Source: Fistulifera solaris (lineage: Eukaryota; Bacillariophyta; Bacillariophyceae; Naviculales; Stauroneidaceae). From it: a stretch of DNA of 64,000 nucleotides. Positions 1 to 64,000 of this stretch are shown piece by piece. The DNA is taken from assembly GCA_030295235.1 (NCBI GenBank), contig AP026133.1, forward strand, positions 1,178,001 through 1,242,000, in the 5' to 3' direction. The number at the start of each line of letters is the position of its first letter. Position 1 is the first letter of the stretch. The notes beneath the pieces were generated by a model. That model searched no databases and was not told where the DNA came from. It saw only the letters and a program-made list of their open reading frames with translations. The position numbers and the translations under genes are program-made.

Positions 1-384
1 CACCCAAGTTGTACACTTCAGTCGGCTTAACGTTCGAAATGATGCTAATCAAGTTTGTGGCGTCACACAAGTCTCCGTAATGCAAGAAGAGCTTTACTCC
101 GGTCTCGTGACGGTCTTTGTAGAGATGATCGATGCGACCCGTGTTGAAGCAAGAAGAACGACGAACGATACCGTGGACCTGCAGACGAGTAGAAGAAACG
201 TGAGAGTCTGCGTCTCTGCTGAATCGATCTTCACCATAGCCCCTGTTGAATAATCTTTGACGAAAACGAGAAAAGGAGACATACGACGTACCTCGTATCC
301 CTTCTCAAGAAGAAGCTCCGTAAGATACGAACCGTCTTGACCGGTAATACCGGTAATTAAAGCGCACTTTCTTTCAGACGACAT
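1..384 (-). CDS. gmd: GDP-mannose 4,6-dehydratase, 5' part (two exons, cut by window edge)
   Basis: This enzyme converts GDP-mannose to GDP-4-keto-6-deoxymannose, the first step to GDP-fucose, in the cytosol. Exon 1 (292-384, 31 codons) starts [20 protein letters not shown]. It carries the GxxGxxG Rossmann motif (GITGQDG) of short-chain sugar-nucleotide dehydratases. A 113-bp GT-AG intron (179-291) follows. Exon 2 (1-178) resumes in frame with [20 protein letters not shown], then LHYGDL and KPTEVYNL, all signature stretches of GMD. The Ser-Tyr-Lys catalytic part lies outside the window. The ATG at 384 is the first in frame and sits directly before the nucleotide-binding strand, as in other GMDs. 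Confidence 0.93.
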
Positions 385-1505
385 TATTTATGATTGATCG
401 AGGAAGTTTAAGTAATCACAGCAACAATAGATGATAAGAAAAGGATTCCCTGGTCAAAGGCGTGACTTTGATTATGAAATGAATGCGACCGCGGAGCGGT
501 GCAAGTTTTTAATGATCCAGACGGAGAGGGTCATTCTTCCTCTCCGTTTGCTTAATGACACGTTTGTGTACTTAAGAGGTTGAGCGACATGGAACCGGTA
601 CCGATAGTTTAAAAATAGTCCGTAAATAAAATACATTAAATCTGATACATGGAGACCCTATTGACAATAAGGGACCGCGACCCGTGACCGCGACAACACC
701 AACGGACGCCGGATCGTGAATTATATAATAAGGAAAAAACAGATCGTGTTTCGTACATCGAGAGAAATGACTCACACTTAGACTATGGAAGAGGCGGGCA
801 ATAATGCGCCACGTATTACTATGAAAGCGCAGCGCACAGCGCACAGGCATAATAATGAGATGCTAGGGATTTAGAATTTGGGACGTTTCCCTCGTGCGTC
901 TTACAGCTTCTAACAAGAAATAAGACTTTCAACAAGAAATTACGCTCTCATATTTTGTATCAGGAAGTACCAGCGGGAAGTGAAAATCGTTTCACGGATT
1001 GGCAGCTTCAGTACCGGAACATTGAAACATGCAAAAGAGGCAAGATCGGCTAAGTCGATCTTACCGCTTTTTCTTGCTAACAATTAGGGACGTTTGAAAA
1101 AACTGATCGGTCCAGGGTCCAGGTCGAGGAGGTTAACAGTTAACCCTTGCTAGGAGTCGCGTATCGCTACTCGCAAGCTCGCAGGGATACTGATAAGATG
1201 TACGGTAGAGAAGAAACCAAAATCCGACATAACATAGAACATAGACTATCATCTAGGGTGAACCGCTCCGGCTCTCTTTTCTTTTTTCGGCTTGCGCGAC
1301 TCACTACTAGGTATAATTAATGCTGTTTTCGGTTTTCGACTTGCTGCTGATTGTTCAAACACGGTTAACGAAGAAACGTGACTCTTCGTGAAAGACAAAG
1401 TAAGACTAAACATTAAGCAAGAATGGTCTTGCATCTTGCGCAAGCTACCGGTGATCAATAATTCGTGAATAAGTTATGCAAAATGACTAACATACTGGCA
1501 ATGGT
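385..1505. other. Intergenic, no gene seen
   Basis: About 1.1 kb between the start of gmd and the 3' end of the endonuclease gene. Short open frames here show no recognisable protein features. No RNA gene or repeat was recognised. Confidence 0.5.
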
Positions 1506-3488
1506 CTAGCAACCTGCTAAAACCGCGACATGCAAACCAAGAAGAAGTGCCCCCAGTAAAACATTCCAGCAAAGACACTGCGCGTCACTAGATATTTGAA
1601 CAGAGTCTATCTGAGGATCGGATATCGGTGAACTTGAGTCATCTCCTTCGTCCGCAGCAGCTGGTAAAACCTCAAATGACAGAGATGATAGATTGTCATA
1701 TCGCAAGTCACTGACCGATTCCCAGTTGTCTGGATTCGCAATGGCTTCACGGAGTCGGTATGCAGTTTCCGAGGTTGAACCTTTGTAGCGGTAGCTGTCG
1801 TAACGAGAAAGAGTCACGTACGAGTAATTAAATTGCTCAAGCATTTCTGGAAGCGCACTGTAAGTTGTGTCACCACCCGCATTGAACCAGCGTCCCCCAA
1901 AAGTAAGACCGGTCAAAAGTTGACGTGTTCACGATTGTCGTCGCAAACAACAAGAATCGTGTCACCCGACAAGGAGAGATCAAAGTTTCCTCGCACTGAT
2001 TCCCAGTTGTTTTCGCTAAACTCCCCTCCGTCAGTCGTATTTTGGCTGTACCCGAAGACGGCACCGGCTGCAATACCCTCGCTTGGTACTTCTAATTTTA
2101 GATATCCTTCCGTGTCCCGGAAATCCGTACCCGTCCAACCGTTGTCTGTGATGTATAATGTAGTTCCCTGAGATAAGCGTTCCAAGGCGACCAACGCGAG
2201 TGTATCGGGATAGTCAGAGTTGAATCCAACGACCATAATGGATCCTGGACCAGGACACGAAACCGAGTTGTCTAAGACAAACGGCCTTTGCCCGTCGTCT
2301 TCCACCTCTTCGCCGCCATAAGTATGCGTTCCATTTCTGTTTTCGCTTCCATTCGTATCTGCGTCGTTAATGCTTTCATCAGCGTCCGACGCTGTAGCAT
2401 TGCTATCTTCAGCGCCAACGGAATCCGTTTCTTCACCATTTTCATCGGCAGCTGTGCCCGAGTCCGCACCACTCTGCTCGTTTCCTAAATCAGTATTACT
2501 GACTGCTTCACTTTCATCCAGAGTAACGCCGTTTTCTGCACCAGCGTTGATCGCTTGTTCATCCCCATCGCCAGCATTTTCATCAACTTCATCTGATGCA
2601 ACAAGCTCAGCAACCCCGCCCTCGCACCTTTGATGTCGTAGAGAAGCGAAGTGAGTCATGGCAAGATCAGGAAAGTCAATAAATGGATTTCGATTCCCTT
2701 GCCAGCAGGTGCAAATATCAGCATTGCGAGTCCGCTCTTCTTCATTGACTGGATCTTCAACATGCCATTGTAATAGCTGCGATAGAAATCCCATACTGTT
2801 ATCCAACTCCCCAGGACAATCGGTCAAAATAAGATCGGTCTCTCCTTCTTGGGCTCCACTGTATCGCACATCCATATACATGAGAGCACGGGCAATATCT
2901 CCCCGTACCGACGCCGGGGGGAGAAACGTCTGTGCATCTGTTTGAGTGTCCAAAGCTGCACTCGAATGTGCGGGTTGGATACAAGCATTATACGTCGTTG
3001 GTTGCGATTCGGATGAATCGGCACATGTCCCGAAATACTTGTTGGCTCGTACTGTATTCACGTTCCAATCGGACGGAACGATACTATGCACATCCGTGTA
3101 GTCGGCACCGGAGTCTCCAACGCCGTAAGATCGCGGCCATAGGTGCTCACGATTCCATCCATCGAGTTCTCCTTGTAAGGAAATAGCCATGTCAGTTTGC
3201 GAGTAGATCAATCGCACCGTGTCGGAAGTTTTGCCTGGATGAAGTTCTCGCATGGCAAGCCAAACATCATCGCCTCCATTGCTGCTTGTATACGGAAGTA
3301 CCCGCCGATGCGTAGACGTAACTAGAGCTTCCAGTTGGTCGCGGTCTTCAACATTGACACCATCGTAATAATTGCCTTTTGAACACCCCCGAAAATCGTT
3401 TGCTTGAGATGGAAACGCCATTGGTACTTCCCTTCGCAGCAGCTACGAGTCCGAAAAGGAGCAACGATTTCCAATTTATTTTCGACAT
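1506..3488 (-). CDS. Secreted endonuclease I family nuclease with C-terminal surface-anchor-like tail (two apparent frameshifts)
   Basis: A predicted extracellular or cell-surface nuclease of the endonuclease I family (EndA/NucM type, PF04231). It has a signal peptide at 3488 (MSKINWKSLLLFGLVAAA), then a nuclease domain with the motif WNREHLWPRSYG, whose His is the family's catalytic residue. A roughly 100-residue acidic Asp/Glu/Ser/Asn linker follows, then a C-terminal beta-rich domain (GTTLYITDNGWTGTDF) like those attached to bacterial secreted nucleases. The end is hydrophobic (LLGALLLGLHVAVLAGC), which could be a GPI-anchor signal. Two frame changes are needed: one base too many near 3430-3440 (AAGGGAAG) and one T too few at 1915-1918. 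Together they restore one 660-residue frame. If the first is real, translation would start at 3421 and lose the signal peptide. The family is mainly bacterial, so ancient transfer is possible. Confidence 0.8.
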
Positions 3489-4471
3489 TTTATGAAATTT
3501 ATTATGCACGATGAAACGTTTACAATTCTTTACCTCACATTCGTTCCATTTTGGGGTAAGTAAAGTAAAGTCATAATAAAGCAAAATGTTGAGTTTACAA
3601 TGATTATTGAAGGGATCGATATCGATGACCGCCGACATGAGAGCTTTACCTGGTACTTGTACTGTAATGACTTTCTTCCTTTCGTGATCGATTCATGACT
3701 CGCTTTTCCTTCACGAGTATTGACCGAAAAAATAATGCCGTAGCGGTATTCAGCTTCTAAGACCTGACGTCTGTGTTATGTGCAGTAGATGGCTCTGTGC
3801 AAAGTACAAAGTACACGACTGCAGAAAAGAAGCATTCTCCGCTGTTCAGAAACAACGCACATACGCGAGCACCGAGCACCGAGCACTCGTGAACAACACA
3901 AAATCAATTTATTATTGCCCAATTGGGATCGAAAGTTGTCACAAGATATTGCCGATTATCACCTTCGATTTCAAATTACTTAAAGTTTTTCTTTACTTAA
4001 CGCAACGAGTAAATGCTATAGCGCAATATGTAATAGATGCGAACAACATTTAATCTACATTTAGTAAGTTGTGACTCGCTCGTTGAGACGCTCAGACGTC
4101 CAATGTCCAGGATTACTGGGTAAAATGTAAAATACACGTAGTGCTATTAGTTTAGTTCCGAGTTCGCAGTTCGCACAATTCACGAAAACACGTTTCTTGT
4201 TTTTTTGACGTCGTTCGAATTTGAGCTTCCACCATCCACCACCCCACATCCCTCATGTTTTCATTTCTTGCTCTTGCCGTTTGCAACTCACATGCAACCA
4301 TCAAGAGACAGCAGCAAGGGAAACACTCACGTAAGGCCTCACAAATTCAAAGCAGCATCGTCTTATAGAAATATACCTACTAAAGACGCACGATACACCC
4401 AACAGATCAGATATTTCGCTTCCGGTCTCGGTCCCTTCGCTTCCTTGCTATATTTTCACGTTTCCCATCCG
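3489..4471. other. Divergent intergenic region
   Basis: About 1 kb between two divergently transcribed genes (endonuclease on -, hypothetical on +). It is AT-rich with no convincing coding sequence and presumably holds both promoters. An in-frame extension of the + gene back to 4205 is open, but has no supporting protein features. Confidence 0.45.
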
Positions 4472-5134
4472 ATGAATGCTGACGAATACAGAGAGTCAGT
4501 ACGCTGCGATGAAAATTTCGACACAAATAGTTTTGCTGTCGACCAATTTGAAAACAGCGAATTATATTCCCCGGACTCTTCTATTTCTGTCCCTTCTTTG
4601 TCGTGTTCGACCGTTTCCTTGAGATCCCTGTCAAGCATCGATAGCGAGAGGTCGACCCCCTCGTCACACAGGAAAAAGTTAACATTTGGGCAAATTAGCA
4701 TCCATCAGCACGATTTGACTATTGGAGATAATCCGAGTTGTTCGAGCGGCCCCCCTGTATCCCTGGACTGGAAATCAATACGCTCAGATTCGTACAACCT
4801 GGATGAATACGAGGCGATGGTCGAAGGCAGTAGAGGTAAAGCGAAGCGATTAGCAAGGTCAGAGCGCGAAAATTTACTTCAAGAGAGTGGTTATTCGATG
4901 GAGACTTTGGTCCGCATTGCAGAACAAGTCGATCATGACAAGATGATCAGAAATGTAGACAAGATGCAATTGGATGCATTGGAAGAATATCAAGTAATGG
5001 CCTCCGCTTCGGTACGGCGCTTGCGTCGCAGAAATGGTCAGCTTCCAATCGCATCGCCATCTAAAGCCACGAGAATTTTACAGATTGCGCGCTTCATGCG
5101 AAAGCTTCATACTAACCATTCGCCATCATCATAA
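4472..5134 (+). CDS. Diatom-type hypothetical protein with GDNP-GPP motif
   Basis: A 221-residue protein with no known function. The N-terminal third is acidic and Ser-rich. The centre holds a motif with FGQISIHQHDLTIGDNP, then GPPVSLDW, which I recognise as a recurring signature of uncharacterised diatom protein families. The C-terminal part is Arg/Lys-rich and helical (RKLARSER-like stretches, RRLRRRNG). I chose the ATG at 4472 (MNADEYRES). The frame stays open upstream to 4205, but that extension is Pro/Ser/His-rich and unlike the conserved part. The basic C-terminus and lack of membrane segments suggest a soluble, perhaps nuclear, protein (inference). Confidence 0.65.
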   Translation: MNADEYRESVRCDENFDTNSFAVDQFENSELYSPDSSISVPSLSCSTVSLRSLSSIDSERSTPSSHRKKLTFGQISIHQHDLTIGDNPSCSSGPPVSLDWKSIRSDSYNLDEYEAMVEGSRGKAKRLARSERENLLQESGYSMETLVRIAEQVDHDKMIRNVDKMQLDALEEYQVMASASVRRLRRRNGQLPIASPSKATRILQIARFMRKLHTNHSPSS

Positions 5135-5654
5135 TCAACGCATCGTCATCTGCAATCCGCTATGCACATGGCACGATCAGTTTAAAAACAATTCTTCTGA
5201 GATAAACTAGATTACGCTAAGCCTTTCTTCGAAGATGCTAGTCCCTCTACAGATGCTCCGTAATCATCATCATTCATCATCTGTTAGCCCGTTCGGTGGA
5301 GTCGTGCCTAACGCCAAACCTACCAGAGTTCTTCAAGTACTGGTACTGTTACATACGTGCCACATTATTTGATCTCTGTAGAAAACTGAACGGTCTGTCC
5401 CTGGTCCGAAAACAAACAATGGTTCTTAAATGATCATAGTCTGACAGATTGCGTTCCCATAGCACAAAGTAAAATTAGGCAAGAAACACGAAAGAACCAG
5501 TCAACCGATTTGATTGACGAAGGCTAAGCATATTTATTATTGCCCTAGCATTAGTTTACTGAAAACATCAAAAGAACGTACTAGAACGAAAAATATACTT
5601 ATGCCTCCAGAACTGGATCCACTAGCATCTTTTTCGTCATGCTAAAAATAATAC
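5135..5654. other. Intergenic, no gene seen
   Basis: About 500 bp downstream of the GDNP-motif gene. I see no coding frame, repeat or RNA gene. Confidence 0.45.
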
Positions 5655-5849
5655 TTATTCGAACACAAAACTGCGTCCAACGAAGGGAAATTTTGCCTCA
5701 TCGTATCCAAGCAAGACATCTTTGACACAGCAACAATAAATACCGCCGTGATTGTGCCAGCAATGACATGAAACATTATCCCGACAGCAAGATTTTTCAG
5801 CACAAACTTGTTGTTGATCTGCGATTCTTTGACTCGAAGCTGCTCGCAT
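5655..5849 (-). CDS. Possible small Cys-rich protein
   Basis: A 64-codon open frame beginning MRAASSQRI. It has a Cys/His-rich middle (CAEKSCC, CHCWHNHGG, CCC) and an ordinary-looking end (LLGYDEAKFPFVGRSFVFE). Another frame of the same strand (up to 6013) encodes one hydrophobic helix, so an alternative or frameshifted membrane protein is equally possible. It lies head to head with the Lys/Ser-rich gene at 5910. No family recognised. Confidence 0.22.
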   Translation of the reverse strand: MRAASSQRIADQQQVCAEKSCCRDNVSCHCWHNHGGIYCCCVKDVLLGYDEAKFPFVGRSFVFE

Positions 5850-5909
5850 ATTATCCGTTTCGCTAGGTATTCTTCATTCTCACGCTCCGTGCGAAGCAAA
5901 TTTATTGGA

Positions 5910-7119
5910 ATGGCTCTCAAATGGTTGTTCTCCCCCAAGACAGGAGAAAAGAAGAAGTCTGCAGGAAAATCGAAGCAAGCAGACGAGCGAGTTTTGCCGG
6001 CAAGCACTGCCAATGAAGCACAATCTCCTACGAAACCTGAAGTCTCGGGGCATCACACGAACACACAACATGTAGAAGGCTCGGGAAGCTCCATGGGTTC
6101 CGAAGTAGTGCCTTCCTCCGTCGTTGTAGGAGTTCAAGAAAGTGCTTCCACTATGTCAGAAACCGACGGGCGAAGCATGTCTTCAGAAGAAGAAACACAG
6201 AGCAGCAAAGATTTTAAGAGCTATTGTGATCAAGTAGGAGGAGGACGGCCGTCTCTCGCGAAAACAGCATCGCAAATCGAAAAGAAGGAATGCGCAAAGA
6301 CACCCCGAGAATCTTCGAAAGGTCTTTCTAGCGGCTTAACACGCCCCGCTTCTTGCAAGAATACAGAAGATTCGAAAAGCCCGAATCGTCTTTCTTCTGT
6401 GATTCGAAAGAAGCTGTCTGTGGGGGACCCGCCGCTGAAGCGTTGAAGGTTTCGCTCGTTACGCCGAGCAATCCGGAGAGCTCTTCGCCCCCAACGGAAT
6501 CTCGAAAGAGTCCTCCGGCCGATACTATGGCGCGAAGCAAGTCCGCAGTGGGTCTATCGTATCCTGCTAACAAGGAAAAGAAGACAGAAGAGGTAGGCTG
6601 TGATTCTACGACGATTCCCACCGGTTCTATGGGCAACGTAACAGGTGCTACGGAGTCCAAGTCTCGCGATCACGGTCCCGAACGTGCCCCTCGGAAACCT
6701 TCGTTGAGTCCAGAGGGAAAGATGACGAAAAGAAAGCAGCTTCGAAGGACAAGCTCCGTCGAAGCTCCAAAGAGCAAAGTGCCGAGAAGTCCGGACCAAC
6801 GGTTTCTCCAGAAGTCATGAAGTTCTACGTCGATCAATTGCAGACGCCACGCCGAAAGAAAGAACTCGTGCGTTCTATTCGAGGCAAACGAGCCGAAGAG
6901 GAAGAAGCGAAACGAAAGCAACTTTCGGTCAAAGAAATGGACGAATACATGACGAACATCAAGGAAGTGCGCATGGCGAAACGACAAGCGAAATCGCGTG
7001 CCATACAGGAAGCTGTTGCCTTACAGCGAGCTGATTTCCTAGCGCGGCTTATTCATGTATCCGATTCGGAAAACAAAGCGGCGAATCCTGTCACTCCGCC
7101 ACCGAACACACGCATCTGA
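5910..7119 (+). CDS. Low-complexity Lys/Ser-rich hypothetical protein, frame broken twice
   Basis: A hydrophilic protein of unknown function. The start chosen is MALKWLFSPKTGEKKKS at 5910. A long Ser/Thr/Lys/Pro-rich disordered region follows in the same frame to about 6440. Similar composition continues in a second frame to about 6800 (repeated SRKSPP, RKPSLSPEG type stretches). A third frame carries a helical, highly charged C-terminus (FYVDQLQTPRRKKELVRSIRGK, then KRAEEEEAKRKQL) ending at 7119. The common composition argues for one gene interrupted by two frameshifts or by introns I could not place. No domain recognised. A nuclear or cytoskeletal role is only a guess from composition. Confidence 0.45.
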
Positions 7120-7172
7120 GCACCTTGCCACAAAGAGCCGGGCTTCTACATGGTAACCGATGACGAACCTGA

Positions 7173-7182
7173 ACTAGCCCCC
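7173..7182. repeat. Poly-C run
   Basis: A run of about ten C just after the preceding gene, in the short convergent gap before the CoA-transferase gene. Probably a length-variable tract. Confidence 0.5.
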
Positions 7183-7328
7183 CCCCCCGCACACCTCTGC
7201 TTCTTTTTGATACAATAATGATATACTAGTTGCGTATTTTTCAAATCGTCTCTTTATTCCGTTTCTGAGTCGCATCAAATTATTAAGCAACAAAAATCGA
7301 TCTAAATCTAATCATCGGGCCTTCTGTT

Positions 7329-8909
7329 TCATTCAATATCCACCATGAGAGGCAACGGATCTACGACCTTGAAATCACATGCCGTGGCGCCACGGACATC
7401 ATCCACCGTGATGCCAGGTGCAATCTCTATTAATGTCAAGCCAGTCCCTCCTTTCTTGTCGCAATCGAACACGGCCATGTCCGTAATGATACGATCTACG
7501 ACTCTGTGCCCCGTCAACGGCAATGTACATTCTTGCAGGATCTTAGGAGTTCCATCTTTGGCGGTATGGTCCATGGTCACCACAACACGCGATCCAGGTG
7601 CACCCACCAGATCCATTGCACCACCCATCCCCTTGACAATCTTCCCTGGTACAATCCAATTCGCCAAGTCACCCGATACACTGCACTGCAAACCGCCTAA
7701 AATTGTCAAATCAATTCTTCCTCCTCGGATCATCCCAAAACTAGTCGAAGACGAAAACGCCGAAGCCCCGGGAAGTGCCGTAATGGTTTCTTTTCCGGCG
7801 TTGATATAATCAGCATCGGCTTCTTCTACAGTTTTCGGATACGGCCCAATGCCCATAAGACCATTCTCCGCTTGCAATTCAATCTTGACATCGTCCGGAA
7901 CATAATTGGATGCCATGGTAGGAATTCCAATTCCCAAATTGACGTAAAATCCGTCCTGAAATTCCCTCGCCGCGCGCTTCATGATCCGGACTCGGCCATC
8001 ATTCGTTGTTGCGTCGTCATTCCCATTCTTCCCGCCGTTGTTGCTGTCGTGTGACAAACGCAATCGTTCAATCGACTTTTCATTGCGCGTGGCTGGAATG
8101 ACCTTGTGCACATAAACACCAGGCAAATGAATATCACTGGGTGACAACGTTCCGGCTTCGACGATCTGTTCCGCTTCCGCAATGGTGATTCTCCCCGCCA
8201 TGGCACAGTCTGGATTCGAGTTCCGGGCAGTTCCGTGAAAGACGAGATTACCTCGCGTATCCGCAACGGCCGCTTTGACAATACTGACATCGGCAGATAG
8301 AGCATATTCGAGCACGTATTCAATGTCATGAAAGACGCGTGTTTCACGGGGTGAACTCGTGAGTACAGGTCGATGACTACCATCGTTCTTGTATTGAATG
8401 GGAATACCACCGAGTGCATAAATCGTCCCGGCTCCCGTCGGTGTATAAAAGGCCGGAACCCCCGTCCCCGCCACCCTCAATCGTTCCGCCAAAGTTCCTT
8501 GCGGAATCAATTCAATTTGCAACCGCCCCGCAAAGAATTCTTGTTCGAGAAATTTGTTTTCACCGACATAACTGCTCATGAGTCGACGCACTTTATTCGC
8601 TTGCAACAATTGACCGACTCCTTGATGATCGGTACCGGCTGTGAGTGACACAACCGTAAGATGAGAAGCCGCAGGAGATGTTGCGATGGCGTCTATCAAT
8701 GTTTCTGGATTGCCGCCTAATCCGAAGCCACCGACTGCTAACGTTTTGTTGTGCAAATCGATGCCCTCTAAGGCTTCTTCGGCGCTGCTGACGACTTTAC
8801 TATGAGGAAGTTGAGCATTTGAAGAAGTAGAGAAGGACTTGAAGTAATAGTGACGATAAATACGGAAGCATGCGGATAGTGATGCTTGTGATTTCATCAT
8901 CTTCGTCAT
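7329..8909 (-). CDS. OXCT1: Succinyl-CoA:3-ketoacid CoA transferase, mitochondrial
   Basis: This enzyme transfers CoA from succinyl-CoA to acetoacetate or related 3-keto acids in the mitochondrial matrix. It is an intact single exon of 526 residues, matching the fused alpha-beta length of eukaryotic SCOT. The N-terminus ([20 protein letters not shown], then FKSFSTSS) is Arg/Ser-rich without acidic residues, typical of a mitochondrial presequence. The alpha half starts near residue 38 ([23 protein letters not shown]). The beta half contains [14 protein letters not shown], whose Glu in the ENG motif is the CoA-accepting catalytic residue. [20 protein letters not shown] is also present. The ATG at 8909 leaves a complete presequence. 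Confidence 0.95.
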
Positions 8910-9770
8910 TCAAAGCGGTCGAGTTCTTATTCTGGCACAATCAACAAGAGAAGGTCTTTCCCAACCGACAGCAATTCCTCGGAACGTGAGAAGTAAAGGT
9001 GATGGTGATACGTAAAGAATAAGAGAATGAAATACTATCGCTTTATAAAACGAACGAAAAGAAAAGTGACAACTAGAACGACAACACACACCGCAGAACG
9101 AAAACGAAAACAGAACGACATCAAACGTCGAAACGAGAAACGAGAAAACGAAAAAGCATCCGTGTCAGTCTGTCCTCCGTTCTAAAACGCGAAGGTTCAA
9201 GACTAAATCCAGTCATGGGAAAAAACGGGCAGCACCTTGGGTCGTCTAATAAAATAAAATTTAAAATCAAGGTTACGAACAATTATTCGACACAGATACC
9301 GTAGTCGAAACAATGCATTTCAGTTGTTCTGCTTAGCGAGAAATGATACTTTGCATGCAATTAGATTTGGCTTTAAATCTTTTACCCCCGTCATCGTCAT
9401 GGGCTGCTGGGTTGCTGTCTCCATTTAGTTCGATGTTTCAGTCATGACTGAAATTCAGTCGTTACAAAAGGTCGCCTGTTGACACTTTGATCTATCGCAC
9501 ATTTTGCACACTACCAGGTACCGTACCAGAACTCCGGAGTCAATAGTACGGAGTAATTTATCAGTACCGTTACGACATTGATGAATGCCAAAGGGATGAA
9601 CGATCACAAATAATAGAAATGCCGCAAATGCCGCAATAAATGAAGGACCATGGCCCTCGCATAGCCGCACTGCTGCCGCTCATTCCTCTTTCTTCTAGAA
9701 TTTATATACACAGATTACTCTTCTTCTACTTTTCTATTAGCACTCGAACGGCACTCATTAACGTTACTTA
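8910..9770. other. Divergent intergenic region with dispersed palindrome
   Basis: About 860 bp between divergent genes. The part near 9050-9180 is A-rich with many GAACGA/AAACGA units. It contains one copy of the dispersed palindromic element (9443-9476), a GGTACC-type cluster and TACGGAGTA near 9520-9555, and a TATATA stretch near 9705, about 65 bp upstream of the dynein start. Confidence 0.5.
9443..9476. repeat. Dispersed palindromic element, copy A
   Basis: It reads CATGACTGAAATTCAGTC followed about ten bases later by GTCGCCT. The core GACTGAA-A-TTCAGTC is a near-perfect inverted repeat. Similar copies occur near 25560, 25965, 32202, 45635 and 45850. Confidence 0.55.
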
Positions 9771-11883
9771 ATGTCGGAATCACGCGAGCAACGCCAAAAG
9801 GCACTAGAAGAACGACGCAAACGCATTGCTGATCTTCGTGAAACACGAAATCGTCGCGTTGTTGATACAGCGCGTGTACAAGCTTCTGCGACGGCCAATT
9901 TGGATGATTATGTTGCTGATTTATTAAATGAACCGGCTCCTTTACTAGCGTCTGTTGCTAATAGTAATGATATGATATATGCTGCTGCTGCGACTACAAC
10001 AGAAATCAACAAAGAGGCTTCATCGAACGAACCTGATTCAGCGGTATCCGTTCCTGCGGATACGATAGCTACAGCTCCTACAACGATTCCTGTAGGACTA
10101 CCAAAAGTAGAAACGTTTGAATTAGGTACACAAACCGAGGAACCTGAGCTTCTGCTGGAAGAAGACGAACTCAACCATGAAGAGAGAAATGAAACCATGA
10201 TGAGGAATGAAAAGGATGGCATGACTCATGCGGAAATCGATTCCAATCAAGGAACAGCAATTCAAAGTGACACCAAAGATCCCAAGTTACTCTCGGAGGA
10301 ACAAGTGCAAAAGGAAGTTTCGTCGAAACCATTTTCAGACTTTCTCAATACAACATCCAAAAAAGTCGAACGTCTTTTAGGGACGCCTTTGCTTTCCGAT
10401 TTACTCGTCGACCACGTCGGACAAAGTCCATCTTCTCTGTCTTCACTACAAGATAGTGATGCACCCAAAGATGAACGACAATTCATTGCGAGTCGACAGG
10501 TATACGAATGTCACAAATGGACATCGGAACGTGATATTACCGATCTCGATTGGTCGCCATTGCATCGTGATTGTGTCCTTGCAACCTACGATCGACGCGG
10601 TGCCCGACCTATTGGAAGTAGTGCTACCACAATTGCGGTCGCCGCCATTGCACCACATGATACACCATCCGATTCTTTGACACCTCGGAGTGGAGAATTG
10701 CAATCGGACGGATTGGCGCTCATTTGGAGTTTGGTCATGCCACAGCGACCGGAACATATCTTTACGTGCGGAAGTCCAGTCACGACGGGGCGATTTCATC
10801 CGACCGAAGCACCACTGGTTGTGGGAGGTTGTGAAAGTGGACAAGTCGTTGTGTGGGATATTCGGGCGGGACGTTTGCCAGTACAGAAATCGACTTTTGT
10901 TGTGAGCGGTGGATCTAACAAACAGCAACAAATGAAGGGGCATTCGCATCCCATCAATTCCATGATCGTGCTAGAGGGTGGTGTACGTGCATTGCGTATT
11001 TGATGTGCTTAGTGTTTATTTCGTGTCAGTATATTTCTAACATTTTTCTGAAGGCCGGCTTTGTGACGAGTTCTTCGGATGGGAAAATCAACTTTTGGTC
11101 TTTATCGAATTTACGAGAACCAGCGGAAGGAATCCAAATCGGAGAAAATGTGTCGTGTTTGGCGCTTTCTCCCGAATCGGGAGCGTTGGTCGTTGGTGAT
11201 GATCATGGTAGTATGTACACGGTCGGCAGCAATGCGGCAAGTGGTGGTAGTACTCGACGTTCGCAACGGCAAGTGAAAGCATTGGAATGTGTCGACGCCG
11301 AAGGGGCGAATTTAGGACATTACGGCATGGTGACAGCCTTGAGTATGCCGAAAGTGAAAAAAGGTGCTCACGGTTTAACTGGAGGACCTTCCAAAGATGG
11401 CTTTTACGCGGCATGGGCGGCTTGGTATTGTCATCGGGTGTCGACTGGACGGTGAAATTATGGGCCCCTGCGTACCGAGACACACCGTTGACCAGTTGGG
11501 TGAGCCATTCATACGATTACATGTCCGATGTACAATGGAATCCGGTCCATCCTTCGTTGTTTGCCACTGGTTCTAGTAATGGTCGTTTGGGTTTATGGAA
11601 TTTATCCCTGTCACTGGACGAACCACTGACCGGTGGTGATGGCATTGCAGTTGATCCGGAACGCACTGAAATGACAAGTGGCTTGTCGGGTATTCACAAA
11701 TTGTCATGGTCGTTGGATGGACGTCGATTGGCCGTTGCATCTTCCGACCGAATGCATGTCTTTCATTTGACGGAAGAAGTCTTACGCAGTCGACACGCGG
11801 AAGAGGACTCCAAACGTGTCATGCAACAATTTCGCACACGGGGTTGGATCCAGGACACGACAAGTACGGGCCGATCGTCGTAG
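9771..11883 (+). CDS. Cytoplasmic dynein intermediate chain (two exons, one apparent frameshift)
   Basis: The subunit that links dynein heavy chains to light chains and dynactin. The N-terminus (MSESREQRQKALEERRKRI) is the charged coiled coil typical of DYNC1I. LGTQTEE near residue 120 resembles a light-chain binding site. The second half has WD40 repeats (VVWDIRAGR, INFWSLSNL, DWTVKLW, LGLWNLS). Exon 1 is 9771-10982. A 71-bp intron (10983-11053, GTACGT...GAAG) joins EGG to AGFVTSSSDG in phase 0. The frame then breaks at 11402-11405: one extra T in that T4 run reads KDGF-LRGMGGLVL and restores a 680-residue protein ending at 11883. Pennate diatoms lack flagella, so a cytoplasmic transport or mitotic role is likely. 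Confidence 0.88.
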
Positions 11884-12323
11884 TAAATGCTGTTGACTCG
11901 TTCTGTGCTAAGTTCGTTGTTAGCAAGCAAAGGGTAGTAGCTTTCGACTCGCCTCATCTCTAGTCTTTAGATACTGCGGCTTTGTAGTAATCGCACGAAT
12001 AGCTTTTTAGATATGTGTAGTGAGCTTTAGAGGTCGATGATGACATTTTATGCTAGATTGTCTCTAGTCTCTACTAGCAGAAGCGTCTGTACGACTGTCG
12101 TGGCGTTGGTCGTTATACATTACTCTGTACCTTGTTCGGACTTTTGCGGAATGAAAAGGATCATCGTCCTCGTCCTCGTCATCGTCACAGCTTATTTTTT
12201 TTCCTAGCAAGTTTATCCTTCCTTTCTCATTCTTGTTTCATTGTTCAAGCGTTTTCTCGCCTCTCATTCCTTTCTTTGTTGTTCTTAGTGTTTTTCATCA
12301 TCCTTTTGGAAAGACAAGCTACA
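11884..12323. other. Intergenic, no gene seen
   Basis: About 440 bp between two + strand genes. The second half is open in frame with the downstream gene and hydrophobic, but is T-rich and lies upstream of the better start at 12324. Confidence 0.45.
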
Positions 12324-13622
12324 ATGAATAGAACAACATTCGCAACACCCACAATGTTCCTCCTCTTTTGGATGACGACAACGACTTATATCGGTCAAAC
12401 GAGTCAAGCGTTTACCATTCTGTCATCATCTCACCCTACAATGAAAACTCCCTGGATTACGCAGAATGCACGATGCTGCAATCTATTTGCTGCAACGCGT
12501 GATCCCTTTGAAGATAGCGACGACATAAAGAATAATAAAAATCCATACGCTGACCCGAATTACCCCGAGTTGGAATTTGTCGATTATTCGGATCCAGAAT
12601 ACACTGCCGACAGCGGCAATTACGATGATTTATACGGCAATATGGATGATGATTCGACAGAAGCTGAAATCGAGGCCATGCGGGAAGAACGGCGTGTCAA
12701 GAATGATATCTTTCAATTCAATACTTATTATGCAAAGACGTATCTAAACGGGGCAACCTTTGCGGGAGAATGGACCGTTTACAAAGTCAACTGGTCGTCG
12801 AAGAGCGACACCGTTCCTACACTATCTCAAATTAAACATACATTCCCCGTCACAACTCGTCTGGAAGCCGATGAACAAGGTCGTTGGGTGCATATCGAAG
12901 ACTATCATGTCAACGCCACCACCGACAATAATTCGGGACTGGACTGGAATGATTATTACAAACCCTACTGGCCAGCAACTATGGTACCCTTTGATTTCCG
13001 AGGACAACAGGGGAATATGGTATGTGGGGATGCTTGGACGGTCTGCCAAGCTTTGAATGCGGCGCACGAGTCCGTCATTGAAGGGCCCTTTGCTGAGTAT
13101 CGGGCGGAAGTCGGTCTTTCGTACGGATCGTTGATGCGGTATCGTCTGAAGCTGGACTACTCGGCAAAGACAGGTCAAGATGATCAGCAACAGCTATTGC
13201 AATTAAAGTACTTGACGGTATGTCGGGAAGTCATTGTAGAACGAGAAATAATGCACTGGCCGCGACGTCATCCGAATTACGAAATTCAAGAAGCACTTTT
13301 TGGAGCACCCGGTGCCGAAGGAGGGTTGTATGACCCTCCACCAATTGCGGACGGTACCGAAAACAATTACATTCTGTTGGATTTACCCGGACATGCTACT
13401 ACATTGATACCTGTCGTGTTAAATCCGTCCTTGACATCACCGAAAATGAGTTGGGTAACATCCTTGGATTGGACACCAGGAAAGATGCGTTATCAGGTCG
13501 ATCGCAAAGTCAATAGTGGAAAAGATTTGTTAGGACTGCGATCGTTGGAGTTGAGTGAAGTACAAGCTGCGGATGCGGAAGAATACCGCCCAAGAGATGG
13601 AGGACAAGATATGCGACAATAA
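12324..13622 (+). CDS. Plastid-type hypothetical protein
   Basis: A 432-residue intact single exon of unknown function. The start MNRTTFATPTMFLLFWMTTT gives a signal peptide ending in SQAFTIL. That matches the signal-plus-F motif of diatom bipartite plastid targeting, so import into the plastid is inferred. The frame is open further upstream to 12132 (another hydrophobic stretch), but that start would bury the signal peptide. The mature part is acidic near its start (YPELEFVDYSDPEY) and then has beta-rich segments (GEWTVYKVNW, GRWVHIEDYHVN, MSWVTSLDWTPGKM). These could form a lipocalin-like barrel as in DUF3598-type proteins, though this is only an impression. No catalytic motif seen. Confidence 0.75.
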   Translation: MNRTTFATPTMFLLFWMTTTTYIGQTSQAFTILSSSHPTMKTPWITQNARCCNLFAATRDPFEDSDDIKNNKNPYADPNYPELEFVDYSDPEYTADSGNYDDLYGNMDDDSTEAEIEAMREERRVKNDIFQFNTYYAKTYLNGATFAGEWTVYKVNWSSKSDTVPTLSQIKHTFPVTTRLEADEQGRWVHIEDYHVNATTDNNSGLDWNDYYKPYWPATMVPFDFRGQQGNMVCGDAWTVCQALNAAHESVIEGPFAEYRAEVGLSYGSLMRYRLKLDYSAKTGQDDQQQLLQLKYLTVCREVIVEREIMHWPRRHPNYEIQEALFGAPGAEGGLYDPPPIADGTENNYILLDLPGHATTLIPVVLNPSLTSPKMSWVTSLDWTPGKMRYQVDRKVNSGKDLLGLRSLELSEVQAADAEEYRPRDGGQDMRQ

Positions 13623-13969
13623 GCAGATGTAGAATGGTAATAGTTACGAAAGGTACCGGAGCTTGAAGTGGCACTAGAAATTAGAGCGTTGTTGACTATT
13701 CTTGTTTATTTGCTGTTACTGCCAATAGCAAACCTCCTGGTTGTGCTCATTGCAGACGCTTAGTCGTTCACATGGCATACAATGACGATCGTTTCAGAGC
13801 CAATATCATCAACCGAGGATGCTTCGAAGATCCCATAATATAGTTACGAATATTACGTGCTCAGGTATTTACCATTACCAGCGGGTAATCACTCGTCTAG
13901 GACAAGCGTGCACGGATCATTTTACGAAAAATTACAATAGTTTATAGTTCTTCATTATTGTTGTTCCTT
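13623..13969. other. Convergent 3' intergenic region
   Basis: About 350 bp between converging genes (12324 + and P5B ATPase -). Presumably 3' UTRs and polyadenylation signals only. Confidence 0.45.
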
Positions 13970-16900
13970 CTAAACACGCACAAACATATATAGTTGTGAT
14001 TCTTTGCACAATCTTCCATCACGCGAGGACGACACTTTTCTCGGACTGTGGGAAATGTGGTGATGAAGCTTTCTTGAAGTCGAACAGCTTGAAGAGCAAT
14101 CGATTGACAAAAAAGTACTCCCTGAAAAGGCGTAGTCGTGAGATGATTGTCTCTCAACTAGCAAACGCTTGACGATGAAAACGTACCATACGCAGAGAGT
14201 GATGAGGTTGATCACCATAATAATAGCAAGTGTCCATCGGAATCCCACCGGCATGACGGTGGTGTTGAATGGATTGTTTATCGCCATGGGTGCTAGGCTC
14301 GTAACCAATCGCACAGCATCCTTAATATTTTAAAGATGATGAAATGAGCCGATCAAATCTGAGGCCATCGATGTGGAGTGAAAACAAATCTTACCTCATT
14401 GTCACAATTGAGTCGCCAGATACACGAAAAGCTAGAGGGGACTAAGGTTGCGACAAACTGGAATGTCATGAAGAGGGACACCAGACCGACAAAAACATAG
14501 TTTTTGTACCAAGGTGCACGGAAGGTGTACCCAAAGTTGAGAGCAGCAGCCGAAGCCATGTACTGAAAACCTCCCACGATGAAGAGGACACTTGTCTCGT
14601 AGTTGTCACCAACTACCAAAACATTACTTACGTCCTCGCTGGTCCATTTTCGGCATTGGTACCAATCCTGCTTATTGAGTGCGACCAACGCCATAGTTAG
14701 GAAGAAAAAATTCCACGCCAGCAATCCACACACGCTAAACATGGTGCGCGGTCCAAGCAAGGAAGCGGTCGGTCGATAAGGGGGAAAGGATTGGGGCTGC
14801 CGACGCCAACGGAAGACTAAAGGCCATCAGCAGCGACCAAAAACCATCCATGAAGACCCAGCACCATTCCGTGAAAGAAATGAACATATAGGCAGCGATC
14901 GTTTGCAAATAGGATTCAAGTTGGCCGTAAATAATGTAAAAGCTGTACACTTTGAACGCAGACGAAAGGGCGCACCGTCCTTCGCGGAGTACGTCGACAA
15001 CAGATGTAATGGACTTTTCGAGAGATGTAAAGGGCGCTACAACACTAGCTTCCGAGCTGCTCAATGCAATTCCAACGTGCGCACTCTTCAATGCTCCACA
15101 GTCATTTTGTCCGTCACCGCACATCAAGGTCTTGAAGCCCAATTCAACAGCTGTCGTGACAACCGAAACCTTGTCGGACGGGTTGCACCGGCCGAAAACT
15201 CTTATATGTGTGAAAATTCCCTTGGCATACTTCGGATCATTGGTCAAAAGCGTAGTCCAAGCTTCCCCTGTAAGAGCCAAGTCGATATCAATGCCTGCAT
15301 AGGGTTCGTTCGTAACCTGGTCGTTGTCGACGTTCACCCACTCAACTTCCTCTCCCTTCTTCCGACCCAGTAAAACAGGAGATCTAGCATCAATCATACC
15401 CGCTTCGCGAGCGATGCAAATACCTGTAAGAACGTTGTCACCAGTGATCATTGTGACCGACACATCCCCACCTTGGAGTTCTTTCATGACTTTTGGTGTG
15501 TCGCTTTTCATCTTGTTTTGAAAATGGACGAATCCACAGAATTTCAAGGTACTTTCGAGATCATCGCGAGTGAGCACACTTACGTCTGTTCCAGGATCAA
15601 GTGTCTTGTAGGCTAACGCAAGTTGGTAAATTCCGAGCTTGGAGCAAGAACGTAGGGTACCTTCGAATGTTTTCGGGATTGTTTTGCTGTCACAAAGAGC
15701 GCGAATCGATTCGGGGCTGCCTTTGACAAAAGCAAGCTTCGCGCCACTCTCATCTTGAACAACAACACTTTGCGTAACTCGGTGGTTATCAAATTCATTC
15801 TGCTTCAAAAGTGTGTAGCTCTTTCCTGCCACCTTAATAACCACGTTTTCTCCTTTTGTAACCACAATCTTGGCGCCTGTACTGCTGAACGATGCTTGGT
15901 CGACGTGATTGCCGAGCATCTCACCTTTCGCGGACATCCTGAGGCTGTGACAAACCGCCATTCCAAGTTTGACGTTATCAGCCATTCCTACATCATTCCA
16001 GACACCGAAAAACGACATGCCAGCGTGCGTTAAGGTGCCCGTTTTGTCAAAGAAGGCGCAATTGACTTTACCGGCAATAAGAATTCCCTCTGAGTACGTG
16101 CAAGTGATTTGCCTCTGTCGAAGACGCTGCGCCGAGATACCGACCGAAACCACGAAGACAGTCGGAAGAAGAGGCGGGATCACCGTACCGAACACAAAGA
16201 TTCCGTAGAAGAAGGCATAGACAAACTATTGTTGACGGCAAGATGAGCATGAAAAGTGAGCTCCTATGGGCGGATAATTGGTAGTACCGTTTGAGTATCG
16301 GAGCGTTATACCTACCTGGTCTTGCAAAAAGTGAAAGACCATTGTGACCAAGAAAATGCCTTGCAGCAAAAGAATGCACAATACCACCTTGACTTCATCG
16401 TCGAACTTAAACTTATGGCGCTGATAAGACAATACATCGCTCAACAACTTTCCCTTTGTCGTGAAAGTACCGGTTGATAAGACCAAGCCAAGATCCTGGT
16501 GATTTTCTCTGCATTCTAGGATCGTCGTGCCCGCGGAAACCGTGTGAATTGCGTGGTGCTTTGCGCTGTAAGTTTCTCCTTGTAAAGATGAATCAATAGG
16601 TATTTTCGCAATCGGAGTCGCTTCTCCCGTAAGAGCACTTTCGTCGACAACCACATGTTCCGCTTTCACAATCACCATATCGCAATAAACAGATCCGCGT
16701 TCAAGGGCGACGATATCGCCAGGCACAAGATCAGTGACCGCAATTGAAACAAAATTGCCATCGCGGAGGACCCTATTACAAGCAAAAGCAAGCGTTAGGA
16801 CCTTCTCTTGCCCTACTCGTCGAAAATTAAAGGGTACTTACTTGACACTTCCTTTGACATGGGAGATTTGGTAGAGAACTGAATCGCTCATGTATTGGAA

Positions 16901-18370
16901 TGCGCCCACGACGACACCGCCGGTGATGCGAACAATCGAATGGACTAGGAACATGTAATAGTACCAGTAGGGTGCCCACGTCCAAACCAAGAAGGTTTGA
17001 TACAAATAAAAGAATTTGCAAAACTCCTGGAAGATGTTTTTGACAATTGTCGGTTTTTCCATAGGAATCATGTTGCGACCAACCGTGTGAAGGCGTTTAT
17101 TTGCTTCTTCCATCGTTAAACCACTGCTCTGCTTTAAGAAATCCTCCATTGTTTTACCCACTTCCATATTTCCGATGGAGTACATTGCAGTGTCTTCGTT
17201 GTAAACATAGCGACACATGCGATGAAAGAAACGACGCGTTCCTGTCATTTTATCAACCGCCACTTCGCAGTAAGTGATCTCGTAGCCTGATGGAATATAA
17301 GGATACGAAAACAAGAAGTAAAAGATGCTGTTTACGGGGGCGACGAGCATTTGGATGATCGATTCGCCCATTTTGAACTCATCAATGATTTCCACTTGCT
17401 TTTGGCGTGCTACGATGGCTACAAAGGATGCTTCGTCCAAAGTACAGCGACGTAGGAAAATACTCTGTACGCTCAACGGCCAGCGATAAGCAAAAGACCA
17501 CAGTAAGCCAACGAACCAAACAACTCTGATGTTGACAAGTTTTAAAATGAGTGCACAATAAATAAAGAAAAACGAGGCGACGGTGAAACTTACTCAAAGG
17601 CAATCAGCACCTGGACTTCATCTTCAAATACAGGCTCCCATCGGCTTATGGCGCCTTGCTGCATGTAATAAAAGACCGTCAATAAGAACAAAAGGAACTG
17701 GATACCAAACAGAGTAGTCATGACCATTCCATGAATAATGATTCCGATCCAGTGTCGCTTGTATCCTGTTTGTGACCATCCTTCTCCCATGGCTACTTCG
17801 GAGCCCTCCACTGGAAAAGACCTTTTGATTGAACAGACACCATAGAAAGGTAAAGAGCGAAACTCCCGAGATCCAAAGGTAACAAAACAAGAAGGCTGGG
17901 TCGGTAAAGGATAGTAAAGGGATCTCATCGATTTGCGCTTCAATGCAAACCGCCTCTGTTTTATAAAAAGTGGCATACTTTTCCTTACATGCATCATAGA
18001 AGTCGATTTCTCGCTTGCACGTGATCGGCAAGGTATTGCAACGTTCGGCGTCTTCTCCGCACAACGTTTCTTCGTCACCCAAACAGGCAGGTTTACAACT
18101 TCCATCGTTGCACAGTTCTTCACCTTCGTCGCACTGCGTCGGGCATTCTGATGTATTTGCGACGCAAACAGGCGCACAAGTTGTCGTGGCTGGACAAGAC
18201 TCGGGCGGACTTTCGGCAAAATCTCCTGCAGAAATACAGCAAAGAGAACGAACGAACGAACGAACGGATCGAGTTAGAAAACCTTCAGATGCACCGAAGG
18301 CAACACTTTTTGTCCGTACCGAAACCGAGATTACGTTAGACTGAATATTTAGGATGAGAAATCCAAACAT
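13970..18370 (-). CDS. P5B-type cation-transporting ATPase with Cys-rich N-terminal domain (five exons, two apparent frameshifts)
   Basis: An ATP13A-like endomembrane P-type ATPase; characterised P5B members move polyamines or cations across late endosome/lysosome membranes. Exons: 17594-18370, 16842-17525, 16316-16772, 14395-16225, 13970-14320, with introns of 68-90 bp whose phases match. Visible motifs: actuator loop DESALTGEATP, the TM4 motif IPPLLPT (P5B type), the phosphorylation site DKTGTLTHAG, MITGDN, and the hinge MCGDGQNDCGALK. Frame restoration needs one base fewer at 17815-17818 (T4) and at 14780-14784 (C5 on the coding strand), giving about 1365 residues. The N-terminus is odd: about 80 residues with some 14 Cys (CPATTTCAPVCV, CDEGEELCNDGSCKPAC) before the first membrane segments. 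The start at 18370 is uncertain because a strong acceptor (tttctgcag) lies at 18226-18231. Confidence 0.87.
18246..18268. repeat. (CGAA)n tetranucleotide repeat
   Basis: About five tandem copies of GAAC just upstream of a possible splice acceptor of the ATPase gene. If that acceptor is used, the repeat is intronic. Confidence 0.6.
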
Positions 18371-19551
18371 AGTCAAAGAAATCACCCCAAGAGGTGGCGC
18401 GGCATGTCGTCAAACCTACAATGACCAGCAACGACGAGAAGAAACGATTCATTGCGATGAACGTCACTTATGCTCGCAGAGCTTTCAAATAGTTGTTGTC
18501 AAGGTCTTGAAAATAGTCAGCGAAAGAGAAAGTAAGTCTTTCTTGCAAGGGAAAGCTCTTTTGAGCAGAAAGACTTTAATACGAAAAGATCTTGCGAATG
18601 CTTTCAGAATCAACAGAAGTTCTGCTTGATGCCGGTGCGGTGGGGCGCGTGTGTCGATCCATGTTCATGGTGATTCAACGCATGCTTCTTGAAGCTCCTA
18701 TGCTCACATAGACATCTCCGCTCTATGTCTTGTCCATTAAGTTAAGTTTTGAGAGTACTTGGGACTTGGGTAATCGTTGTGGAAAATCTTAAAAAGGAGG
18801 TCATTATAGTCATTATCCATATTCAGTACTACGTATGCAGGTTCCTTGTTCTTTATCTCTTGCGTCTTGCCTACACAATACCCAGCATCCAGCATCCAGC
18901 ATGTGTTCACGGGGTAGACCTGGTACGTACTAGGTAGTAGGTATTGGTGTGGCGCGCGTGCTCCTGAGACACGGGGACACAACTCTGAGTACACAATTTC
19001 CCGCACCTTCGGCTTTTGTGTACGTCGAAATTCGCACGAAGCATGAACGACTGAACGACATCGAGCAAATTTTTTCGTTTTTCGGTACCGGTACCGCTGC
19101 CCTCTGCTTGCACTAGAGGACCAAAATACGAGGGCTATTACTGGTACGGGTCGGTTAGTACGTAGTACTTGTACTCCGCTCCGTCATATTTAGAAGACTT
19201 TTTCAAGTCCGAAAGGAGAAGTACAGAAGTACTACGGTAATGCAGGAATGCAGGCGATGATGAAGATGATGATGATTTCATTTAAATATTTGTGAGAAAA
19301 TAAAAAAATGGAAAAATCAGTCCAATCTTTCCTTTAAACAATTACGAATAAATGATTAATATTAGGATTATTTGTGATTGTCATAAAAAAACCAGTCATG
19401 ATTCATGCTTGCCAGTCGACAGACGCAACTTTTCGTAGCACAGTTATTGCAACACGCAACCCGACATTGAAAAAGGAGGTCGACGAACAATTGAATTGTT
19501 GAATATATATCCTCTTTTTCTACTTTCAGAAGATTTAAAATATACCTTGTA
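18371..19551. other. Divergent intergenic region rich in GGTACC-type motifs
   Basis: About 1.2 kb between the ATPase (-) and 6-phosphogluconolactonase (+). It includes short GGTACC/GTACTAGGTA motifs near 18920-18945 and 19083-19096, TACTCCG near 19171, and a GATGAT repeat near 19255-19275. No coding sequence supported. Confidence 0.5.
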
Positions 19552-20429
19552 ATGCGCTGGCTTTTGCTTGCAGGAGTGTGCTTCTCAATCACGCAAGGCT
19601 TCTTGAGAAACTCTCCGTCAACTCGTCATTCCTCATCGGCTCATCATCTTTTACCCGCCAAAGACGTTTGGATTCTTCCAACCGAACAGGACGTTTCGAA
19701 AGCCGTTCACTCGATTCTAGAGAACGCGGCAAACAAGGCGATTGCTGAGAAAGGGAGCTTTGCACTGGCCATTCCAGGAGGATCCGTTTTGACCGTTTTG
19801 AGCAGCTTAGAACCAAAAGGAGACTGGGTTTCGAAAACAACTCTGGCGTACGTCAATCACAAATGCGTCCCCAACGAAGACTTGTCAAGTGCCATTCACG
19901 CAAAGGCACGAAATAAATTTCTGGACCGCTGGGGTTTGACGAACGTGGTGACTCTGGACGGCACTGCTGACGCTCAGGCTGAAGCCATGGCGTATCAAGC
20001 AAAGTTAGAAGCTATTCCGGCTACTGTTTTGCCGCGTGACGCAGATGGTTTTCCTCTTTTGATCTCTGTTTAATCGGCGTTGGTGATGATGGGCATATTG
20101 GATCTTTGTATCCAGGACGCGATGAAATTAATGAAGCGTCGAAATGGGCTATTGGGGTTGAAATGAAATCACCGCCCAGCATCTCTTTGACGCTGCCTGT
20201 GATGCAACGCGCGAAGCAGTCAGTAGTATCGGCTGCGGGTAAAAGTGACAAATACCCCAAAGGAAAGGCATCGGCGATGCGTATGGCTGTTGATGATGAA
20301 CAGGTGACTCCAGCTGAATTCCCTGCCTGTGCTTTGCGAGGTACAACGGTCTGGATCTTTGATGAACCTAACGGATCTGAGATGCCATCGCGACCGCGCG
20401 CAACATTGGATGAGTTTCTAGCTCATTGA
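19552..20429 (+). CDS. PGLS: 6-phosphogluconolactonase, possibly plastid-targeted (one apparent frameshift)
   Basis: Hydrolyses 6-phosphogluconolactone in the oxidative pentose phosphate pathway; the fold is shared with glucosamine-6-phosphate isomerases. The first segment has FALAIPGGSVLTVLSSL, and then AYVNHKCVPNEDLSSAIHAK, the substrate-binding region. The second segment has LIGVGDDGHIGSLYPG, the conserved catalytic loop. The two lie in different frames. One extra T in the T4 run at 20057-20060 joins them (GFPLFDLCLIGVG) and gives 292 residues. The start MRWLLLAGVCFSITQGFLR forms a signal peptide followed by GFL, consistent with but weaker than the usual plastid F motif. If so, this would be a plastid lactonase. 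Confidence 0.87.
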
Positions 20430-20456
20430 CAAGTTCGCAGAAAGCTTTGACTAATA

Positions 20457-21154
20457 ATGATAAAATCTATAATACACTTTGCTCTTTGCTCATCATTCTT
20501 TTTAGAAGTTATAGAATCCCACGCAATCGCTCCTTTCAAATTGAAGGTGAGCAATCCGTTAAACATAGGAAAGGAAATAGATGAGGTTATTGAGCTTGCT
20601 GTTAAATTTGAGTTAGTAGGCCTCTCCTTTTCTTTTTTTGAACACGATTGACATTCCTTTCCGTCTTGACAATATGGAACGCCTCTTGAAGTTTCAGTTT
20701 CCAGGACTTGGCGCTTCTTCCGTTCGCGACCAACACTGCTGTTCTGGACTACAAGATTGACTCGGATAGTTTTGCAGCCCTTGATTTTCGCTCACTTTAG
20801 ATGATGGCGAAAGACATTCATGTGACAGTTGTCGTGGATGGTGATCATAACGACAATTGGGAATGGGATAAGTTGCTCATCTTGTTCTTGAAGAAAGTGG
20901 CAAACTGGGGCCACTTCGAACGATTGGATGTGTCGGTTCGCTACTGGCATAACCATCAAAGAGGTTGGGCTCACTATAAAGCCAAGCGTGTCGCCCTCGT
21001 TGCGGAAGCCCTTATCGATATTTTGCGCGAATCCCAAGCTTTCCTCTCTTGCTTGGATTTGAGTGATCTTAAGTCAATCGTGAAGTGGAGTTCTCACTTG
21101 GAGATTATTCGCAAAGCTGTAGAGGATCACAAGGATCGCCCACGTTTCTTGTGA
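20457..21154 (+). pseudogene. Probable decayed gene of unknown function
   Basis: Adjacent coding-like segments occur in changing frames. A signal-like start (MIKSIIHFALCSSFFLEVIE) is followed by KLKVSNPLNIGKEIDEVIEL. Then comes IDIPFRLDNMERLLKFQFPG in another frame, then LDYKIDSDSFAALDFRSL. An in-frame TAG at 20798-20800 precedes an open 118-codon segment (VTVVVDGDHNDNWEWDKLL, then VSVRYWHNHQRGW) ending at 21154. At least two frameshifts (one near the T7 run around 20633) and one stop are needed to make one protein. The homopolymer break could be an assembly error, but the TAG is harder to explain that way. The final 118 codons could alternatively be a separate small gene. No family recognised. 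Confidence 0.4.
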
Positions 21155-21422
21155 AAGGCTACTCTTCGAACAGCGCCCATTCTGACGATGACCTTTTGCA
21201 GACTAAAATCTCAGTCATGAGAAAAGTGTCACTACAGATGACCTCTCTACTCTCTATTGTACTCTAGAGGTAAGGTTTATGCGACTATGCATAACCTTAC
21301 TGGTGATAGCGTTACCAACGCGCGTTTTTTTTGACGATGAATGAATGAATAAAGCAGCGGCAGTGTTGTATTTCTTTATCGACCTTTGAAAAGCACTTGA
21401 TGCTTCTTCGGCCATTATTTTG

Positions 21423-22412
21423 ATGCGTTCTATCTTAGTAAGTCTCATCACACTACTCTTTTTCTTCTCAGCTTGTCTGACGCGAGCTTGGTGGATTTCA
21501 TCGCATGTTTCGCTTTATCGGAGCGCTCGTTCTTTTTCGTCTGCATCATCGAAACGATCCGCAATAACACAACTAGCAGAACGAAAACGACAATTCATTC
21601 CTTCGCTTTCAAAGCCTGCAGCAAAGGTACCGATTGTTTCACGGATTGTGCCCATCACGAACGAATGGAATGTTACCGTTTGGGAATGGGAAACACCTGC
21701 GCCTCTTGTCGAGGATTACTGGTCTTCACATCAAGAACAATTACAGCAACAGAGCAATTCACAAAAGAAGCAGTTACTCAAAGAAACAACTGAAGATTTA
21801 CTGGATCCGTTTGGTCTCATTCTGTGGCCCGGTGCCGTAGTGGCATCACATGAATTGCTCCAACACAACCATTTACTTCGAAATGCTACCGTCCTGGTCT
21901 TGGGATCGGGTGTCGGTGTAGAAGTGCAAGTGGCGGCGCATTTGGGAGCAGCACGTGTCTATGCACTCGATGTGCATCCCGCGACCCTGCAGCTACTGCA
22001 ATATGGTATTCCGTCGTATTTGACACATGTGGTGAAACCAATTGTCTTTGATTTGTGTGATCGACAAGCACCATTGCCGTTCTTGCAAACTGTTGATCTT
22101 ATGATCGTAGCTGACGTCTTGTACAATCCACAACTGGCGCAACAGGTTGCTCGAAGATGCAGTGAAGCCTACGATCAGGGCATTGGTGTCTTAATTACGG
22201 ATTCGCAACGATTGGTGCACAATTTCGTAGAAATGATTCGACTGCGCGACAATGGCAATCAATGTAGCAGCGCGCCATCTCCATTTGCGTGGGAAGAACG
22301 GCGACTAACCGATTTTACCGGATCCGGCATTCTCGTAGAAGAAGATCAAACGTACAATGTTTCGGCAAGAGTCCTTTGGATGAAGCGTCCAAAAGGTACA
22401 CCAATTACATGA
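21423..22412 (+). CDS. METTL21-like S-adenosylmethionine-dependent methyltransferase
   Basis: A 329-residue intact single exon of the lysine methyltransferase 16 family (PF10294), which methylates Lys on proteins such as chaperones and elongation factors; the substrate here is unknown. Motifs: GLILWPGAVVASHELL ahead of the Rossmann core, VLVLGSGVGVEVQVAAHLGA (motif I, the SAM glycine loop), YALDVHP (acidic residue after strand 2), and VDLMIVADVLYNPQLAQ in the position of the family's post-motif II D-x-Y region. The N-terminus (MRSILVSLITLLFFFSACLT) is a signal peptide followed by RAWWISSH, so the protein probably enters the secretory route or the plastid. The start is the ATG at 21423. Confidence 0.82.
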   Translation: MRSILVSLITLLFFFSACLTRAWWISSHVSLYRSARSFSSASSKRSAITQLAERKRQFIPSLSKPAAKVPIVSRIVPITNEWNVTVWEWETPAPLVEDYWSSHQEQLQQQSNSQKKQLLKETTEDLLDPFGLILWPGAVVASHELLQHNHLLRNATVLVLGSGVGVEVQVAAHLGAARVYALDVHPATLQLLQYGIPSYLTHVVKPIVFDLCDRQAPLPFLQTVDLMIVADVLYNPQLAQQVARRCSEAYDQGIGVLITDSQRLVHNFVEMIRLRDNGNQCSSAPSPFAWEERRLTDFTGSGILVEEDQTYNVSARVLWMKRPKGTPIT

Positions 22413-22482
22413 GGTTACGAGTTAAAAACACTCGATTTGAATAGTTTGCCCATTATTAAGATTTGATTTCATTAACACTGTC

Positions 22483-25453
22483 CTATTGTGTTCCATCATC
22501 CAACAAAGCAGACCACCGAGCATGCAATACATCCAAATCGACATATACTGGAATCCAGGCAACATAGTCGTCTCGACTGGTATAAACTTCCAAACCTTGT
22601 TGACACCACCATTCTAAGCCGTGCATGACACCATTTATGCGATCGGCTACCGCGTTGCTCCAGTGAAAAGAGCGGAATTTCGGGTTCCATGGTTCTCGAC
22701 GGGCATTAGCGACATATTGCAGTGCTGTTTTGACCACAATTCTCCAATCGACTTTCGCTGATGCGCGCCATTGCGACTCCCAGGCTTCCACAGTGAAAGG
22801 TTCCCCGCAACGATTCAAGCATTTCTCTAGCGAAACCATGTCATCATCCTGAAACAAGTATTTGTTCAACATTGCACTATCATGACATCCGTCCTTGTCA
22901 GTGGGCGCTACTTGCGTATCATGGCACGATGCTTGCAATAAATCTAAGATCTCTCGACTTTCCGACGGTAACCGGTGCAACCATTCTTGGAACTGTTCGA
23001 CAATCGCGTCATCTCCTCGCCGACAAGATTGGTGAATATCGCCTCGACTATGCCGAGCATCCACAACAACCGCCCCCGATATCGCATCCAGAATGAACAA
23101 TGAAGGAATTCCCTGTACGCCAAACTGAAGCGAAAGCTTTGACTTGAAATGGTGCAAAGCTGGTTCGAAAGGAATAGCCGCCCACGGCATTGTCGCGTAG
23201 TAATGTTGGAAGCTAGTGGCATCTCGATCGGAGCTGACAAACACAATCTCGAGTCCGTGCGATGGAAACGCTTCATTTAGGACATTATAGAATTCAATCA
23301 ACATGGGAGTGAGAGAGCGACATGCTTTACGAAAAAATCAAGATGTGAGGGGCTGGAACAAAGCGCCAGCGACGTTCATTTGATTACTTACGACCACACC
23401 AATGAGCGGAAAAGTAAAACGCAATCAATCGAGGATTTTTCCTTTGCAAGGCAGCGTCCGTCGGTATCAACTGATTCGTGTTCACCAACAGCTGGGGTCC
23501 CAATCGCTCGACGAATACATTGGTGTCCAAAGGTACTTCATACGAGAGTGATGCTGATAGTGGGTCAGGATCCAACGCCGCTGCTCCATTACTACAATCA
23601 TTCGCAGGGACCAACCAAGCGGGCAGTAACACAAATGTCGCCCATTCGTCCGAAGTGGGTAGCAATGGATACGAGCAAGCACCGATCAAATAAATCGGCG
23701 CACCGGGTTTCGTACAAAATCCCACTATTGAAGTACGCTGCCCCGAAATCGGTGACATTGATGATAAGGATGAGACAAACGATTCGAATGCTGCTTGCTT
23801 TTGAGAGAACGTAGCTGTGACTTGCTTCGCCAGGGGAAGATACGAGTCGGGCAATCGGCCTGTTACGGCGTTAGGTCGTGTTGAACGGTGGACCCGCAAT
23901 TTCAAGTCCGGCACCGTGGCAGTCGAATTCCATTGCAAGACAATGGGATCGACCGTGTCACTAATTTTCGCACAAACCGTCCATTGGGAAGCATTCGCCA
24001 ACGTTTGTCCCATCACACCAACATAGAGGATTCCTCCCTCCCAAACATGCTCGTTTTTCCAGAGCGGAAGGCGTGAATGCATGTTCATGGGATTCGTTCT
24101 GTATTCATTATTCTCGTTTAACAATTGACCATGTACCACCAATATGAGCGTCTCGTGAAGTTTATCAACAAAAGAATCCAAATGTTGCAACGAAACAAAA
24201 GATTTTGATTGCAGTATTGTACCCGTTTGTGGATCTACAACAACCGCAGATAGTTGATTCGGTATTCCCATCGCACAGGCAGCTCCTGACACAATAATGG
24301 CTCGTGTGCATTGAGCAAGCGGAGGACGCGGATGAACCGCAATAAAGGCTTGCTTGAGGAGAAGCGACGGCAAAAAGGTCTGAATGGAGTACTCCGTTGA
24401 ACATTGTAGTTGTTGATTGTTTTCGTCCTTCTTTTCTGAGTTTTCGTGTGCGTAGGATGACGCCCCAGCTTCTCCACGGGCCACTTTCCACTGCGTCGCT
24501 CCACTGATTCGCCCGTGATGATACGAACTACTTTCCTTGGCCCATTCTGTCAGTCGTTTGTAGGATGACAACAATTCCTCTTCTTCTTTCCATTGCTTTT
24601 GAATCGACTGTTTTTGTTTCACCGAGGACAGTTTACCTAATAATGTGACATTGATTTCATGAATGACATCTTGTCCTGCTTCTTCGGACGATGTAATGGC
24701 ACGACGCCTCGTCAAAAAGTCGTGAGAATCGAATTGCCGTGTATATCGAGGAGTAACATCCATTACATACGACGGTGTAATGGCAAGGATGTACGACAGT
24801 TGTTTCCCCCAACCGGCTTCATACATACTGGGTTCATTGACGACACCTTCACAACCATCTCCCATGCAATAGTAGTGATTACTCTGATCGCGATGATGAT
24901 TGGGAAAAGATGCTTCAATCCAGACATGGTCTGTCATATCCAAGATGTAGCGAGTATGATATCCGACGGCTCGACAATACAAGCCAAACAAATTCGCGTA
25001 TTCTCCGCATCGACCTTGTCGTGTCTGTAACAACGTTCGTGGGCAATTGTATCGTGGAAATGTAATGTCATTCTCACTGTCGCATACCGTGCACTGATAG
25101 ACTTCAACTCGCGAGGCTTTTCCTTGTATTTCTGGTTGCGTTTCTGGACCTCGTGTGCGAATGAATTGCACATGATCGGTCGTTTGACATTGAAGGCACA
25201 TTGGTTGATTGATCCAAGTCATCCTGCTCTTAAAGTAACGACACAATCGTTGAAAGAAGATAATGGAGTAAGATGGATGCTTGAGGGCATCGTTCTTTTC
25301 GGAGAAAGGTCCGTCATCTTTCTTCAAATCCTCCCAAGGAATAGTAGCACGACAATCAGCTAGTAATTGAGGATCTTCCCACGCTTGAACAGTTTTCAAG
25401 GCTCCTTCAATACGCCGCTTAAAATCTTCATTAATAAAGGTTGTTGCGTTCAT
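22483..25453 (-). CDS. Peptide:N-glycanase fused to a nucleoredoxin-type thioredoxin domain and a PUB-like C-terminus (two exons)
   Basis: A 967-residue protein. Its N-terminal half is a PNGase that removes N-glycans from misfolded glycoproteins during ER-associated degradation. CLQC and CTVC form the zinc site, GRCGEYANLF holds the catalytic Cys, DHVWIEA the His and VMDVTPRY the Asp. About 250 residues of unassigned sequence follow. Then comes a thioredoxin-like domain: FYFSAHWCG ends exon 1 (23392-25453) and CRSLTPMLIEFYNVL opens exon 2 (22483-23324), so splicing of the 67-bp intron creates WCGPCR. The rest resembles nucleoredoxin (VFVSSDRDATSFQHYY, GIPSLFILD). The last 100 residues (WNPKFRSFHWSNAVADRING) look like a PUB domain, which would bind p97; this is tentative. 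Start ATG 25453. Confidence 0.88.
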
Positions 25454-25557
25454 TGTTCAAGGGAAATAAGTTAATATGAATCTAAACTATTCCTCCAAAT
25501 AACTGAGATGTTATTGCGATTCAAGAGCTTTTTCGCGATCGCGTGCACCACACTGAC

Positions 25558-25594
25558 TCATGACTGAAACTCAGTCATGAAGAAACCTCGCCTG
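25558..25594. repeat. Dispersed palindromic element, copy B
   Basis: CATGACTGAAACTCAGTC followed by an A-rich spacer and CGCCT. It matches the core and spacing of the copy at 9443. Confidence 0.5.
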
Positions 25595-25957
25595 CAGTAT
25601 AGCTCTATACTAAATGCGGAAAAGACTACTGCAAGACTTTTTTCGTCGACACACATTCGTGTGTTGCAAATGATGCCCATGGTACCCCTGCATACCAGGT
25701 AATCGTGACGAAACCATGTTTGACTTATCAAACTAGGAGAAGGAGCGGTAATTAAGCAGCACTATAGCTTGGAATTATATATGTGAAGACAGTATTTGCG
25801 AGAAGTCGCGGACTCAAAGCATCGCCAAGACCCTCAACTCCAAAACGATAATAACCTTACATAATTAAGTTAAGTTGAGTTGTCTTTAGACTAGATAAAT
25901 GTTTTCACCATGTTGAAATGCATTGGAGTCCTTTTGCCAACATCATCCACGATTCAT

Positions 25958-25988
25958 GATCCATGACTGAATTTCAATTGAGTCGTCG
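25958..25988. repeat. Dispersed palindromic element, degenerate copy C
   Basis: CATGACTGAATTTCAATTGAGTC followed by GTC. An expanded variant of the same inverted repeat, 400 bp from copy B. Confidence 0.35.
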
Positions 25989-26201
25989 GAGTTAAATGGA
26001 ATCCTACTCGGTACCAGGTACAGTACCTGTACCGGTAGCTTTCTTGGGAACACCATCGAACAAACCGAGAAGAAAAGCGGCGACGCAGCACATATAACAC
26101 CGCCCGATTAGGCCCATTCTTTCTATTGACTTTAATGCAATTCATTCCATCGAGTTAAAGTCTAGTTTTATTCCTTCATTTGAATAGATACACAATAAAA
26201 A

Positions 26202-26897
26202 ATGACTTCCAACAAAGCATTTGCCGCTGTAACAGTCAAAATCATTAGTGATATTGTCTGACCGTTCTGTTTTGTCGGTTTGCGTCACCTGCAAGCCGCC
26301 AGTCAACAGACGCAAATTCCCATTGCCCTGTCGTGGGAACCTTTCTTATTGAATCCGAACATGTCGTTAGAAGGACAAGATATGGAAGAGCATCTGGTAC
26401 AAAAGTACGGTTCCAGTGCTCGACAAATGTTACACGATCCGAAAAGTCGTTTGAAACTAATGGGTGAAGCTGTAGGAATTCATTTCAATAACAATCGACG
26501 CATGGTCAATACTATTCAAGCACATCAATTAATGGAGTTTATCAAGGACAAGTACGGGAATGATAAGGCAAATGCACTCATGGAGCAATTGTACGAGCGT
26601 TACTTTGTACAAGCGCAAGATATTTCCAAGTTGGAGACCTTGGTCCAAGTAGCGAACGATGTTTCCATTTCAGGAGACGATGTGCAACGTGCGATGGTAG
26701 AAGTGCCCAGTACCTTAATTCTACAAAAAGACCGCCATGTCAAACAGAATTTGGGTGTGACCGGTGTGCCCTTTTTCATGATTTATGGGGCAGATGACGA
26801 CGAGGATGACGACGAACCTACGGTCTTTTCGGGAGCATATCCGATTTCCTTTATTGCCGATTTACTGCAGAAAGCATCCAAAGCTTCGACGAAATAA
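26202..26897 (+). CDS. DsbA/FrnE-family thioredoxin-fold oxidoreductase, probable selenoprotein (UxxC)
   Basis: A 231-residue protein of the DsbA/2-hydroxychromene-2-carboxylate isomerase (FrnE) family; members exchange disulfides or act as glutathione-dependent isomerases. From the ATG at 26202 the frame reads MTSNKAFAAVTVKIISDIV, then TGA at 26259-26261, then PFCFVGLRHLQ, and stays open to TAA at 26895. In FrnE proteins this place is DxxCPWCxxG, so the TGA replaces the first active-site Cys exactly and the motif becomes U-P-F-C. The later family features are intact: WEPFLLNP, and LGVTGVPFFMI with the cis-Pro loop. No frameshift is involved, and the coding on both sides is in one frame. A SECIS-like hairpin follows the gene. 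The alternatives are a TGC-to-TGA error or a nonsense mutation. Confidence 0.85.
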
Positions 26898-27821
26898 GTG
26901 TATTCCGTCAAGGGTTTATCTACTGTTGTTCTTGTAAATTCACGAAACGAAAAAAAGAAGGATGGGTCCCTCTGTGAATGACCAGCGTCAACAAGATGCT
27001 GTGAACCGACAGAGTCTTTCTTGAAGCGCGTGTTGTGATTTCAATGGTGATAAGCTAGTAATATAGATACATTTGGTCTTAGAACTAGTACTGCAAAGTC
27101 CGAATGATTACAGTCGCATTTGTCCGTGTCGAATTCTTGACATCGCCGTCAACTAATCTATCAGCCCGATGAAAGACTCGATTCTTACAATGACAGTCTG
27201 AGAACAGCTGGAGTATGAAGCATGATTGCGATTGTAGACTCGTAGCACCATCTCAGCGATTACTCGAGTGTGTACACGAAAGACATCCACTGAATCATCT
27301 TGTGAACCGAAAACACGCAAATTCTTCCTTCAACCACCGTATTTCAGACTGCACTACAAGATTAAATTCCTTTGACCAAGCTGTCGGTACATTAGTATGT
27401 TGTGCCAAATAGATGCTGTCGACTTTGCGTGTCTTCACTGGGCCATTTTCTTGGCAAAGCAAAAAAGTCGGAACAAACTTTTTTGGATAATTGTCGTCAA
27501 TCGAAAAGAGGGATTTTCAAGAAGATGAAGCATCCAACAAACAAATACGGAGTAAGTTGACATGCAAATTGTGAGAAAAACTGCCCCCATGTCGCCTAAG
27601 TAAATATGCAACGGTGACTATCCGGTACTCCATTGCCTTAATTGCCCGCCAGTTTGGGCCGTTGCAATAGATTTCTATATAAGTGGATAGTGGAGAGCTT
27701 TATTCATCAGCGACACAAATTTCTCGCACCAACACACGCCAACGCGAAACGCGAAATCACCACATTTTCAAAAGCCATACCAATCGAAGTAATCTTCAAA
27801 GGAAATGAAGGGAGAAGAACG
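26898..27821. other. Intergenic region
   Basis: Besides the SECIS-like hairpin, no gene was recognised. TATATAAG near 27676 lies about 145 bp upstream of the next start and is a plausible TATA element. TACGGAGTA occurs at 27547. Confidence 0.45.
26970..27014 (+). promoter_or_regulatory. Candidate SECIS element in the 3' UTR of the DsbA-type gene
   Basis: A hairpin 73 nt after the stop codon. Helix I is CTCTGT (26970-26975) with ACAGAG (27009-27014). The 5' quartet ATGA (26978-26981) faces TGAA (27002-27005), allowing the tandem G.A pairs of a SECIS core. Helix II is CAGCGTC (26983-26989) with GATGCTG (26995-27001), seven pairs including one G.U. The apical loop AACAA starts with the expected AA. 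The gap of 8 nt from quartet to AA is shorter than usual, so confidence is moderate. Confidence 0.55.
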
Positions 27822-29253
27822 ATGAGATTTCAAAATATTACAAAACTTATCGTTACATTTGGATTAATATGCATGCTTTCGTCTCCAGGCGTCTTGGCTA
27901 CCCAACAAACGATCAATCGTGAACTCGATCCGGATGATACGGAGCGATTTCTGTATTCTGTGTCACAAGCGATCCAAGCGCCAGGGACGGTCGATTTATC
28001 GCAACTTGTGTTCTCCAATATGAATCGAAATCCATATTATTACTCGCAAGCGATCGATGACGCCTACAACGAGAATGAAAACAACAACGAGGGCGACCAA
28101 TCCAGTGAAACGACGGTCGAAGTGGCGTTGCTCTATTGTGGATCCGCAGCGACGCAAAGTAGCGGCAACAATTCTATCTGTAACTTGCAAAAGCTGGGAA
28201 TTGGCAAATATTCTGAAGAAGATGGCACCCATTACCGCTGCTGTACTGCGGATGCCATAAATGCGGGGGTGTGCGCGGAAGAAGGGCGTTTAGTGGTCGA
28301 CGATACTGTATTTTCGGGCCAATGGTTCGAAGTCGTTTCAAAAAGCAACAATGATAATACCTACGCCATCGATGACCCTATTCGTTTTGTGGAACAGTCT
28401 GGCATTTATATGGTGGTCCTAGCGAACTGCAATCAGCACGGCATTCCGATCTTGACCAAGGGCGACCTAAGATTTCGATCACGATACGGATACTTGCCAA
28501 GCAGTGACTGGAAAGTTTCATGGATCGCACATGCCTTTACTTTCATGGCTGCAAGTATACTTTCTTGGCTCTGTCGACGGAATGTTCGTCGGAGCATTGA
28601 CACAGTCCAAATCAGTGCGGTAGCAATGGCATCCGTTCACAGTATCATGCTGAGTCTGTATTATTTGAAATACAATATGACAGGAGTAAGACCCGATACT
28701 CTATATCATATGTATCTTATCTTCAATGCCTTAACCTTGGGTCTGGTCAACGCATTCATGGTGCTCGCTGCTTTTGGATGGCGCTGTCTGGAAAAGGTGT
28801 ATACATCGATTCCCATTCACAGTATCTGGCTGTTTGGAGGCACCTGTACCGTTATTCTCTGCCTATTGCCCATCTCGGGCGATCACTTCCCTGGTTGGTG
28901 AGTTTCTCCGAGTAGGTTGCGCTTCTTGGGCCCTTCAAGTAAACATGACAACATTACACAAATTACGTCACACGGATGAAGAAATGTTCCGTCGGTGGGC
29001 CTTCATGCGGGCACTATTTGTTTTGTCCATTTGCCTTAGCTGTTTAGTTTGCTTTTTCTATTTGTTTTTGGCCAATAAAAGTGATGCCGTGCAACAATGT
29101 TTTCTCACCCTACAGCAGCTCATGAACTTGACTATGCTTGTGACGCTATGGTATCTAATCCGACCTTATAATGAAGCGCTCCTCCTTGGAAAGAATGGTG
29201 TGGATAGCAATAGTCAAGAAAGCGATTGTTACAAAAGAGGAATAGATCCTTAA
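27822..29253 (+). CDS. Lung7TM/GOST-family seven-transmembrane protein, paralogue 1 (one apparent frameshift)
   Basis: A member of the Golgi-dynamics/Lung7TM membrane protein family (PF06814-like), involved in trafficking or signalling; the ligand is unknown. The signal peptide starts at MRFQNITKLIVTFGLICMLS. The lumenal domain contains paired Cys (YRCCTADA) and ends in VVLANCN, then RFRSRYGYLPSSDW, the conserved start of the membrane region. Several hydrophobic helices follow. The frame stops at 28899, but the alignable C-terminal helices continue in another frame to 29253. Comparison with the neighbouring paralogue places the break at the CCC of 28890-28892 (two bases missing or one extra). 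It forms a tail-to-tail pair with the gene at 29363. The upstream in-frame extension to 27642 has no signal-like start. Confidence 0.78.
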
Positions 29254-29362
29254 CAATAACGATGGAATGAGCTACAATCCTACGTATTTTCCGCATTATT
29301 AAATCTATAAACATGAATTTTTTCAATTATTAGTACATACTATTCGATTGATATTCTCAAGA

Positions 29363-30748
29363 TCAAGCAGACAAATCGCTTGCGTCCGAGTCTTCTTCCT
29401 CTTGGCGTGAAAGAGTCACTACAGGATCTTCAAAGTCCTTGAGTAAAGGCTCACTCTGTGGTCTTAGTATGATTCCAACGGATAGAATCACACAAACAAA
29501 TACGGATTGACGAATTGTGTAAACACCACGATGCAGAGTCTCGATGTCATCGGCATTGTTGCTCTTGCTCCATTTGATGCAGTAGACGATTAGTAAACCG
29601 ACATGAAGCAAAAGCGAGAAAGCGAACACACCCCGTAGCAAAGTAAAGCGGCTCATCTTCTCCTTGTCGAGTAGCTTGAACCGATCGATCATCCTTGTGG
29701 TTGCTTTGACCGCCCATACAAGAAACATGAATCCTAACACTTGACCTACCACCGCTGGGTGTCGAAGGCTGGGAATAAGAAGGATGAGAGTGTACAACGC
29801 TCCCAACGAACAGATTGTATACACTGGAATCAGGTTGGTGTTGTCGTCGTGTTGGTCCCAACCGAAAGAGATTAATAACATGAGTGTATTCCCGACTCCG
29901 TACTTGCAGCCGTGGAGAAACTCACGAATCTCCGTGATTATCGCCGGTTCAACGCCTGATACATTAGCGACGATGAAGCATAAGCTCTGCATAAAACTTT
30001 CAAGGAATGCAAGCAACAGTGTTGCACTGATGACATGATCTGAAAGCTTGGAACGACGCTGTTGAAGAAACCAGGCAAGGGCTCCTCCTATGATTAGCGT
30101 CATCGCATGAGTGACCCAGGAAAATCGCCATGAGACCACAGTAAGATATCCATAGCTCGACTTGAAGCCCAAATAACCTTTGACGCTGATCGGATACTCT
30201 TCGTTGCAATTTGCAAAAAGCACTGCGCTCGAGCCGGATCCCGACGGGTAAACGAACTTCGTGTCCAAATATCCCGAGTTTCCTGGAGATACTTCCACGT
30301 AAACCAATTGACCGTCAAAGTAGTCGTTTAAAATCAATCGTCCTTGTTCTTCACAAGCTCCAGCTGCCAATGCCTCTGCCGTGCAACATATATAGAGGTT
30401 GTTGTTGATTTGTTCACCAATCCCACTGTACTGCTGCAAGCAGGTCGCCTTTTCGAGATCTCCACATGATAAGACAACAGCTTCGATTAAAATGCTCGCG
30501 TCTTGATTATAAGTGTTTCCGCCGTCGTCAGTTTCATTGACTGCGTCGTCGGTGCCGTAGAATGCAGCATCGTCGTTGTTTGAGTCAACGACGGCAAAGA
30601 TGAGATGTCGGAAGTCGATTCGTCCTGGTACCGTTATTGTTTCTGCTTCGATAAAATAGTCTTCGTAAGGTTTTAAAATGACGTCCATCTTATGCTTCGT
30701 CGCGGAGACTACACACATCAAAAGCCAGATAAGAAAGAATCGCGTCAT
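29363..30748 (-). CDS. Lung7TM/GOST-family seven-transmembrane protein, paralogue 2
   Basis: An intact paralogue of the gene at 27822, on the opposite strand and separated by only about 110 bp. The start MTRFFLIWLLMCVVSATKH gives a signal peptide. Two earlier in-frame Met codons (to 30868) would place it internally. The lumenal domain shares the layout of paralogue 1 (VPGRIDFRHLIFAVVDS, LYICCTAEALAAGACEEQGR, VLFANCN, KSSYGYLTVVSWRFSW). About seven hydrophobic helices follow, and the cytosolic tail is acidic (EEEDSDASDLSA). The sequences are clearly related but well diverged, so the inverted duplication is not recent. Probably a Golgi or endosomal membrane protein. Confidence 0.82.
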   Translation of the reverse strand: MTRFFLIWLLMCVVSATKHKMDVILKPYEDYFIEAETITVPGRIDFRHLIFAVVDSNNDDAAFYGTDDAVNETDDGGNTYNQDASILIEAVVLSCGDLEKATCLQQYSGIGEQINNNLYICCTAEALAAGACEEQGRLILNDYFDGQLVYVEVSPGNSGYLDTKFVYPSGSGSSAVLFANCNEEYPISVKGYLGFKSSYGYLTVVSWRFSWVTHAMTLIIGGALAWFLQQRRSKLSDHVISATLLLAFLESFMQSLCFIVANVSGVEPAIITEIREFLHGCKYGVGNTLMLLISFGWDQHDDNTNLIPVYTICSLGALYTLILLIPSLRHPAVVGQVLGFMFLVWAVKATTRMIDRFKLLDKEKMSRFTLLRGVFAFSLLLHVGLLIVYCIKWSKSNNADDIETLHRGVYTIRQSVFVCVILSVGIILRPQSEPLLKDFEDPVVTLSRQEEEDSDASDLSA

Positions 30749-31480
30749 GGCGCTTCCAGCTCCGCTCATTTGACGTACAATTGAACTGGTGGGGGATGAG
30801 TTGACGACTTGCGTGAGTGCTTGTGAGTTTTCTTTGAAGCAATCCTTGGATCCTGTGAGAGTGCCCACTTTTCTCCAAATTCGTACGATTTCTTCTAACT
30901 TCGGTTGGGAATAAAGCCAACTGTTTCAATCGGCCGTTGTTTTGATGAAAACGGATGTTGATCCGTTGGTTTTTCATCGTTTGAACCTTGCCGAATGAGA
31001 TGCGTACTTCGTCCTACATTCCGACTGTCACAAAATCGCCTTATGTAATCGAGTATTTAGAAGGATGCATTTAAAGGGTTAGTGCCGGTCATTTCAGCAC
31101 AACTTATTTGGAGTACCGGATAATTATTCAACGGTTAGGTCTTTCCGTTCAGAAAACCTCACACATTCTACAGTTTCTTTCTCACATCAAGATCAAGCCT
31201 CATCGACTGTCAAGTGTCATTAAGGAATGGTCCAAATCAAGGCAAAGAATTGAAGCCCAAACGAACAAACGAAAACTATTCAGCGAAGCAAGATATCGCG
31301 AGACATTTCGTTCCGGCTCTAATCTCAAGGTGCTACTTTCATGGGGAGCACGATCGTGATTTATAAGAAGCTGACAAAAAGATGCTCAAACGGTACGCGT
31401 CAGACGGTATTCTGTCCCACTTCAGATTGTACAAGCCACAACAACCAACAAATCGAAACGCTCCACACTCCACATAGCTA

Positions 31481-31491
31481 GGGGGGGGGGG
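31481..31491. repeat. Poly-G run
   Basis: Eleven consecutive G in intergenic DNA. Length is probably unreliable. Confidence 0.6.
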
Positions 31492-32201
31492 CTTACCGTA
31501 TTGAAATGTCATATCTTGCGCCACGCGTCACGATCCACGACCGAAGACCCACCATGTGATGCTTGGATTGCAGCGTGATTACTTTTGGGTGGCACTACGT
31601 AGTTCGTCATGATTCCTGAACTGTGATCTTTGACCTAAGCACTACCGCTTCTATGATTCCGCATCTCTTTGACAATAAATCAATCAATTTCGGGGAAATA
31701 TTTTGTCAAGCAAAGCTAATGCAAACGTTCGGCTTCAAAATGTGAAACTTTCTAGATGAAGTTACATTAAGTTGACTTGAATTTGAGGCGGTCATATTTC
31801 AAACCTCGTTTTCGTCTTTCGCTTCAAACGAGGTAAATCAAAATTTTCCGCCAGCAGAATGTGCCTTGGGCACCCATCATCGACGGGCTGAATGACATGA
31901 AAACTAGACGATTGATCGTCCAAGCGTTGTTTTTCCAAAGAGAAATCTATTTTTCAAGTGTGTCTGCGGCCTCGGACAGTTTCTCTGGCTCAAACAACGA
32001 CTGTATTGGAGGGACCTTATCAATGCGGTTACAAACACGGGTGCGCGAAGAGGCTTTTGTTGGGCTTCTGTAATTTAGCTCGTAAATTTCCACCGAGCAC
32101 AATTCACTCTCCGTCAAATCGCAGTCGGTTGATTCAGTCAGAGCGTGGTTTGATGGCGGATCTATACCTAGGAAACACTTTGGCTCGAAAACAGTTGATT
32201 C

Positions 32202-32237
32202 ATGACTAAAATACAGTCGTGTGAAAAGGTCGCCTAC
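32202..32237. repeat. Dispersed palindromic element, copy D
   Basis: CATGACTAAAATACAGTC, then GTGTGAAAAGGTCGCCT. The spacing to GTCGCCT is the same as at 9443. Confidence 0.5.
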
Positions 32238-33139
32238 ACTTCGGGTCATACATCGAGACTCCTGGGCCAAGACGATCGATGTTTCGACCTTTCTAAATTT
32301 TTGAATACCTGGTACAGTAATTGAATGACAAAAGATCGTCACAACATCCTTTTCTTATTCTGTTATCACGCAATAAGACGATTTTAGCTTTTGAACCTTA
32401 GATTTTTTCCTACAGTGTTTTCCGCTGTCTGCTGTCAGTCTTAGCTCTTAGCGTCTTAGCGTTTAGCTTTTGGTCCTATTTGGCTTTCAAGCTTTCAGCT
32501 TTCATTATTCATTACTCATTACTAATTACTGTCTCTTTGAGATTTACCAAGGCTATTGCAATTTGCAATTGTCTATTGTCCTTTGTCGCATGTCTTCATA
32601 CTACCAACTACTTACTACTAGTACGTATCAACTATCAACTACCTGTCATCGAAAAACGATAAACGAAAGAAAGAAACCAAGACTGAATTATAAGGAACTC
32701 CAGACATTTGAAAAGACGTGTGTGCGTGGTGGTGGTGCGTGTGTGTGGAGTGTTGATTGTTATTGATTGTTGATCCTCGCGTTGCTTGGCCGTCATCCGT
32801 CAACCTTAATCCTAACAGAGCATTCCTTACTCTGATGAAGTGAAATTTTTGTTCATTGTGACCTATGGCTATGGCACCAATTGATATGTTGATTGATATG
32901 CAATACGAATGATATGAGAAGTTACTACGGTGTGTAGGGTGCCTTGAATAAAGACTTCTCGTTCCGACAGCGAGATTCTCATTTGAAGCAGAACGTTCCA
33001 GTCCTAAGAAATAGGGAATGACTTGGGTCCCGTACCTTTCCAGTTCACACTGTCGCTGTGACCAGTTACCAGGTACTGACTGGTATTGTTGCTCGTCATC
33101 ATCATATCAACTATGATAATGACGATATAATGCTATAGC

Positions 33140-35153
33140 ATGACTTCAACAACAAGACGGCGACTGAACGTATTGCCCGCCGATGCGGAAGAGAGAGATT
33201 TGCATCTGCAAGGAACGAAACGACGACGGAAACGAAAGGCGGAGCAACCATTTATCATTCTTGTGTTGCAAGTTGGTACATCCTTGGCTAGTTTTGCATT
33301 TGTATTATATACAACCTACTATTTCCTTGTTCCTTTGATCGAAAATCCGAGTAATCAAAGTCTTACTGTGGAAGACGACGATGTACTACCATTTAAGGAC
33401 ATTCCTTTGCCCATCGCAGAAACAGCGCCGCCGATGCCGATCTTTAATTTGACAGCCGATCGAGATCCTTATACTATCGCGCAACGGTACTTTGTCGAAG
33501 GGGATCCGTTTTGGAAGGCAGCACAAGGATTGCGAACGGAATTCACGGAGCGGTACGGCGGTGAGAATGCGGCGCGTGCTATACTCGAATTAGGAACATC
33601 GACGTTCGACTGGGCAAACGCTGATCACACAGCTTGTCGTATACAAAGAGCCAAAGAAGAAAAGCGGCCTTTTCGAATAGCATTTGGAGGATACTCGGTC
33701 ACGGCAGGACGGGGGAACTTGTTTTCACAATCCTATCCATTTCAAATGGAACACATACTGCATACCTTATTTCAATTACAGGGAGTGGAGCTGAAAGTTC
33801 GGAATGCGGCAATTGGTGGCTGTCCCTCCTTTCCCTATGGATGGTGTTTACCAAACTTCTTAGGGAGTGATGCGGATGTTGTTAGCTGGGATTTTAGCAT
33901 GAATGAAGCCGGAGGAGATCCTTCAGGATTGGAAGCGTACATTCGTCACCTTCTGCAAATGCCTCACAGGCCCAAACTAATCGTCAAAGATACACATATG
34001 GCAACAGAACGTCGCAATTTGTTGCAAAAATATTCTTATTTGATGGTTGACGCGATTGTTATGCATACCGATCCAGCGGCACGGCCGTTTCTAAATCGAA
34101 AAGAAGAATACCGACCGCCGGGGTTTCAAGAATGGAGAAAGTTTGGATCGCCACCAGGTGCTCCAGGACAAGCATTGCATCATCCTGCAGTTCAGGAACA
34201 TACATTCATTGCGTGGATACTAGCCATGCATTTTCTGGAAGCTCTAGAATTACTCGCTGCAGCGGATCACGGAGACTACTTACTGACTTGTCCCGAGACG
34301 GAGGGTGACAAAATCCTGTTACCGCCCCCTGTCTCTGTGAACTTAACAATCAACGACCTGAACACCAGCTCAATTCTCTTTGGATTGCCAGTATCGTCCA
34401 GTGGTGACAAGTGGCGCATGAATCCAGTGCATTGTCGAACCACCTTTGAGCCTATTTTGGACGGTCAATTACATGACATTGTCGAATCCGGAACCACAGC
34501 TGAAGATCTAGATGTGATGCTCCCCAAGTCCAAAATGTTTTACAATAAAGCTTGGGTGCTCGATCTAAGTCCAGGAGAAAAGAAAGCCAAACGGAATTTG
34601 GATCGCTTTGGGGGTCTTGGTTTCCTGGACTCGAAAAAAGGCTTATTATGGCTTGCCAACCTCCGATACCATACGTTTTCTCATTCCCTATGAACCCGAA
34701 CACTCAAAAATCTCTCCAAAGCAGCCTCAATTGGGTGATAAAGCCATCGAATGGTTCCAGGCTGTTGTTTGGTGCGAAGTCAATGAAAAGCGAGAGTCGT
34801 TTACAGCTTGTAATACCGGAAAGGACGTCGATTTTCAAATTGGAGGAGTCAACGTAACAAATGGACGGATGATGGAAGATGCTGGAACGCTTTATCTGGG
34901 CGAAAAGTTGTGCATGCATCTGCCAATTCCAATGAAAGCTAAATTGACCAATCGTAAGCGAATCCGTGAGCAGAGATTGGCAGACGCCGATCACGAAATG
35001 TTTGTCTTTCCATATGGCGATGAAGGCAAGGATGAAATTGTGGGTTTGTTGGTTGAAGCTTCCGTGAACAATATTCGCATCATTCAGCGCGAAGATGCAT
35101 GTTCCGTATCTCACATTGTTTGGGAGCAAACACGACATCCAGAGCAGCGATAG
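33140..35153 (+). CDS. SGNH/GDSL-like type II membrane protein (one apparent frameshift)
   Basis: A predicted Golgi or ER membrane protein with an SGNH-hydrolase-like lumenal domain, of a kind I associate with diatom uncharacterised families. The N-terminus is basic (TKRRRKRKAEQ), then one membrane helix (FIILVLQVGTSLASFAFVLY). The lumenal part has GGYSVTAGRGN in place of the GDSL block, NAAIGGCPSFPYGWC with the block II Gly, SWDFSMNEAG with the block III Asn, and HHPAVQEHTF in the position of the block V His. An esterase or transferase activity is inferred only. The frame changes at the A6 run 34634-34639. One A fewer joins FLDSKK to AYYGLPTSDTIRFLIPYE and gives 670 residues ending HPEQR at 35153. 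Confidence 0.72.
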
Positions 35154-35610
35154 GTTGCCTTTTCGCCGTCTGCACAATTATGGACTAAACAGCGTCTTTG
35201 TGTACAACGAAGACCGCTTCAGATCGTTATTGTCAGCAGCATAGTGGAGTGTTATTGCTTGAAGGTGCTGCAACAACGATTCGTCGTTCCAGTGCTAAGC
35301 CTAAAAAGGGCGGCCAAGCGAGACACAATCTCCTAATTATTCACGTGCATAAGCCATGGCACTCATGATATGAATATGTCAGTATATGTCCCTGATCTGA
35401 TTGGTAAACGGGAGCCCATTTTCGTGGCGATAGCATTGAATGCATCGTTTATTCATGCGAAATGGATCGAATGCCTTTGTGTTGGCCTAGACTAAGAAAC
35501 AGCTCTCCTCTTTGTGTGAAACTGAGACTATGAAACAGCTCTCCCTGTGTATTTGCACTAGAATAAAAGACGAATTTTACAATTAAAAGTATTACAAGCG
35601 CGCTGAAATA
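35154..35610. other. Convergent 3' intergenic region
   Basis: About 450 bp between the converging SGNH and SNF5 genes. It holds an imperfect direct repeat (GAAACAGCTCTCC twice, near 35498 and 35533). No gene seen. Confidence 0.45.
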
Positions 35611-36401
35611 TCAATCCTTGCTTGTATTAGTCACAATTGCCAAATGAGCCAGATTGCTTTGCTGAACCTTTGGTTCTATGGACCAAGCTGTTGTAGTAGC
35701 CGGTCCAATGGGAATTGCGGTATCATCTCGATTTCCTCCATCTTCTACCGTCAAACCGAGAATTTGCTCCGTAATATTGATAGCCAACTCTTGAACTGCT
35801 TCCGGTGGTAAGTTCAAATCATTCCCTATGGATTTAGCCATCATCAACGGATCCATATCGACAGAAGGATCCCATTCAAAGTCGTCGTGAATGCGATACC
35901 CGTTGAGTTCCATGCGGATACGAATGGGGATTAGTTTTGAGGCGTGAACTGTTTGTGTTTCATCATTTTCTTCTTCTTCTTCTTCTTCTTCTTCTTCTTC
36001 TTCTTCTTCTTCTTCTTCTTCCGCCTCTTTTTGATCTAGCGATTTTGTTGTATGAGTTCTTTTTAATTTCTTTTTAGAGGGCTCTGACACAGACTCAAGA
36101 AATGCTGCATATAATTGCTCGAAAATACATTTTTGAATCTTTTCTACCATTTCCCATGACCACAAATCCATTCGTCCTGTAAAGTGACGCACTGTTCTTC
36201 CCATACCTATGACTTCCGCATCACCTAGAATAGATTTCGCCAAGTACAAGGCATTCTCTGACAGCGATTCTTCGAGTCGATGAGGTTCGAGGGCAGCGGC
36301 AACACATTTCGATCAAATAGTAACGTATCGACGATGCGGAGCTTTGATTCATCTTCCGACGTGACGTCTACTCGAATGGGAATGTATTTTTGATGTAGCA
36401 T
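35611..36401 (-). CDS. SNF5/SMARCB1-family chromatin-remodelling subunit (5' end unresolved, one apparent frameshift)
   Basis: Core subunit of SWI/SNF chromatin-remodelling complexes, nuclear. Two SNF5 repeat-like segments are visible. The first is YIPIRVDVTSEDESKLRIVD near the start. The second is LIPIRIRMELNGYRIHDDFE, with WDPSVDMDPLMMAKSIGNDL after it. They are separated by a helical part and a run of about 18 Glu coded by a TTC-strand microsatellite (35968-36021). The frame breaks around 36287-36293: one missing base joins LPLPS to EPHRLEESL, giving about 263 residues. A polypyrimidine tract ending in tttcag (36402-36407) right before ATG 36401 suggests an upstream exon, so the true N-terminus may lie beyond it. 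Confidence 0.75.
35968..36021. repeat. (TTC)n microsatellite inside a coding region
   Basis: About 18 tandem TTC units encoding poly-Glu in the SNF5-family protein on the minus strand. Triplet unit, so length changes keep the frame. Confidence 0.9.
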
Positions 36402-37466
36402 ACTGAAAATGATGATGATAATGAATAGTAGAGATAGTAAGAATAGACAACGTACAAGGTACTTGCACTAGAAATAAAGACTCAACATCGCTGTTTGATG
36501 TGCTGCCGTGATGAACGTTGTGCGAAATCAAATAAAAATTGACGGACGACGGGCGGGCGCAGCGAACTTTTCACGCACGCGCGCGCGGTCGGCGGCAAAT
36601 AAAAACTACTACGTAGTACGTAATAATTTTGGGAAAACTATTTTCGGATACAGCGCGAAAGATCCAAGACTCCTCCTCCTCGATAAACGATCTTCATTTT
36701 TCGCAAAGCCTCGCTGAATATGTGATGGCAGTATTTTTCAAGGGGGTAAGTCTTCCAAGTCGACCTTCCTGCCTGCTGTTATACCTCTCCGAATCATCTG
36801 CTTGTTGTAGACTCTTTGACAAGCTCTCGTTGGTGTTAGTGTTAGCATTGGTGTCATCATTGTATTGATTTCATCTTTCCTTCTTGATCAATATTTCGTT
36901 CCTGCAAACAAGAAGATTGAAGGAGATCAAAAGCAACCCCTTGCCTTTAACCCCTCGCAATTTCGAGCCCGGAACACCTTCTCTAGGAGCGTTCCCGCAA
37001 CTCCGCCGGCTCCATCTGAAGGTGTTGTCAGCCAACAGACTCCGCGTCAACCCGTTGAGTCTGTGGAGCGTGATACTTAGGTATCTGTCACGCGCAAGGA
37101 ACGTCGCACGTCGCGACAATTGGAGGGTCGTAAAAACCCGTCCGGTTGCATCTTCAGCACCCCGGTAACTCGTAAAGTGTTAGCGGATCTTCCATTTGAT
37201 TGTATGCAACAAAAGAAATGCGGTTCGAGAGACGTTGAATGGCTCCCGAATGCAGACATATACGGTCCCGTATTGTATTGATGTCACATAAAGAATGGAT
37301 TAGACGTTGTTGACTTACCGAGAAAACAAGCGCAAAACAGAACTCTGTCGAAATATTCACCATTGCAAGCTAGTCGAGCGACAACAATCAAGCCAGCCAT
37401 TCATTATCACACAACATCGATTGGCATCACTACATCTTTTCCATTTTGTTTTGTTGATCGTTATTT
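36402..37466. other. Intergenic region with a possible small split gene
   Basis: About 1.06 kb. On the + strand an open frame from about 36900 (FVPANKKIEGDQKQPLAFNP, then RARNTFSRSVPATPPAPSEG) runs to a TAG at 37078 and continues in the same frame to 37281 (RKERRTSRQLEGRKNPSGCI, LADLPFDCMQQKKCG). A GTAAGT donor at 36746 follows MAVFFKG. This could be a small spliced gene with one in-frame stop, a pseudogene or chance. No family recognised. Confidence 0.28.
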
Positions 37467-38270
37467 CTAGATTCTACTTTGCGAGACAACTCGTTTCTCC
37501 GCTTTCACTGGCACAAGATCCACTTCCGCTAGCATCAGTTTGTTCTCCTCCTCTAATATAGATAATTGATAACGTCGTAACTCGCAATTTTCGAATCGTG
37601 CGTCAACTTGTCGATTCACGGTCGTGATTTGCCGTTTGTCGCGCAAAACAATGTTGTCGTGCGCTAATGTGTAATGCAGAATCCCTCCATGACAAACCAA
37701 CAAGAGAGACCGCACTGGAAGAGTCGTTAACCACTGAAAGCCCGCCACGCCTCGTTGTTGACAGCTTTCCACCGTCTCTAATTCCGTAGCGACCCAACTA
37801 TCATCGTGATTCGATTGCAGATTGTCAAACGACCATTCGGGGTATAATTTTTGTAATTCACTCTTGTTGCGTCGCTTGGCATTCAGCAATTTGCCATTGA
37901 TTTCCCGGAAATTTTCGTACACGACACGTTTCGCGGTCGTTGTTGTTGGCGGGGCCACTAAATTGGCAGTATCGAGACATCGACTCAACGGTGAACTAAT
38001 CACCATTTCAACACCCGAAAGCAAGTGCTGGTACTGTTTTCCGACACTAGCTCCTTGCTCTGTGCCTAGTTCGGTCAGCGGACTGTCATGTGAATCATCT
38101 AAACGCATCCATTCCAGAAATTCTTCAAACGAACAGCCCGCTTGTTTCGCGGCTTCTGCTCGTGGATTGTGTGTCGCCTGACCGTGTCGAACAATAAAGA
38201 GCTCCTGAAAGGCCGCAGGTCGTGATAGAACCATTGTGATTGTGAAAAGAGTCAGTTGAATCGAAAACAT
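37467..38270 (-). CDS. Histidine phosphatase (phosphoglycerate mutase-like) family protein
   Basis: A 267-residue intact single exon of the histidine phosphatase superfamily. The catalytic motif LFIVRHGQATHN holds the phospho-accepting His (RHG). SPLSRCLDTANLV supplies the second Arg, EINGKLLNAKRRNKSEL follows the acidic position, and LLLVCHGGILHY carries the second catalytic His. Plants and algae use related proteins on sugar phosphates or other small phosphates; the substrate here is unknown. ATG 38270 gives a short hydrophobic lead (MFSIQLTLFTITM). A second Met at 38234 (MVLSRPAAFQ) would give a cytosolic protein and is equally possible. The C-terminal part is rich in Glu/Arg. Confidence 0.85.
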   Translation of the reverse strand: MFSIQLTLFTITMVLSRPAAFQELFIVRHGQATHNPRAEAAKQAGCSFEEFLEWMRLDDSHDSPLTELGTEQGASVGKQYQHLLSGVEMVISSPLSRCLDTANLVAPPTTTTAKRVVYENFREINGKLLNAKRRNKSELQKLYPEWSFDNLQSNHDDSWVATELETVESCQQRGVAGFQWLTTLPVRSLLLVCHGGILHYTLAHDNIVLRDKRQITTVNRQVDARFENCELRRYQLSILEEENKLMLAEVDLVPVKAEKRVVSQSRI

Positions 38271-38415
38271 ATATGAAATGGTGGTAGTAATAACATCGTT
38301 GTTATTATTTTGTTATGTGGATGTAGGATGTAGGGTGGATGCGATGAGATGGTGTGCAGATTGCAGATGCGATGACGAAGCGCAATGCGGTGAAGCGTAC
38401 TTGTACTTGTAATTG

Positions 38416-38458
38416 TACTCCGTAAAGGAAAGATACAAGTATAGAGTACGGAGTAATA
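38416..38458. repeat. TACTCCGTA ... TACGGAGTA inverted pair
   Basis: TACTCCGTA at about 38416 and TACGGAGTA at about 38447 form a short inverted repeat around an A-rich loop, between two divergent-side genes. The same 9-mer recurs singly in other gaps of this window. Confidence 0.4.
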
Positions 38459-38611
38459 ATCATCGTCCGTGTGGCGGTACGACAACAAAACTAAGGGGAT
38501 TCATATTCTACGAACATGAATCAATTCAAATATTTACATGGAGTCGTATGAAAACAGATTCCTTCTTCAGCTCACGCACTTTCTTTCCGATTCACTATAA
38601 TCTGATTGCGC

Positions 38612-40043
38612 TTACGTTTGCGAGTTCATGGCCCTCAGCAATTGCCACATAAGAATGCCACCTGTAACACTAACATTCAAGGAGTCTACACCTTCGGTAG
38701 TCACAGCGCTTCCATCAATTCTTACAAACTCGGTGCATGCTTTCGACACGAGCGTTCGTAGTCCATGTCCCTCCGATCCTAGTACCAATATGGTTGGCTC
38801 GTTCGATACGGGGAGTTGTTCCAAATTGTACATGACGGCGTCATTCGTCGGGACCGCAGAAGCACCAATGATACGAAATCCATCTTCTCGTGCATTCGCC
38901 AAGGTTCTCGGTAGATTGCTCGTACTATACACGACATCGAGAAGTTCCAATGCGCCCGCACTGGCGGCACTCACGACCGGTGACGGAGGTGCCGAGTTCT
39001 TCGCACACACCACGAGACCAATCTTGGATCCTCCTAGAAAGTATGCCGAACGGATCAAGGCACCGAGATTTTGTGGATCCACAACTTCATCTAGCACCAA
39101 CCAAAAATTAGGTGTATCGTCGTCATTGGGTGTTGCTGGGAACGGTATCCGAGAAATCGATTCAAAGTACAACTTGCCGCACCGCAGTACATACCCTTGA
39201 TGAGGTCGATCACTGGAAAGTGTGTTAAGGACACCTTTATCAACATACGCGACGGGGAGACCACGTGATTTGGCCAGTCCCAACACTTCTTCAGCTTGAG
39301 ACTGCTTGTCACCCGATCGGTTCGTAGTACCCTTTTGTTCTTGCACAAACAACCAAGGGCTGAATTGTGCTTCTGGCTTGCGCTCACGCTGTAATAGTTC
39401 GTGTTGTGCCTCATCGCCTTCTAGTAAATTAATGTCAATCATATCTTCCGGACGAGTAAAATCCCTCTTTCCGGCTCGCAAGGCATTCAACACAGGCGCC
39501 AATCCGTACAAATGAACGAATCCGGCACCTTCCAGTGCTCTCATATTAATTCTGCGGTCGTTATTGAGTTTGATCGATTCCTGGTTGTTGTCATAATTGC
39601 TGCGTCGACTCTTTCCGTAAGGCGATCTTTCGTTTCGTCCAGAATTGTAATTATTCTTGGGACCGCCGCGTCGTTCGGATTGTCGATTCTGTCGCTGCGG
39701 GGAGGAGTACGTCGAAGATGACGTTGAGGAAAAAGAAGAAATTGAAGGAGTAGATTCAAAAGGATCCCAATCATCCCATCCATTCGACGCAGCTGATTTT
39801 TTGTGAGCGTCGATCGCTATTTCGGTCGACGTTGTCATCGTCATCGTTATTGTAATCATTATCTTCTCTTCTTTGTCGCATCGTTCTTCCTTTGTTGTCT
39901 ACATGGACCTGTAATTTACTAAGAATAGAAGCCGTACTGCGATATTCGCGTTGCACAATCCGTGGCAGTACCAGCGATGATACCCAGATTTTCGAATGAA
40001 ACATGACGATCAAGAAAGAAGAAACAATTGCAACGAATTTCAT
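38612..40043 (-). CDS. TrmH/SpoU-family RNA 2'-O-methyltransferase (MRM1-like), one apparent frameshift
   Basis: Transfers a methyl group from SAM to a ribose 2'-OH in rRNA or tRNA. The C-terminal knotted SPOUT domain is clear: LVLDEVVDPQNLGALIRSAY (motif 1), PTILVLGSEGHGL (motif 2) and SLNVSVTGGILMWQLL (motif 3). Ahead of it is a substrate-binding domain (FVHLYGLAPVLNALRAGKRD, GLPVAYVDKGVLNTLSSDRP) as in the mitochondrial/bacterial 23S Gm2251 enzymes. The N-terminal 90 residues are Ser/Asn/Arg-rich. An upstream segment in another frame starts MKFVAIVSSFLIVMFHSK, a signal-like leader that suggests organelle import. One A fewer in the A6 run (39797-39802) joins it in frame, giving 476 residues. 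Without it, translation would begin near 39859. Confidence 0.86.
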
Positions 40044-40686
40044 CCTATCGTTTGAGCGACACACTTAATTCCGAGCTTGCGATAAGAAGAAACCTTGCAA
40101 TCTTTGAACTTCCTTCTTTATTAGTAATTGAAAGGGAAAAGTGCTCTCTTTGTTTCGAAGAAATGGCTGATGATCTGATGAAACGTTTCCTTGAAATGAA
40201 AAATTGATGGACCCCATTGGTTCGCGGATCCAGATCAGTCGTGGTTACGTAGTATATAGATCGAGTGCCGTCTGGACAAAACATGAGCTTACAGTAGACT
40301 AGGACAACAGCGATCCGCAAGGTTAAAATGGACAACAATAATTGTAAATTGCGTTGCAAATACAAATTAATGTGATAGCATCATAAATACAACAGATCTG
40401 GGTGATCTAGTTGCAGAATAAGCGAAGATCTTGTGAGATATGCGATCCGTAATTAGTCGTCGTAGGTTCATAAGAAAAAATGTAGTAAATTTACAACGTA
40501 TCGCCCTGTCTCTCCCCATCTTTAAAATCAATTGTTATCTTCTTTCAAATTATCAATTGAATCGCATTCGAAGAAAATGGCAAAAGTATTCGTTGACCTG
40601 CCAGACTAAGAATTGCCATTAAAGGAAAAATATCGTTTTACTATCTTTAAAAATCATCGTACTGCATCACCTTCTATACACATCGC
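40044..40686. other. Intergenic, no gene seen
   Basis: About 640 bp between two minus-strand genes: the promoter of the methyltransferase and the 3' flank of glutamine synthetase. AT-rich, no supported coding. Confidence 0.45.
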
Positions 40687-43000
40687 TTACTCAAAATCAT
40701 CGTAATCGGGGCCAGAGGGGTGAGTGTGTGAGTCAAGGAAGAGAAGCTCCTTGTAAGTGGCCAATGTCCAATACTCGGCGGGGCATACTTCCTCGGCATC
40801 GTCACAAACATCACGAATGTCGACCATGGTCTCCAAACGCAAGACACGAGCCAATTTAGCCTTTTCGTAAGCATCTTCTACGGCATGAATCTTGGCCAAT
40901 TCAGCCTTGAGCTTGGGGACGGAATCTTGCAATTCCTTCAAAGGACCGACACCAGCCTTCTTGATGGCGGGGATGATGTGGTGGTTCAACATATCGATTA
41001 GTGTAAGGGCTTCCATCTCGACAGTTCCAGTGTAGTGACTGTGCAGGATATCTCGGCGACTCTCCAATTCAGGCTTGGTCAGAACGCCCATCTTCTCAAA
41101 TAGAGCAACATTCTTGTCGGAAGTCAACTGCTTCACGGCTTCGACACCCGAGTCAATTCGCCACACACCACGATCAGTCAACATTTGCTGGTTGTCCAAA
41201 TCATAGTTGTTGCCATTGAAGATGACCTTCCAGTGCTTGTTCAGAGCATCGATGGCAATCTGCTTAGGGTCGGCGCCGGCCTCAATCTTGTCGGCGAATT
41301 CGGCGAACTTTTCGGCGGTAATGGTGTTAAGAACCGTGTTGACCAACGAGACGTTTTGCGAGGAACCGACAGCACGGAACTCGAAACGAGAACCACCATA
41401 GGGGAACGGAGAAGTACGGTTGCGATCTTCAGCAGGGACTTCAAAGGGAACAACCTCGCGTGTACCTAGATCGAGTGTCTTCTTGGCGGGCTCGTATTTG
41501 ACGTCACTTCCGTTCTTGAATGCTTCCAAATAGTTGGTCATGTCTTCACCCAAATAAGCCGAGACAATGGCGGGAGGCGCCTCACAGGCACCGAGACGGA
41601 AATCATTTCCGGGTGACGAAATGGCTGCACGCATCAAGTCACCATGCTGATCGACAGCGGCAATAATGGCCGCCATGACAACGGGAAAGGCGGCACTGTT
41701 TCCGGATGCCTTGGTGAGGCTATCGGGGTCCAACAAGTTGACACCATCTCGTGTAGCAACGGACCAGTTGTTGTGCTTTCCGGATCCATTGATGCCATCG
41801 AATGGCTTTTCCTGCATGAGGGCGGCCAAACCATGCTTGACGGCAACTTCTTCGATGATTTGCATGACCATCAAGTTCTGATCGATTTGTGTCGTGTTGG
41901 TTCCGTAGAGAGGAGCGAATTCAAACTGGTTGGGGGCGACTTCGCGGTGGCGTGTCTTGAGAGGGATACCGATGCGCCAGCACTCGTCCTGGATTTCTTG
42001 CATGCAGGCCAAGGCCGCCGTCGAAGTGGAAAGCGGAGCCATGTAGTGATCGCACAACTCTTGACCACGGGGAGCGTCCTTTCCGATGACGGTACGTCCC
42101 GTCATTTGCAAATCGGGGCGTCGGTAGTACTGCTCACGGGGAATGAGGAAGATTTCCTGTTCGAGACCAATGTTGGTGCAGACACCCGAAGACGTATCCA
42201 AGCCCAAGAGTTTGAGAAGACGACTACCCTGCTTGTCGAGCGCGGCGTTGGCACGGAGGAGAGGTGTCTTTTCATCCAAAGCGGCACCGTAGTAGGAAAC
42301 GAAGACGGAGGGAATGAAGATGGTATCTCCTCGAAGGAAGATGGGCGACGACGTGTCGACGGCAATGTATCCTCCAGCCTGATGGGTTCCTCGGAGACCA
42401 CCGTTGGGGTAGGACGAACCGTCGGTTTCACCCTTAATAAGAGTCTTTCCCTTGAAGTCCTTAACGACTTCGTTATCCTTGTTGAACTGGAGCATCATGT
42501 TGTGAACTTGACCGGTTTGACCGTGTCGAACACCGGATGCACCCATTGGCTGAAACCAGTGGCAGTAGACGTTGGCTCCATTGTCGAGGGCCCTACAGAA
42601 AACGAGTAATTGAGGTAAGTGAGAAATGAAGAAGAGTCCAGTGAGAGTCGAGTGAGATACTTGATCAAAGTGCAGATGATTCAACGGTCGAATCTTTTCT
42701 CTTCAAAAGTTCGACGACAACGACGAAGACGACGACCGCCGATGCCTTTCTTCTTCAAACGACTTACCAATCAAAGACAGCATTCGCAACAACATCCGAA
42801 TGAGTCGCAACCCAGGTAGGATCCTTCAAGATAGCTCCCGAAGCGCCGTGTTTCTTCAAGTACTCATCGGCAACTTTACCCGTGAAGACGTTTTTGCCGT
42901 AATCTTCAAATTGAGGCAAAGCCGCAAAGGCTCGGCGAGCGACGGCGTAGTGAATGTTCGATGTACGAGAGAGTTGACGAGCAGCGTTGCGTAAGAACAT
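40687..43000 (-). CDS. GSIII (glnN): Glutamine synthetase type III, mitochondrial (two exons)
   Basis: Makes glutamine from glutamate, ammonium and ATP. The 712-residue length and the signature GNDFRLGACEAPPAIVSAYL are those of GSIII, not the plastid GSII. In diatoms GSIII is placed in mitochondria, where it recovers ammonium from photorespiration and the urea cycle. The N-terminus (MFLRNAARQLSRTSNIHYAV) fits a mitochondrial presequence. Exon 1 (42768-43000) ends in NAVFDW. A 175-bp intron (42593-42767) splits the Trp codon, and exon 2 (40687-42592) continues ALDNGANVYCHWFQPMGASG. Metal- and glutamate-binding stretches are present (NIGLEQEIFLI, RHREVAPNQFEFAP, DGINGSGKHNNWS, SRFEFRAVGSS). No frame problems. 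Confidence 0.97.
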
Positions 43001-43669
43001 GATTGTGTGTGTCTTTTGTGCTTGTATCGAGGTCTTCTTACTTCAATAAGCCTCTTTCACGAGAGCAAATGAATGGGTGCAAATGGAAAAGCAAGTGATC
43101 TTCAAGATCTCTCTCTCGCTCTGTCTTCATCACTCGTTCTTCGTCGTGGTGGGCCTTGTTGTTCGCTTTTTGCGGAATTTTTCGTCGGTGGATCGGTGGA
43201 TCTTTCTTCGTTACTATGGCTCCGAAAGCGAACGAGAAGGCGATGCGGTTCTTGTCTATATCATCGAACTGTATCATCAAGTACCGTTTCTGACCTGCAA
43301 AGCGCAGTTCTGACATTCACCGCTCCGCGTGTCCTTCAAACTTCCGGAAGATCGAACGGAAGTTGATTTTGTGAGGATGCCACAAGCCGAACACGGACTG
43401 GCTACATAACAAGCGTATAGTGGTCTTGCCGCTTGACCATTGTCTGCTTGTCAGACAATAACAGACATGCTTTGCAGGTGCACGGGCGGGTTTTTTCGCG
43501 TTTGCGCGTAAAGGTAAAATAGGAGTAATAATTGAGTCATGAGTTGTTGAAGATGTTGTATTCCTTTATTGTTCCTTCCTTCCTTCCTTCATTCATTATC
43601 ATTAATATCATTCTTTCCATCACCGTTTAGAATGAATCAAAAGAAGAAGGACGCGGTGAAGCAACAAGA
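43001..43669. other. Divergent promoter region between GSIII and a plastid flavoprotein
   Basis: About 670 bp between head-to-head genes. Contains TTCCTTCCTTCCTTC near 43578 and a pair of GTCTGCTTGTCAGACAATAACAGAC-type inverted repeats near 43441-43467. An upstream ATG at 43632 opens a short frame overlapping the next start. Confidence 0.45.
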
Positions 43670-45448
43670 ATGGGTAGCTGTCGCTTTTTGTGTCTGATTG
43701 CGGCGTGTGTGCCGCTCGCCGAGCTGTGGGTTCATCCGCACATGTTTTCGTCTCTTCGATCCATTCGTCTTGACACGCATGATTCGGTGGCGTTATTTGC
43801 TTCTAATAACGAACGCAATATCAAAAAGACACACATTGTAATAGTTGGAGGCGGTTGGGCTGGTCTCAGTGTTGCGGATTCTCTTTCACACGATGAGAAT
43901 GTTGAAATCACTTTGTTGGATGCTGGGCCGGCCGTCGGAGGATTGGCGGGAGGCGGTGCGCTGTCTCCGCGTTTACAATTATCCGTCGAGCCGGGATTGC
44001 ACGGTTTCTGGCGAGAATATCGAAATACGATTGCGACACTGGAACGAATTGGTGTCATGCCCGGTGCTTTGACAGAATTTACACCTTCAATTCTCGTCTC
44101 GCAACATGGACGTGTAGCCCTCGCGCCTGTACTAGCCAACGAAACACTCAACAACAAATTGACAGCAGGTTCGCCAATACCGAGGGTGGAAGAAGCTTTG
44201 TCTAAGTTGCTACCTCCGCCACTGGATGTGGCCTTGTTATCGGAGTTTTCGTCCAAACGACTTTCTACGGCCGATCGAATTTCGGCACTCGGTTTGGTTT
44301 CGGCTTGGGCCGATTTCGAGCCCGAAAATCGAGAATCCTGGTTGCGTTACGACAATATATCCGCCGAAGCTTTGTTTCGGTCGGCAGGTGTGACACCCGC
44401 ACTGTATGATGAGTTGGTAGCGCCGTTATTGCACGTATTGCCCATGACCACCGGATACGATTGCTCGGCCGCGGCGGCCTTGTCGTGTTTCCATGTCTTT
44501 GCATTACAATCGAAAGGAGCCTTTGATGTGCGATGGTGTACAGGGAGTATAGGGCAAACGATATTTCAGCCGTGGATTGAGCAAATGACGGCGCGGAGGA
44601 ATGTGAAAATTCTGTCGGGACAAAGAGTGACAAATATTACGGCTCAATCAATAGGATCTTTCGAAGTTTCGGTGCAAGGAGACAACGAACATTACTCATG
44701 CGATGCTGTAGTCATGGCGGTTGGTGGAACGGCGCTGAAACGACTGGCATTGAACTGCCCTTTGTTACAAGTTTCAGAATCGCGGTATTGGAATGAATCA
44801 TTGCGTGGTGTTACGTGTGTCGCTGTTCGGCTTTTCTTTGATCGAAATAGTCCCAAACCTTGGCTTAGGCCTATGAAGGACTCCCCCGTTGTTGTTTGTG
44901 GACCCAATATACTTCCCGAGTTGGTCGAAACGGGGTTTTGCATTTATGATCTGAATCGGTTGCAGCCAGATGTCTTTTCGAATGTTACCGCTCTAGAAGT
45001 GGATTTCTTTCGAGCCGATGGTATTGCGAATATGGAAAGTGACGACGATGTAGCTGATTTGGCACTCAAAGCTGTTGCGACTGCCTTACGACTTCCTTCC
45101 ATTGCGCAGGATCGAAACTTATGGCTCGAAGTGCATGTCATTCGTGCTCGCAACGCTGTTTCTCATTTCTGTCTCAACTCGGCCAAGACTTCTCCTGGAG
45201 TGAGAGTCTGCAAAGGAGTTTACTTTTGTGGAGATTGGATTGATCGAACTGGGCATTCGTCGTGGAGTACAGAGAAAGCTGTCGTAACGGGACGGCAAGC
45301 TGCCTTGTCGATCGCCAAGGACTTTAATTTGCAACGTTGTGATACGGGTATTATTCCTGCACCGCCTGAAGCACCTCCATTGATGGCATTAAGAAAGCTG
45401 GCAAGACTGCGGAAAAACGCTACACCAACTCCTATACCATTCTTTTGA
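43670..45448 (+). CDS. FAD-dependent carotenoid-desaturase-like oxidoreductase, probably plastid
   Basis: A 592-residue intact single exon. The N-terminus (MGSCRFLCLIAACVPLAELW) is a signal peptide, then HPHMFSS, consistent with entry to the plastid or secretory path. The FAD-binding Rossmann motif is HIVIVGGGWAGLSVADSLS, followed by ITLLDAGPAVGGLAGG, as in amine oxidase/phytoene-zeta-carotene desaturase proteins. The C-terminal FAD motif is VYFCGDWIDRTGHSSWSTEK, after it AVVTGRQAA. Overall it is nearest to the zeta-carotene desaturase-like or carotenoid isomerase-like branch (VEPGLHGFWREYRNTIATLE). I cannot say which reaction it performs, and it may be one of the uncharacterised algal desaturase paralogues. 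It shares a divergent promoter region with GSIII. Confidence 0.85.
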   Translation: MGSCRFLCLIAACVPLAELWVHPHMFSSLRSIRLDTHDSVALFASNNERNIKKTHIVIVGGGWAGLSVADSLSHDENVEITLLDAGPAVGGLAGGGALSPRLQLSVEPGLHGFWREYRNTIATLERIGVMPGALTEFTPSILVSQHGRVALAPVLANETLNNKLTAGSPIPRVEEALSKLLPPPLDVALLSEFSSKRLSTADRISALGLVSAWADFEPENRESWLRYDNISAEALFRSAGVTPALYDELVAPLLHVLPMTTGYDCSAAAALSCFHVFALQSKGAFDVRWCTGSIGQTIFQPWIEQMTARRNVKILSGQRVTNITAQSIGSFEVSVQGDNEHYSCDAVVMAVGGTALKRLALNCPLLQVSESRYWNESLRGVTCVAVRLFFDRNSPKPWLRPMKDSPVVVCGPNILPELVETGFCIYDLNRLQPDVFSNVTALEVDFFRADGIANMESDDDVADLALKAVATALRLPSIAQDRNLWLEVHVIRARNAVSHFCLNSAKTSPGVRVCKGVYFCGDWIDRTGHSSWSTEKAVVTGRQAALSIAKDFNLQRCDTGIIPAPPEAPPLMALRKLARLRKNATPTPIPFF

Positions 45449-46106
45449 ACCTGTGATGAAAAGTGAAGGACTAAAAAGTACAAGCGATGTTCTGCAAAAA
45501 CATGTTTGCGCTACATAAAGCAAAAGATATAGTCAATGGTTATCACAAAAGTGTATACATTTACTCTTTCCAGTAATTGCTTATAAAGTTATAAGCGTAG
45601 ATTTTCTGGATCCATAGTTTTCTAGTCACGAAATTGAGACTGGAATTCAGTCAAGAATGAATTTTGATTAGCAATTGGAACAGTAATACTGGTCTAATCA
45701 AGGTCTCTAATGTAAGCTAAAATAGCCACGTGTTCTACCGTGCCTGTAGGGTCATTCAGGGCTACTGGAGTATAGCATAAAAAACGAGAATGGCCATCCA
45801 TGTGCAAGAAAAAACTACTCCGTAAATACAATCGTGACTCCTCATGACTAGGATGAAGTCGCCCTCCACACCATAGATGTATACGACATGACGACGTTTA
45901 TTTCACAATAGTGACACGCAAACAGGATTTAAATATTTTTTAGTCGTACAGGCTTTGAAATCTTCGTTGAACTTCTGCGACGGTCAAATAATAATAACGA
46001 TGCGCGATCGACATGACCATCATCACAACATTGAATGCGACGAGATCCCACACCAATTTGTTCTTTATCATTTGCAACGTTTCCTTATCAAACAAGATTT
46101 CACAGA
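45449..46106. other. Intergenic with palindrome-related motifs
   Basis: About 660 bp between two + strand genes. Degenerate copies of the dispersed palindrome lie near 45626-45652 (GACTGGAATTCAGTC) and 45842-45873 (CATGACTAGGATGAAGTCGCCC). TACTCCGTA occurs at 45818. No coding seen. Confidence 0.45.
45626..45652. repeat. Dispersed palindromic element, degenerate copy E
   Basis: Contains GACTGGAATTCAGTC, one mismatch from the inverted-repeat core. The GTCGCCT box is not evident. Confidence 0.35.
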
Positions 46107-47618
46107 ATGAAACGAAAGTGAGAGGAAGAATTGGAGGAATTCGAAGAGGAGAAGCCGAAGAAGCGGCGACGAATTGACGCGTCTGAGATCGATTCTTTCC
46201 AAGAAGTCATCAATGCGACCGAACATGGATCTGTCATTGCGTTTGGAAGCAATGACGTCAACATGCTTGGATTGCCCTTGCCTGATTTGCTAGAGGAAGA
46301 GAATGCAGAAGAATTTGAACGGTTTTTGTTGGGATCCGACCCTAAACCGGATCTTCTAACGACACGCACACTTCCAACAAAGGTGCCACGAGTCAAGCGG
46401 GTTTGCTCGATCTCTGCGGGCGGAATGCACACAGCCGCTCTCACGGTCGATGGCAAAGTCTATACATGGGGCGTGGATGACGAGGGAGCTCTGGGATATT
46501 CACTTGATGACGATGAAAATCCCATTCCCCAAATAGTGCCTCAACTTGACGAAATCATCCAAGTCACGTCGGGAGAATCATTTACGTTGTTTCTCAACAC
46601 GAAAGGACAAGTGTTGATGTGCGGAAAGATGCGCTCGTTTCACTATGACTCCTTTCATTACCCCTCCGACGGAGTGGCTTGTCAGGGAAACACTGTACAA
46701 CCTGTTGTTGTACCGATGCCTGGGAACGAAAAGGCGGTCAGCATTGCAGCGGGAAACGGTTCCAACTTTGCTGCAGTACTTTTGAAAAGCGGAGTAATCG
46801 GTACATTTGGTAAGTTCGTTTACAGTTTGATAGTGCTTATTTGAAATGTATTCAAACTAGTTGAATGTTCGACAGGTTTCGGTGAACACGGCGAATAGCT
46901 CGATTGCACGGGATGACGGATCCCGAAGCTGATGGCAGCTTCAATTTGACCAGGTTGAGCGAGATCGATAAAGTTCCGAATTCGACGGATAATAAGCGAA
47001 TAATGCGTCATTTTTTGACACCACAGCTCGCTTGCTTCGAGGGACCAGTCAAGGAAGTACTTTCGATGGCGTATGGATCGAACCACCTTCTTTGTCGTCG
47101 CGAAGAACTGGGGTGACACCAATGCGACGCTATACGGAAGCGACTTAAATTATTCCGGACAGCTAGGTCTGTCGGATAGAATCAAATCGGTACACGTGTT
47201 GACGGAATTGCGTAAGAATGTGTTAATTGTTGCTGCTGGTTCCTACCATTCCTACACTGTTGATGATGAAGGGCGCATGTTTGCCACTGGGCAGAATATG
47301 TACGCACAGCTTGGTCTGGGTGCTGGTGGAGGACAGCATTTTGGCTTTGAGCAAGTTACGTTTCCGGGACCCTTTGTACTCACTAGAATTGCGGCGGGTA
47401 ATACTCATGGCAGGGCTCTCAATAGCAACAAGACACTTTACATGTGGGGCTTCGTCGGGGAGGGAGCAACAGGTCAACCTTGCATTGCAGGCGACGAGGA
47501 AAAAGATATTTGTCACCCAACAAAGGTCGATCTTCCTTCTCAAAAGCAGATTTTGGATTTCTGCAGCGGTGGTCAATTCAGCGCTGTGGTCATACGTGAG
47601 GATGCTGACGATATGTGA
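46107..47618 (+). pseudogene. RCC1-repeat protein gene, damaged (one stop, one or two frame breaks)
   Basis: Encodes a seven-bladed RCC1-like propeller (repeat motifs VIAFGSNDVNMLGLPLPDL, VYTWGVDDEGALGYSLDDD, LYGSDLNYSGQLGLSD, MFATGQNMYAQLGLG, LYMWGFVGEGATGQPC), probably a nuclear Ran-GEF relative. From ATG 46107 the frame reads MKRK, TGA (46119), then EEELEEFEEEKPKKRRRID, a nuclear-localisation-like start. An intron begins at GTAAGT (46811). It ends either at 46875 (joining G-FGEHGE, which then hits a stop) or at 46899 (joining ARLHGMTDPEAD, in frame). A further break near 47080-47085 changes frame between YGSNHL and FVVAKNWGD. Sequencing error could explain the indels. The TGA makes real decay, or a later unidentified start, more likely. 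Confidence 0.7.
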
Positions 47619-47791
47619 ATGATAGTCTTTTGCCTGTGTCATCAACAGTTTTGGTAGCGAAGAACAGATGCCGATTACCATTCTGCTTAAGATTTCGTAA
47701 TCCGAAACATAGTATCTCCCTATACATTAACTCCTTAGTTTAGGCGCAAAGAACGTCGCTCCATTTCTCCTCCGAGGCAACCTTTTGTTTC

Positions 47792-50141
47792 CTACGGTAC
47801 GATTGCTATAGTAAACTCCTCGTTCGCTCGATGAGCGTCTCTGTAAAGTTTATTCAAGCCATAAACACCAAACTTTTCGTGCGTCTTGCTGTAATGTTCC
47901 AACGTCTTCGGACGGTCGTCGTAATCAGGCATGTCTGTTGCTGCAGCCACCATGTTCATTTCTTCCCAAGTAAAGCGATGTGATCCCATGTCTTCCTTAT
48001 CCTGTTTCAAAATAATCGATCGACCTGGAATCAAGAAACGAGGATCATTCGGGGAGAGAGCCATTTTCTTTAAGTAGTCTGCATCGTCGTCTTCCTCACC
48101 ATTATGACTCGGAAACAATTCAATATCGCCCGGTTCAAATCCTGTCTGACGGTGCAAGTGGAGTACATCGTTAATACTGGCTCCCAAGATACAAGGACCG
48201 GCTGTGAATAAAGTATCCTTTAAAGGAAGGGAACGCAATTAGAGCGACAGCGAGTGAGTCGCCCTGTACTAAGCAGTAGCGACAATTGACAACCATCACG
48301 GCACAGCCTTTGTTCTACTTACCACCGTATGCGAAACAGCTAAGACTGGGTTGGGGCAAAGCATATCGTCATAATCCACCGAAGTATAACGATTGCGTAC
48401 ATGGTTCACTACGTTTTGAACCGTTTGAGCTAGAAATGGATGTCCCGGGGCGGCAGCGAGAAACCCATTCCACAGACAATGTCGATGACCCAAGGTCATT
48501 CCTGGTGTATCTTGTGGCGTCATGAAACCCACCGACGGTGGAATGAGCTCATCCAAGTTACTTTCCAACATGATATCCATATCGGCATAGACTCCACCCA
48601 TGATCAAGAGGACGCAATAACGAAACAGATCCGCTTTGAATGCGCCGGGCAAAATGGCATCATACGCGTCGCGAACGGCGGGTGGGAAATGTGCTTGCAA
48701 GAATTGTGCCGCCCGATTGTCGTCGTAGAACTCATAGTGCCACCCAGACTGTCGGAAGGATTCAATCAATCGAGACATGTTGGGATATTTTTCTTTGGTG
48801 ACGGGTTCATACCATGTTTGATGAATGATTCGAGGAATGAGTCGCTCGGGGTCTTTGGAAACGCGGGGTCGCGTGACTTTCCATTCCGCCATTAAACGTT
48901 TGGGCGGCGGTCGTATCTGACAAAGTGCTTGGCAGTAACACGGACATTGGGCTTGACACATTTGGCAATCCCCACCTTGGTCTCCATCATAGCCTGTTTT
49001 CAGACATTTGAAACATTCTTTACCCGACGGCAAGCAATCATTCATTAGCAAAATATCAAAGAAATTGGGCGTTTCCAACAGGGTTGCGGGCGTAGCACCC
49101 GTTGGATACTCTCGAACGGTCGCAACGAACGGCAAGTGATCCATATCCATCCCCAAGGTCGCATCCGTCATTTCGTCAGGTCGATCGAGAAAAGCAAATG
49201 GAACAATTGCCGACGGTGTGTAAACTCTAACCCTAACCCTAACCCTAACCCCAACCCTAACCCTAACCCTAACCCTAACCCTAACCCTAACCCTAACCCT
49301 AACCCTAACCCTAACCCTAACCCTAACCCTAACCCTGTCCTTTGTAAGGCACGGGGCACGTCGCATGCTCCACTTCTTCACCAAAGGTACATTGTGCCTG
49401 CCACAAAGTCCAAGACGTGACTCGAGGTGCCACGGGTTCTCGAGTATCTGTTGTTGATGTTGTAGTCCAGTATCGCAAGAAAGTGGATGACATAGGCAAC
49501 GACGATGGAGCTAAATAGAGAAATCCAGGGTGCCATCGATCATCGGGCAAGGCAATCGCTACCGATGATTGCGCGTTCTGCAACAGATCTTGCCACAATA
49601 CCGTGAGAGTGATTTGCTCAGAATCCCAGTACACGTTTCCCTGCTGTGTTGCCATGACACAATACTTCCACAACTGTGTTGCGTACTGCGAAGATAAAGC
49701 ATCGAATTGCGCAACCGAATCATGGCAATATTGCTGCACGAAGGTCCGTTGCTGCGCATGCGTGTAAAAGTTAAAAGACATTTGTGCGCTGCCAGTTCCT
49801 GTTGCGTCCAATTCTTCGATGAAATCGGTGATGAGAGGAGGAATTCCGGAGCTTGGCATCGGCCCAAAGACACGAAAAGGTGTCGAAGGAATCGTTGAAA
49901 AGAGCATATTCGTCGTGCTCGATAAACCCGACACGGGCAGTTCCTGAAGCAACCACGGAGACCATTTGTTGATTGAAAAGAAGATAAAGCCACCCGTAAG
50001 AATCAATGTTGTTACAGTCGTCCGTAAAATGGCATTTGCACGGGCTCGTTTCGCCTCCATTGCTTTCAGACCGCTATGCGTTGCACCTGAATTGTGCGTA
50101 GAATGATGAAGATTCTTGCTTGGTCTTATCGGCACTGTCAT
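47792..50141 (-). CDS. GT32-like glycosyltransferase, type II Golgi protein, interrupted by telomeric repeat
   Basis: A predicted Golgi sugar transferase (Gly_transf_sug, PF04488; OCH1/capsular type). From ATG 50141: a short cytosolic tail, one membrane helix (ILRTTVTTLILTGGFIFFSI) and a stem of about 230 residues. The stem frame ends at the telomeric tract (49226-49336). Beyond the tract another frame carries a Cys-rich segment (CLPSGKECFKCLKTG, CQMCQAQCPCYCQALCQ) and the catalytic domain: IPRIIHQTWYEP, FKADLFRYCVLLIMGGVYAD, with the DMD metal-binding motif. A 105-bp intron (48218-48322) leads to the last exon (TLFTAGPCILGASI). Both halves look like one protein, but in this assembly the tract shifts the frame. 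Either a base is miscounted, the tract is spliced, or the gene is broken. Confidence 0.75.
49226..49336. repeat. Interstitial telomeric repeat (CCCTAA)n, about 18 units
   Basis: About 18.5 tandem CCCTAA units on the + strand (TTAGGG on the coding strand of the glycosyltransferase), with one variant unit CCCCAA near 49249 and a degenerate first unit CTCTAA. It is flanked on both sides by unique coding-like sequence, so it is not a chromosome end. Confidence 0.97.
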
Positions 50142-50578
50142 CTCCGGAAGTCAATAGCCACAAGAAATATCAACAAAATGAAATGAAACGAAACGAAACG
50201 CAACAAACCAATAGAAATAGAAAAGTAGACAAGCAACGTTGCGTTCGTGTCGTTGCAATGCAAATGTGTGGTAAATGGTTTCGTTGTGCTGGCTTGATGA
50301 ATGTCATAGCTTATACACAGAACGTCCTCTCTTCTTCACTATCGCGATAGAGTAGTGAGTCATAAGGAACGGAAAATGAAAATGACGTCGGCTGGCTAAG
50401 GCATATTTCTCTTGTGGAGCGATGATATCAGTCTTAAAATGACTAATGAGAATCCCTTCAAAAACAAAACCTCAAACTTCTACTAATCTTGAAGCACAAA
50501 ATCACACACGACCTCAATATTAGTCAATCCGTGATACCATTCGACCTAAATTCCTAAAACTTCTTTTTTTACTTGATT
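50142..50578. other. Intergenic, no gene seen
   Basis: About 440 bp upstream of the glycosyltransferase. Contains a short GAAAC/GAAACG repeat near 50183-50204. No coding recognised. Confidence 0.45.
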
Positions 50579-52349
50579 TTAATGAATGAACCTCTCAAAA
50601 TGTGGGAAACAATCCATTTCATTTTCTGGATTGCATAACTCACCCACATCAGGATTCGGCTGTCCTGTGAGAGATAAGATCCGCTCCCATAAAAGTCCTT
50701 TCGGATCCATCGTCCGTGGACTGGTGGCAACGAGCAAAGGAATCGGAATGTATACGCCGTGACTATTCACTTGACCGACGGAAAAGCCTGTATAGCCGTA
50801 CATGGCCCCGTGTACTGCATTTTGTGCTAGTTCCGTGCAATACACCGAGTCCGCCGCATTGGCAGGTACCGACCGAACCATGTACGAGGGATCAATATAA
50901 CGGACGGTGCATTCGAGTCCCTTGTTCTCAAAGTGATCTTGAATTTGCTTCTTGATGTATTCACCGATCGGTTGTAACTTTTTATTGCCACCCTTGTCTA
51001 TTTCGGAAGACGTGCCTAGGATTTCTTCACCGGCACCTTCGGCGACAGCGACTACGGCATACTTCTTCTCGGCGACTCGCTTCTCCAGAAAGTGCAGAAT
51101 GCCATCTTTCCCTTCCAAGACAATCGGAACTTCCGGTATCAATACGCAATCAACATCTCCACTCCCCAAGGCAGCATATGCCGTCAAATATCCCGCCGAT
51201 CGACCCATCAGTTTCACCCACAGTAATGCCTCTTGGACTAACGCACATACTCTCTGTTTTGGCAGTTCGGATACTGGCTTGCGCCGCTTCGACGCTGCTC
51301 AGGAAACCAAAGGAGCGATCAATATAATCTAGATCATTGTCGATTGTCTTGCAGATTCCCACCACCGCAATATTCCGACTTTGTTGCATACATTCTTGGT
51401 GTATTTTAAAAGCCGCACGGTGCGTTCCGTCGCCTCCAATGACATAAAGCTGCGAAATATCCCTTTCTTGTAGAAATTGAAGAATTTTTTCGGTATCAAA
51501 GCCACCTCGTCCACTCCGAAGAACGGTGCCTCCTTCATGATGAATGTCTTCTACTAGCTCATTCGTAAGAATGATGGGTTCAAAGTCAGCAAGACCCAAA
51601 AATCCTCGAAAGCCTCCTCTTATACCCCACACCTGATTGACGCCATACACACTATAAAGACTGTGCGTCAATTCACGGATCACATTGTTTAAACCAGGAC
51701 AGAGTCCACCGCAGGTAACAATTGCCGCATTGACGGTCGCCGGGTTAAAATGCAGCCGTTCGCGGGGACCGGCACGTACAAAAGCGCGCGACAAAGACAC
51801 CATCCGAGACGTACGAACTGCATCGAGGTAAACGACGTCGTCGTCGTTAAAATACTCATTGTAGTCAAACGCGATGAATTGAGAGAACGAATTGGGGTTT
51901 GAAGAAACCGAAGAGTGATTGCTATTGCGAGCAGCATCCACCTCGGTCTGATTCTGAAAGGCCTTCGGTGGTTGCATCGGAATCGGCTTGAACAACTCGA
52001 CTCGACTGTTGAGAGTATCCATCGAAGGAAATCGATCGCGCAAGGATTCCAGTTTGGCTTTGTAGACTTTCTTCACGATGAGATGCTCTTCGCAACGCGC
52101 TTGAAAGCCAGCCCTCTCTAGCTGCTGCTCTATTTCCGCCAACTCTTCATCGCGACTGACGGTGTCTTCTTGCAGTGAAGAAGCCTGAAGTGTGTATTTG
52201 TTTTTTCCAGAAAGCATAGTTTGTTGTTGTGAATGATGCTGCTTTCGTTCTCGAAAAAGAGGAGAAGTTTGAAACGATGTAACACAGGGGAGAAAAAGGA
52301 TGGAGGATGATTCGAAAGCACAAAAGAAAAATAACAGCGCTGTTCGCAT
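50579..52349 (-). CDS. PFK: ATP-dependent 6-phosphofructokinase, probably plastid-targeted (one apparent frameshift)
   Basis: Phosphorylates fructose-6-phosphate in glycolysis. The N-terminus (MRTALLFFFCAFESSSILFL, then PCVTSFQTSP) is a signal peptide with an S-F cleavage site, matching bipartite plastid targeting. The kinase domain follows: VTCGGLCPGLNNVIRELTHS (ATP-binding Gly loop), VWGIRGGFRGFLG, VIGGDGTHRAA (GGDGT, the ATP-using rather than PPi-using form), and GICKTIDNDLDYIDRSFGF with the catalytic Asp (usually PKTIDND; Cys here replaces Pro). The frame breaks near 51241-51255. Restoring two bases in the TGTG stretch (or removing one) joins KTES to CALVQEALLWVKLMGRSAGY and gives about 590 residues with ERFIH at the end. 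Confidence 0.88.
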
Positions 52350-53433
52350 GTTTACGCGACGAATCTTCTTGAAGGAGGATCGACGAACAAGATCTTGGTT
52401 TGGGTGGTCTCTTATGCCTTACTGGTATGCCTTCGAAGTCGAAACGCGAATGATTATCATCGTCTTCGACGGCCTTCGGCGTATCTTTTCTTGTTGTCGG
52501 AAGAAATTCGCACTATAGAAACTTCCATTTACAAATACTCCGTACTATACTTCAGAGTGTAGACTTGTCATGTCTCGAAATTGCCATTAGAGATTACAGC
52601 GGAGAAAGGTGTTCCTTTGAGTGATTATCGATACCTATACCACACTAACATGATCATCATCAGATACACAATGTTAATCTTAATCACTTATAATGAAACT
52701 ACAGCCAGCTCATCTGCATTGATGTTGTCTCATCCTTAATCCGCTCGTGTCACAGTTCACCGTCAGTCTTGTTTGCTTTGAAGTACAGTCCGACTCCATC
52801 GTAATTTCTAAATAAAAAGGAATTAAATACTAACAATATTGTCATTCAACTTCACTAGCCTATGAACATAGATGAATCACTGGACTCGGATATGATTGCA
52901 ACGACAGTTTTCTTTGTGTATTTACGTTCACGGAATCAGTTTCAATATTTACTACGATGAAGATGTACCTGACTCGTTATTACCCAACTCAGCTTAATTA
53001 CAGTCCCGGGAACGTCCACCTCATCAGGCATCAGATCGTTTTTAGTTCATTATTTTCCGACAATTAACACGCTCTGAATTCAAGCAAAGGCAAAATAATT
53101 GAGTGCAGTTTTGATTTTTTCGGTTATGTTTTCGTAGGATGATTATGTTGAGTTGCAATCGAAAGGCCATCATACTAAAGGATAAATTTAAGCGCGACCT
53201 AAAGCTCCGTTCTCAGAACTTCTGTCTAGGATGCATAGCAGCGAAGCAGGACATAATCTATTGGGGTAATGGAAGTGAAAGCACTGAACCTTAAAGCGTG
53301 CATGCGAATTTAAACGTCGTTACGGACGCATCGCTTGTTGGTCTTTACATTAAACAAAAACAAAAAAGGAACTATATAACCACCCACATTCTCCTGAACG
53401 AGAAAAACGTTTCGAAACAGCAACAACTTGTCA
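52350..53433. other. Intergenic, no gene seen
   Basis: About 1.08 kb between two minus-strand genes. AT-rich. TACTCCGTACTATACTTCAGAGTG near 52537 resembles the short palindromic motifs seen elsewhere. No supported coding or RNA gene. Confidence 0.45.
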
Positions 53434-56099
53434 TTACGTAAAACCTAGCGAGTCCTCGTTGACATGAGCGTTGCGCCCTCGGAGTAAAGATTCGCTCAGT
53501 GCACGTGGTAACAGATCTTTTCGTGTAATGATACCGACAACTTGATTATTGTGATTGACGACACATAGAAACCGCAAGCCGAGAGTGCGGAACAACCGGT
53601 ACGTGCGTTGGATTGATGCCGTTTCATTGATTGTGTACGGCGCTGTATTCGCGTATGGGCGCAAATCCAACCAGCAGTTGCGATCCTGCTCGCGCAAGTG
53701 CACATCCGAAATTCTAGGATACCTGGGATATGCCTTTTCAATCGTATCCCATTGCACCAAGGGACTCAAACGGCGAGGACCCAATGTGTCTCCATCGTAG
53801 TCTCCTGAAATCACATCCGGCGAACCAAAAGCACGCCTTTGTAGCAGCGTACACAGCATGTAACGACTTGCTGTTCCGTACAAAGTCCCACCACTGGCCA
53901 TATCGACAATGGGGAATGTACCATGGCCGCACTGCTGTAACAAATCGTACACGACTCCTGCTCGTTCCACAGGACGAAGGCATTTAACCTCTGTCGACAT
54001 CACCTGGCCTGCAACAATCTCAGAGCGTTCGGCAATAGGCGGTACGTCGGGTTCAAGGAAAGGAATGTTTTTCAAGTGGATGTGGATGTCGTAAAGACCT
54101 TCATTAAACACATTACCCGTGAATCTGGCAGCCATGAGTGTCAACATAAGCGGCAGTACATACTGCATATCACCTGTCGCTTCCAAAAGGATTACCGTCA
54201 AGCTGATTGTCATGCGGGCCATTCCACCTAATACAGCGGCAGCTCCAATCAATGCGTATGTACCAGAGTCGGCAAAAGTCCCATTAGTATGGTCCAATTT
54301 GTGTAGCAAATGGCCAACCAGTCTCCCAAAAGCCGCCCCCGATAGAAGCGATGGCACGAACAAACCGGAGGGAACAGCAATACCATACGTAATTGTCGCC
54401 ATGGCAATGTAAGGAACGAAGAAAAAGAATAGTGCTCCCGAACTGAATGTTGACATGTCCGATGCACCCGCTTCTCGAAAGTGAAATAACTGTTTAATAG
54501 CAATGTCTGACTCAGTAAAAATCAAACTAGCCACTTCATTGTATTCCTTGCCCGGTACACAACGAAAGGGAACCAAGGCTTCTACTAGATTCTTCTCTTG
54601 GTTCGTCCAGTCCTGCATGTCGGTGGGCAGCTTCGTGCAGCGCCCCCACAGAACAGGCATTAAGAAACTGATGATAGAAACGCCCAGGCTTACACAAAGA
54701 ACTTCTACAAATCGTCTTGACTTGGATTTATTGACTTTCTTCATTCGCCAAATTGTCAAATGCTCGTTGGCTGCATTGAAGACGGCCCCGATCAATCCTC
54801 CCAAACATCCTACCATGGTAAAAAGGATCAACTCCCAAATTGAAAAATTGGATGCCTCTCTGCTAATGGAATTGAATTCTCCAAAGGAAAACATTTTTTC
54901 AATGTTCGCTTGTCCCCAAAGAGAATCGAAGTTTCGAATCCAAAAGAGTGTAGCAAGAGTGGTCATGGCACAGAAAAACGCACGCCTGAATCAAAACACA
55001 AGGAGACATGTTAGATTGCGATTTATGGATCGTATGCAAAACTGCGCGTTCTTTCTCACCAAGTCAATTTGGTACTAAAGTACGAAGAAGCCTCCTCGAG
55101 ACTGAAGAGCACGCCGCCGATCGGACTTCCGAAGGCACTGCAAACACCAGCGGCTGCACCGCAGGCTACAAAATCTCTTTTCTCTCGATCGTTTCGAAAG
55201 TCACTGAATTTGGAAAACGAAGTGTCTCGCCCAAAAAGAGTCGTCTTCCCTTGAGAAATACCCGCGGCGACAACGGAACCTGAATGAACCATGGGGCCTT
55301 CTTTTCCGACCGGCAAACCCGCAGCTACACTGAAGGTGACACCGATGACCTTACAAAAAAGCGTCTTGATCCGAACGACCCGAGGGATATCAATTCCGTT
55401 TAAAAAGCATTTTATTTCCGGAATACCGGAGCCTCCCGAAACAGGCTCAATCCAGACAAAGACGCTGGCAATGGCAGCAAACACCAACTGATAGAGAACA
55501 AAATAAAAGAATGCGGTAAAAAGACTCGGGGCCACGTTCTGATTCAAAGAGGAATGCGAGGCCGCACCGTCGGTCGTTGCATCATCATCAAATTGAAATA
55601 AATCTTGAGCCGTATCATGTGAGACACTACTTGATGGTACAGGAACAGTTAGATATTGATAAACGTGCTCGAACTTTCGCCTAGAGAGACTTCGACAAGC
55701 AATATTGGAAAGAATAGCAACAAGCGCTTGTACGACTCCTATAATGAACGTCAATACCCAGCGCATAAGCGAACGCTTCTTGCCAGTCGTCCACCAGTGT
55801 CCTCGATTGCGGAAATGCAATTGCGCCGTGTAGGCACGCCAGACTTCGCTTTCATCAGGCTCATAGTTGTGCGACTGAATCGTATTGTCTTCCACGAAGC
55901 TATTTCCTGTATCTCCACTGCCGCTGCCGTATCCGTCGCCTCGCAGTGAGGTTGCTCGAAAGCGCAATTGCTGACCTTGATCGTCGCTGTAGCCACTTTT
56001 TAAGCCATTTTCGAATAAATGACCGTTGCTCTCTTCAATAGAGAGACTGTCGTCATCATCGTACTCACCGCCGTTCACGGGAATGTTGTGATAGTCCAT
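53434..56099 (-). CDS. CLC-family chloride channel/H+ antiporter with C-terminal CBS domains (two exons)
   Basis: Moves chloride or nitrate across an endomembrane (vacuole, Golgi). Exon 1 (55060-56099) starts MDYHNIPVNGGEYDDDD. It carries the three filter regions in order: GSGIPEIKCFLNG, GKEGPMVHSGS (with the gating Glu) and, in exon 2, YGIAVPSGLFVPSLLSGAAF. The 74-bp intron (54986-55059) splits a Trp codon (TKLTW-RAFFC). The C-terminal 170 residues hold two CBS-like segments (GQVMSTEVKCLRPVERAGVV; LRFLCVVNHNNQVVGIITRK) that usually bind nucleotides. About 862 residues. I chose Met 56099 because the longer frame begins with a non-ATG codon. No frame breaks. Confidence 0.94.
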
Positions 56100-56505
56100 T
56101 GCTTTGTTCCGAATGAGACGCACCGTCAGAAACAAATGAACGAAGTTCTTTCAGACCGTAAGCGAGATTTTTCCTATCGCTCTTTCCTGTCGAAGCGCGC
56201 AGGTTCACGATTTGCTCGACAACAATATGATTCCCCCTGAAAATTGAACCTAGGATTAAAACGGCAGAGCATTATCATCCTCTTCGTCGCGGTGCGAAGT
56301 GCGAAGTGCGAACAAAACGCATTTCGGACGCCTGAATCATCATCATCCGTCACGCACAGCACGTCACCTCTTCTTGATACACTATAATGCGGTACCGGTA
56401 AGTCATTATACACGACCGGAAGACGTATAACGCATAACTAAGGGTTATACTTCTTGATAAATAATTTTAATTGTTTATATTCGACGCCGCTCCATCTGTT
56501 TCTCT
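56100..56505. other. Short intergenic region
   Basis: About 400 bp between the CLC gene and the P450 gene, both on the minus strand. GCGGTACCGGTAAG at 56390 belongs to the GGTACC motif group. No gene seen. Confidence 0.45.
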
Positions 56506-58084
56506 TTAAGTAGTCTTCTTTGTCAACTGGAACTCCACATTCCATGTGCAAATAGGGAGCCACACCTTCGTTTCCTTTACGACCGATAATTCATAGTTCT
56601 GGAATAGTCGAACCAAGAACACGCGCAACTCTAGCAGTGCGAAATGTTTTCCCAAACAAGAACGACTTCCACCACCGAAGATTGGATAATTGGCTCGACC
56701 TTGGGCTGGATCGACAATGTCGCGGGCTTCTTTGTGATTCCAAATGGTCGGATCATACAATTTGTGATCCTGAGGAAGAAATCGACGAAAATCGAACTCA
56801 AGAGGTCGATATTTGTACTCATTCGGGTCCGTCGCAGCCAAGTAAATGTTATAGAATATTGACGAATCCTTGGGGAACCTGAAATTCTTATAGACCAAGT
56901 CTTGTCGCGTACTGCGTGGGCCTGCAAGCACAGGCGGGTCTACCCTCAGAGTTTCCCAAATGATTGCGTTCAAAATTGGCGCGGACTTTAGCTTTTCCAT
57001 ATCGAGTGATGTCGACTTCGAGAAGAAATTGTTGATTTCTTCTTCGAGTGCAGCTCTAGCCTCCGCATGGTGCGCCAGATGATAAATCACGGACCCCATG
57101 GCACCGGTGGTCGTATCATGCCCCGCGAAAATCAAATTCAACAAGATATCTTTCAATTGAGATCGATCAAAACATAAACCTTCTTCACCGGAAGCATACA
57201 CACATCTCCCTATTACAGTATTCTGTGCTCGATCTGAACCTTCCGGATTCTCCTTTTCGAATTGATCAATTACTTGATCGATAGTGGTCAGAATGCGATC
57301 GCGTGCAGCCATGGCTTGATCAAACGGTGAACCTGGAACACGAACCGTACCCGTTAGAGAAATGAACCCACCCAGCCAGGTCTTGAAGTTGTCGTGAAAC
57401 GTGATGAGCATCTGTTCGTCAACCTTCCCAAAACTCGCAGCAAAAAAACAAACGAAGAGCAAACAGCTTGAAGACGTCGGAGGAAAGAGTTGAAGATGAT
57501 GATAATGCCGACCATTCATTTAGTTGTTCTTGTACTGTCACATCAACAACAACAAGATAGTTCTCTACAAAAGCGGGGCTAAACCAGGGCTGAAAGAATG
57601 ATCGAATTCTTCGATGTTGCTCCCCAAACACGTTCGCTATCGCACCCGGACCCAAAATCGCAGCGACACTGGAAGGCCACGCAGCTTCGACAAATCCTTT
57701 TCGCTCCATCTGGAATAACCAGTGCAAATCGTCTTGTTCTGACACGATGGTGGCGGTGAAGGGAATCGAAACGTGAAAGATCGATCCCCATTTCTTCTTT
57801 CGTTCCGCAGTGAATGCACCGAAATTCATCTTGTTGCCGATGACGAACCAGGGAACTTCACCCATTAAAGGTAGACCGTATCGACCAGGCGGTAAATGAC
57901 GCCGTTGAATAAGTAAAGTTATTTCTTGGAAGAAGCATATTGCCATAAGGACCCCAACGATGGCGCTCCAAGTTAGAAGAGTCCCACTGCTTTGCGCGCA
58001 AGAAAATGCGTAAACACATAGCGCTGAATAAAAGCCGCCTTTCCAGACATGCTCCTGAGCCATTTTGTAATAAGAGACGGACAT
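56506..58084 (-). CDS. Cytochrome P450 monooxygenase (one apparent frameshift)
   Basis: A microsomal-type haem monooxygenase of 525 residues; the substrate is unknown. An N-terminal membrane helix (WSAIVGVLMAICFFQEITLL) is followed by the Pro-rich hinge HLPPGRYGLPLMGE. The I-helix is LIFAGHDTTTGAM (oxygen activation), the ExxR motif is WETLRVDPPV, and the haem loop is FGGGSRSCLGKHFALLELRV with the thiolate Cys. The style of the PERF and haem regions is like the CYP26/CYP120/CYP85 clan, whose members act on retinoids, carotenoid pieces or sterols; this is only an impression. The frame changes in the T7 run at 57442-57448 on the coding strand. One T fewer joins FALRLFF to AASFGKVDEQ. Confidence 0.9.
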
Positions 58085-59088
58085 CGTTCGTAAAAAAAAA
58101 GGAAATGAGATGTTTATTATTACAGTAAACTACCAGGTAGCTTAATGCGTGCTTCAATGCTCATTATTGTTCGCATCTCATCATTCGAATAACGACGACG
58201 AATCATCATGAGAATGAGTGCGAAGTGCGAGAGAAAAAGGTACCGGTACCGGTACCAGGAACCGTACCGGGTACCGGTACCCGGTACCGGGGTTCTGTAC
58301 CAGTACGGTACTTGTAAGAAAGCAATGACGTCATCGCCGTTAATTCAGTGAAAAAATCAAAAGACCGCACTGGTACCGGTACCAATTACTACTTTATCCG
58401 TTATACCCTGGTACCTTGTACCTACATGAAATGGCCGCTCACATAAAAAACACGCTCGTTTTTTTGCATTCGACCTTTGCCATTGCTGAGACAAACCTTC
58501 TATTCTCTATGATCATTGCTGGCTTGACTTTGAAACATGAATCGACCAAACGAGCGTCACATCCAAGTGTGATGCGCCGCTTCTGGCCTGTACGCTGGTA
58601 TGTCGTAGAAGGGGAAAAGATATCTTCAGGTGCGTTTCGAGCTTCGCGGGTCGCTTCCGCGGAGCCACTCTAGGATGTTGCATGTGGCTTTTCTGAAGCA
58701 TAAACCCAATACTTTCAAATAATATATATCCCATATGCTAGGCTCATTCCCAGTACATGTCGACCGCTTCTACGGCTTCGCCGCCGCACAAAAACTCCCT
58801 CTTCGCCTCCTTGGGAAGCAAACGACGCGCGAGCCGGTCCTAAATGTTCGCTTCCCAGTGCCTAAATCGACTCCCACGACCGGAAACGACTAAAAAAATC
58901 CGTTTTTCTTTTGCTCGGAGACGTCTTTTCACAATAAGGAGTAATGAATACCATCATAGAAGGTACATGTTCGTCGGCAGTTTCACTGGTGGCTCGTTTT
59001 TGTCGTGTGAAAACGCAAAACGCAGCAACCGTTCGCAATCCACGACACTCACATCAAAGAAGCAACTCTTATCTTTTGTTTTATCATA
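58085..59088. other. Divergent intergenic region with a dense GGTACC cluster
   Basis: About 1 kb between the P450 (-) and the next gene (+). The part near 58236-58320 is almost entirely built of GGTACC, GGTACCGG and GTACC variants, and more follow near 58370-58420. No supported coding. Confidence 0.5.
58236..58320. repeat. GGTACC/ACCGGTACC-type simple repeat cluster
   Basis: At least ten overlapping or adjacent copies of GGTACC, CCGGTACC and AGTACGG in about 85 bp, each self-complementary, so the stretch can fold on itself extensively. Confidence 0.75.
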
Positions 59089-60150
59089 ATGAACGCATCA
59101 TCCCAGCTTATCCGAAGTCAACGAACGAAACGACGAATCGAACAGGCCACAGAGCCCCTGGCCAAGAAGCTAAAGCTTACTGTTGCTATCCTTCCGACGT
59201 TTGCCTTCTATTCTCGTCAAATGTACGATGCTCGTAGCCTTCCTCTTATTACCGGTCATCCAGAGAAAGCCCGGTGGGTATTCGAAATCGATCATCCTGT
59301 CGAAACTCTTCGTGTGCAGCACCCAGGAATGATTTATCTTCACGGCTATCGCAGTGAAGAGTTTCACATCATCGAGGGCGTTTCTGGAGGAACCGACGTT
59401 CCTTACATTGTGGCAACTTGTATGCCCTCCGGGGCGCCTGCTCCAGCGCACGTGTGGGTCAAGGACGCCACCCAGAAGACCCAAGTTTCTCGCATTGTTG
59501 AATTGAGCGAGTTGCCGTTGGAATGGGTTGCCATTGACAGTGATAAGCGAGTTTATGTGTTGCGACCCGTGCATCGCAGCCAACGCGGAAAGAGGGAAAC
59601 AGAGGTGGCATTGATAGAAGCGGCTTTGACTGGTGGTCAGGTAATTGTTCCTGGTCCAGTCGACTACGCTGCAAATCCGTTTTCCGACTTCATCTTTGAG
59701 GTTGCAAATGACGATCTATTTGTTGATGACTGTATTTGGGAGGACTGGTTGAAGAAGCTTCTGCCAAAACTGCAAGATGGGGGAGTCCAGTCCATGGAAG
59801 AATTCTGGACCTCGGGAGATGAAGCAATTTTTGACCGTGTCGTGACATACTGCACCAAGAAGTTTGTCAAGTTCTACAAAGAAGAGTTTGATGTTTCAAA
59901 GCAGCCAGTATTGCACAGTAGCATTGAAAAGGCGTTTTCGGTGCACAAAGCTAATCTGGAAGTTGAGCAACATCGTTTCGATTGTTTCCGTCCTTACTTT
60001 CACGACGTCAAAACGTACAAGATCTATCCCGAAAACGAAATGCTCAAAAAAGTCCTTTTTCGTGATGAATGCGATAAGCTTGCTTACGTCGAAGTAGCTG
60101 GAGTCTTTCCATGTTTTCTCACGCGTCATGAGCAACGATTACTAATGTAG
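59089..60150 (+). CDS. Hypothetical protein, unknown family
   Basis: A 353-residue intact single exon that I do not recognise. It has no signal peptide or membrane helix. The N-terminus is basic (SQLIRSQRTKRRIEQATEPL, AKKLKL), which could serve as a nuclear signal. The middle has beta-type segments (VYVLRPVHRSQRGKRETEVA, QVIVPGPVDYAAN). An acidic-aromatic stretch follows (DDLFVDDCIWEDWLKKLLPK), then a helical C-terminus. The balanced composition and length support a real gene. The ATG at 59089 is preceded by an A-rich leader (TATCATA). It ends shortly before the convergent phosphagen-kinase-like gene (about 90 bp gap). Confidence 0.65.
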   Translation: MNASSQLIRSQRTKRRIEQATEPLAKKLKLTVAILPTFAFYSRQMYDARSLPLITGHPEKARWVFEIDHPVETLRVQHPGMIYLHGYRSEEFHIIEGVSGGTDVPYIVATCMPSGAPAPAHVWVKDATQKTQVSRIVELSELPLEWVAIDSDKRVYVLRPVHRSQRGKRETEVALIEAALTGGQVIVPGPVDYAANPFSDFIFEVANDDLFVDDCIWEDWLKKLLPKLQDGGVQSMEEFWTSGDEAIFDRVVTYCTKKFVKFYKEEFDVSKQPVLHSSIEKAFSVHKANLEVEQHRFDCFRPYFHDVKTYKIYPENEMLKKVLFRDECDKLAYVEVAGVFPCFLTRHEQRLLM

Positions 60151-60241
60151 TACCCAAGTTGTTTAATGGATTCATCTTATAGTATTTAACACCTAAGAAG
60201 ACAGTTGCTTTAGCGTGTACGTTTCATTTACCATTAATTTT

Positions 60242-61699
60242 TTAGTTTCTATTCCCTTTCTTTTGCGCAATTACCTCTATGTCAATTTCTTCACCACTTT
60301 CTAGCCGTTTCTCCAGATCAATTAAAGTTCCCACTCCATCAATCATTAGATTGATTAGATCTACTTCCGTTTTCCCGAGGGCTTCCAAGTTGGCGATATC
60401 AAACATCCCAGTGTAAGTCTGACTCTGAAACTTCAAAGGGCGAGCTTCTAAGCGAAGACGACGCACCAAGTCATCAAATCCCGGCTTTTGGCCCAAGCGG
60501 ACCAGTTTGACGTATAAGCTGGCTCGGAGTGCTGTACCAATATCTACGGGAGATGCATTGAGGAAACCCAAGTTCGGGTCTTCAACGAAACTGTGCCCTC
60601 GATCGTTCAAGCTCTTTTCGAGACTTCGCACTGCCATCGACAGTCTCGTAAAGACACCCTGAACGTCGCCACCTTTGGCGTTGCTGATAATCCAGAGATG
60701 ATCTTGCGCGTTCACCCACATCATGATGTGCGGCAGATCATTCCACGAATCACAATAAATTCCCCGACCATCCGGCCAATCACGCCCCATACCCGTCGAA
60801 ATTGCAAATTCATCCGGATCGGCAAACAATAATTGTCGTTTCACCAAATCTTCATGTTGATTGTTGGACATTTCCATAAGTGGGACGTAAGAGCCCTGTG
60901 GCCAATCACGACTACAATCGCGCAGCAAACGTTCCACGGCGCGGCGTTCACTTCGACCAATGCAGGGAGCAAACTTAAAACCATCCAATGATCTCGCTAA
61001 ACGCATGCGCGTATACAAAATGTACGCTCCATCCAAGCGACGCTGTGAAAGTCCCTGTACATCCAAGTTCGTGCGGTGTCTTCTCAATCGCGCCCGATGC
61101 AGCGCTTTGTGATGAGCCTCAATGAGAGGCGAGAGTAACACGGAAAATGTTGTGTACGATTCTTTTTAATTGAAGAAATAAATTGTTTTTTTTTGTTTTG
61201 TGGTTTACAAAAGAAAGTGAGACATCGATGCCGTACATGATGGATTAAGAAAAAGTGCACGTACCACGTACCAGCATCTCCAGCGTAAACACCGGCTATT
61301 CCCCGCGGCGGACGAGCACCCCAAGGCAAAGCGATTCCTCCTTGAATAAGATCTTCCAGTTTGACTCCAGAGGCTGTTTGTTTATCTTTGAGTTCCTCGT
61401 AAACGTCCGGCGTCAGATACTTTTTCAGCAACGAGTTTGGCCCGTGGCGCGTTAAATTCGGGAAGGAATCACCATGATCGTACAAGTAATTATCCGTTTT
61501 CTTTCCGTTCGGTGTTTCATATGTTTGATTACCAGCAATTGTTTGCATAGTATGCTCCAAGGAAGAAGCAGGAGGTTGAGAAATCGTCTCACATTGTACA
61601 CGACGATCTTTTTTCTTGTTGTATCCAACATCCAACAGCCAAGGTGCTTCCCAGTGCACGAACTGACGCTGCAGCAATACGCGAGGCTAAAAAGGACAT
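60242..61699 (-). CDS. Mitochondrial phosphagen (arginine/creatine) kinase homologue lacking key catalytic residues (two exons, one apparent frameshift)
   Basis: The ATP:guanido phosphotransferase family stores phosphate on arginine, creatine or similar compounds. ATG 61699 gives MSFLASRIAAASVRALGSTL, a mitochondrial presequence. One A fewer in the A6 run (61609-61614) then continues into QEKDRRVQC and the rest of exon 1 (to 61272). The family start VYAGDA joins ESYTTF across a 110-bp intron (61162-61271); the corrected length gives the right phase. Conserved: LYTRMRLARSLDGF, ISNAKGGDV, DIGTALRAS. Altered: the reactive Cys in the CPxNLGT position is Ser (NASPVDIGT), and NEEDHLR reads NAQDHLW, losing the Glu pair and the Arg. 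An inactive or differently acting enzyme is likely. About 448 residues. Confidence 0.88.
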
Positions 61700-62156
61700 A
61701 CTATTGATTTAATTGTAAAAATGACGGTTGATGATTCGAGGAATGAATTAGCATTGAAATAAAGCATTTTTTGGTTGCGTCTTGTCGGTGTCGACGTAGT
61801 AAAAAGTGTAGCAGACACATTTTATGTCTGACGTCCGCTTGTGACAGCAGAAGAGTACTCTTCGAACTACAGTGAACAAACTATAATGCACTTCGTACCG
61901 GTTCTTAACATAATATTGTGACTTATGCTAAATGTCGCAGAGTGACGGACTCCTCGTCGAAAAAGTCCTCGCAAAATTTCATGCCAATACTGGTACTGTG
62001 GAACAAGCAGTCAAAATTTCATGCCAAGAAAAGCAATGCAAACATGCAAACACGCGTTCATTCGATGCATCCACAACAACGTGAAGAACCGTCATTGCAG
62101 TCGCAAATAATAACAACATCTCCTTCTATTCTCTGTTTGATTAACAACGTGCTACA
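61700..62156. other. Divergent intergenic region
   Basis: About 460 bp between divergent genes. ATATTATG/TTAAC-rich part near 61905. No coding supported; the open frame at 61918 overlaps the next gene in another frame. Confidence 0.45.
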
Positions 62157-63056
62157 ATGGCTCCAGGCTTTCCTCTCGCCGGTGACGATTCGGGAAACAA
62201 TGACGAGTGGACGACAAACCTTCGACTCGTCGCCGATTTCAAGAAAGCTAACGGTCATTCTAATGTACCGCGCATCGGAGCGACCGAGAAGCTGGGCAAA
62301 TGGGTCTTGGAACAGCGGCTTCGCGCGACAGAATTGCTGGATCTTCTGTATGATGGAGTTCCGGTGGATGGGCGATCCCGTGACAAACCGAAATATCCCA
62401 ACGGTACGCGGATGAGAAAGCTATTCTACTCCAACACAGAGCCGGGAAAAGCAGGGGAATATGGAGGGACGGTTGTGCAATTCGATACCGTAGAAGAAGA
62501 GGGCGGAGGCGCTGTACGGGCATACATGATTCATTATGATGACGGGGATCGCGAACACATGACGACAGGGGAACTAGACAAGTACGTTGATCCGCCGAAA
62601 ACCAAGAAGTCCGAGCGAAGCGAAGAAAAGGGGAACCTATCGAAGAAACTATCAAAGCCCAAGAGTGTTCGATTTGATGATCCCAATTCGAAGGGCGCGG
62701 CAAAGACGGTTGGTGCTTCGGCGCAGGTCCCCGGGAGTGCGAAAGAAAACAATGCTGTGCCTTCGAAAAGCAGCAAAACATTCCGGGATGAAGAAAAGGA
62801 GAACTGGTCTAAGCAAAGTAAGCGTCGGGGTACTTTGGATACAGATGCTACTGGTAAAGTTGTTGGTGTCTTGGACACTATTCCCGAAAACACTACTGCA
62901 CGTTTAGAGCGGGCCCATTGTGTCTCGTCAGTGAGCGCGGTAGCCCCAAACACTACGCCGTTGAAACGTAAGAAAAAGTCTAAGCGAAGTCAAGAAAACA
63001 TGGTCTTGTCGAACCGGTCGAATGGTCAGGACGCATCGGTTGAAGATCCTAGTTGA
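62157..63056 (+). CDS. HA-domain protein with Tudor/chromo-like segment, probably nuclear
   Basis: A 299-residue intact single exon. Residues about 15-60 (EWTTNLRLVADFKKANGHSN, VPRIGATEKLGKWVLEQR) match the helicase-associated (HA) domain pattern W-GH-VP-LG-WV-QR, a small helical module abundant in stramenopiles. Then comes a segment (GKAGEYGGTVVQFDTVE, AYMIHYDDGDREHM) like Tudor or PWWP-type chromatin readers (DDGDxE). The last half is Lys/Ser-rich, disordered and very basic, ending PLKRKKKSKRSQEN, a nuclear localisation signal. It probably binds chromatin or RNA; partners are unknown. Start ATG 62157 (CTACAATGGC). No frame problems. Confidence 0.78.
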   Translation: MAPGFPLAGDDSGNNDEWTTNLRLVADFKKANGHSNVPRIGATEKLGKWVLEQRLRATELLDLLYDGVPVDGRSRDKPKYPNGTRMRKLFYSNTEPGKAGEYGGTVVQFDTVEEEGGGAVRAYMIHYDDGDREHMTTGELDKYVDPPKTKKSERSEEKGNLSKKLSKPKSVRFDDPNSKGAAKTVGASAQVPGSAKENNAVPSKSSKTFRDEEKENWSKQSKRRGTLDTDATGKVVGVLDTIPENTTARLERAHCVSSVSAVAPNTTPLKRKKKSKRSQENMVLSNRSNGQDASVEDPS

Positions 63057-63737
63057 TGGGTGCACCACCAAATACTTCCGTTCCAAAGCGGACACGATCT
63101 ACCGCAAACCCTTTGTAATAGAGAACTTTTGAGTCCACTTATTGACTTATTCATGTATCTAGGCTTTTATATAACGTAGTGTGCCTTAGTCGAGGTTCAC
63201 TCCAGCAAGTAGCCATCAATCGTTTGATGTGCATGTGAGGATCCCTTGCAGGCGCCGCGTCTTCCTATAACGTTCAATGGTCACTTTAACAAAACTATGG
63301 CCAATCAAAGATGGATGAGTAGATTAGCACGAGTGTCGTTCAAAACTTGTTGAGTAATAAAATCCTTTTACGTAGGAAAAGTGAAGATGGATATGCATGC
63401 TTCGGACCTTTCTTGAAAGGTCTCGAGTGCGTCAATTCGCGCTCGCACTTCCAATCAGCTTTAATTGTTCTGCTTTCAACTTGTAATTCTGTTCGACCCT
63501 TCGGGCCGGCGAAACGAAGGCTTGTTTGTTTTTGAACCGTATCTTTATTCTTCTGAACACCATAAGAGTGAAATTTCTCAGGACGTGGCGGTACGTCTCT
63601 TCAATATCAGTTTCATTTTTTTCTGCCTTCAGCATGGTCCCTGTTGTTAACACAACTACAGGTCAACATTCCCCAATGTTCATACTCGGGCTTGGAGTAA
63701 CAGGAATATAAAATTCTGTCGAACTCTTTTTCTCTTT
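63057..63737. other. Convergent 3' intergenic region
   Basis: About 680 bp between converging genes. Short open frames on both strands lack support. Probably 3' UTRs. Confidence 0.45.
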
Positions 63738-64000
63738 TCAAATTATAGGATTGATGCGGCACGTATACCATGACGCGAAGCCGGTCAGCTGAAATTCCAG
63801 CACGATATCTTCATTTTCTGTCAAGTTCATCCGGAAAGAAGGAGTGATCCTACCGTTTTCGTCGTCGTGAAGATCCTTACCATCTTCGTATGAGCATACG
63901 GACCCTTTTGGAAATATCCTGCGTAGCCATTTACCCTCCTTTTGCGAGAGTTGTAGTCGGTAACGTTCGGCGCCGGCAGCCTCAGTGGTGCTTTCCGTAT
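63738..64000 (-). CDS. 3' end of an unknown gene, cut by the window edge
   Basis: An open frame enters from the right edge (codons in phase from 63998) and ends at TGA 63738-63740, coding 86 residues without an internal stop. It reads ERYRLQLSQKEGKWLRRIFP, KGSVCSYEDGKDLHDDENGR, FRMNLTENEDIVLEFQLTGF and ends CRINPII. Composition and length without stops support real coding. The alternating hydrophobic pattern suggests beta structure. No family recognised; the 5' part lies outside. Confidence 0.65.
   Translation of the reverse strand, partial: TESTTEAAGAERYRLQLSQKEGKWLRRIFPKGSVCSYEDGKDLHDDENGRITPSFRMNLTENEDIVLEFQLTGFASWYTCRINPII

Follow-up and report, generated by a model that had tools for sequence, protein, structure and literature searches.

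An In-Frame UGA Probably Read as Selenocysteine in a DsbA/FrnE-Family Gene of the Diatom Fistulifera solaris, with a Candidate SECIS Element of Short Helix II

The FrnE1 Locus

The window, i.e., the whole stretch of Fistulifera solaris DNA that was analyzed, is 64 kb long. It carries FrnE1, the predicted product of which is a DsbA/FrnE-family protein. The features of the gene and of its 3′ flank, in window coordinates, are as follows.

26202..26897, plus strand: coding sequence of the predicted DsbA/FrnE-family selenoprotein FrnE1, 231 residues with Sec20, stop codon TAA at 26895–26897
26259..26261, plus strand: in-frame TGA, codon 20, probably read as Sec, the first residue of UPFC; TGA in both gene copies, Cys in 4/4 bacterial relatives aligned
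26262..26270, plus strand: P-F-C, the remainder of UPFC, the predicted resolving Cys being residue 23 (from alignment)
26970..27014, plus strand: probable SECIS element with a short helix II, consisting of stem I, an ATGA/TGAA core, a 7-bp helix II and apical AACAA (from the fold and a 45-nt identical run)
26978..26981, plus strand: putative 5′ SECIS core ATGA, with GA before and C after, as in most other aligned hairpins of the genome
27002..27005, plus strand: putative 3′ SECIS core TGAA

Re-translation bore out the original prediction of a single frame, from the ATG at 26202 to the TAA, in which the TGA at codon 20 is the sole internal stop. The predicted protein starts MTSNKAFAAVTVKIISDIV-U-PFCFVG, the immediate context of codon 20 being SDIV-U-PFCFVG. 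By eye, no obvious signal peptide is found in the first 12 residues; that the protein has a cytosolic role is a guess.

The neighboring genes were assigned by eye. A divergent neighbor on the minus strand (22483–25453) resembles a transglutaminase/PNGase-like protein and seems to continue, via a short intron at about 23320–23390, into a WCGPC domain of nucleoredoxin type. Next to FrnE1, two predicted membrane proteins that resemble each other (27642–29253 and 29363–30868) are encoded in convergent orientation.

Family and Active Site

With Cys written for Sec, FrnE1 scores 92.8 bits against the Pfam DSBA profile PF01323, the curated cut-off of which is 25.6. Among solved structures, the best sequence match found by phmmer is FrnE, 5cnw/5cp1 (E 8.1e-20); we take 5cnw to be the FrnE of Deinococcus radiodurans. 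The 5cnw alignment spans residues 10–200, sets UPFC opposite CPWC and includes a TGVPFF segment common to both proteins. That is, residue 20 is aligned with the first Cys of the CPWC of FrnE, the position to which the TGA had been assigned from the motif CPxC.

The bacterial relatives aligned are L051, the one match among those listed in a pattern scan of prokaryote contigs, and L052–L054, three of the 12 listed out of 223 plasmid records; all four have Cys in the active-site column, in the motifs CPFC or CPWC. L051 reads SDIVCPFCFIG where FrnE1 reads SDIVUPFCFVG. Across seven sequences (two FrnE1, one FrnE2 as described below, and the four bacterial proteins), the active-site column is invariant with Sec written as Cys. 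The column of Pro190 is likewise invariant, and this residue is presumably the conserved cis-Pro opposite the active site in the predicted geometry.

A six-frame search of the genome with PF01323 matched the two FrnE1 genes alone, a search that missed the intron-split FrnE2 pair and could miss further split genes likewise. A tblastn search with FrnE1 finds four FrnE-like loci in the genome, and TGA is at the catalytic position in all four.

The Second Copy and Selection

Fistulifera solaris is described as an allodiploid diatom (PMC5935921), and RNP editing has been reported in it (PMC13276009). The genome analyzed comprises 51.7 Mb in 61 contigs, and the contigs are paired. The window gene lies on C8, and a diverged second copy of FrnE1 lies on C7. 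The two proteins are 95% identical, and the TGA is at the same codon in both genes. The copies differ at 41 synonymous and 11 nonsynonymous positions, giving a dS of 0.355, a dN of 0.020 and a dN/dS of 0.058 by our own Nei–Gojobori count, in which the TGA codon was omitted. The FrnE1 pair is under strong purifying selection. In codons 5–29 (26214–26288), which flank the UGA, the copies are identical in spite of this dS; the identity could be due to chance or to a local recoding signal.

The 3′ flanks of the copies align over 889 positions, 723 of them identical. No identical run is longer than the 45 nt at 26973–27017, which take in the core, helix II and the apical loop together with the 3′ arm of stem I. 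Only half of the 5′ arm (26970–26975) falls within this run, and that arm differs in the C7 copy. A second conserved block is found at 27126–27190, with identical runs of 16 and 20 nt, the latter at 27164–27183. By eye, this block has an AGACT/AGTCT hairpin, the apical part of which differs between the copies and fits no SECIS in both.

These comparisons bear on two ways in which the TGA might not encode an amino acid of the working protein. First, a Cys codon may have turned into a stop, by pseudogene decay or by sequencing error, and a stop at residue 20 would indeed abolish the protein. However, the same TGA is present in the second, diverged copy, the dN/dS over the frame is low, and the core, helix II and loop of the hairpin lie in the 45-nt run, the longest that the 3′ flanks share; we regard this explanation as highly improbable. 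Second, translation may start downstream of the UGA, where the frame is open from 26280 to the stop, to yield a shortened DsbA-fold protein that lacks the catalytic residue. The chance of this is very slim, as the codons before the UGA match FrnE from residue 10, and codons 5–29 are identical between the copies while the sequence before the ATG aligns poorly (by eye).

Genetic Code and Selenocysteine Machinery

The genome has six tRNA-Sec loci over the Rfam cut-off, and the anticodon is TCA in all four of the loci fetched. Close tandem pairs of tRNA-Sec are seen at C27:330126–330416 and C29:316339–316634, with starts 205 and 210 nt apart, respectively. SepSecS is found on C9 and C10 (best score 264.8 bits). 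SelD is found on C16, where a match with two TGA codons scores 128.3 bits, just over the cut-off of 125. The controls for these searches are not clean: among 14 control prokaryotes, five are also over the cut-off for tRNA-Sec, three for SepSecS and two for SelD. In addition, TGA is present at the expected Sec codon in other genes of the genome, namely the GPx and SelT pairs, SelM-like genes and the TrxR pair.

TGA ends 13 of the 28 long frames in the window (at least 250 codons, stop to stop; these are open frames rather than proven genes). Thus, TGA is not generally reassigned. A changed code or general read-through, by which the UGA would be read as another amino acid, is extremely unlikely: no evidence in its support was found, it is at odds with the ordinary use of TGA as a stop in those frames, and the UGA-reading tRNA seen is tRNA-Sec.

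The Hairpin Downstream of FrnE1

The original prediction also placed a SECIS-like hairpin downstream of the stop, with an ATGA/TGAA core, a 7-bp helix and an apical AA, and such a hairpin is found at 26970–27014. The distance from the stop codon to stem I is 72 nt, rather than the 73 nt given earlier. Stem I pairs 26970–26975 with 27009–27014 (CTCTGT/ACAGAG). Helix II pairs 26983–26989 with 26995–27001, in 7 bp that include one G-U. The apical loop is AACAA (26990–26994), so that the AA lies 8 nt past the quartet. The window hairpin has a minimum free energy of −17.9 kcal/mol (z −3.83), and none of 200 shuffles is as low. The C7 hairpin, in which stem I is weaker, has a minimum free energy of −10.8 (z −1.15; 29 of 200 shuffles as low). 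Helix II is without substitution between the FrnE1 copies, and covariation is therefore uninformative there.

A descriptor of the element (RATGA, at least 6 bp, GA[AG]), fixed after the FrnE1 element and its relatives had been seen, has three matches on both strands of the window, the FrnE1 hairpin included. The same descriptor gives 0.0023 hits per kb in mononucleotide-shuffled blocks of the window, so that the matches exceed what chance would give.

How does the hairpin compare with a canonical SECIS? It has an ATGA/NGAN core under a helix, 3′ of the stop. It lacks an unpaired AA 10–13 nt past the quartet, the AA being at 8 nt; an AA at 10–13 nt is required by the SECISearch rule as given in the accessible text of PMC2375036. 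A simplified form of this rule, allowing up to two mismatches in the helix, finds nothing in the 700 nt downstream of either FrnE1 copy. Corroboration by a SECIS covariance model, which the original prediction proposed as a check, was not obtained: the Rfam SECIS model, RF00031, has no match in the window or in the FrnE1 3′ region. The same model is silent across the whole genome, although GPx, SelT and TrxR genes have TGA at the Sec codon, so its negative result carries little weight. A covariance model built here from eight non-FrnE selenoprotein hairpins, R1, was run on the window at E ≤ 10; it matched eight other places, and the FrnE1 hairpin was absent. R1 penalizes the 5-nt loop of FrnE1, as the loops on which it was trained are long.

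Short-Helix Hairpins of Other Selenoprotein Genes

Nine selenoprotein genes or gene pairs of the genome were examined, and six have a 3′ hairpin with GAATGA(C/T) and a helix II of 6–8 bp, followed directly by an apical AA in three. The six are FrnE1, GPx, SelT, SelM-like, TrxR and FrnE2, and their common form, defined in the present analysis after the hairpins had been seen, is GAATGA(C/T), one mismatch, a 6–8 bp helix II and NGA. In GPx, SelT (CTSU), SelM-like b and TrxR (which ends GCUG), TGA is at the expected Sec codon in both copies, and the GAATGA(C/T) hairpin, with one mismatch and 6–8 bp, is 3′ of the gene in both copies. FrnE1 shares with the other selenoprotein hairpins GAATGAC, the mismatch after the core and the 6–8 bp helix.

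The spacing rules give the following. An AA at 10–13 nt with up to two mismatches yields an element aligned in both copies for one of the six pairs, SelM-like b; the element that fits is a second hairpin of that gene, and it fits a 6-nt reading too. In TrxR, the 10–13 nt rule gives an unaligned match in one copy. A spacing of 6–9 nt with no mismatch yields an aligned element for three of the six pairs (FrnE1, SelT and SelM-like b). The GPx, TrxR and FrnE2 hairpins have no AA directly after the helix. To summarize, a short helix is common among the selenoprotein hairpins of this genome, and the apical AA is not universal. The quartet-to-AA distance of FrnE1, flagged from the start as atypical, is indeed outside 10–13 nt; within this genome, though, it is not atypical, since short spacing is common to other hairpins.

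Several individual cases deserve description. The SelM-like pair (L027 and L028, minus strand) has two tandem SECIS-like hairpins, at about 1126 and 934 in one copy and 1125 and 919 in the other, conserved in both. The TrxR pair (L055 and L057, minus strand) has a GAATGAC hairpin in the 3′ flank in which TT, rather than AA, comes after the short helix; these hairpins, each with two G-U pairs, were picked out by eye from the alignment of the 3′ flanks, and the scan listed none. In the 3′ scan, the SelM-a pair (L026/L029) had no hairpin over the threshold. No hairpin was listed downstream of the matched part of SelD. The SelU-like L032 has one hairpin, with a 9-bp helix and in a single copy, and was not used as a comparable element. 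A TGA in the MsrA gene L042 was rejected as a Sec codon: it lies in GG/GTGAGT, likely an intron donor, and the active site reads GCFW.

A covariation count over 11 hairpins finds 66 of 66 cells paired and a score of 1.461, compared with 0.292 on average in shuffles, but little rests on it here, as the scan had selected the hairpins for their pairing and the loops were padded with N. The count omits three of the 14 hairpins, i.e., both of TrxR and that of FrnE2 in L004, in which one base is bulged.

These hairpins are also relevant to the possibility that the UGA is recoded but that 26970–27014 is some other 3′ element, the true SECIS being elsewhere. The 8-nt spacing and the further conserved blocks downstream, such as the 20-nt run at 27164–27183, speak for it. 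On the other hand, the simplified 10–13 nt rule comes up empty downstream of both copies, and GAATGAC, the mismatch and the 6–8 bp helix recur in other selenoprotein genes. A SECIS elsewhere is thus improbable, and the hairpin at 26970–27014 is very probably the SECIS of FrnE1.

The FrnE2 Pair

The two remaining FrnE-like loci, L003 on C7 and L004 on C8, form a second pair, FrnE2, which matches the FrnE1 protein at 32% (tblastn). The TGA at the catalytic position is found as follows.

1415..1417 of L003: in-frame TGA, spliced to UPNG (predicted)
1421..1423 of L004: in-frame TGA, spliced to UPNG (predicted)

The first exon ends ...SDTM-TGA-CCC-AAC-G; the introns that come next measure 74 and 68 nt and have GT/AG ends. 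The splice sites are predictions read from the sequence, and the spliced frame reads U-P-N-G-YIGKK in both copies. The L004 protein, its U written as Cys, reaches 31.2 bits against PF01323 (cut-off 25.6). Its U is aligned with the first Cys of FrnE, and Gly takes the place of the second Cys.

Downstream of the stop, L003 and L004 each carry a GAATGA(C/T) hairpin; the scan listed that of L003 alone. If an extra A of L004 is read as a bulge, one pair is changed on both sides between the two hairpins, C-G versus U-A (by eye). The fold z-scores of these hairpins are weak (−1.38 and −0.47).

Interpretation

We propose that FrnE1, a nuclear gene, is almost certainly intact and encodes a DsbA/FrnE thiol-disulfide oxidoreductase, with the UGA at codon 20 read as Sec and the hairpin at 26970–27014 very probably serving as the SECIS. 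The presence of the same TGA in a diverged copy, the dN/dS of 0.058, the conserved hairpin, the finding of tRNA-Sec, SepSecS and other selenoproteins, and the use of TGA as an ordinary stop elsewhere argue for a selenoprotein gene rather than a pseudogene, and so uphold the original prediction. Both copies of FrnE1 appear to have been retained as genes for a functional selenoenzyme. Automatic annotation would probably label FrnE1 truncated or a pseudogene.

A likely mechanism is as follows. The hairpin, as part of the transcript, would recruit the machinery for SECIS binding and Sec elongation. Sec-tRNA(UCA) would then be brought to the UGA at 26259–26261, inserting Sec in place of termination. 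In the protein, UPFC would sit in a thioredoxin fold, where Sec20 is predicted to attack disulfides and Cys23 to resolve.

The length of helix II is thought to act as a ruler for the insertion machinery. A broader proposal, to which we give even odds, is that a lineage-specific SECIS operates here across unrelated selenoprotein families, with a GAAUGA(C/U) core, a helix II of 6–8 bp (7–8 nt from the quartet to the apical loop, versus 10–13) and an optional apical AA. On this proposal, the FrnE family as found is all Sec-based, one pair being reduced to a single-Sec UPNG. If it is true, such elements would be missed by standard SECIS searches, and the SECIS-binding machinery would read a shorter ruler. 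Should the short-helix form hold, fixed-spacing searches may undercount selenoproteins in such diatoms, and a comparison of diatom with animal components could put the helix II ruler to the test. A literature search listed no title and no opening of an abstract that concerned diatom SECIS elements with a short helix II, supplements and most subscription journals being outside its scope.

Comparison with Known Systems

The FrnE of Deinococcus radiodurans (5cnw) has the same active-site position as FrnE1 and the TGVPFF segment. It differs in being bacterial, with Cys in a CPWC motif and no recoding.

The expectation that Sec-containing DsbA/FrnE proteins occur in algae agrees with the accessible text of three reports. 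PMC2874816 describes Sec-containing DsbA in Ciona (sea squirts), amphioxus and Micromonas. Like FrnE1, these proteins are DsbA-like and have Sec for the upstream Cys of CXXC, and a SECIS is described for the three animal genes. They are of another lineage, and the two Ciona SECIS elements are of form II, with a minihelix, whereas the FrnE1 hairpin combines a short helix with an apical loop of 5 nt. PMC6627142 reports Sec FrnE in Mamiellophyceae, and PMC7539508 counts DSBA as one of the Sec proteins with the widest distribution in algae; both are of the same Sec-containing family as FrnE1. FrnE (DsbA) is also a family of SelenoDB 2.0 (PMC3965025). For diatoms, PMC7539508 gives 20–44 selenoprotein genes, and its main text mentions F. 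solaris once, for PDI_e. The T. pseudonana selenoprotein list, in the accessible text of PMC2375036, names no DsbA.

The FrnE1 hairpin resembles the canonical eukaryotic SECIS (RF00031, and the rule in the accessible text of PMC2375036) in its ATGA/NGAN core, helix II, apical adenines and location 3′ of the stop. It differs in having 8 rather than 10–13 nt from the quartet to the AA, in its 7-bp helix II and in the lack of a match to RF00031. The enzyme type, a Sec-containing DsbA/FrnE, is thus already known in algae; the spacing of the putative short-helix SECIS is the less expected part.
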